From positions 1 through 32,802 of the IMG/VR virus record IMGVR_UViG_3300009180_002083: a stretch of 32,802 bases of DNA. One strand, given 5' to 3'. Shown here in pieces: positions 1-32,802 of the stretch. The notes below the pieces were generated by a model. That model searched no databases and was not told the origin of the DNA. It saw nothing but the letters and a program-made list of their open reading frames with translations. A program made the translations under genes and the position numbers. The first letter of the stretch is position 1; every line of letters begins with the position of its first letter. Source of the stretch: a virus.

Positions 1-1
1 C

Positions 2-655
2 AAAGGTCTGTCAGGACGACACGACATTCCTTTTCCGTTTGAAAGCGAGTTTGCAAGTCGACTAACAATGGGCGACATTGCATATTATGACTACGGTGTT
101 CGTAAGACAGATGCAGAACTTGGAAATGTTAAGTTTAATCATTTAAACACAGAACACTATCACACAGTTCCAAGACTTAACAAGCTGGGTAAAATTCCAA
201 ACAAAACATCGTGGGATAGTTTTAGTTACGCACTAATGATGGGACACAATGTTGAATGTCATATTGTTGCTGTACAACGTGCTCAGCAATTAATGGACAT
301 TGAATGTGAACGGTTCAAACCAGACTGGAGAATAAAAGGTGTTGAGGGTAAAAAAGAAAAAGAATATAGCGATTGGGTTCCAAACAAAATATTATATTTT
401 TCTACATTCATTGAAGAATTATTCAACACTAAGAATAAAGCAGAAGCATTTGATATGATTGACTCTGCACAATTATTCTTAAAGAGTCTAGAAGGTGCTA
501 GACTACAGGGAGGTCCTGCAGACAACGTGTTTAACTCTTTATACACTATTGAAGATTTAGCGCCTGTAAGAATTGGTCCAGACGGGTTGCCGTTGTTTGA
601 TCAACAAGACGACGATAATTTACGTTCGTTAGAGGAAGATATCAATAAGGAATAA
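2..655 (+). CDS. Conserved phage-type protein of unknown function, 5' end cut by window edge
   Basis: The reading frame is open from base 2, and the first in-frame ATG (68) has no ribosome binding site, so this is most likely the C-terminal part of a longer protein that begins outside the window. The visible part is about 217 residues. It has a charged, acidic C-terminus and a central helix-rich stretch. I recognise no catalytic motif and no family. It ends two bases before the next start codon and heads the plus-strand gene run in this window. If the ATG at 68 were real, the protein would be 195 residues. Its upstream half would decide what it is. Confidence 0.7.
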   Translation, partial: KGLSGRHDIPFPFESEFASRLTMGDIAYYDYGVRKTDAELGNVKFNHLNTEHYHTVPRLNKLGKIPNKTSWDSFSYALMMGHNVECHIVAVQRAQQLMDIECERFKPDWRIKGVEGKKEKEYSDWVPNKILYFSTFIEELFNTKNKAEAFDMIDSAQLFLKSLEGARLQGGPADNVFNSLYTIEDLAPVRIGPDGLPLFDQQDDDNLRSLEEDINKE

Positions 656-657
656 TT

Positions 658-867
658 ATGTACGAGAATAAAATTAAACATTTGGAAGAAGCACATCGTG
701 TTTTGGATCAAAAAATTGATACTCTAGAAAAGAATGGCTTATTTGAAGATATTAAAATGCAAGAATTGAAGAAACAGAGGTTGCTTTTCAGAGACGAACT
801 TGCTATACTAAGACGTAAGCAATGGGAACATGATCACGAAACTGTCGACTTTGATGACGAACGATGA
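658..867 (+). CDS. Small coiled-coil protein, YdcH/DUF465-like
   Basis: This 69-residue, highly charged helical protein has the pattern of the YdcH/DUF465 family: an early HLEEAHRVLDQKI segment, then a LKKQRLLFRDEL segment near residues 37-48. Such proteins are short antiparallel coiled coils of unknown role found in proteobacteria and many marine phages. The start has a clear AAGGAA sequence (647-652) before ATG 658. Its stop overlaps the next start in an ATGA junction, which suggests coupled translation. The family assignment rests on motif pattern only. Confidence 0.72.
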   Translation: MYENKIKHLEEAHRVLDQKIDTLEKNGLFEDIKMQELKKQRLLFRDELAILRRKQWEHDHETVDFDDER

Positions 868-1052
868 AAAAATATATTCTAACACAGACTCAAATTAAAA
901 CATTAGCAGACATTGCTAAACGTTTTCCAGAGATTCCTCAATTTGAAATTGTTGAGGAAAGTTCTAGTGGCATTGGGTCTACCACAACAGTTCATTTTGA
1001 ACTGTTGGGCAAGGAAGTTAAAGTTGACAACACTGATGTGAGTAACTGGTAA
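864..1052 (+). CDS. Small hypothetical protein
   Basis: A 62-residue protein of unknown function. The N-terminal half looks helical (KTLADIAKRFPEIPQF), followed by a strand-rich segment with a Ser/Gly/Thr-rich turn. It starts in an ATGA overlap with the upstream gene and ends in a TAATG overlap with the downstream one, so it sits inside a translationally coupled string. No signal peptide, membrane segment or metal-binding motif is visible. Confidence 0.65.
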   Translation: MKKYILTQTQIKTLADIAKRFPEIPQFEIVEESSSGIGSTTTVHFELLGKEVKVDNTDVSNW

Positions 1053-1468
1053 TGAGTGACGAATTTGGCAGGTACGATGCTTTTACTAAACAGATGGAAG
1101 CACGTTTTCCAAAAATGTTTGCAGAACCCTACGGAGGCTTTGCAGTAGGTCCTGGATGGTGGTCCATCATTGAACTACTGTGTAGTAATATTCAACATTA
1201 CATTGATTGGAAGAACAAGCAGTCAGAGGTTGTATCACAAGTAACCGTGGCACAGATTAAAGAAAAGTTCGGCGGCCTACGTTTCTACTACAGTGGTGGT
1301 GATGATGCCATTGACGGTATGGTGCGTATGGCAGAAAGCTGGGCGGCACATAGTTGTGAAGAATGTGGTGCACCGGGCAAAAGCCGAGGAGGAGGTTGGA
1401 TTCGTACGTTATGTGATACACATGAAGCAGAGCGTCAACAACATATGAAAGAAAGGTTGGTAGAATGA
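1052..1468 (+). CDS. Conserved phage protein with a zinc-binding-type C-terminus
   Basis: This 138-residue protein has a pattern common in tailed phages: an N-terminal FPKMF segment, a glycine/tryptophan stretch (GPGWW, 33-37), the signature KEKFGGLRFYY (70-80), then C102-x2-C105 followed by GGGW and C121-x2-H124. The last four residues could bind one zinc in a small treble-clef-like knuckle. Function is unknown; a nucleic-acid or protein contact role is possible but not shown. It begins at the ATG in a TAATG overlap and ends in an ATGA overlap with the next gene. Confidence 0.75.
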   Translation: MSDEFGRYDAFTKQMEARFPKMFAEPYGGFAVGPGWWSIIELLCSNIQHYIDWKNKQSEVVSQVTVAQIKEKFGGLRFYYSGGDDAIDGMVRMAESWAAHSCEECGAPGKSRGGGWIRTLCDTHEAERQQHMKERLVE

Positions 1469-1998
1469 AAAGAAATTACGAATCAGGCATAGCAGACAGT
1501 ATTACATTCTTTACAGGTGTAGAGATTGAGCACACTCCTGCATATGGTATGAAAACTTTATTTGTAACAGGGGTACACGATGCCTATGTAATCATGGAAC
1601 TTGCTCGCAATCATCAATGTAAACATATCTACTTTGGTGCTAATCAAAGTTTTCCTAAACTAGAATTCAACAATGCTGAACAATGGCGTCTGTGGGAAGA
1701 CATGATCTATGTCTGCCTAGATGCAGACGATGAATTTTGGTGTACACTGGATCTAGACCTAGCACAAGTAGAAGGTCTGATTGAAAGCGGCCTTGTTGAG
1801 AAGCGTCAGTTTATTCCGCAGATTTCGGTTAAACTGCCCTATTTACAACAGCTGGGGTATAATGCTACAATAAAGATAGACGACAAAGATTTTAAAGCAA
1901 CTAATCCTGGAGTGTGGTGTCATAACCTCCACGACCTACTTGGTAGAGATCGTTTTACCAGTTGGGATCAATATGGCAAAGATGAGATTATCAAATAA
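1465..1998 (+). CDS. Conserved phage protein, unknown function
   Basis: A 177-residue protein with alternating strand/helix character. Notable stretches are FFTGVEIEHTPAYGMKTLF near the N-terminus, HIYFGANQSFPKLEF in the middle, and SVKLPY plus KIDDKDFKATNPGVWCH towards the C-terminus. These look like conserved turns of an alpha/beta fold, but I cannot name the family. It starts in an ATGA overlap (1465-1468), with AAAGG upstream. It lies two genes before the MutH-like and QueD-like genes, so a link to the deazaguanine or nuclease functions is worth testing but unsupported. Confidence 0.7.
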   Translation: MKRNYESGIADSITFFTGVEIEHTPAYGMKTLFVTGVHDAYVIMELARNHQCKHIYFGANQSFPKLEFNNAEQWRLWEDMIYVCLDADDEFWCTLDLDLAQVEGLIESGLVEKRQFIPQISVKLPYLQQLGYNATIKIDDKDFKATNPGVWCHNLHDLLGRDRFTSWDQYGKDEIIK

Positions 1999-2387
1999 TG
2001 GGAACAAGCCAGTATGCCTCAACCGCAAAGTCAGTTAATCGATTGCAACGTGCAATGAATAACTCCTCTTCATTGAATAGATCAACAAGACAATATGTAG
2101 AAAAATCTCCTATGAAATTAACATTTAAACAAAGAATTCGAAACTGGATAATGGATGATAGCGACGATTACAGTGGAAATGTTATTAGCGTTGACCGCGA
2201 TGGTCCCAACATTCAGTCACAGGGATTTCGATTAAATGTATACGGTGCAGCTGGTGGAACTATTGTTGAAACCACTAAGTATGATCGTCAAAAGGATGAT
2301 CATCGACACAGTCTACACGTGATCACCGACGACAAAGAGCTCGGAGAAGAGCTAGCAAAAATTATCACAATGGAAAGTTTGAGATGA
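1998..2387 (+). CDS. Hypothetical phage protein
   Basis: A 129-residue protein. The first 45 residues are Ser/Asn/Arg-rich and probably flexible. A basic stretch follows (KLTFKQRIRNWIMDD), then a strand-rich part with RLNVYGAAGGTIVETTKYD and a helical C-terminus. Similar short proteins occur in marine T4-like phages, but I know no function for them. It starts in a TAATG overlap with the upstream stop and ends in an ATGA overlap with the nuclease gene. Three GATC sequences lie inside it at 2283, 2298 and 2321. Confidence 0.65.
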   Translation: MGTSQYASTAKSVNRLQRAMNNSSSLNRSTRQYVEKSPMKLTFKQRIRNWIMDDSDDYSGNVISVDRDGPNIQSQGFRLNVYGAAGGTIVETTKYDRQKDDHRHSLHVITDDKELGEELAKIITMESLR

Positions 2388-2968
2388 TTACTCCCACCGA
2401 AACACTTATTCTTAATATTATACGGCATCACTTACTTGGTAGACAATTGCCAAGTAATTTCGGAGGCGATGCTGGAAGAGCTTGTGAAAATTTATTAGAA
2501 GATGACGTTGGCATTTCTATTAACAGAGGATTTGGATGTGATATTCCTGAAATTGATTGGGAAGTTAAATGCCGTAAAGGCACAGCAACCAGTGCGCAAA
2601 CAGTTACAACGATGAGACCTGAAGATATTATTTCAACACCTTATCCACTTTCACCGGTATACAACAAGATTCGAAAACAATTAAGGTTTACAACTAATGA
2701 CAATGATGTTATCATTGCTATAGACTTATGTGACTTTGATCAGCCGCAGATTCAGGATTTGCTTAAAGCAGCCTACGAACACGCTAGGAAACTACTTACT
2801 GAAAATCCTCATTTAGAGTATACTCCTTATAGTGGCTACTGGGGATATTTTGAAAAAACTAAAAAAGATCGACCCGAACTGGATTTTAGATTAGCAGACG
2901 GCCAAATGGAAGACTTGCTTGGGATGACAAAATCAACTTTTAAGGACATATTTGCATATGGTAATTAA
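2384..2968 (+). CDS. MutH/Sau3AI-like endonuclease (PD-(D/E)xK type)
   Basis: A 194-residue protein with the layout of MutH/Sau3AI nucleases. Residues 53-62 read DIPEIDWEVK. D53, E60 and K62 have the same spacing as catalytic D70, E77 and K79 of E. coli MutH, and E35 lies upstream much as MutH E56 does. A later SPVYNKIRKQLRF segment (about 89-101) resembles the MutH strand/helix carrying a second catalytic lysine. The C-terminal MTKSTFKDIF resembles the MutH C-terminus. The length is close to MutH. Members cut DNA in a metal-dependent way, often at GATC, but specificity here is unknown. It starts in an ATGA overlap and overlaps the QueD-like gene by 11 bases. Roles could be host DNA breakdown, repair-type nicking or attack on rival phages. 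Confidence 0.68.
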   Translation: MITPTETLILNIIRHHLLGRQLPSNFGGDAGRACENLLEDDVGISINRGFGCDIPEIDWEVKCRKGTATSAQTVTTMRPEDIISTPYPLSPVYNKIRKQLRFTTNDNDVIIAIDLCDFDQPQIQDLLKAAYEHARKLLTENPHLEYTPYSGYWGYFEKTKKDRPELDFRLADGQMEDLLGMTKSTFKDIFAYGN

Positions 2969-3353
2969 ACAAGACATTCGCCCTAACAAAATGATATGGG
3001 TTACCTTTCGAAAAGAAGGCATTCACTGCTATCCAGCAGCCGCAACAGATCCTAATTTGGCAACAGGAGATTATTATGACGTATCGTTTCTTGGCACTCC
3101 TCATCGCCATATATTTCACTTTCGTGTATGGCTCGGAGTTACTCATAACGACAGAGATGTGGAATTCATTCAATTCAAGCGGTGGCTTGAACAACTGTAT
3201 TCTAGCGCACAAAATATTTTGTCGCTAGATCACAAGAGTTGCGAAATGATGTCGGACGAATTGTATGACACTATTTCACAAAAGTATCCCAACCGTGAGG
3301 TTTGGATTGAAGTCTCCGAAGACGGAGAAAATGGTTCATTTATTAAGTATTAA
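2958..3353 (+). CDS. QueD-like (6-pyruvoyl/6-carboxy-tetrahydropterin synthase-type) tunnelling-fold protein
   Basis: A 131-residue protein whose motifs fall in the order found in QueD/PTPS enzymes: H23, then H49-R-H51 (the HxH zinc motif), a strand/helix VEFIQFKRWLE (68-78) in place of the DF..LK element, LDH (90-92) with the proton-relay histidine, a helix CEMMSDELYDTI in place of PTxEN, and EVSEDGENG (118-126) in place of the substrate-binding glutamate. QueD converts 7,8-dihydroneopterin triphosphate to 6-carboxytetrahydropterin. The usual catalytic cysteine four residues before HxH is absent; C24 is the nearest candidate. ATG 2958 is preferred over TTG 2952. FolE and QueE nearby support the assignment, but a divergent function is possible. 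Confidence 0.5.
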   Translation: MVIKQDIRPNKMIWVTFRKEGIHCYPAAATDPNLATGDYYDVSFLGTPHRHIFHFRVWLGVTHNDRDVEFIQFKRWLEQLYSSAQNILSLDHKSCEMMSDELYDTISQKYPNREVWIEVSEDGENGSFIKY

Positions 3354-3367
3354 TAGGAAAAGCTACA

Positions 3368-3643
3368 ATGGCTAAAAATTATAAAAACGTTTCATATTTC
3401 GAAGATCGGCCAGACATTGTTAAGGTGTTTGACGACTTAGAAAAGTTTAAAGACTTCTGTCGCTTTGAACTGTGTGATTTTAATGAGGCCGATCTCTACA
3501 ACAGAGATAGTCAAGTGTGGAATAATTATTATTATAGCACACGCCCACGTAAGCCACGTGGTGAGTATAACAACAATCGCGGCGAATACAATCGCAGTGG
3601 CAACAACAACTTCCGTCAGCGCAATGACAATTTTTCTCGTTGA
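3368..3643 (+). CDS. Conserved phage protein with Asn/Arg-rich tail
   Basis: A 91-residue protein in two parts. Residues 1-55 form a compact acidic segment (VFDDLEKFKDFCRFELCDFNEADLYNR) of a kind seen in many marine phages next to glycosyltransferase genes. Residues 58-91 are an Arg/Asn/Tyr/Gly-rich tail with two RGEYN repeats, probably disordered and possibly RNA- or DNA-binding. The start at 3368 has AGGAAA just upstream. The 3' end overlaps the next gene by 20 bases. Function unknown. Confidence 0.72.
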   Translation: MAKNYKNVSYFEDRPDIVKVFDDLEKFKDFCRFELCDFNEADLYNRDSQVWNNYYYSTRPRKPRGEYNNNRGEYNRSGNNNFRQRNDNFSR

Positions 3644-4724
3644 TCTAGAATCAGTTGAGACTAGGTACACGGGTCAATGGAAGACTCATGTACCTGCACT
3701 ACTACGAAAGGCTGGCCACGATGTCAACATTATATCAGGTCCTACGGATATTCCTAGTGCTACCACTCCTGGAGCATTTCTCAACTTTGGCGGCACAAAC
3801 ATCTACAAGGCTCGGCAGGTTGAGCAGATGGGTCGTTTATTTTGCAACGGAAGCGTTCGCGCCAATGATCACTTCGTATTTACTGATGCTTGGCATCCTG
3901 GTATCATCAATCTCAAGTACATGAGTGAGTTGTTGGGTATTCCAATAACAACACATGGTCTATGGCATGCTGGTTCGTATGACCCTCAAGACTTCCTAGG
4001 TCGTCTTGTTGGCAATAAGCCTTGGGTACGCAATGCAGAGAAATCATTCTTTTCTGCATTTGATCACAACTACTTTGCCACTGACTTTCATATAGAGATG
4101 TTTAACAGAGAACTATTAAACAATGGGTATAGTGTAGAAAATCCTTGGTATGAAGAAGAACTTAAAGAAATCTTAAACGGAGAGTATCCTAAGTTTGTGC
4201 GTACAGGATGGCCCATGGAATATATGCAGGATACGTTGGAAAACTATTGGACTACTCCCAAGCGTGATTTAATTTTGTTTCCGCATCGTATTGCTCCTGA
4301 GAAGCAAGTTGATATCTTCCGAGACTTGGCCACACACTTGCCTCAATATGAATTTGTAGTTTGCCAAGATACACCATTAGACAAACATGAATATCACAAA
4401 TTGCTAGGTCGTGCTAAAATGGTGTTCAGTGCAAATCTACAAGAGACTCTTGGCATTAGCTGGTACGAAGGTGCTATAGTAGGTGCTATCCCTATGGTGC
4501 CGGATAGATTAAGCTACAGCGAGATGGCATTTGATACATTCAAATATCCAAGCGAGTGGACCGAAAGCTATAGTGCATACGAGGCACATAGGCCAGAAGT
4601 TTGTGCTAAGATTATTCAGTATATGAATAATTACGAAAAATTCTTACCTAGCCTAAATAAACAGGTAGATGTACTAAAAGAAAACTTTTTTAGTTGCAAT
4701 AAACTATTAGAGATGTTAAAATAA
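3624..4724 (+). CDS. GT-B glycosyltransferase (GT4-like)
   Basis: A 366-residue protein with a GT-B layout. The N-terminal domain begins with a short strand (MTIFLVDLES), then Q18-W19 and HVPALLRKAGHDV, the usual acceptor-side fold. The C-terminal domain has HRIAPEKQ (221-228), matching the R-x-x-PEK nucleotide-sugar segment, and E274-x7-E282, the donor-binding motif of GT4 enzymes. Donor and acceptor cannot be read from the sequence. In T4-like phages such enzymes may glucosylate modified DNA bases or act on surface sugars. The frame is open further upstream (from 3465), but ATG 3624 gives the natural N-terminus and only a 20-base overlap with the upstream gene. Confidence 0.82.
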   Translation: MTIFLVDLESVETRYTGQWKTHVPALLRKAGHDVNIISGPTDIPSATTPGAFLNFGGTNIYKARQVEQMGRLFCNGSVRANDHFVFTDAWHPGIINLKYMSELLGIPITTHGLWHAGSYDPQDFLGRLVGNKPWVRNAEKSFFSAFDHNYFATDFHIEMFNRELLNNGYSVENPWYEEELKEILNGEYPKFVRTGWPMEYMQDTLENYWTTPKRDLILFPHRIAPEKQVDIFRDLATHLPQYEFVVCQDTPLDKHEYHKLLGRAKMVFSANLQETLGISWYEGAIVGAIPMVPDRLSYSEMAFDTFKYPSEWTESYSAYEAHRPEVCAKIIQYMNNYEKFLPSLNKQVDVLKENFFSCNKLLEMLK

Positions 4725-4766
4725 TATAATAAATGCCATCCTCGGCTCTAACTCGGAGAAATAAAA

Positions 4767-5510
4767 TTGACAAATAAAGAAACAGGCCTAGACGCAATGG
4801 CAGGCGATGGCGGATACCGAGAAGGCACATTGGCAGGTGCAATCCGCATGAGAATGAGACGTGAAGGAAAACGTTTTTGGGCAGGTGACAACATTAGCGA
4901 TTATGTCACTGACTCTCACAAGGCCAAATTAATCGAAGAAGCAACACCAGCATTTGAACAAGTGCTAGATTGTTTGTTAATAGATCGTGAAACTGATCCT
5001 AACTCGAAAGGCACGGCACGTAGACTGGCCAAGATGTACTTTAACGAAATAATGGCAGGAAGATATGAATCAGCACCAGATGCAACAGCTTTTCCAAATG
5101 ATTCAGCCGACCGTTACGAAGGTATGCTTGTGGTACGTAGTGAGCTACGAAGTATGTGTTCTCATCACCACCAGCCTGTATCTGGGGTTGCCTACATCGG
5201 TATCATTGCCGCTAATAAACTTATTGGTCTCAGCAAGTATACCAGAATAGCACAGTGGTGTGCTCGTCGTGGCACTCTACAAGAAGAACTCTGCAATGAT
5301 ATTGCTCGCGAAATCAGCCGAGCAACTGAATCAGAAAACGTAGCAGTTTATGTGCAGGCCATTCATGGGTGTTGCGAAAATCGTGGCATTATGGCACACA
5401 GTAGTTTAACACAGACTACGGTACTCAAAGGATCATTCAAAGACGATCCTCATACAAAGAAAGAGTTCTTTGATAACATCAAACTACAACAAGAGTTTGC
5501 ACCACGATGA
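4767..5510 (+). CDS. folE: GTP cyclohydrolase I (FolE)
   Basis: GTP cyclohydrolase I opens the imidazole ring of GTP to give 7,8-dihydroneopterin triphosphate, the entry step to folates and to 7-deazaguanine. This 247-residue protein has C131-S-H133-H134 and C202/C203 at the zinc positions of the family, the core NKLIGLSKYTRI (150-161) and ARR (166-168), H200, and the C-terminal TTVLKGSFKDD. The residue after the first zinc cysteine is Ser where E. coli has Glu. The start is TTG 4767, with GGAG (4755-4758) at good distance; the first in-frame ATG (4797) is less well placed. The 42 bases upstream form the largest gap in the first 10 kb. In a phage the likeliest product use is preQ0-type base synthesis. 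Confidence 0.93.
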   Translation: MTNKETGLDAMAGDGGYREGTLAGAIRMRMRREGKRFWAGDNISDYVTDSHKAKLIEEATPAFEQVLDCLLIDRETDPNSKGTARRLAKMYFNEIMAGRYESAPDATAFPNDSADRYEGMLVVRSELRSMCSHHHQPVSGVAYIGIIAANKLIGLSKYTRIAQWCARRGTLQEELCNDIAREISRATESENVAVYVQAIHGCCENRGIMAHSSLTQTTVLKGSFKDDPHTKKEFFDNIKLQQEFAPR

Positions 5511-5620
5511 GATACATTACCAACAAGTTTGATAGCGTTCGCTTGCCAGTTGAAGAGGGCTTGTTGGAATGGTTGCAGGCTCAATACCCTGCATCAAAAT
5601 ATCATATTAAAGAGGCCTAA
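5507..5620 (+). CDS. Small hypothetical ORF (37 residues)
   Basis: A short ORF starting at the ATG that overlaps the folE stop codon (ATGA at 5507-5510) and ending one base before the next start. It fills the 111 bases between folE and the next gene exactly. The product begins MRYITNKFDSVRLPVEEGLL and ends in HIKEA. No family is recognised. The tight coupling on both sides, typical of this arm, is the reason for calling it. Confidence 0.55.
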   Translation: MRYITNKFDSVRLPVEEGLLEWLQAQYPASKYHIKEA

Positions 5621-5621
5621 C

Positions 5622-5837
5622 ATGAATTCAGTAGACATGGCTAACAATTTAATCTTTAGAGCAAAGAACTTAACTGAGTTTGTTGTTACTACAGAAGTAC
5701 CAGAAAATTTTAGATTTAATGGTGTTGTTCCTTTTGATATGAGCATTGTTGATAGCCAAATTAAAGCCAAGGTCTGGGCCGTAGATTTTAACGAGGCTGC
5801 GCATAGACTAAATGAATTTTTGGAGGCCTGCAAATGA
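5622..5837 (+). CDS. Small hypothetical protein
   Basis: A 71-residue protein, N-terminus MNSVDMANNLIFRAKNL, with a strand-rich middle and a helical end (AAHRLNEFLEACK). AGAGG at 5611-5615 sets the start at ATG 5622; longer readings of this frame from 5529 would overlap the upstream ORF without a binding site. It ends in an ATGA overlap with the cupin gene. Function unknown. Confidence 0.65.
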   Translation: MNSVDMANNLIFRAKNLTEFVVTTEVPENFRFNGVVPFDMSIVDSQIKAKVWAVDFNEAAHRLNEFLEACK

Positions 5838-6301
5838 AATGGTTTCTAGATTTTTTAGAAAGATTAGAACGTAAAAGAATCATAATGGATCGTGTAAACG
5901 ATCAACCATATCTTGAAAGATATTATGTCTTTCTAAAAGATAGAAATTGGTTTCCGTTTAATGTGTTTATTCACAAGTTTCTTAAATCGGATCCGGATGA
6001 TGTTCATGATCATCCTTGGCCATATGCAACACTAATACTAAAAGGTGGATATTTTGAATGGACTCCTCAATTTGACAAACAGGGTCGTAAATTTAATGAA
6101 ATATGTAAATGGCGAGGGCCCGGCCATTTTCGTGTATGTGGGGCTAACTCTTATCATCGTATTGAGCTTGATCCTAACATAACAGCATGGACCATGTTTA
6201 TGCCCGGTCCCCAGAAGCGTGAATGGGGGTTTTTAGTAAATAACAGGTGGATTCATAATGAAACTTATCTATCTGAAAGGGCTAAAAATGCAAAAAGTTA
6301 A
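5834..6301 (+). CDS. Cupin-like metal-binding protein
   Basis: A 155-residue protein resembling a single cupin barrel. H58-D-H60-PWPYATLILKGGYFE75 fits the first cupin motif (HxH followed by a glutamate), and GPGHFRVCGANSYHRIEL (96-112) with H108 fits the second. One metal ion could sit between these residues. Cupins range from sugar epimerases to dioxygenases, so the reaction cannot be named. It follows the upstream gene through an ATGA overlap. The position among nucleotide-metabolism genes does not by itself give a role. Confidence 0.6.
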   Translation: MKWFLDFLERLERKRIIMDRVNDQPYLERYYVFLKDRNWFPFNVFIHKFLKSDPDDVHDHPWPYATLILKGGYFEWTPQFDKQGRKFNEICKWRGPGHFRVCGANSYHRIELDPNITAWTMFMPGPQKREWGFLVNNRWIHNETYLSERAKNAKS

Positions 6302-6479
6302 TATGGGTGAAAAATGGCGTAGCGGCGACTTTGAAACTTTTCAAGTTATTGACACAGTTGTAATAGAAGATCAAACTTGGATACATTATAAACGTATTAA
6401 AGACAGTCTCGAGTATTCGTGTCTAGAAGAAAGTTTTATACATAGATTTTCTCGAGATACATCAAATGAACGTTATTAA
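6288..6479 (+). CDS. Small conserved phage protein
   Basis: A 63-residue protein that looks like a small beta-barrel: VNMGEKWRSGDFETFQVID, then WIHYKRI, then SCLEESFIHRFSRD. Short proteins with a similar ending are common in T4-like phages. ATG 6288 is preceded by AAAGGG (6277-6281 region), so it is preferred to the upstream ATG 6258, which would give a longer overlap with the cupin gene. Function unknown. Confidence 0.62.
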   Translation: MQKVNMGEKWRSGDFETFQVIDTVVIEDQTWIHYKRIKDSLEYSCLEESFIHRFSRDTSNERY

Positions 6480-6660
6480 TTTAACCTGGAATTCACAGAC
6501 TAATAATTGGTGGAATGAAAGTTGTGCCTTGATAATAGAACATTTTGGATTGCCGGGGTATCGATACACCACAGAAGTTTCTGCAGACTATATGAAATTT
6601 TTTTTCAAATCAGCAGAAGATAAACTCATGTGTGCAATATTACTCAGTGATAGACTATAA
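6466..6660 (+). CDS. Small hypothetical protein
   Basis: A 64-residue protein that begins inside the end of the upstream gene (14-base overlap) and ends in a TAATG overlap with the next one. It contains an aromatic N-terminal stretch (LTWNSQTNNWWNESC) and a strand-like KFFFKSAEDKLMCAILL. No motif is recognised and no function can be proposed. Confidence 0.6.
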   Translation: MNVINLTWNSQTNNWWNESCALIIEHFGLPGYRYTTEVSADYMKFFFKSAEDKLMCAILLSDRL

Positions 6661-6896
6661 TGAAATATCTAGTGGGGTTTGCAATAGGATTTTTAATGTG
6701 GGTAGTAATACTCAGTCTAACTCCAATGCCTGAATATAGAATATACGATTGCGGCATGTCTGAATGGCATCCTGATATTCCTCTAGAAGTAAAAAAACAA
6801 TGTCGAGAACTCAAACACCAACAATGGAAAAAAGATAATGAAGGAAAAGTTCAAACAAACCTACATGAAGACCGCAAAGATATTCGCGGAACTTAG
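6660..6896 (+). CDS. Small single-span membrane protein
   Basis: A 78-residue protein with a hydrophobic segment at residues 3-21 (YLVGFAIGFLMWVVILSLT) that should span the inner membrane, followed by a soluble tail containing YDCGMSEWHPDIP and a charged C-terminus. The EWHPDIP motif recurs in short membrane proteins of marine phages, whose role I do not know. It starts in a TAATG overlap. Its last 59 bases overlap the dCMP deaminase gene, which is longer than the other overlaps here. Confidence 0.65.
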   Translation: MKYLVGFAIGFLMWVVILSLTPMPEYRIYDCGMSEWHPDIPLEVKKQCRELKHQQWKKDNEGKVQTNLHEDRKDIRGT

Positions 6897-7359
6897 TCAA
6901 GCACGTAGATTGCACGTAGGTGCTATTGTGGTCAAGGATGATAGAATTATTTCAATTGGCTACAATGGTATGCCGGCTGGTTGGGATAACGATTGTGAGC
7001 ACAAAGAGTATATGAGTGGTAGTGCTGGAGGTTGGTTAAGTCCCGAAGAGATTTATGAACAATGGCCATTTGAAGAAGAGGATATTGATCCCGATCTAGG
7101 ATATGCTAGAAGATATGCCTTAAAAACTAAACCAGAAGTACTTCATGCCGAATCAAATGCTATTGCAAAATTGGCGAAGTCTAATGACAGTGGTAATGGG
7201 GCTGATATTTTTATTACTCATGCCCCTTGTATTGAATGCGCCAAACTTATATATCAGTCTGGCATAAATGGTGTCTACTATGGTGAAAACTATAGAGATG
7301 ATTCAGGAATCAAGTTCCTTAAAAAATCAGGAGTTAACATTGAAAAATTGGACAATTGA
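6838..7359 (+). CDS. dCMP deaminase
   Basis: Deoxycytidylate deaminase turns dCMP into dUMP, feeding thymidylate synthesis for phage replication. The 173-residue protein has the family core: an N-terminal helix, SQARRLHVGAIVVKDDRIISIGYNGMPAG (20-48), the zinc ligand and catalytic glutamate H103-A-E105, and P130-C131-x2-C134. A 50-residue insert between the GYNG and HAE motifs is rich in Trp, Glu and Asp; T4-type dCMP deaminases also carry an insert here, often with an extra structural zinc site. C53 and H55 in the insert could serve that purpose. ATG 6838 gives a 59-base overlap upstream; M10 is an alternative start. Confidence 0.9.
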   Translation: MKEKFKQTYMKTAKIFAELSQARRLHVGAIVVKDDRIISIGYNGMPAGWDNDCEHKEYMSGSAGGWLSPEEIYEQWPFEEEDIDPDLGYARRYALKTKPEVLHAESNAIAKLAKSNDSGNGADIFITHAPCIECAKLIYQSGINGVYYGENYRDDSGIKFLKKSGVNIEKLDN

Positions 7360-7807
7360 ACTACAAGACGATCCCGAAACAGGTGACTTGATATTGCCTT
7401 TCCCTGAAGATATGCTCAAAGAAACGGGATGGAAAGAAGGTGATGAGTTAGACTGGAAAGATAATCAAAATGGCTCTTGGTCTTTGACAAAAAGAGTGTA
7501 TACTAGTAGTATGAATAATAAAGAAAAAGAAATTCTAGACATTACTCAAGAGGAATGTGCAGAAGTAATTGTTGCTATTAGCAAGATAAGTCGATTTGGT
7601 TTAGATAATGTCAAACCTGGTAAGCCACTTACTAACAGACAACATCTAGCAGAAGAGCTAGGAGATTTACAGGCCATGATCGATCTTTGTATCGATCACA
7701 ATCTAGTAGACAAAGAAGAAGTGATTGTTGCAGCAGGTAACAAAATTGCTAAATTAAAAAAATGGTCAAATATATTTGAAAGTGGGAGTGAACATGAGCA
7801 AGATTAA
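7340..7807 (+). CDS. AbrB-like / MazG-like NTP pyrophosphohydrolase fusion
   Basis: A 155-residue protein joining two domains. Residues 1-52 (GDLILPFPEDMLKETGWKEGDEL) match the swapped-hairpin SpoVT/AbrB DNA-binding fold found in antitoxins and regulators. Residues 58-150 match the all-alpha MazG-like NTP pyrophosphohydrolase: E71-E72-x2-E75 and E105-E106-x2-D109 are the magnesium-binding ExxE and ExxD motifs. MazG-type enzymes split (d)NTPs or ppGpp-type nucleotides. TTG 7340 has AGGAG (7329-7333) six bases before it, which fixes the start and makes the fusion real. An internal ATG at 7511 lacks a good site. It overlaps dCMP deaminase by 20 bases and queE by 14. Confidence 0.8.
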   Translation: MKNWTIELQDDPETGDLILPFPEDMLKETGWKEGDELDWKDNQNGSWSLTKRVYTSSMNNKEKEILDITQEECAEVIVAISKISRFGLDNVKPGKPLTNRQHLAEELGDLQAMIDLCIDHNLVDKEEVIVAAGNKIAKLKKWSNIFESGSEHEQD

Positions 7808-8648
7808 GATAGCGGAACTATTCTACAGCATACAAGGTGAGGGTAGATATATGGGTGTCCCAAGTGTGTTTCTACGTACATTTGGTTGCAATTTTACTTG
7901 CAGTGGCTTTGGTATGCCTCGTGGTGAATTGAGTATGGAGGCCGCTGGTATCGCAGCCACACATTCATTGATTACACCTTTTCAAAAGTATGAAGAGCTT
8001 CCTTTAGTAAGTACAGGGTGCGACAGTTATGCAAGTTGGATGCCCGAGTTTAAAGAACTTAGTCCAATGCTCACAAGCGAAGCAATTGCAGATCGCATTA
8101 TGGAAATTCTTCCACAGGATCATTGGGAATACGAACATTTGGTTATCACAGGCGGTGAGCCATTGTTGGGTTGGCAACGTGCTTATCCAGACTTGATCAA
8201 TAACACTAAGATGCGTGGCCTAAAAGAGATTACATTCGAAACGAACGGTACTCAGAAACTTACTCCGGAGTTTAAAGAATACTTGAGAAAATGGAATAGT
8301 GTAGTGGGCAGAGAACTTACATTCTCAGTAAGTGCTAAACTTCCAGCAAGTGGTGAGACATGGGAAGAAGCTATTTGTCCAGAAATTGTGTGTGAGTACG
8401 AACAAGTAGGCACAGCTTATCTTAAATTTGTAGTGGCAACAGAACAAGATATTGCAGACGCAGAATGTGCTGTAGGTGCATTTCGAACAGCAGGATTTAA
8501 AGGACACGTTTACCTAATGCCAGTGGGTGGTGTAGAAAGTGTTTATACACTCAACGCAAAGAATGTGGCACTGGCAGCTATGAAACGTGGATGGCGTTAC
8601 AGTGATAGACTTCAAGTGCCATTGTTTAAAAATGAATGGGGTACATGA
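7794..8648 (+). CDS. queE: 7-carboxy-7-deazaguanine synthase (QueE), radical SAM
   Basis: QueE converts 6-carboxytetrahydropterin to 7-carboxy-7-deazaguanine. The 284-residue protein has the QueE opening FYSIQGEGRYMGVPSVFLR (10-28), C32-x3-C36, the TGGEP SAM-binding motif (119-123), FETNGT (148-153) and a C-terminal DRLQVPLFK segment. In ordinary QueE the third cluster cysteine follows two residues after the second. Here that position is not cysteine; the next is C76 in TGCDSYASW, which resembles the usual CDTxY segment. So about 40 residues appear to be inserted inside the cluster loop, which also explains the extra length. ATG 7794 has GGGAG (7784-7788) upstream and is preferred over the in-frame codon at 7776. 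Confidence 0.9.
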   Translation: MSKIKIAELFYSIQGEGRYMGVPSVFLRTFGCNFTCSGFGMPRGELSMEAAGIAATHSLITPFQKYEELPLVSTGCDSYASWMPEFKELSPMLTSEAIADRIMEILPQDHWEYEHLVITGGEPLLGWQRAYPDLINNTKMRGLKEITFETNGTQKLTPEFKEYLRKWNSVVGRELTFSVSAKLPASGETWEEAICPEIVCEYEQVGTAYLKFVVATEQDIADAECAVGAFRTAGFKGHVYLMPVGGVESVYTLNAKNVALAAMKRGWRYSDRLQVPLFKNEWGT

Positions 8649-9088
8649 TGAGACGATTTGTAGAAAAATTATTTGGTATTGACAAGATAAAAGCTGAAAC
8701 TGCGGCAGCAGTACAGTTAGCAGAAGAGTCAACAAAGATTGCCAAAGATGCAGTTGCGGCTGCGGAACGTGCTAAAGAAGCAGAAGAAACTGCTAAACTA
8801 TCACCAAAAGATCGTGCTACCAAATTAAAAGAACCCTGGGTAGGGGTGCTTAATACTCACATCAACAAAGATAACATACGTAATGGCTTTTTTGAGCTTG
8901 ACTGGAACGAGCACTTTGTGTTAAAATTAAAGCAAGAGGGATATGGTTTTGACGGTGACAAGGACGAAGAAATTGTAGATCGTTGGTTCCGTGAACTGTG
9001 TGCTAATGTGGTGGTTGATGGTGATTTTGGTGGCGCTGTAAATACTGGCGTTATTGATATCAATTCTGTTAGAAAAAAGAATCTATGA
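8645..9088 (+). CDS. Conserved phage protein with N-terminal coiled coil
   Basis: A 147-residue protein. Residues 15-60 are Ala/Glu/Lys-rich (ETAAAVQLAEESTKIAKDA) and predict a long helix or coiled coil. Residues 64-147 form a compact domain with KEPWVGVLNTHINKDN, NGFFELDWNEHFV and VDRWFRELC, a pattern shared by marine T4-like phages but without known function. ATG 8645 overlaps the queE stop as ATGA and is preferred over ATG 8636; ATG 8648 directly follows. It sits between queE and the exonuclease and overlaps the latter by four bases. Confidence 0.7.
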   Translation: MMRRFVEKLFGIDKIKAETAAAVQLAEESTKIAKDAVAAAERAKEAEETAKLSPKDRATKLKEPWVGVLNTHINKDNIRNGFFELDWNEHFVLKLKQEGYGFDGDKDEEIVDRWFRELCANVVVDGDFGGAVNTGVIDINSVRKKNL

Positions 9089-10071
9089 CATATATTTTAG
9101 TTGATACTGCAAACACTTTCTTTCGTGCAAGACACGTTATCAACGGTGATGCTGACATTAAGTTAGGCATGGCTTTTCACATTACACTAAACAGCATTAA
9201 AAAAGCCTGGCAAGATTTTAGCGGAACCCACGTAGTGTTCTGCCTCGAGGGGCGCAGTTGGCGTAAAGATCATTACAAGCCTTACAAGGCACAACGAGCT
9301 GCTAGTCGTGCCGCACATACAGAACGCGAAGCAGAAGAAGAACGAGTATTTTGGGAAGCATTTGACACATTCAAAGAGTTTGTAACAGAAAAAACTAACT
9401 GCACAGTGTTACAAAATTCACGCCTAGAAGCAGACGATCTTATTGCTGGATGGATACAGACACATCCAAACGACAATCACGTGATTATCAGCACTGACAC
9501 AGATTTTGTACAACTGATTGCCCCTAACGTAAAACAATTTAATGGTGTTATGGAAACCACTATCACACATGAAGGTATATTTGATGCAAAAGGTAAGAGA
9601 GTCATTGATAAAAAAACTCAAGAGCCAAAAGTCATTCCAGACCCCCAGTGGTTACTCTTTGAGAAGTGTATGCGAGGCGATACCTCAGACAACGTGTTCT
9701 CTGCATATCCAGGAGTACGGGAAAAAGGCACAAAGAATAAGGTTGGTCTCCGTGAGGCCTACGGTGACCGAGACTCAAAAGGCTATGCGTGGAATAATCT
9801 CATGCTTCAGCGTTGGTCCGACCACGAAGGTAAAGAACATCGTGTGCTAGATGACTACGAACGTAATCGTATTTTAATTGATCTCTCTGCGCAGCCCGAA
9901 GAAATTAAAACTATCATTACAGAAACAATTGCTGTGGCCACAGGTGCAAATAAAAATATCAGTCAAGTTGGAATTAGATTAATGAAATTCTGCAATCTTT
10001 ATGATCTTAAAAAGATTGCAGATCAGGCGCAGGCCTATGCAGAACCACTAAATGCGAGATATATATTATGA
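9085..10071 (+). CDS. FEN-type 5'-3' exonuclease / RNase H
   Basis: A 328-residue flap-endonuclease-family nuclease, like T4 RNase H and T7/T5 5' exonucleases. These remove RNA primers and 5' flaps at the replication fork, using two metal ions. Motifs in order: D7 in LVDTAN, R60-K61-xx-Y64-KPYKAQR (substrate clamp), E115-A-D117-D118, S136-T-D138-T-D140, and G198-D199-TS-D202, which supply the acidic cluster. A helix-hairpin-helix-like segment follows. The length is close to T4 RNase H (about 305). It starts in an ATGA overlap (9085-9088). I chose no symbol because rnh and exo nomenclature differs between phage groups. Confidence 0.88.
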   Translation: MTYILVDTANTFFRARHVINGDADIKLGMAFHITLNSIKKAWQDFSGTHVVFCLEGRSWRKDHYKPYKAQRAASRAAHTEREAEEERVFWEAFDTFKEFVTEKTNCTVLQNSRLEADDLIAGWIQTHPNDNHVIISTDTDFVQLIAPNVKQFNGVMETTITHEGIFDAKGKRVIDKKTQEPKVIPDPQWLLFEKCMRGDTSDNVFSAYPGVREKGTKNKVGLREAYGDRDSKGYAWNNLMLQRWSDHEGKEHRVLDDYERNRILIDLSAQPEEIKTIITETIAVATGANKNISQVGIRLMKFCNLYDLKKIADQAQAYAEPLNARYIL

Positions 10072-10544
10072 CAGACTTACACGCTAAACCAATTATAGAA
10101 AACAAATTCTGGATTGTAGAAAAAGATGGAACAAAATTTGCCACTCTTAGAAAAAACGAAGATAATAGATTTGTTATGAGCAACGAATTAGGCGTAAAAA
10201 TCTACGACACAAAAGAAAGCCTTACTAGACAATTTGGTAAAAATTTCTTTGTAGCTAAAATTATCAAAGAGGCCAACGATGCATTACCTAACGAAGTTCA
10301 CGGTTATGCCACAAGTGCCGAGCCGCATAATGCAATGTATGATATAAAAAGAAAGTTACCGTTGTTTACAAAAAGCGGCGATAGCAAGAGTTTGTACTGT
10401 GCAGGCTTTTATGTGATACGGTTTGATAAAGGATGGGTAAAAAGTTTTTGCCCAAAATTAATAACATTACAAAGATACGAGTATCAAGGTCCATTTCAGT
10501 CCGAAGTTGAAATGAAACAGGTTTTGGCCAATGTCTCCAAATAA
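10068..10544 (+). CDS. Conserved phage protein, unknown function
   Basis: A 158-residue protein with a strand-rich N-terminus (FWIVEKDGTKFATLRKN), the stretch NEVHGYATSAEPHNAMYD, then LPLFTKSGDSKSLYCAGFYVIRF and KSFCPKLITLQRYEYQGPF. These resemble conserved segments in other marine phage proteins that follow the RNase H gene. No catalytic residues can be assigned. ATGA overlap with the exonuclease gene and 14-base overlap with the next gene imply co-translation with replication functions. Confidence 0.7.
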   Translation: MTDLHAKPIIENKFWIVEKDGTKFATLRKNEDNRFVMSNELGVKIYDTKESLTRQFGKNFFVAKIIKEANDALPNEVHGYATSAEPHNAMYDIKRKLPLFTKSGDSKSLYCAGFYVIRFDKGWVKSFCPKLITLQRYEYQGPFQSEVEMKQVLANVSK

Positions 10545-10782
10545 CATACCAAATACCTTACCAGGTGTTGAAAGACTTATTCAGCGTATAGCAGTTGCAG
10601 AACGTGGTCAGCAAAAAGATATAAGATTAACAATTCAAGAAGCAAGAGAGCTTACCCAAGAATTGGCTGTGATGACTGCTAAATTAGGAAAAACTGTTCA
10701 GGAAATACACGCAATGCTGGTGGAAATACGTGAATCTACTACCAACATCAATGTTAAATTTGATGGTGGCAACTTTACTTAG
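10531..10782 (+). CDS. Small helical (coiled-coil) phage protein
   Basis: An 83-residue protein that is almost wholly helical from residue 12 to 70 (VERLIQRIAVAERGQQKDIR, then EARELTQELAVMTAKLGK). The heptad-like spacing of Leu, Ile and Val suggests a coiled coil or a helical bundle. No function is known. It overlaps the upstream gene by 14 bases and is the last gene before the first promoter-bearing gap in this arm. Confidence 0.65.
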   Translation: MSPNNIPNTLPGVERLIQRIAVAERGQQKDIRLTIQEARELTQELAVMTAKLGKTVQEIHAMLVEIRESTTNINVKFDGGNFT

Positions 10783-10783
10783 A

Positions 10784-10791
10784 CATAAATA
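10784..10791 (+). promoter_or_regulatory. Candidate late promoter box (CATAAATA)
   Basis: The 39-base gap before the gene at 10822 contains CATAAATA, which fits the NATAAATA late-promoter box used by T4-like phages with a phage sigma factor (gp55 type). If the box is centred at -10, transcription would begin near 10797, giving a leader of about 25 bases. An inverted repeat directly follows. Confidence 0.5.
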
Positions 10792-10818
10792 TATACGTGC
10801 TTTATAATAACACGTATA
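10792..10818 (+). repeat. Inverted repeat (8-bp arms) in the leader
   Basis: TATACGTG (10792-10799) and CACGTATA (10811-10818) are a perfect 8-bp inverted repeat around an 11-base AT-rich loop. It would form a hairpin at the 5' end of any transcript from the box at 10784, ending three bases before ATG 10822. It could be an operator, an mRNA-stabilising hairpin or chance. No T run follows, so it is not a good terminator. Confidence 0.5.
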
Positions 10819-10821
10819 GAT

Positions 10822-11106
10822 ATGAGTCGACCTAAACCCAAAGTTATTCTTGAATATACCAACAAGGAAACCTACAAAGTTGAGCAAATTCTCGACAGTG
10901 ATGCCATCTGGGCTGTGTTTTACAAAGACCAGCCTTTTAATTTAAAAAGCGGCAGTATGGTATCCAGTTATCCTGGACCCAAGTACAAAAAGGTCAGCTT
11001 TAGTAATCCGGGACACGCAAGAAATTTAGCCAAGAAACTCAACAAACTGTTTAAGACCACAGACTTTGCAGTGTTTAAATTGAATGCCGGAGAACGAGTA
11101 GACTAA
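10822..11106 (+). CDS. Conserved phage protein, unknown function
   Basis: A 94-residue basic protein (RPKPKVILEY, then IWAVFYKDQPFNLKSG, PGPKYKKVSFSNPGHARNLAKKLNKLF). The pattern is familiar from marine T4-like phages and could be a small alpha/beta nucleic-acid-binding fold, but no function is known. It is preceded by the promoter box at 10784 and hairpin at 10792, with no clear ribosome binding site. The stop is directly followed by the next start. Confidence 0.7.
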   Translation: MSRPKPKVILEYTNKETYKVEQILDSDAIWAVFYKDQPFNLKSGSMVSSYPGPKYKKVSFSNPGHARNLAKKLNKLFKTTDFAVFKLNAGERVD

Positions 11107-11499
11107 ATGGATTTAAAGGATACCTATACTTCGGTATTCCTCAAAGCCGCGGGTCAACCCTTTGATGAGAATATCATAAAAAAATTCCGCAGCGCCTGGT
11201 GGCAAAATGTTAGGGGTAAGGATCACGGCGGTCTAAGACTTACAGATCAAGGTCTAGAATTTATAGAAACCTATTCTCAAATCAAAACATATAAAGTTGA
11301 AATATTGAAAGAAATTAGTATAACTCCTCAGATACTAGTTTGGTTAGATCAATTTATTGAATCTCCGTATCACCTAACCAAGAAACACATTATTGTTTTG
11401 AAAGAAAAATCTGCATTTGAATTATATCTGTTTCACGGAGATGTAAGAAAAATGGGTTATGCCAAAGCAATGCATCAAAGGCTTAGCCAAGAATCCTGA
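11107..11499 (+). CDS. Conserved phage protein, unknown function
   Basis: A 130-residue protein with the stretches WWQNVRGKDHGGLRLTDQG (31-49) and SPYHLTKKHIIVLKEKSAFE (86-105), ending in FHGDVRKMGYAKAM. The alternating helices and strands suggest a winged-helix-like or small alpha/beta fold; this is a guess. Similar proteins are common in marine T4-like phages. It begins one base after the upstream stop. Confidence 0.7.
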   Translation: MDLKDTYTSVFLKAAGQPFDENIIKKFRSAWWQNVRGKDHGGLRLTDQGLEFIETYSQIKTYKVEILKEISITPQILVWLDQFIESPYHLTKKHIIVLKEKSAFELYLFHGDVRKMGYAKAMHQRLSQES

Positions 11500-11516
11500 A
11501 CAATTTATTTGTTATC

Positions 11517-11524
11517 TATAAATA
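11517..11524 (+). promoter_or_regulatory. Candidate late promoter box (TATAAATA, exact)
   Basis: An exact T4-type late promoter box in the gap between 11499 and 11533. With the box centred at -10, transcription would start near 11530, only a few bases before the ATG at 11533. That makes the first gene nearly leaderless, or means the promoter mainly serves the genes from 11805 onward. Confidence 0.55.
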
Positions 11525-11532
11525 TTTTCACA

Positions 11533-11805
11533 ATGATCGAATATAATCCTTTAGAAATTTTGAAAAAAAGATCGCTTCAAGTGATGCCTCCACATTTTGG
11601 AAAAATTAAACTTGCAGATATAAATTTTCTTACACACGAAATTGAAGACTGGATTCGAATCAAATTAAAAGGTAGATATGCTGTCGTGAAACTTTCAAGT
11701 ATAGAAAACGATAGCAAATTGAAATCTGCAATGTTTGCAGGATTTGAAGATCATAAAGAACTAACATATTTTATGTTAGCATGCCCATATCTAAGGAGAA
11801 ACTAA
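11533..11805 (+). CDS. Small hypothetical phage protein
   Basis: A 90-residue protein (MIEYNPLEILKKRSLQVMPP, then IKLADINFLTHEIEDWIRIKLKGRY). It looks like a small alpha/beta protein. No family is recognised. ATG 11533 has no Shine-Dalgarno sequence and lies nine bases after the TATAAATA box, so the start is uncertain; a start codon at 11509 would put the promoter inside the gene. It ends in a TAATG overlap with the next gene. Confidence 0.6.
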   Translation: MIEYNPLEILKKRSLQVMPPHFGKIKLADINFLTHEIEDWIRIKLKGRYAVVKLSSIENDSKLKSAMFAGFEDHKELTYFMLACPYLRRN

Positions 11806-12029
11806 TGGACCAAGAAGTAACAACAAAAGCCCCAGAGCAAGAGCAAACTCAACAATCACCGAGTGCTGCAAGTGCCGACCTTAATCTCAGCGATCTAGCT
11901 TCGTTGCGCAGTATTCTAGAAGTTGCCAGTAGTCGAGGTGCGTTCAAGGCTGCAGAATTAGAAGCAGTAGGTAAGGCTTACAACAAGTTAAATACCTTTC
12001 TAGAATCTGTTGCAGCCAAAAAGGAATAA
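11805..12029 (+). CDS. Small conserved acidic/helical phage protein
   Basis: A 74-residue protein: a Gln/Glu/Ser/Ala-rich N-terminal 30 residues, probably disordered, then a helical C-terminus (LNLSDLASLRSILEVASSRG, then AAELEAVGKAYNKLNTFLES). The C-terminal segment resembles a short protein found widely in marine T4-like phages. AAGGAG (11793-11798) fixes ATG 11805 rather than the in-frame ATG at 11781. Function unknown. Confidence 0.75.
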   Translation: MDQEVTTKAPEQEQTQQSPSAASADLNLSDLASLRSILEVASSRGAFKAAELEAVGKAYNKLNTFLESVAAKKE

Positions 12030-12030
12030 T

Positions 12031-12639
12031 ATGAAAAATCTCAAACACGTAGGTAAGATAAAAAACACAGGATCAAAAGTTCTTGTGGTTTTTAGAACGT
12101 TACCCGGTGAGTCAAATATGGCATTGGTTGTACAAACATCTCCGTTGCCAGACCAATACCACAATGCAATTATTGATCTTGTGGATCAAGATGTTGCACA
12201 GGATGCATGGGAATTTGGAGAAATACTTTTTACTCGCCCATTCCCTGATGGACGTCCTATGTTACAGGCGCTACAGGCAGATAATCGTATGATAAAAGTG
12301 GCCACTGATAGTATTATCATGACCCCTACTCCAAATTCAGAGATTTCACTGCATGAACTGAATTCATTTATTGCAGAACAAAAAAATTGCGCAATAGATG
12401 ACTTGTACACATTTACCAAAGGTGCTCCAATCAAGAAAGAACCTGCAACACCAGTTCAAGATACTGCCAGTGCAGCTGCCTCAACCAATGAAGTACTTAC
12501 TGATCGTGATATAGCTCGTAATTTTAGAAGTCAAGCAGATGCCATGTACAAAGAAGCAGCTAGACTGAGAAAACAAGCAGACGATTTAGATCCGCCAGCA
12601 AAGAAAGCTACCAAATCTAAAGAAACTGAAAGTGCCTAA
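12031..12639 (+). CDS. Conserved phage protein, unknown function
   Basis: A 202-residue protein. The first 110 residues form a conserved alpha/beta part (MKNLKHVGKIKNTGSKVLVV, then PLPDQYHNAI, RPFPDGRPML, IIMTPTPNSEISLHELN) that I associate with marine T4-like phages. From about residue 138 it is Ala/Pro/Thr/Lys-rich and low in complexity, with a helical section near 165-190 and a Lys-rich end. AAGGA (12021-12025) precedes ATG 12031. No catalytic motif is evident. It probably forms a unit with the gene at 11805. Confidence 0.72.
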   Translation: MKNLKHVGKIKNTGSKVLVVFRTLPGESNMALVVQTSPLPDQYHNAIIDLVDQDVAQDAWEFGEILFTRPFPDGRPMLQALQADNRMIKVATDSIIMTPTPNSEISLHELNSFIAEQKNCAIDDLYTFTKGAPIKKEPATPVQDTASAAASTNEVLTDRDIARNFRSQADAMYKEAARLRKQADDLDPPAKKATKSKETESA

Positions 12640-12937
12640 ACATTTATTTAGGCCACCCAGTCATTTGATTAAAGAATGGCCGGAAGTTTTTGAAGATATG
12701 TATATGAACACCATGCCGGTGGCATATTTAAAAAGCGTCCGGTTAGAATTTAACAATGGTAGGATATGGGAAATAGATATTCAAGAGCAACTTGGTAATG
12801 CAACTAATGATATTGTTGCTGAAAAACTCTTGGATACATTTCAAGAATACAAAGAAGAAATTACCAAAGTTGATTTTGCTATAGATATACAACGGCTAAA
12901 ACAAGATATAACTGACAAAACTAACAAACTGCTTTAG
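12632..12937 (+). CDS. Conserved phage protein, unknown function
   Basis: A 101-residue protein starting with GTG at 12632, overlapping the upstream gene by eight bases. It opens with MPKHLFRPPSHLIKEWPEVF, followed by a strand-rich middle (VRLEFNNGRIWEIDI) and a long C-terminal helix. It is the last plus-strand gene; its stop lies inside the inverted repeat shared with the opposing gene. Function unknown. Confidence 0.68.
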   Translation: MPKHLFRPPSHLIKEWPEVFEDMYMNTMPVAYLKSVRLEFNNGRIWEIDIQEQLGNATNDIVAEKLLDTFQEYKEEITKVDFAIDIQRLKQDITDKTNKLL

Positions 12938-12948
12938 ACGGTTTGTTA
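12922..12948. terminator. Candidate bidirectional hairpin between convergent arms
   Basis: TAACAAAC (12922-12929) and GTTTGTTA (12941-12948) form a perfect 8-bp inverted repeat around an 11-base loop. It covers the stop codons of both the last plus-strand gene and the last minus-strand gene. This is where a bidirectional terminator would be expected. The stem is AT-rich and the flanking T runs are short, so termination efficiency is doubtful. Confidence 0.4.
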
Positions 12949-14331
12949 TGGTAATTGTTTACAAGCGTTATAAAATTCCATAAGTTCTGGAAATGTGTTT
13001 TTAAAGTTTGTGCCTCTACGGCGATCATGCTCATCAACAAATTTAACAAAGTCTTTTCTAAATTGTTCTTTTTCTGGGTATCCGTTTTTTATCTTAGATT
13101 CAAATACAGTAAGTACACGCTGTAATTTTTCTACCTCGCTTATAAAAAATCCCATACGATCTTCTTCATTTTTATCGATGTTGTCTTTCATAAAATCAAT
13201 CTGTATTTGTATCTTAGTGATAAACTCCTCCGATAATAATCCCACAACTTGATGAGAAGGATAATTTAGATAGGGGATATCTATGTACACAGAATGATTG
13301 TTGTTTATCCGAGGACTACAATGTTTTCTTTTCAAGACTAAAATATCTTCTAAGAACTGTTGATAACTGATTACACTAAGTAAATTGTAAGTACTCATGA
13401 TATGAATTTGTGAGTCTGGAACAGAGCTAAGATAACGATCGCAATTTGATAACCATTGTTTATAATCCATGCCGTAACGTATGTACTCGGCTTGAGCTCC
13501 ATATGCCTCACAGCTGGTGTAAACCATTATGTTCTTAACAGCTTTCACTGTTTGTATTTTCTGAATTTTTTCAATAAACTCATCCATTAGCTTTTCTGGA
13601 ACACATAGATTGCTGTTTATGCCTAGCTCTAGTTCCGGATTTGGATGTTCTATAATATAGTCTAATACTCTAAAGGTATGTTTAGTCATTAACGGTTCAC
13701 CACCGGTAATTCTAAATGTATGAAGAGTAGGGTAAAGTTCAGGCCACCATTGCCAAAATGCTTCTACATATGGATTTAGATCACGCTCCAAAAAAGGCAT
13801 CTTGTTCTGTGTCTTAATCCATTCTATATTGTTAAATTTCTGACTAGTAGGATATGCTCCAAACTTTTCAATTTCTTCCATCCATTTGCTACTGACATCT
13901 GGGCTACAATAACTACATTTAAAATTACATACATTGCTGAAACTAATTTCTAAATAGCTTGGATTAACATGATTCAGTCCTTGTAGATCAGAAATCCTAT
14001 CCTTACTCCACGGTTCATAACTCTTTAACACTCTATCACTGAGCACATCACCGCGATCTTCTACTTGCCAGCAATATTCACATTCTGTAGGACGTTTGCC
14101 GTTGAGCATATCTAAACGCTGTTCAATTTTAAAAGACGTGTTATGTAACGCACTAGGACTGCGTTTGATTTCTTCTAAGGGTATTAGATGTGTTCTTGGA
14201 TGATGACAACTATGAGTATGACCCGACCCTAAGTGAATAGTAACCTGACTCCACTTGGCTACACAATAGCTAGGACTGATAGAGTCAAGAATTTTTTCTT
14301 TAAAATCTATTCTTTTTTGACGCCATTTCAT
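12946..14331 (-). CDS. Radical SAM protein with N-terminal twitch-like cysteine domain
   Basis: A 461-residue radical SAM enzyme. The cluster motif is C135-x3-C139-x2-C142 (NVCNFKCSYCSP), with ITGGEP (208-213) for SAM binding and a later GINSN strand. N-terminal to it, C23, C42, C84 and C87 (CHHPRTHL and ECEYCW segments) could hold an auxiliary iron-sulfur cluster, as in 'twitch' or SPASM-type enzymes, but placed before the SAM barrel. Such enzymes often modify peptides or proteins, or act in sugar and cofactor pathways. It is the promoter-distal gene of the minus arm, after four glycosyltransferase-type genes. No clear ribosome binding site precedes ATG 14331. Confidence 0.85.
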   Translation of the reverse strand: MKWRQKRIDFKEKILDSISPSYCVAKWSQVTIHLGSGHTHSCHHPRTHLIPLEEIKRSPSALHNTSFKIEQRLDMLNGKRPTECEYCWQVEDRGDVLSDRVLKSYEPWSKDRISDLQGLNHVNPSYLEISFSNVCNFKCSYCSPDVSSKWMEEIEKFGAYPTSQKFNNIEWIKTQNKMPFLERDLNPYVEAFWQWWPELYPTLHTFRITGGEPLMTKHTFRVLDYIIEHPNPELELGINSNLCVPEKLMDEFIEKIQKIQTVKAVKNIMVYTSCEAYGAQAEYIRYGMDYKQWLSNCDRYLSSVPDSQIHIMSTYNLLSVISYQQFLEDILVLKRKHCSPRINNNHSVYIDIPYLNYPSHQVVGLLSEEFITKIQIQIDFMKDNIDKNEEDRMGFFISEVEKLQRVLTVFESKIKNGYPEKEQFRKDFVKFVDEHDRRRGTNFKNTFPELMEFYNACKQLP

Positions 14332-14357
14332 ATGATTATTTAACTTCTGGTTGAGAT

Positions 14358-15416
14358 TTATTTTTTTGTTTGTTGTTCATAATATTCTTTTAACCAATCA
14401 AAATCATTAATCTTTTTTAGTGCTTCTAAATTGTCTTTATTTGCACTGCCATATTCTTTACCCGCTATTGCTCCGGCAATAGCTTCTTGTCCAAACGGTC
14501 GATCAGCACCTAACGTACACCATACATCGAGTCTATGCAACGTTTCTTCACTTTTTTGTCTATCAATAATTTTACTAGATAATTTACAACATTCTCTAAA
14601 GGCTGATTTCCAAGTGTTAAACGAATCAGTGTTAAATGCTGTGATGTTTGATATAGACTTAACTGCTCTAAATTTACTAGATATACTAGTTGTCATGTCT
14701 GGCTTAGATACATCCATACCTATAGCCATTGAAGTCGGTAATAATTTAACTCCTCCATACCCGTAGACTAGATCATTGACGGGATTTTTACTGCGCCAAA
14801 CGTATACAATATCTTGTTCGTAGGCAGATACCTTGTGATCAAAATTAAAATCTTCAACAATTTCAGCATCGCCGTCAACCACCCAAAACATACAGGTTTT
14901 TGCTAGTTTGGCGGCAGCTATGTGAGCTTGATGTATACCTTTAATTCCATGCACTCTTTTGGCTCTTGGAAATTTTAATTTTAAATTAACAAAATTAGCA
15001 TCAGCTGTTGGCTCATTATAACTGATAAACACTATATCATATGGTTCAGCGTTCTTTGGTTTGCTAGCAACTATATCTATTTTTTTATGATTTATATAAA
15101 ATCTTTTTTCAAGTTCTTTGTTACTTACGCCTGAATGTTTTGAGAATAATGCTACACCATCAAAATGATCTGCATTTTTAAAAACATGAATATATTTTTC
15201 ATCCCATTTTGTAACAATATAACCAAAATCAAAATCATCTAAAATAATCACATCATCCCAAACTACCCAAAATAATTTAGTGAATGCTCTGTTGACAATA
15301 TCTGAGAAATTTTTTATATTTTCAATTTTTTGAGATAATGGAAATCTTTTGTTAAAAGATAGCCAATCATCGTCATCAATGGAGTTTTTGCTTACATAAA
15401 AAATATCGTAGATCAT
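14358..15416 (-). CDS. Glycosyltransferase-like protein with an internal duplication (GT-A type)
   Basis: A 352-residue protein. Residues 126-350 are paralogous to the next upstream gene: both carry DIVF-S-Y-EP, RVHGIKG (154-160), a DxD motif (D181-G-D183) and HRL-W-T-GA near the C-terminus. The DxD after a hydrophobic strand suggests a GT-A nucleotide-sugar fold. Residues 4-85 repeat the first part of this fold in degraded form (DIFYVSKN, then WVVWDDVIILDDFDF), implying an internal duplication. The N-terminal copy probably cannot bind metal in the usual way. It overlaps the upstream gene as ATGA (start at 15416). Donor and acceptor are unknown. Confidence 0.72.
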   Translation of the reverse strand: MIYDIFYVSKNSIDDDDWLSFNKRFPLSQKIENIKNFSDIVNRAFTKLFWVVWDDVIILDDFDFGYIVTKWDEKYIHVFKNADHFDGVALFSKHSGVSNKELEKRFYINHKKIDIVASKPKNAEPYDIVFISYNEPTADANFVNLKLKFPRAKRVHGIKGIHQAHIAAAKLAKTCMFWVVDGDAEIVEDFNFDHKVSAYEQDIVYVWRSKNPVNDLVYGYGGVKLLPTSMAIGMDVSKPDMTTSISSKFRAVKSISNITAFNTDSFNTWKSAFRECCKLSSKIIDRQKSEETLHRLDVWCTLGADRPFGQEAIAGAIAGKEYGSANKDNLEALKKINDFDWLKEYYEQQTKK

Positions 15417-16291
15417 TTTAGATAGGTGTTTGTTAAATTTATTGTTTCGTTATACAAGTCTAAGGTATACTTGCTTTGTTTGGGATCTAGATAAGGATAA
15501 TCAAACCCTAACCCGTTCTTGATGCGGTATCCTAAATCCTGTATATCGTGTTCAAGATTACTGTGATTTATATTTTGCTCATAGACATTTCTTAGTATTT
15601 CAAAGTCACGTACATCAACATAATTCCAATCTGTACAGTTAGTCATCCATTGTCCTAGTCTCGCTCCGTGGATAGCATATAACCCGTTTTCTTCGTGGGC
15701 TCCGACTGTGCTCCATATCTTTAGTCTATGTAAGTTGTGCCACCATACTCGTTCTTTTATCTCGTCGGCCGGAATACGTACTCCGTCTAACAAGGTCATT
15801 TTCACCCCTTCGCGGAATCCTGCTCTCCATGCCTGAAAAGGTGAGCCTGTGATAACCGTTTCACTATAGCATTCTTTGAATTGTTGATATCCATGCTCCC
15901 AACAAAAATCTACCTGACCACGATCACTGTCTGAGTTTTCGTGTGTTTTCATATTTAGGATGAAATCTTTACGCCAAATTTTAAGTCCGCCATTGCCATA
16001 TCGTAATCCATTGATTTTATTACGTGCTAACCAGCTGACTACTTGTAAATTTTTTTGATCAGGATCAAACTCTGTGTTAAAAAATTTTGTGTCAACGATG
16101 TTGTCTGCATCTACAGTAATAACCCAATCTGTTTCTGATTGTCTTGCAGCTTCTTTATGTGCTTCGTCGCTGCCTTTTATTCCGTGTACTCTTTTAGCCC
16201 AAGGAACTTTGTTGCATAGATCTGCATAATGCAGATCTGCATTAGGCTCATCATAGCTTAAAAATACAATATCTAATTCTATGATTTTCAT
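15413..16291 (-). CDS. Glycosyltransferase-like protein (GT-A type)
   Basis: A 292-residue protein, paralogue of the downstream gene. It begins with a strand (IELDIVFLSYDEPNADLHYA), has RVHGIKG (34-40), a strand ending in D61-A-D63, a glycine-rich YGNGGLKIW segment, and HRLKIWSTVGAHEENGLYAIHGA near residue 195. These features fit a GT-A fold in which the DxD binds metal and nucleotide sugar. The enzyme class is inferred; the family is seen in marine phages mostly without a named function. ATGA overlaps join it to both neighbours. Confidence 0.72.
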   Translation of the reverse strand: MKIIELDIVFLSYDEPNADLHYADLCNKVPWAKRVHGIKGSDEAHKEAARQSETDWVITVDADNIVDTKFFNTEFDPDQKNLQVVSWLARNKINGLRYGNGGLKIWRKDFILNMKTHENSDSDRGQVDFCWEHGYQQFKECYSETVITGSPFQAWRAGFREGVKMTLLDGVRIPADEIKERVWWHNLHRLKIWSTVGAHEENGLYAIHGARLGQWMTNCTDWNYVDVRDFEILRNVYEQNINHSNLEHDIQDLGYRIKNGLGFDYPYLDPKQSKYTLDLYNETINLTNTYLK

Positions 16292-16878
16292 ATTTTTTCA
16301 AAAACATAATTTTTTAATATTCTTCTTGTAAAAATACTAAATCGATTGTGGGAGCCTGTGTAGATAAACTCTTTGGAACTTTCTTCTAAATCTTTTAGTT
16401 GAAACGCTATTATCTGGAAAAGATTATGTGGATCATTATAGGCTGTGATGAAAAACTGCATTTCAGTGTTGCCTGCCCATTGAATCTTTCTAGTCTTAAT
16501 CGAACTATGCAAAACAAAAATTATTTTATTTTCTAATTCATTGTATTGAATTATAACATCATTTTTTTGATTGCCTACATATTTTTTATCAATTACTCGG
16601 TGCAGCACATCGTCAATTTTGACAAGACTGTGTTTGGTAACAATTTCAACTGTTTCAGAATCTATATCTACAAAACAAAAACTCATTTGAATTATTCCGT
16701 TATGTATATCTTCTGCTAGCTCTCTATCAATTTTTATTTTATATTGTTTATCATGAGCAGCAGGATCGGGATAAATTCCAGTGACTTCACCAGTAGTAGG
16801 TTCAAAAATTGCCCAGTATTCTACCTGTGGTGCAATATACTGCTGTAACCAACTGTCAAAATCAATTATTTCTTCCAT
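16288..16878 (-). CDS. Hypothetical phage protein in glycosyltransferase cluster
   Basis: A 196-residue protein, strand-rich throughout, beginning MEEIIDFDSWLQQYIAPQVE and containing YWAIFEPTTGEVTGIYPDP. No catalytic motif, signal peptide or membrane segment is visible. Its start (cat at 16876-16878) has AGAGGAAA upstream on the minus strand. It overlaps the upstream glycosyltransferase-type gene by 13 bases and the downstream one by four, so it is made together with them; it may be an accessory subunit, but this is only positional. Confidence 0.65.
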   Translation of the reverse strand: MEEIIDFDSWLQQYIAPQVEYWAIFEPTTGEVTGIYPDPAAHDKQYKIKIDRELAEDIHNGIIQMSFCFVDIDSETVEIVTKHSLVKIDDVLHRVIDKKYVGNQKNDVIIQYNELENKIIFVLHSSIKTRKIQWAGNTEMQFFITAYNDPHNLFQIIAFQLKDLEESSKEFIYTGSHNRFSIFTRRILKNYVFEKI

Positions 16879-17705
16879 AATATTTCCTCTAGAATGCTGA
16901 TGATTTCGTCGGTTACGTAATTTTTTTCGTTGTAATGAACAATATCTTGTTGCTGATAATTTCCAATTTTTAATTTACCTTGCAGATCAAAATAAAATCC
17001 AACATGATCAGAAACTTTGTCGGCAGGCCAAGGCCAATTTTGTATCATTGGTTTTAAATGTACCACTCTAGGAAATTCTAAATCATAACTGATATCATCT
17101 TGAATGTCTAAAATTTTTGCAGCTAAACTAAATGCTTCGTCGGTACCTACCACTTTTGGAAGATAATTTCCTAAGAATAGATTTTTAAATTCATTAGGAT
17201 TTTTTAAAATATGTCTACCTAATGAAAAGAATTCTTCGGATAATTTAGAATCTTTTTTAAAGAATGTGTAAAAAGAATATAAATTGGGGAGATCGTTATG
17301 TTCAAATGTTTTTCTATAATATGAATCTTTTACAGTCTCTCCGCGATAAGTATATGCCTTGTTGGGAATATATAATTCAGAGTTCTCAATAAAGTACTTA
17401 ACCCAATGACTGTAGTCTCTAAAAAACAACATGTCTGCATCTAAGCATATGGTGTGATCCCAAGGGCTTAGTTTATCCATCCAACTTCGACCATCCCAAA
17501 AAGTTTCTTGATTCCATTCAATAACGTTATTAAACACCCAAGGACTTTTTAGTTTTTCAACATCTTTAATATTATCGGTTACCAATGCTACTTTGTCAAA
17601 TCCTTTTCGCTGAGTATTTTTAATGCTTAGTGCTAAAGCATAGGCCAATTTCAAATAGTCAACTGAATCGTTTTTAGAAACTACAATTAGGTATCCAAAA
17701 GTCAT
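16866..17705 (-). CDS. Glycosyltransferase-like protein (GT8-like GT-A)
   Basis: A 279-residue protein with the marks of a GT8-like GT-A enzyme: an N-terminal strand (YLIVVSKN), a helix YALALSIKNT, VALVTDN, then WDHTICLDADMLFF with D89-x-D91 as the metal and nucleotide-sugar motif, and GTDEAFSLA (187-195 region) further on, a typical acceptor-side element. A conserved late histidine occurs in VVHLKP. GT8 members transfer glucose, galactose or related sugars with retention, but no donor can be assigned. The related upstream gene (17702-18559) has a similar layout and overlaps as ATGA. Confidence 0.75.
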   Translation of the reverse strand: MTFGYLIVVSKNDSVDYLKLAYALALSIKNTQRKGFDKVALVTDNIKDVEKLKSPWVFNNVIEWNQETFWDGRSWMDKLSPWDHTICLDADMLFFRDYSHWVKYFIENSELYIPNKAYTYRGETVKDSYYRKTFEHNDLPNLYSFYTFFKKDSKLSEEFFSLGRHILKNPNEFKNLFLGNYLPKVVGTDEAFSLAAKILDIQDDISYDLEFPRVVHLKPMIQNWPWPADKVSDHVGFYFDLQGKLKIGNYQQQDIVHYNEKNYVTDEIISILEEILWKK

Positions 17706-18559
17706 AGTATCTCCAAAAATTCTTTTGCAGTTCTAATTATACTTTGTTTGTTCATTACATGGACGTCTAGATCTTTAATGGATGCAATGACCACTTGATC
17801 TTCACTCATATTGTCATTTAGGTAAACACGCAATTGATTTTTACCAACAGAATGAATTAGATCTTTATCTAACAGTGTTAATATCGGAGGGAGATTTTCA
17901 GCTCCGGTATCGAATCCATTAAGCATATGTTTTGCTATGCTAAAAGCAATGTCATTTCTGTATTGTTTAGGATTAAATCTAAATAAATCTGCAAAATAAT
18001 TATAATTTGTACGAATAACATCTACTAGATCAAAAAATATTTTAGATTCATTGTTTTTAGTAAACATCACTGTGGTTGCCCAGTATAACGGAATTCCGGT
18101 TTCAGAAACCCAAGAATCCAAAATACCTTTTCTATCTCCCCTAACATCTTGCATAGCCGGAGATAGCATTACATTTGAATTAACATCCCAATACTCATTA
18201 AGCCTGTTAGACATTATTAAAAAATCACTGTCTATTAACAATGTTCTATCATATGGAGTAAGATCCCAAACTGAGGCTCTATTTGAATTTATAAAAGGAA
18301 CTGTTTTAGAAGTGTATCCATCGTTGAGTACTCGAATATTTTGAGTAACAGGTTTTTCAATTTCTATAATTTTATCAAAAATTTCTTGAGAAAGATCATA
18401 GATATTGGAAGTTTGCATCCATTCTACTGTAGACTTGTCAACTACTAAAGATACTGGAACTTGCAGATTTGTTTTTGCAAACTTTGCAGATACCAAAGAC
18501 ATTAAAGCATAATCAATATCTCTACTGTTGTGTGCAAATATTAATATTCCGTTTTTCAT
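17702..18559 (-). CDS. Glycosyltransferase-like protein (GT-A type)
   Basis: A 285-residue protein of the same general kind as its downstream neighbour: MKNGILIFAHNSRDIDYALMS opening, VPVSLVVDKST, then YDRTLLIDSDFLI with D110-S-D112 in place of DxD, and PKQYRNDIAFSIA resembling the GTDEAF element. The order of elements fits a GT-A fold. The variant DSD still supplies two carboxylates. Sequence-level function is unknown. ATGA overlaps at both ends place it firmly in the late minus-strand operon. Confidence 0.7.
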   Translation of the reverse strand: MKNGILIFAHNSRDIDYALMSLVSAKFAKTNLQVPVSLVVDKSTVEWMQTSNIYDLSQEIFDKIIEIEKPVTQNIRVLNDGYTSKTVPFINSNRASVWDLTPYDRTLLIDSDFLIMSNRLNEYWDVNSNVMLSPAMQDVRGDRKGILDSWVSETGIPLYWATTVMFTKNNESKIFFDLVDVIRTNYNYFADLFRFNPKQYRNDIAFSIAKHMLNGFDTGAENLPPILTLLDKDLIHSVGKNQLRVYLNDNMSEDQVVIASIKDLDVHVMNKQSIIRTAKEFLEIL

Positions 18560-18906
18560 AAATCTACTAATTTTTCAACTGTTCTACTTTTTTTAATTTT
18601 TTCATATTCGCTCATATATTCAAAGCTAGCTGAAAAATATCTATCAAAAATTTCATCTCGAAATTTTACTAAGTCGTCAATGAGTACAGGATTTTCGTTG
18701 GCATCAATTAATGGGATACCAGATACTCTACCCTGATCAATACATAATTGAACAAAAGAAATTAGAGAGTGGTCGATGTGAAAAATGCCGCCGGCGGCAC
18801 CATAGGTTAATTTAGCTTGTAGTTTTTCTTTTAGAAGCCTTCTTTGTATTGCAAGTGTTTGGCGATACTTGGAAAAATCCAATGCAGTTTGTAAACGGTC
18901 GTCCAT
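18556..18906 (-). CDS. Small conserved phage protein
   Basis: A 116-residue protein (MDDRLQTALDFSKYRQTLAI, then LTYGAAGGIFHIDHSLISFV and VLIDDLVKFRDEIFDRYF), a pattern common in marine T4-like phages at the junction of structural and other late genes. It looks alpha/beta. The start is the ATG at 18904-18906, because GAGG (18913-18916) sits six bases upstream; the ATG at 18910-18912 touches the GAGG itself. An exact TATAAATA box lies about 27 bases upstream. It may be a chaperone-like or assembly factor, but nothing in the sequence proves it. Confidence 0.75.
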   Translation of the reverse strand: MDDRLQTALDFSKYRQTLAIQRRLLKEKLQAKLTYGAAGGIFHIDHSLISFVQLCIDQGRVSGIPLIDANENPVLIDDLVKFRDEIFDRYFSASFEYMSEYEKIKKSRTVEKLVDL

Positions 18907-18932
18907 AATCATCCTCAGTTATAGTAGCATAT

Positions 18933-18940
18933 TATTTATA
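18933..18940 (-). promoter_or_regulatory. Candidate late promoter box (TATAAATA, exact) within a hairpin
   Basis: On the minus strand this reads TATAAATA, the full T4-type late box, and would start transcription near 18927, giving a leader of about 21 bases that contains GAGG before ATG 18906. AGCATAT (18926-18932) and ATATGCT (18938-18944) form a 7-bp inverted repeat that overlaps the box. It would drive the small conserved gene, the glycosyltransferase-type genes and the radical SAM gene. Confidence 0.6.
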
Positions 18941-18962
18941 TGCTGCTGTGATTGATGAAAAA

Positions 18963-19868
18963 TTATGTTCCGCCGATTGCGGTGATTGAATATGTAGGTC
19001 TAGTAATAGTAAAGGTTCCAGATGGAACTAAAGATCCTGTGGCTCTTTTTTCAGTAACTGTTACTGTTAATGTTCCGTCAACAACGTCGTCGGGGCCCGG
19101 AGCACCTGGATCAGTATAATTGTCAACAAATCTAACTCGAATAAACACAGTGGTAGCTGTACCAGCAGAATTATCTGCAACATCACACTTGGCATCTAAA
19201 TTATAACTATTTGATGCATATGGAGCAGATGAAGATAATGTATAGAAATTTTGATAAGAGTTGGTTAATTTGTAAAAATTTTGACCGTTCATTGGACTAA
19301 ATCCAGCAGATGGCGTTTGACTGCCAAATGACTGCATTCCAGCAGCTGTGGTTAAATTAGACCAATCACTATTTTGAGCAGTAGCAGCTCCGTTGATTCG
19401 TGAAGATTGTATTCTAATCTGTCCGCCGCTGTTGAAAAACCAACGGCATAAATTGGCATTGGCAAAAGTTGCTGTGACTTCGCACACAACTAAACTATTC
19501 CATTGAGTAGATCTAGTAGAGCTTACTGCACTTTCAGTTAAAAATCTACCTGAACCTATATTGAATCTGTTTGATACGGCGGTAGTGATTAGGCCACTGT
19601 ACTGTGTATTATTGGTAAAAGAAAGAGTCTGACCTTCATTGATATCGGTAATTGTTGGTGCTACCCCATCTTGATGTGTTCGAGAATTAACAATATCAAA
19701 TCTCAAAAGATCCCAGTCGTTTTGACTGATTTTTTCATGGTTAACTTTAGCGGAACTTTGCAAAGTTTGACCATATCCATAGGTGGCCGAACCGTTGCCA
19801 ATAATATCAATTATGTTAGCACGTAGATTGTTGTAGTCTGTGGTCTTTATAAGATCATTAACAGCCAT
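18963..19868 (-). CDS. Virion structural protein, paralogue of the upstream gene
   Basis: A 301-residue protein that parallels the gene at 19910-20818 along its length: TTDYNNLRANIIDIIG, YGYGQTLQSSAKV, NRFNIGSGRF, CRWFFNSGGQIRI, NSYQNFYTLSSSAPY and a C-terminal TITRPTYSITAIGGT. The WFFNSGG motif is one I associate with virion proteins of marine T4-like phages. It is Ser/Thr/Asn-rich and beta-rich, as expected for a fibre or capsid-decorating protein. AAGGA (19874-19878) precedes the start. Its exact place in the particle is unknown. Confidence 0.75.
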   Translation of the reverse strand: MAVNDLIKTTDYNNLRANIIDIIGNGSATYGYGQTLQSSAKVNHEKISQNDWDLLRFDIVNSRTHQDGVAPTITDINEGQTLSFTNNTQYSGLITTAVSNRFNIGSGRFLTESAVSSTRSTQWNSLVVCEVTATFANANLCRWFFNSGGQIRIQSSRINGAATAQNSDWSNLTTAAGMQSFGSQTPSAGFSPMNGQNFYKLTNSYQNFYTLSSSAPYASNSYNLDAKCDVADNSAGTATTVFIRVRFVDNYTDPGAPGPDDVVDGTLTVTVTEKRATGSLVPSGTFTITRPTYSITAIGGT

Positions 19869-19895
19869 TGTAGTCCTTAATCCTTTTCATAAGAC

Positions 19896-19903
19896 TATTT
19901 ATA
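19896..19903 (-). promoter_or_regulatory. Candidate late promoter box (TATAAATA, exact)
   Basis: On the minus strand the 41-base gap between the two paralogous virion genes carries an exact TATAAATA. Transcription would start near 19890 and give a leader of about 22 bases holding AAGGA before ATG 19868. The spacing matches the other minus-strand boxes at 18933 and 22601. Confidence 0.62.
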
Positions 19904-19909
19904 CAGGTG

Positions 19910-20818
19910 TTAAGAGCCAGATATGCCAGAGATGGAGTAACCGGGTCTTGTTATAACAAACGGCCCGGTGCCTAATGGTTGTAGTGTGCCAGATGCTCTT
20001 AATTCGTCTACAGTAAGAGTCAGTGTACCATTAACGTTATCTGGAAAACTTGGGCTGCCGCCACCACCATATGTATAGGTATCAGTATAGGTGACTCTAA
20101 AGGTCAAAGTGGTAGCACCACCTATTGTATTATCAGCCACATTAGAAACTACTTCAATTCTATATTGATTTACTGTGTACGGGGCACTTGAGCTCAAGTT
20201 GAAAAATGTTTGATAGCTATTTGTTAAATTATAAAAATTTAATCCTGCGGTATTTCCGCCAAATGCCACTGTGCCTGCAGTATCTAGTACATTTGACCAT
20301 GAAGAATTTTGCGGACTTGCTGTACCACCTGTTCTAGAACTTGCGCATCTTATCTTGCTGCCGCTGTTAAAAAAATAGCGAGCTTGATCGGCCGTGCTAA
20401 ATGTCACTGTTACTGTGGCTGTAAGACTAGAATTCCATGCTGTGGTTCGAGTGGCCGACGTGGCCGACTCAATGACAAATTGTCCAGTACCTATATTAAA
20501 TTTATTTGCAATTGCAGTATTTGCCTGAGTGTTATATTGATTGTTAGGATGTCCTGCGCCGTATCGTACAGGTTGACCCGAAGTGGCAGTAACAATTGTT
20601 GGTGATAATCCATCTTGATGGAGTCTGGCATTAAATATGTCAAATCTCAAATTGTCCCATTGCGCTTTTGTCACTGTATTGCCAAAGGCCACAGAAGAAC
20701 TCAGCAGTGTTTGGCCGTAGCCTGATTGGCCGTAGCCTGTTCCCATAATACCAATAATTTTTGTTCTTATTGTATTATAGTCTACTGCTTCAATTATTAA
20801 TCCTGTACCTGCAGCCAT
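19910..20818 (-). CDS. Virion structural protein, paralogue of the downstream gene
   Basis: A 302-residue protein sharing order and motifs with the gene at 18963: VDYNTIRTKIIGIMG, YGYGQTLLSSSVA (preceded by a YGQSGYGQ repeat), NKFNIGTGQF, RYFFNSGSKIR, NSYQTFFNLSSSAPY, PFVITRPGYSISGISGS. The two are likely products of a tandem duplication. The protein is beta-rich and lacks any signal peptide, as expected of a virion part. AAGGA lies just before its ATG (20818). It is separated from the upstream fibre gene by nine bases and so lacks its own promoter gap. Confidence 0.75.
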   Translation of the reverse strand: MAAGTGLIIEAVDYNTIRTKIIGIMGTGYGQSGYGQTLLSSSVAFGNTVTKAQWDNLRFDIFNARLHQDGLSPTIVTATSGQPVRYGAGHPNNQYNTQANTAIANKFNIGTGQFVIESATSATRTTAWNSSLTATVTVTFSTADQARYFFNSGSKIRCASSRTGGTASPQNSSWSNVLDTAGTVAFGGNTAGLNFYNLTNSYQTFFNLSSSAPYTVNQYRIEVVSNVADNTIGGATTLTFRVTYTDTYTYGGGGSPSFPDNVNGTLTLTVDELRASGTLQPLGTGPFVITRPGYSISGISGS

Positions 20819-20827
20819 TTTAAATCC

Positions 20828-22576
20828 TTATAATATTACAGCTTCAACAAGTTTTACACTTGTATCGCTATTAGATTCTAATGCAACTGCAAACACTTCA
20901 CTAGAATGATGAACTGCTACAGAAGCACAACCTTCATTGGCTGCTATTAAATTGTCGCCTTTTTTCACTAAACCCATTACCTTTACTGGAACACGACCTT
21001 TAAGAGCAATATAAGTGCCGCCTTCTAAATCTCGATTCATCATAAATGCAGGATTAGCACTGACCACTCCAATGGCACGTTTACCCCAAGTGCTGGCAGT
21101 GACTTCTTTTTCGCCGCCGACAACTACCACTGTTCCGGTGTCGTATTCTCGATCTGCTAGATATTTTTCTGCTAAATCGGCATATTGTGCTGAGGTAGCA
21201 GTTCCATTAAGTATGTTACAATAGATGTTTGCACTAGCATCTCTTGCCACAATTGTGTTTGCTGTTGATGTATGTACAGCAGTTCTGTAAGCACTGTTAT
21301 ACAACAACGTGTTTGCCTGTGTAGCTGTACCAGTGAATTGATTGGCCACTAGGTTACCACTGGCATCTCTTAGAGCAATGGTATCAGCAGCAGCAGTAAC
21401 GTCTTGTATTTTATTATTCAATTGCAAGGCATTACTGGCTGTTCCATTAACAGATCCTACATATACCGCTGTGCCTGCACCTGCACCTGAATTTAATACG
21501 GTGACTCCTGTGGACGAAATTATATTACCAGTCAAAGATCCGTTGACTGCTCCGATCACGTTGCCTGTGACATTACCAGTGACATTGCCTGTGACATTGC
21601 CAGTGAGAGCGCCATTGAATGTGGTAGCAAACACAGTGGCCCATCTTGCAGATGTAGCACCTAGATTTCTTGCATTGTTTGCTGCCGGATAGATAGCATC
21701 TGCACCAAATACATAGTCTCTGTCGCCTCCGGATGTCACAATTCTTACAGTGATTGTTTGAGATCCAGAAGATCCCAGTTGATTAGAAATAATAGGTTGG
21801 TCGCCGGATTCAACAAATACTTTTAAATCATCAGTGTCACCTAAAGTGTAACCAACGTCATAAAATTTTGCCCCACTTGGAAACAGTGCATTGGTATTTC
21901 TTAGATATTCACTGGCTGCAAAACCTCCTAATTTAGCAGCATTAGAAGCTGTGCCCCAATGAATATGATCATCTGTGGTTACTCCGGTAGACGGAGTATT
22001 AATCAAGGTAAGACCTTTCTTGATTTCACTAAAACCAGTAATAGGATTCACTGACGGATTTAATGTAAACGCAGTCTTGCTCATTATATATTGCGTATCG
22101 CTGCTAACAGTGAATTTGATAATTGTGTGATTTACATTGCTGACATCTTTTACTACCACTACTTCTACAGCAGTGGCACCGGGATCTTCTGCTATTTGAG
22201 GACCTACCAACACAAAAGATGTACCATTAGATACATACAGTTGCTCAGTGGTGGTGTCTAACCAAAAATCTCCAGCAACAAGTCCGGACGGTGCTGTTGC
22301 ACTAACTTCAGATCCGCCAGATGTTCTAAATCTAGATCCATCATAGAATTTAATCTTTTTGTTTGCGCTGTCAAACCAAACTTGACCTAGTACAGCTCTT
22401 GGTGGAGCAGAAGTATTGGCAAAATTCTCTAAAAGGTGTAAGAAATTTTCGTTCTGTACTTCGCCATAGCCTGCGTAATTTTTACCTAAGAAGCGTAGAT
22501 CAGTAGTGGTATCAATGGTACCGTCTTCTACTGAGACTAAAAACGTGCCATTAAATTTGTCTACTTGATATGCCAT
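20828..22576 (-). CDS. Tail-fibre-like virion protein with GNVT repeats and C-terminal domain
   Basis: A 582-residue protein. The N-terminal 100 residues (GYGEVQNENFLHLLENFA near 35-52, then GQVWFDS) are shared with the three genes upstream and probably anchor the fibre. The middle is Ala/Thr/Ser-rich beta sequence with a GNVT repeat. From about residue 460 a C-terminal domain (QYADLAEKYLADREYDTGTV, IGVVSANPAF, LKGRVPV) resembles a Peptidase_G2-like or intramolecular-chaperone-type module and is shared with the gene at 22621. The ATG at 22574-22576 is used, with GGAG (22584-22587) upstream, rather than TTG 22579. The protein likely forms a trimeric host-binding fibre. Confidence 0.75.
   Translation of the reverse strand: MAYQVDKFNGTFLVSVEDGTIDTTTDLRFLGKNYAGYGEVQNENFLHLLENFANTSAPPRAVLGQVWFDSANKKIKFYDGSRFRTSGGSEVSATAPSGLVAGDFWLDTTTEQLYVSNGTSFVLVGPQIAEDPGATAVEVVVVKDVSNVNHTIIKFTVSSDTQYIMSKTAFTLNPSVNPITGFSEIKKGLTLINTPSTGVTTDDHIHWGTASNAAKLGGFAASEYLRNTNALFPSGAKFYDVGYTLGDTDDLKVFVESGDQPIISNQLGSSGSQTITVRIVTSGGDRDYVFGADAIYPAANNARNLGATSARWATVFATTFNGALTGNVTGNVTGNVTGNVIGAVNGSLTGNIISSTGVTVLNSGAGAGTAVYVGSVNGTASNALQLNNKIQDVTAAADTIALRDASGNLVANQFTGTATQANTLLYNSAYRTAVHTSTANTIVARDASANIYCNILNGTATSAQYADLAEKYLADREYDTGTVVVVGGEKEVTASTWGKRAIGVVSANPAFMMNRDLEGGTYIALKGRVPVKVMGLVKKGDNLIAANEGCASVAVHHSSEVFAVALESNSDTSVKLVEAVIL
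21557..21604 (-). repeat. 12-bp tandem repeat, four units, coding for GNVT
   Basis: Four head-to-tail 12-base units lie inside the fibre gene, beginning at 21557, 21569, 21581 and 21593. They differ by a few bases and end in CCTGT or CCAGT. On the coding strand each encodes Gly-Asn-Val-Thr or a close variant. Short in-frame repeats of this kind can expand or shrink by slippage without breaking the frame. Confidence 0.8.
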
Positions 22577-22577
22577 C

Positions 22578-22618
22578 AATCTACTCCAATATTATTCTAT
22601 TATTTATCTGAGTAGATT
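22578..22618 (-). repeat. Inverted repeat (9-bp arms) bracketing a promoter box
   Basis: AATCTACTC (22578-22586) and GAGTAGATT (22610-22618) are a perfect 9-bp inverted repeat in the gap between two fibre genes. One arm covers most of the ribosome binding site of the downstream gene; the promoter box at 22601 lies in the loop. It could act on DNA (operator) or, if upstream transcripts read through, fold the mRNA and hide the binding site. Confidence 0.55.
22601..22608 (-). promoter_or_regulatory. Candidate late promoter box (GATAAATA)
   Basis: The minus strand reads GATAAATA, fitting NATAAATA. Transcription would start near 22595, leaving a leader of about 19 bases with GGAG seven bases before ATG 22576. 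The same geometry as at 18933 and 19896 supports it. Confidence 0.55.
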
Positions 22619-22620
22619 TA

Positions 22621-24432
22621 TTATAATCTACCCACAGCAACTTCGATTATGCCTTCTATGCCATTGAAATTGTCAAGTGCTTTGCCTATTACAGTGCCCA
22701 TTTGCGGAGTTTGGGTAGTTCTAGCAAACCCGTTTCCACCACTAATCAACATATCGCCCTTTCTTATTGGGCCTCTAACTTTACAAGGTGTTCTTCCCTG
22801 TAATGCTACAGCTGCCACGTATGTGCCTTGACATTTACTGTTCATTAGGTATGCAGGATTTGTGGTGACAACTCCAGCAACTCTGTTGGTACCATCTTGT
22901 GCAAGTGTAACTTCAAATTCACCACCAAATTCTAGCACTGTACCTGGGGCATAGTCTGCATCTGCAACATAGTTTTCGGCCAAGTCAGCATACTGTGCGC
23001 TGGTAGCAACACCGTTAAAAATATCTGCATATACGCTGCCAAATGTTCGGCCTGGGAGCCCTATATTGCATTTGCTAGAAACATCTCCTACAAAAGTAGG
23101 GTCCGATGTGCCGCCGGCGGCAAGTGCTACAGAGCTTGAAATAAACTCAAAACTTGCTTCATCGCCAGTTTGAAATGCATCATTGATAGTGATTGTAAGG
23201 CCTAGACCGTTAGTAATAGCTAGAGTAGGAGCATTTCCATTTATAAACAAATGTATTTCTCCTGCATCTCCTATGGTCGCTCCTGCATCCGTAACTTCTA
23301 CTCCTGCCAATGTTCCCACCGAAGTCAACGATGAATCAATTATTCCGGCAGCTAGAGTTGTTCCACTCAAGGTACTAGCTGCGGCTGTAACTGTAATATC
23401 TTGCGATCCGTTAAACTGCACACCATTAATGGCTCGTCCGGGCGCTAGTGTGCTGGCCTGTGCTGCAAGCCCGTTAAATGTAAACCCTTGTATGTTGTTG
23501 GCCACAAGATTGTAAAATGTACTGGTACCAGATATTGCAGTGACATTGCCTGCCAACGGACCTATAAATTGATCGGCAGTGATGGTACCACCGGCAAAAC
23601 TACCCGTACTATCTCTAGCAACTACCTTACCTATGGTGTTGATCGACGATGCATCTACTGCCCAAGTAGTAGCAGTACTGCCGTTAAAATTACTACCTGT
23701 TAAATATGTGCCTCTAGTAAGGATAGCAGGAGTATTGGCAGTAATAGTAATATCATTGTTACCATCAAAGTAGGCGCCATTGATAAATCGTCCGTTTTGA
23801 AATCTGGTAGCAGTGGTTGAATTGCCTAAAAGATTGCCGTTGATCACGGTGTTTGTTGATAGAGTAACACCTTTTTGTAACTCATTAAAACCAATAATAG
23901 CATCTAAAGTATTAATTGTAAAAGTATCAGAACTGTGTATGGATAATACTTCATCATTGACCGATACCAATAACACTGCGTGATTTACACTGCTGATATC
24001 TCTTAAAATTGCTGCTTTGATTCTTGTTTCACCAAAGCCAGATACTCCCTCAGGTCCTACAAGCGTCCATCCTGATATAGTAGAATAAACATACAATTGT
24101 TTGGTTGAGATTTTATACCAGAGAGCACCTTCAGTCGGTCCAGAAGGTGCATTTTCCAAAGCTGTTGCAGCTCCTACAGGCACCCAATTGGTTCCATCAT
24201 AGGTATTTAATTTGTTATTAACGCTGTCGTACCAGGTTTGACCTTCTAGTGCCCGAGCAGGAGGATTTGTTCCGGCAAAATTTTCTAAAAGAAATAGAAA
24301 ATTTTCATTCTGTACTTCTCCGTAGCCCACATAATTTCTACCGAGTAAACCAATACTTGTAGAAGTATCTAAAGTTCCGTCTTGAAGAACAACAAGTTCT
24401 GACCCGCTATATTTGTTTATAATGTATGGCAT
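22621..24432 (-). CDS. Tail-fibre-like virion protein, paralogue with shared C-terminal domain
   Basis: A 603-residue protein. The N-terminus (MPYIINKYSG, RNYVGYGEVQNENFLFLLEN, GQTWYDS) matches its neighbours. The central region is a long Thr/Asn/Gly-rich beta stretch with recurring GxxFNG-type segments (FIGPLAGNVTAISG, INGVQFNGSQDITVT). From about residue 476 it has the C-terminal domain shared with the gene at 20828 (QYADLAENYVADADYAPGTV, AGVVTTNPAYLMN, LQGRTPCKV). AAGGAG precedes ATG 24432. It probably forms a fibre whose tip differs from those of its paralogues; no enzymatic motif is certain. Confidence 0.75.
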   Translation of the reverse strand: MPYIINKYSGSELVVLQDGTLDTSTSIGLLGRNYVGYGEVQNENFLFLLENFAGTNPPARALEGQTWYDSVNNKLNTYDGTNWVPVGAATALENAPSGPTEGALWYKISTKQLYVYSTISGWTLVGPEGVSGFGETRIKAAILRDISSVNHAVLLVSVNDEVLSIHSSDTFTINTLDAIIGFNELQKGVTLSTNTVINGNLLGNSTTATRFQNGRFINGAYFDGNNDITITANTPAILTRGTYLTGSNFNGSTATTWAVDASSINTIGKVVARDSTGSFAGGTITADQFIGPLAGNVTAISGTSTFYNLVANNIQGFTFNGLAAQASTLAPGRAINGVQFNGSQDITVTAAASTLSGTTLAAGIIDSSLTSVGTLAGVEVTDAGATIGDAGEIHLFINGNAPTLAITNGLGLTITINDAFQTGDEASFEFISSSVALAAGGTSDPTFVGDVSSKCNIGLPGRTFGSVYADIFNGVATSAQYADLAENYVADADYAPGTVLEFGGEFEVTLAQDGTNRVAGVVTTNPAYLMNSKCQGTYVAAVALQGRTPCKVRGPIRKGDMLISGGNGFARTTQTPQMGTVIGKALDNFNGIEGIIEVAVGRL

Positions 24433-24456
24433 TGATTCGCTCCTTATGTATTTAAC

Positions 24457-26280
24457 TTAAGAGCTAAATGTCCAGACACCTGCCTGTAGTATGTAAGTTT
24501 TTACAGTTCTAAAAACGCTGATAGGTTGCGCACCAACAGCAATAGGACTTACAATTGTTTGATTTGTTATAGCAAATGCAGTTCCTGTTGGAGTAACAAA
24601 TTCAGCAGTAGACGGAGCTCCAAGACTGGTGACAGCAGTAGAACTGCTATTTGCCAGTCTTGTACACAAGATTCTAGCCAATGTGCCGTTTTCGTATTCG
24701 TTTACGGGAGCCAAACTTGTTAAAATTATAGCAATATCGCCGTCGGTTGGAAAATCTGATACATCTATACTGAATGCCAATGATCGAGTTCTTACCACAT
24801 TCAACACATATTTCTTGTTTGTGGCTTCTGATAATTCAGTAGCACCTAATGCGGTGCCGATCGATCCAGTATTTTCAGTAGTTTGCACAGGTGAATTTTG
24901 ACTAGTAGTAATCAATCCCGTCAGCAAAGGTGAACCAATTAATACAATGTTTCCAGTGCCATCGGGTGCTAGCTCTAGATCTAAAGAACTTATGGTAGAT
25001 ATTCTTTGATTGTCCATAAAAATATTGTCTACTGACAAATTTATCAAAGTTCCTACATTGTTCAAATTAGGAAAAGAACTTGAAAAACATTGTGTTGAAG
25101 TTAACACTGTATTTCCAGCAATTTTATAATTTTGTCCTGCGGCTAAATTAATATTTTCTGTGCTAAACCATCCAACATTTTTATCCCAAGTAAATTCATG
25201 GTCACTGTTTCCTCTCAGAATAATTCCACCGCCGTCGGCATATTCATCAGTATTAGAAGAACTATCACCAAGACTGGCTAAAACAACATTTTTGTCTTCA
25301 ATTGTCAGCACACTGGTATTGATTGTGGTTGTATTTCCTTGAACCACAAGATCGCCTACCACTGTAAGATTACCACCTACTGTGGTTAAACTATTGACAA
25401 ATCCGTCATATATTTTTACTTCTCGAGTTGGTGAAATAATGTTCACTGCTGTTTCGCTGACAACTCCTTTTTGTACAGCAAAACTGAGATTTTTATTTGA
25501 AGCTGTGTTGTACAATCTCACATTGCCGGCGGCAACGTTGAATGCTCCTTCAGTACCGGCTCCCACATTAAGTCCGCTGTTGTTGGTAATAATCAACGGT
25601 TCTGCAAAATTGTTTGCCTGATCTCGACGGGCATAAAGAGATGCAATAACAGTGTCAAGGCGGTCTGCGTTGGTTGCAGTGACATTGAATTTTATACCCG
25701 CTAGTGTTCCGGCATTAAATCCGGGAATAATACTTCCACTAAAACCTTCAATGTTTAATTTAGGAGTAAATGTGTCTTTGGCAAATATTCCTAACAAAAT
25801 TCCATTGTTGTATAGATAGGTTACAACACGGGATGCATTTAACGAATCTAAAATAGTTTCAACTTTGAATCCACTGAGTCCCTGTGCCTGAGAATAAGCA
25901 GGACCAAGCAAAATAAAACTAACACCGTCATAGAAGTATAGTTGTTTACTAATGTTATTAAACCATAGATCACCGGCGCCTGGTTGACTAGGCTGAGAAT
26001 TCGAAATACTGGCCGAGCTTACTGGAACAAATCCTGTACCTGTGTAAACTTTTAGTTTTGCTTCGCTAGAGTCAAACCATATCTGTCCCCTAATCGGATG
26101 CTCAGGTCTACTAGTGCCTGCAAAATTTTCTAAAAGTTTTATAAAATTTTCATTTAACGATTCACCAAAGCCACTGTAATTTTTTCCTATCAAGGTAATG
26201 TCAGTTGTTAAGTCATCAACTTGACCATCAGCCACAGTAGCTAATAGTGTTCCGTCTGTTTTATTAATCGAATACGCCAT
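24457..26280 (-). CDS. Tail-fibre-like virion protein, paralogue without shared C-terminal domain
   Basis: A 607-residue protein whose first 170 residues follow the paralogous pattern (MAYSINKTDG, LIGKNYSGFGESLNENFIKL, GQIWFDS, LLGPAYSQ). The middle contains VVGDLVVQGNTTTINTSVLT and IEDKNVVLASLGDSSS, segments typical of phage fibre beta-helices. The end (FRTVKTYILQAGVWTFSS) differs from the two downstream paralogues. AAAGGA lies before ATG 26280. It is ten bases from the collar-domain gene. The different tip suggests a different binding partner. Confidence 0.75.
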   Translation of the reverse strand: MAYSINKTDGTLLATVADGQVDDLTTDITLIGKNYSGFGESLNENFIKLLENFAGTSRPEHPIRGQIWFDSSEAKLKVYTGTGFVPVSSASISNSQPSQPGAGDLWFNNISKQLYFYDGVSFILLGPAYSQAQGLSGFKVETILDSLNASRVVTYLYNNGILLGIFAKDTFTPKLNIEGFSGSIIPGFNAGTLAGIKFNVTATNADRLDTVIASLYARRDQANNFAEPLIITNNSGLNVGAGTEGAFNVAAGNVRLYNTASNKNLSFAVQKGVVSETAVNIISPTREVKIYDGFVNSLTTVGGNLTVVGDLVVQGNTTTINTSVLTIEDKNVVLASLGDSSSNTDEYADGGGIILRGNSDHEFTWDKNVGWFSTENINLAAGQNYKIAGNTVLTSTQCFSSSFPNLNNVGTLINLSVDNIFMDNQRISTISSLDLELAPDGTGNIVLIGSPLLTGLITTSQNSPVQTTENTGSIGTALGATELSEATNKKYVLNVVRTRSLAFSIDVSDFPTDGDIAIILTSLAPVNEYENGTLARILCTRLANSSSTAVTSLGAPSTAEFVTPTGTAFAITNQTIVSPIAVGAQPISVFRTVKTYILQAGVWTFSS

Positions 26281-26290
26281 TTTTTATCCT

Positions 26291-28372
26291 TTAGAATGCA
26301 GGAGGTCCTGACCTAATAATGTAGTTTATAGTTAGAAACGGATTCATCAATGAAAATGCGTCGCTTAACGGACTTGAAGTTTTAATGCCTCCTGAGTTAG
26401 GAAGATAATTAAATTTACCTGCTGCTGTTGGTCCTGCATCTAAAAATGCACCAAAATCAGTTGGCAAAGCGGTATCTAATTTTACAGCGGCATATTGGCC
26501 GCCAGTGCTACCTACCATATCGTGTTCGTGATCTGGGAGATTTCTAGTCAACAGTGTTTGTGTTGATGCACCACTGCCTTGACCAACATTCTGAGGTTCA
26601 GTTCCGGATACTCTTCCCATTGCTCCGCCACCGCCTTCTACATATCCACCAGTGCTGTTGGGCACTGTGATACCGTTATCCATGTTATCTCTTCCTAGCG
26701 CAAATCTACCTCTTAGATCAGGAATTCTAAAAGTATTAACTCCAACCAACGGATCATTGCCGTTATAGACTGTGCCAATGATATCGTATAAATCAGAAAA
26801 TTTTCCTCTTTCTACTTCGCCGCCATCGCAGAACAAAAATCCATACGGAGCACTGGCACCTGCATAAGGCAGGATAGCACCGATGGGCAATCCTAGGTCA
26901 GCTATAAATGTATCTCTAGATTGTTTAAGTAATCCGCTGGTACTTGATCTAAAAACCAAAACAAAATCATCTGTTTTAGATCTGTTAGGAAGGGGCTCTG
27001 CTTTGCTACTGATAATAGAAGAAGAAAGTGTTGTGTTAAATGTTTTTGTGTACCCGCCCGTGCTACCGTTAAAAGTTATTGGAGCTGTTGACGCTATATC
27101 TCCCGTAATAGAGAATGATGTTGTATTTTGCAAACTAGTGGCGGTGACAGCATTACCGCTGATATCTCCTCCTAGAACTCCTTCTACAGTTTCTGCTATA
27201 ATGGTCTGTGCTCTAATTGTTTTCCAACGTTTGGTAGCACTACCAAATTCAAAGGTATCATTCAATGCTGGATCAATATTCCTTGTGGTAGTGGTGCCGA
27301 CTACTTCTAAAGTTGTGCCGATTAATGCATTTTTGGTTACTGCTAGTCCTCCAGCAGTTCTAATTGAACCGTTGCCGAGATTGGTAGTTCCCACTGTGCT
27401 ATTAACAACCAAGTTTCCACTAATTTTGGTATTACCAATTACATCCAGAGATTCTTGTGGGCTGAGATTATTAACTCCAACTTTATTATCAAGCACTCGT
27501 AGTATTGTATTAGGTATACCATCACTGTTCAATTGAATATCAATACTGCTGCCTGCTGAAGAATTATAAATTTTAGCAGCAGTAGCTGAATTAGAAAGAT
27601 TAAATGAACTGTCTACTCCAATATTGATACCTAAATTATTTCTTATATTCAATCCAAATTCAGTGGTGTTGGTAATGTCCGATCTGAGAAATTTACCACT
27701 GTCAATTACTACACCACTGACATTTAATCCGTCTGCTGATGTGGCTGTCCCGTACAGTTTGGGGGCAAATCCTCCTAGTCCAAGATCTGTTGTAGATGAT
27801 AAATTCACCCCTGACCTAATTGCAAGAAATCCTGTAATAGAATTTTTTGGGGTGAAACTGTCTTTGCTGATAATTACAACTGGTTTGTCTTCTACATAAA
27901 AAGTCAAAACTACTTTGGTAATGTTATTGGTATCTATAATCTGCTCAACTAACGGACCACTTAACAGTCCTGTCGAAAAATTAGGGCCAACTAAAATCCA
28001 GTCTGTACCTGAAAAAACATATAGTTGTTGGTTTACGGTATCTACCCAAAGTTCACCAACTTTGCTTTGTTCAACAGAAGGAGCTACAACACTCTTTTGA
28101 ATATCGCTGGCTGCTTTCCAACTAATACCGTCGTAGATTTGTAGTGTTCTTGTATTGGTATCAAACCATAACTGTCCTTCGATAGGATTGACTGGTTGAG
28201 ACGGTCCTGCAAAATTTTCTAACAGAGCTAGGAAATTTTGACCAATAGTTTGTCCATATCCAGTTACATTTCTTCCTGGAAATGTCAAGCTGGTATCTGT
28301 GTTTGAGGTGTTGTCATACACCGTGATTGGTGTCTTATTTTCATTATCGGTAAAATTTACAATATATGGCAT
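26291..28372 (-). CDS. Tail fibre/short tail fibre protein with tail collar domain
   Basis: A 693-residue protein. The N-terminus (MPYIVNFTDNENKTPITVYD, RNVTGYGQTIGQNFLALLEN, GQLWFDT) matches its paralogues. A beta-helical middle part contains KISGNLVVNSTVGTTNLGNG. From about residue 495 it carries a Phage Tail Collar-type domain (PIGAILPYAGASAPYGFLFCDG, FRIPDLRGRFALG), then PDHEHD with an HxH that may bind metal as in T4 gp12, and a MNPFLTINYIIR end. Collar-domain proteins are trimeric fibres or baseplate-attached short fibres that contact the host. GAGG before ATG 28372 lies in the end of the upstream gene. Confidence 0.85.
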   Translation of the reverse strand: MPYIVNFTDNENKTPITVYDNTSNTDTSLTFPGRNVTGYGQTIGQNFLALLENFAGPSQPVNPIEGQLWFDTNTRTLQIYDGISWKAASDIQKSVVAPSVEQSKVGELWVDTVNQQLYVFSGTDWILVGPNFSTGLLSGPLVEQIIDTNNITKVVLTFYVEDKPVVIISKDSFTPKNSITGFLAIRSGVNLSSTTDLGLGGFAPKLYGTATSADGLNVSGVVIDSGKFLRSDITNTTEFGLNIRNNLGINIGVDSSFNLSNSATAAKIYNSSAGSSIDIQLNSDGIPNTILRVLDNKVGVNNLSPQESLDVIGNTKISGNLVVNSTVGTTNLGNGSIRTAGGLAVTKNALIGTTLEVVGTTTTRNIDPALNDTFEFGSATKRWKTIRAQTIIAETVEGVLGGDISGNAVTATSLQNTTSFSITGDIASTAPITFNGSTGGYTKTFNTTLSSSIISSKAEPLPNRSKTDDFVLVFRSSTSGLLKQSRDTFIADLGLPIGAILPYAGASAPYGFLFCDGGEVERGKFSDLYDIIGTVYNGNDPLVGVNTFRIPDLRGRFALGRDNMDNGITVPNSTGGYVEGGGGAMGRVSGTEPQNVGQGSGASTQTLLTRNLPDHEHDMVGSTGGQYAAVKLDTALPTDFGAFLDAGPTAAGKFNYLPNSGGIKTSSPLSDAFSLMNPFLTINYIIRSGPPAF

Positions 28373-28375
28373 TTA

Positions 28376-29038
28376 TTATACCTCTGTGAATCCAGTTAAA
28401 CTCTGTACACGAATTGTATAATCAATCTGTAATAGCCTGTTCAGAGATTTTTGAACAGGGTGAAAAATCACGTGAGTTAATAATTTGCCTGTACCGCTGT
28501 CGCTGTAAGATCTTAGGCCCAGTTCATCAAAAACAAAATTACCACTCATATCTTGACTGTTGTCAAATGCATCCTGTCCGTCTGGTTCACCGTAATCTAA
28601 CAAACAACTAATAATAATGTCACTGTAAGTGGCTCCACTTATATGCCTAATTTCCATTTTATTTCTAATAGGATCTGTATTTTCTGTGGCATTTTTATCC
28701 ACTACCTTGGCATAAGTTTGATTATACAGACTGGTATTGACTCCTACAGTGTTTGGTGTTAGATAACTAATTAGCCCAGTTGGGTCTACTGTGGTGCCGC
28801 CGTTGCCAAACACCATTTGATAAATCCAACCCTGTCCTTGATTGCTGAGACTGTTAACCATGGCCACACTCATATTCTCATAATGAATGGCATTTCTTTT
28901 ATCTTGAAATACCTCTCCTGTTTTAGGATCAAATATTTTTATGTGTCCCTCAACGTGGAACCCGCCACTTTCGTTGGGTGTTTTTTCTGGTTGTTTTTGT
29001 TCGTTGGGCATATTGAGCTCGTTGAAATTATTATTCAT
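28376..29038 (-). CDS. Virion structural protein
   Basis: A 220-residue protein. A polar, probably flexible N-terminus (MNNNFNELNMPNEQKQPEKT) leads into a conserved part (GGFHVEGHIKIFDPKTGEVF, KRNAIHYENMSVAMVNSLSN) seen in virion proteins of marine T4-like phages, then a strand-rich half ending in LLQIDYTIRVQSLTG. It probably belongs to the baseplate or fibre attachment region. The frame is open further upstream to 29149, but that would overlap the large virion gene by over 100 bases. ATG 29038 is therefore used although it lacks a ribosome binding site and lies close to a late box. Confidence 0.75.
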   Translation of the reverse strand: MNNNFNELNMPNEQKQPEKTPNESGGFHVEGHIKIFDPKTGEVFQDKRNAIHYENMSVAMVNSLSNQGQGWIYQMVFGNGGTTVDPTGLISYLTPNTVGVNTSLYNQTYAKVVDKNATENTDPIRNKMEIRHISGATYSDIIISCLLDYGEPDGQDAFDNSQDMSGNFVFDELGLRSYSDSGTGKLLTHVIFHPVQKSLNRLLQIDYTIRVQSLTGFTEV

Positions 29039-29042
29039 AGTG

Positions 29043-29050
29043 TATTTATT
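29043..29050 (-). promoter_or_regulatory. Candidate late promoter box (AATAAATA)
   Basis: The minus strand reads AATAAATA, one base from the full T4 late box, and overlaps the stop codon of the large virion gene. Transcription would start at about 29037, at or next to the ATG of 28376-29038, so this gene may be read from a leaderless message or by coupling with the upstream gene. Confidence 0.42.
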
Positions 29051-32000
29051 CTGGTATGATGGTTGTCTTTTGTAAAATAAAATTGCTGATTGCGGTAGCA
29101 TTTTTCTGTAGAGTTTTTCCAGCTGATGCTGTTGTAACACCTCGATCATACCAAGTTCTTCCTGTTTTTCTTATTACCGTGATACGTGTTCCTGCCGGTA
29201 TTGCTTTTGTTAGCCTTATATAAGAGCTTGTTCCATCCACACTAAATTCTGCTTCTATTTCTTTGCTGCCGTTGGGGCCTAGATCTTCATCAAATACATC
29301 AACAGGGTTTTTACGTAATCTAGTGCCAGCTACAAATATTTCTAATTGATCACACGGTCCGTATATCACAGGAATGTTAGGGCCGCCGGTTGCAGTGTCA
29401 ATTCCACGGTACCATGAGCTTCTAATTCCTTGTGTAGGAATAAAATCTAAAGGACCAACTAATAGTGTGCTACCGTCGCTGACAAAATCCAAGCGGTGTT
29501 GTGTTTCATTATACGGAATAGTTTCTAAAGGTCCGCTGTCTGTTACAAAACTACCCGCTGCGTGAATTGCCGCAATAGAAGTTCCTAGACTACCTCTACG
29601 AAGTTGTGTAAGTACATTTCCGGACTTTTGCAAATATTCTATTCTTTCATTGTTGACATACACAATACCCGACACCGGTCGGTCTGTGGGATCATATAAT
29701 TGATCGCCATCAATCACTGTGATACTTTGATCGTAATAATTTAATGCTACGGCTAGTTTAACATCATTTCTACTGTAGCGTTTGAAATGATATATGTTCA
29801 ACATATCTTTATAAATTTCATATGCACTAGGAAATCTATAAATGTCATTGCCAAATTCAACAATTTTTACATCATCGTCAATAGTTGTTTCAACATTTAG
29901 ATATACTACACCTCTTGGCAGAGATACACTAAAATCACGATCCTGTGTTTGTCTCACTCCATTTACATAGACCCATACATAACTTGAATTTATAGGAGTT
30001 CTAGAAAGTTGATATTGAACTTTTCCTCCTGAAAATTGATCAGATACAATGTCCGCACTAGGATATTCACTAAACCAAACAATTTCAATTATATCTTTTG
30101 TAGTGCTGTCATCATTGTTTTCCAGAGTGGCCATAATTGCATCTGTAAAAACAATTTCATCACTGTCTATTTGATAATCTGCAAAAGCTGTGACAACAAT
30201 TCTAATAACATCACCTACATCTAGAATATCTGAGCGCACTGTAATAATATTAGATCCAGAATTAAGTGTATAGTCTACCACCTGAATCGTTGGATTGTTG
30301 TTGACAAATACTCGAATATCAGGATAAGTTATCGAACCTGGAAATCTTATTGGATCAACTCCGATGGTAATTTGATTGTTAGTTCCATCGTAGACTGTTA
30401 ACACAGTATCAGGTCCTTTGACCTGTTGGCCATTGATGTTTATCAATAGGTTAGATACGGCTGAGGCCCTAGACAAATTAACAAATTTATCTACTACAAA
30501 TCTAGTGGTCGATCCATCGTAGACAATGGTTTGATTGTTAACACGAATTATACTCTGTCCTGTAGAGTCTGTGTCTAGACCAGGTCCTAGACATACCACC
30601 TTGACTACACTGTTAGCAGCTGGGGCAATTCCAAACTGTACCAAAGTTTTATCTAGTGTATCTGTAAAATCAGCACTGTCAATAAATCCCACATCAATGG
30701 CGTCACCGTTGACTGTAACCAGTATTGATGAAGTTTGACTGAAAATTGCTTTAGTCAAAAACAATGAGGTCGCTCCGTCTGCAACAAATTCTTGATAGTC
30801 TAATAAATTTATACCTCCTAGACCAAATGCCAGTATTTCAATTATGGTGGCACTGATCGGCACATAGGCAAATACTACCTCATTGGTTTCGTAATCTATG
30901 GTATAATCTTGATATAGTTCTTGTTTGATTTTATTGATATATACAATCACTGAATTATTTTCTACTACATCAATACCTATGGCGTATTTAAATTTTACAC
31001 CGTCTGAATATGCAATGGTATTTTGTATTAGAGCAGATCCTTGCGGATAGGTATGGAACACTTTGATGCTTACACTTTCTAGCACTTGACCAGGAATGTT
31101 TTCTTCAGGTGCTGGAACTTGATCTGGACTGATGAATTTATCACCGTCTATGACAATTTCTTCGGCAGTAAGACCGTTGGCTGTTTGATACGCACCACTG
31201 ATATTTGATAGAGATCCACCACTCAATTTAGTATCTAAAAGATTTACATCAGTAATAGTTACTGATCCGTCACTGTCTAACTTGCGGAAGATCAAGGTAT
31301 CGCCTGGTTCTACACTGATATATTGACCAATTTCAACTACTCTGGTAGATCCATCTCCTACAAATGTGGGCATCTGTGCGTTGGGATTGGTGGCATTTGA
31401 ACTGTCCCAATTTTGAATCCAATTTGGATCATCTACTCTAATTGTTTTAGGGGCTGTGATTCCTGATTCTATAATGACCTGTGGATTTATAGGAGGATCT
31501 GCTGGGCCACCGAGTGTTTGTATATCGCCAGGAATTCTGGTTCCCGAAGGTTTCCAATATACAGAAATCTGTTCTCCCGCTGCAGGAATAAATGGCAATG
31601 TTACTGCAATAGTGCTTCCGTCGGCCACATAATAAAAATCACTGTTAGATTCCACGCTGTCCCAACTGTCAGTAAACCATGGAAGGGCATCCCAGCCGCC
31701 TGTGACATCAAAGGTTGTTCCTTGAATTTGTACACCACCAAAATCTATACCGGTCATTAGTTGTGCCAGTTCATTGCCCTGCATTCCGTCAGTGGGTGCA
31801 TAGTAGTTTTCGATTCTGTTTATACTGTCGAATAATTCTACATTCTTTTCGTAGTTGATTTCTATTATATCACCTAGAGCTGGAGTTGTATTGAAAATTA
31901 GTTTGCCTTTGATCAAACTGTATGTATCTGTTGTGGAAGTATACAATGTGATTGCGTATTCACTGTTCAATACAATTTGATTGTTTTTAGTTATTGAAAT

Positions 32001-32802
32001 TTTGCTCTTGTCTCTGTTAGGTGCATACTGCAATTGAAAGACTGCAGAAAATCCTGTGGCTGTAAAAATTTCAGATTTGGTAAATGTTTGATATATTCCT
32101 TGTTTGGCGACCCTATCAAATTTCACAGTGAGATCAAATGTTCTTACCGCAGTCTCACCAATTATGGCCACGGCCTTGGCAATGCTTTGACTAGTGCCGT
32201 TGCCGCCAACTAGTCTGATACTAGGAGCCTGTGTATAGCCTTGGCCTTTGTTTAGAACCTTTACAGCTACAACACTGCCATTGGCCACAAATGCTTGAGC
32301 TGTTGCTCCGGTACCGTTACCTTCAATTATCACGCTGGGAACTTCTGTGTAATCAGCGCCGCCGTTAGATACAGAAATTTCAGACACAACATATCCGTTG
32401 TTGTCAGTCCACCACTTCCAGGGATAACTGCTGAATTTGTCGCTGGTTGATCTAATAGGTAATATTCTTGAATCTTGAGTAGAATATATTGGAGGTAGAT
32501 CAAAATCAGTGGTTCCCGAATATGAAGTATCCCTATCTGTGTATTTGGATATATATTCTCTAATTGTGGTTCTATAGGGTTTGATTTCTTCTATATATTC
32601 TTGGAAATTTTCTAAATTATCATTTTTATAATTTATTTTTTGCTCTAAATCTCCAACATTGTGGGTAGCGTTTAAGAAACTGGTCTTGAACGCCCAATCA
32701 ATATACGGCTGCTCTACAAAAGCATATCGAATACTAGTAAAGAATAATTTATTCCATTCTACTCTAAGGTCTTCTGTGAAAATATCTTCTTTGGCCGCTT
32801 TA
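29046..32802 (-). CDS. Very large virion structural protein, 5' end cut by window edge
   Basis: At least 1,251 residues are visible; the frame is open to the right edge with no stop, so the true start lies outside (the in-frame GTG at 32387 is probably internal). The first part, near TSFLNATHNV and EEIKPYRTTIREYIS, is helical. The rest is a chain of beta modules with a recurrent DGST or DGxTS turn followed by a hydrophobic strand and VNG or NG (for example FVADGATSLFLTKAI, VYDGSTTRFVVDKF, FVSDGSTLLVGPLD, FSVDGTSSYIRLTKA). This modular pattern is typical of long fibre or baseplate-associated proteins of marine T4-like phages. No catalytic motif is visible. Confidence 0.78.
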   Translation of the reverse strand, partial: KAAKEDIFTEDLRVEWNKLFFTSIRYAFVEQPYIDWAFKTSFLNATHNVGDLEQKINYKNDNLENFQEYIEEIKPYRTTIREYISKYTDRDTSYSGTTDFDLPPIYSTQDSRILPIRSTSDKFSSYPWKWWTDNNGYVVSEISVSNGGADYTEVPSVIIEGNGTGATAQAFVANGSVVAVKVLNKGQGYTQAPSIRLVGGNGTSQSIAKAVAIIGETAVRTFDLTVKFDRVAKQGIYQTFTKSEIFTATGFSAVFQLQYAPNRDKSKISITKNNQIVLNSEYAITLYTSTTDTYSLIKGKLIFNTTPALGDIIEINYEKNVELFDSINRIENYYAPTDGMQGNELAQLMTGIDFGGVQIQGTTFDVTGGWDALPWFTDSWDSVESNSDFYYVADGSTIAVTLPFIPAAGEQISVYWKPSGTRIPGDIQTLGGPADPPINPQVIIESGITAPKTIRVDDPNWIQNWDSSNATNPNAQMPTFVGDGSTRVVEIGQYISVEPGDTLIFRKLDSDGSVTITDVNLLDTKLSGGSLSNISGAYQTANGLTAEEIVIDGDKFISPDQVPAPEENIPGQVLESVSIKVFHTYPQGSALIQNTIAYSDGVKFKYAIGIDVVENNSVIVYINKIKQELYQDYTIDYETNEVVFAYVPISATIIEILAFGLGGINLLDYQEFVADGATSLFLTKAIFSQTSSILVTVNGDAIDVGFIDSADFTDTLDKTLVQFGIAPAANSVVKVVCLGPGLDTDSTGQSIIRVNNQTIVYDGSTTRFVVDKFVNLSRASAVSNLLININGQQVKGPDTVLTVYDGTNNQITIGVDPIRFPGSITYPDIRVFVNNNPTIQVVDYTLNSGSNIITVRSDILDVGDVIRIVVTAFADYQIDSDEIVFTDAIMATLENNDDSTTKDIIEIVWFSEYPSADIVSDQFSGGKVQYQLSRTPINSSYVWVYVNGVRQTQDRDFSVSLPRGVVYLNVETTIDDDVKIVEFGNDIYRFPSAYEIYKDMLNIYHFKRYSRNDVKLAVALNYYDQSITVIDGDQLYDPTDRPVSGIVYVNNERIEYLQKSGNVLTQLRRGSLGTSIAAIHAAGSFVTDSGPLETIPYNETQHRLDFVSDGSTLLVGPLDFIPTQGIRSSWYRGIDTATGGPNIPVIYGPCDQLEIFVAGTRLRKNPVDVFDEDLGPNGSKEIEAEFSVDGTSSYIRLTKAIPAGTRITVIRKTGRTWYDRGVTTASAGKTLQKNATAISNFILQKTTIIPE

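Follow-up and report, generated by a model that had tools for sequence, protein, structure and literature searches.

A predicted MutH-fold nuclease as an exchangeable neighbor of candidate 7-deazaguanine DNA modification genes in phages

The phage sequence analyzed here (IMG/VR record IMGVR_UViG_3300009180_002083, positions 1 to 32,802; hereafter, the window, that is, the whole stretch) encodes a predicted nuclease of the MutH fold within a conserved gene array that also encodes enzymes of 7-deazaguanine precursor synthesis and, probably, a divergent DpdA. Comparison of related loci shows that the nuclease is an optional, exchangeable accessory module, with the modification genes being the stable part of the array. 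Most likely, the nuclease would cut unmodified DNA of the host or of rivals, and deazaguanine would shield the phage.

The nuclease ORF is a real gene that evolves under purifying selection (dN/dS of 0.09-0.13 in comparisons with three relatives). Its start codon overlaps the stop codon of the preceding 129-aa ORF as ATGA, and the two genes are probably translationally coupled (Table 1). Used as a single query against Pfam, PHROGs, NCBIfam and the PDB sequences, the nuclease protein gave no relevant match. A protein search of IMG/VR yielded 13 close relatives, and a degenerate DNA pattern for the motif D-h-P-E-x-G-x-E-h-K recovered remoter ones, along with true Sau3AI-like genes. With a profile built from the gathered relatives, 59 nuclease loci were delineated on IMG/VR contigs, with 27-100% identity; no relatives were found in INPHARED or in GTDB genome contigs. 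A fold match in BFVD from Synechococcus phage S-CAM7 was rejected as a family member when the family HMM gave no confirmation.

Table 1. Features of the window and ParB/DGQH-like genes of related loci
Feature	Position	Strand	Remarks
C-terminal 217 aa of ~545-aa TGT/DpdA-like protein	2..655	+	N-terminal part lies beyond the window start
c175, conserved neighbor, 177 aa	1465..1998	+	in 45/54 nuclease loci; no family match
129-aa ORF	1998..2387	+	stop overlaps nuclease ATG
Predicted MutH-fold PD-(D/E)XK nuclease	2384..2968	+	194 aa, ATG start; predicted catalytic E35, D53, E60, K62, K95
c132, conserved neighbor, 131 aa	2958..3353	+	phrog_17812
~365-aa protein, GT-B glycosyltransferase-like by eye	3624..4724	+	in 41/54 loci; no Pfam/PHROG match
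GTP cyclohydrolase I (FolE)	4767..5510	+	Pfam PF01227 E 4e-39; phrog_2197 E 6e-45
QueE-like radical SAM protein (7-carboxy-7-deazaguanine synthase)	7776..8648	+	phrog_2076 E 7e-50
ParB/DGQH-like genes	L101:4884-6011, L130:4039-5028, L134:4495-5577, L120:4450-5604		GIY-YIG-like/HNH genes near some

The sequence-only reading of the window proposed a MutH/Sau3AI-like active site on the basis of E35, D53, E60 and K62, and these residues indeed occupy the positions given. The D-x6-E-x-K spacing on which it relied is weak when taken alone, as it arises in 5.7% of shuffled versions of this protein, but conservation lends it weight. Across 37 diverse aligned members of the family, which are 27-92% identical to the window protein, no variation occurs at G31, D53, E60, K62, R64, S70, T73, K95, R101 and R169, and at least 90% of the members keep E35; because D53, E60, K62 and K95 persist in relatives down to 27% identity, the motif is beyond chance. 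A divergent homolog (L236) carries D in place of E60, and two members of the alignment have additional sequence, the size of a hairpin, that separates the D from the ExK motif. Insertions at this point are common across this nuclease superfamily.

Structural modeling and profile comparison support the assignment of this family to the MutH fold among the PD-(D/E)XK nucleases. An AlphaFold model computed on the 37-member alignment reached a pLDDT of 92 and a pTM of 0.85, whereas 11 close relatives alone gave a poor model (pLDDT 41), a failure cured by the diverse alignment. The best Foldseek matches of the model in the PDB are MutH-DNA complexes (E 1.5e-5 and 3e-5, prob 1.00), including 2aor_B (E 1.5e-5, prob 1.00, TMq 0.64), and for E. 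coli MutH (2azo_B) the TMq is 0.71 over the nuclease query; Sau3AI and DpnI rank after MutH. Thus, prediction returned a MutH-type fold rather than one unrelated to PD-(D/E)xK. In a profile-profile comparison with a purpose-built MutH/Sau3AI reference alignment (hhalign E 5.1e-8, prob 94.8, 152 columns), E35, D53, E60, K62 and K95 pair in the same order with all five catalytic residues of MutH, E56, D70, E77, K79 and K116, which agrees with the earlier assignment of fold and active site.

The affinity to MutH itself is limited. The Pfam MutH profile (PF02976) is the sole match recurring in more than two family members, but it detects only 7 of the 37, all under the gathering cut-off (best E 0.008), and it matched neither the window nuclease nor anything in a genome search. 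Furthermore, Glu91 of MutH, invariant in the reference alignment, has no counterpart in the phage proteins, where the corresponding region (TSAQTV) contains no conserved acidic residue. Because Glu91 is not conserved, we place the family beside, not inside, MutH/Sau3AI, and we do not propose that it is specific for GATC.

GATC as the target, also suggested in the sequence-only reading, finds no backing in the avoidance analysis either. The GATC sites cited in that reading (2283, 2298 and 2321) are present, and GATC occurs 151 times in the window, yet this is only slightly above expectation (observed/expected ratio, O/E, 1.12), and the median GATC O/E is 1.04 whether the nuclease is present (20 contig sets) or absent (8 contig sets). 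More generally, no 4- or 6-base palindrome is convincingly depleted in the nuclease bearers alone (smallest p 0.009, uncorrected), so that specificity could not be read from an avoided site. This absence of avoidance is what would be expected if the phage DNA is protected, and it fits equally well with a different target or with tight regulation of the enzyme. AAGCTT and GTGCAC are strongly depleted in related contigs with and without the nuclease (median O/E of about 0.14-0.18). Among 24 related records, a search for methylases of the D12/Dam type gave none above the cut-off, with a positive T4 control.

Clustering of ORFs across 54 nuclease loci revealed a conserved gene order: DNA polymerase, a 246-aa gene, the ~545-aa gene, c175, nuclease, c132, an 85-aa gene, the ~365-aa gene, FolE and QueE. 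In 46 of these 54 loci, the nuclease is preceded at close range by the ~545-aa, DpdA-like gene. In the window, only the C-terminal part of this gene is present, with 90% identity to the final 217 aa of a full-length relative (L005:2635-4269). The TGT motifs DSGG(F/Y)Q and FDCASP are present in the family, and neither catalytic Asp residue varies across 23 sequences. By hhalign, phage proteins with a TGT-domain annotation are linked to the family (E 8e-8 and 5.5e-11), as is E. coli TGT, weakly yet collinearly (E 0.0015). No link to the DpdA of phage 9g was detected with hhalign. Searches for PF01702 (TGT) were negative, as was the 9g positive control, and because this control failed, these negatives say nothing about DpdA. 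Single-sequence seeds of 9g DpdA and of T4 beta-gt, alpha-gt, gene 42 and dam gave no matches in the related genomes.

In Vibrio phage 2.275.O (L192), a homolog of the DpdA-like protein heads a cluster with genes for preQ0 reductase, a transporter, a queuosine biosynthesis protein, FolE and QueD. The gene is also present in PA5oct and related Pseudomonas phages, with QueE nearby in PA5oct. Given the TGT motifs, the hhalign links and the preQ0-gene surroundings, the ~545-aa protein is probably a divergent DpdA with predicted transglycosylase activity. In cultured jumbo phages, the protein is annotated as hypothetical (L190:13995-15617, gp168 of PA5oct; Paride, Callisto, MIJ3; Phosso, L191; Vibrio phage 2.275.O, L192).

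The deazaguanine-precursor genes recognized in the sequence-only reading are genuine, with FolE and QueE both identified by profile searches (Table 1), and their proposed coupling to DNA modification is strengthened by the DpdA-like gene upstream of the nuclease. QueE is encoded in 35 of 60 nuclease-bearing records. QueD was detected in G001, G018, G022 and G033, in the last three of which FolE, QueD and QueE co-occur with the DpdA-like gene, and QueC is clear in G001 only, together with QueD; several further hits to QueC in related genomes were weak and turned out to be other PP-loop proteins. Absences of pathway genes carry little weight because many of the contigs are fragments. The ~365-aa glycosyltransferase-like protein could act on the modified DNA. 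In the QueE-like protein of the window, the second and third of the presumed cluster cysteines are separated by a long insertion (CNFTC and, about 40 residues on, GCDSY). Elsewhere in the window, beside tail-fiber genes, several ORFs of the region 12946-18559 (- strand) resemble glycosyltransferases, and a radical SAM protein with a twitch domain is also encoded there.

An independent scan for DpdA-like proteins, performed with one seed protein and retaining the best 80 of 282 loci, shows how loosely the nuclease is tied to this gene. Among the 43 DpdA-like loci with enough downstream sequence or with the nuclease found, the nuclease is present in 8 and absent in 35; owing to the single seed and the retention of the best 80 loci, 8 of 43 is not a population frequency. 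In the nuclease-lacking records that were searched again, the nuclease was not found elsewhere on the contig. The histories of the two genes are discordant as well: L013 and L107 share 91% identical DpdA-like proteins but only 34% identical nucleases, whereas in L008 and L011 the nucleases are 84% identical and the DpdA-like proteins 39%. Hence, there is no sign of matched specificities between the alleles. All gene pairs at the locus are only weakly correlated (Mantel r 0.17-0.36), and therefore the whole region recombines.

Conversely, 8 nuclease loci lack the DpdA-like gene despite several kb of upstream sequence. Two of these contigs (L101 and L102) still encode QueE. In L110, three tandem Eco57I-type N6-adenine methyltransferases lie directly upstream of the nuclease (one tested, Pfam E 3.5e-15), an arrangement that favors the need for some protective modification; in L120, L130, L131 and L134, the available sequence contains neither DpdA nor a known modification gene, which weighs against such a need. 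The three methyltransferase-like paralogs of L110 (L110:1593-5414, ~385 aa each) have near-identical N-termini and differing C-termini, and the set looks like a specificity-switching array. Four of the DpdA-lacking loci (L101, L120, L130 and L134; Table 1) also encode a protein of 330-385 aa with ParB/DGQH-like motifs (recognized by eye, no Pfam match), whose gene either immediately precedes the nuclease or is separated from it by one gene. With most DpdA-like loci devoid of the nuclease, some nuclease loci devoid of DpdA, and discordant histories, a strict two-gene version of the pair suggested in the sequence-only reading is not supported, and we rejected a co-inherited, fixed pair.

The explanation that we prefer, and to which we assign about an even chance, is that the phage exchanges guanine in its own DNA and the nuclease attacks DNA lacking this modification. 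A single-domain MutH-fold endonuclease would cut or nick DNA at a short site that probably contains guanine. It would be co-expressed with an operon encoding the DNA polymerase, a clamp-like protein, the DpdA-like transglycosylase, FolE and QueE, which would make a 7-deazaguanine base and swap it for guanine in the phage DNA. Modified sites would resist the nuclease, leaving unmodified DNA as the target. The host chromosome would be attacked first, providing nucleotide salvage and host shut-off, as with T4 endonucleases II and IV, and competing phages or plasmids might be cut as well. In favor of this explanation are the MutH fold with its five predicted catalytic residues, the prevalent upstream location of the DpdA-like gene, the unavoided palindromes of nuclease-bearing genomes, and the methyltransferases found in place of DpdA in L110. 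The frequent lack of the nuclease in DpdA-like loci and the discordant alleles count against it. Of this picture, the fold, the catalytic residues, selection, synteny, the pathway genes and the swapping come from the computational results, and catalytic activity, sequence preference, the modification and the protection are inferred. We also put forward, tentatively and with somewhat more doubt than belief, that the array functions as a restriction-modification-like module in which base exchange by the new DpdA-like family, rather than methylation, protects the phage, and interchangeable MutH-fold nucleases destroy all unmodified DNA in the cell.

The main rival to modification-discriminated cutting, which we consider unlikely, is that the nuclease is mobile cargo, an endonuclease of the homing or recombination-promoting type that spreads by cutting relatives with an empty slot, its DpdA surroundings being incidental. 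The slot beside c175 is indeed mostly empty in nuclease-lacking relatives, or else is occupied by an HNH endonuclease, a 2OG-Fe(II)-like ORF or an uncharacterized ORF; the nuclease lies before c175 in some loci and after it in others; its alleles do not track those of DpdA (L013 and L107); and other loci combine the nuclease with GIY-YIG-like and HNH genes. However, the fold is that of the short-site enzymes MutH and Sau3AI and is no known or classical homing fold, the gene is inserted inside an operon with apparent translational coupling, and the family recurs beside DpdA in otherwise diverse phages. The HNH endonuclease-like ORFs in the slot were observed in L266 (9506-9922), L269 and L242 (11233-11658).

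Exclusion of competitors alone, whereby superinfecting phages or satellites would be cut and the host chromosome spared, appears improbable: the allele diversity at a single slot resembles an arms race, and other genes in the slot likewise encode nucleases, but host DNA would be equally unmodified, and the present data cannot separate this scenario from host degradation. Least probable by our estimate is a mismatch-repair or replication-coupled nickase, a MutH analog that would nick new phage DNA with the modification as the strand signal, for although the single-domain fold is nearest to MutH itself and the DNA polymerase gene lies only a few kb upstream, most relatives that share the replication module lack the nuclease, no MutS or MutL gene was noticed nearby, and no Dam methylase was found in the 24 related records.

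The T4 logic, the MutH fold and the deazaguanine modification pathway were all known beforehand; the combination of a nuclease with deazaguanine, and a 545-aa DpdA-like family with a nuclease slot, were not found in a limited literature search. So far, the known role of phage deazaguanine modification is passive, namely, shielding the DNA from host restriction enzymes. If modification-discriminated cutting is correct, deazaguanine would also license the phage's own nuclease, yielding a T4-like offensive system built on guanine, and this would offer an explanation for the complete deazaguanine pathway in some phages. Because PA5oct, Paride and Callisto are Pseudomonas phages in culture and carry the DpdA-like gene, the modification half of the proposal can be put to a direct test.

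Among known systems, MutH (of E. coli and H. influenzae) and Sau3AI share with the phage nuclease the predicted fold and the five catalytic residues E/D/E/K/K in the same order, but at only ~15% identity, with the phage family below the Pfam MutH cut-off and lacking the invariant Glu91. Sau3AI consists of two domains, whereas the phage nuclease has one and is not accompanied by a GATC methylase. The loci described here share FolE, QueE and, probably, a TGT-superfamily transglycosylase gene with the 7-deazaguanine modification systems of phages (9g, CAjan, and DpdA2 of Vibrio phage nt-1; PMC6884629); the further pathway genes QueD and QueC were found in relatives. The ~545-aa family is undetected from 9g DpdA. 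In CAjan, dpdA-dependent deazaguanine shields the DNA from restriction enzymes, and a search of that paper for words starting with 'nuclease' turned up no nuclease partner of the modification (PMC6884629). In T4, nucleases spare the phage's own modified DNA and attack unmodified host DNA (PMC6071114). The logic proposed here is the same as that of T4 endonucleases II and IV with hydroxymethylcytosine, but T4 relies on cytosine chemistry, whereas guanine chemistry and a MutH-fold enzyme are proposed here, and the functional likeness is putative. Type II restriction-modification systems, such as that of Sau3AI, likewise place a nuclease beside a self-protection function, and L110, with Eco57I-type methyltransferases next to its nuclease, is the exception to the lack of D12/Dam methylases in the 24 related records. 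Unlike in those systems, the protector presumed for the phage loci mostly works by base exchange, and the two genes are not passed on together as a constant unit.
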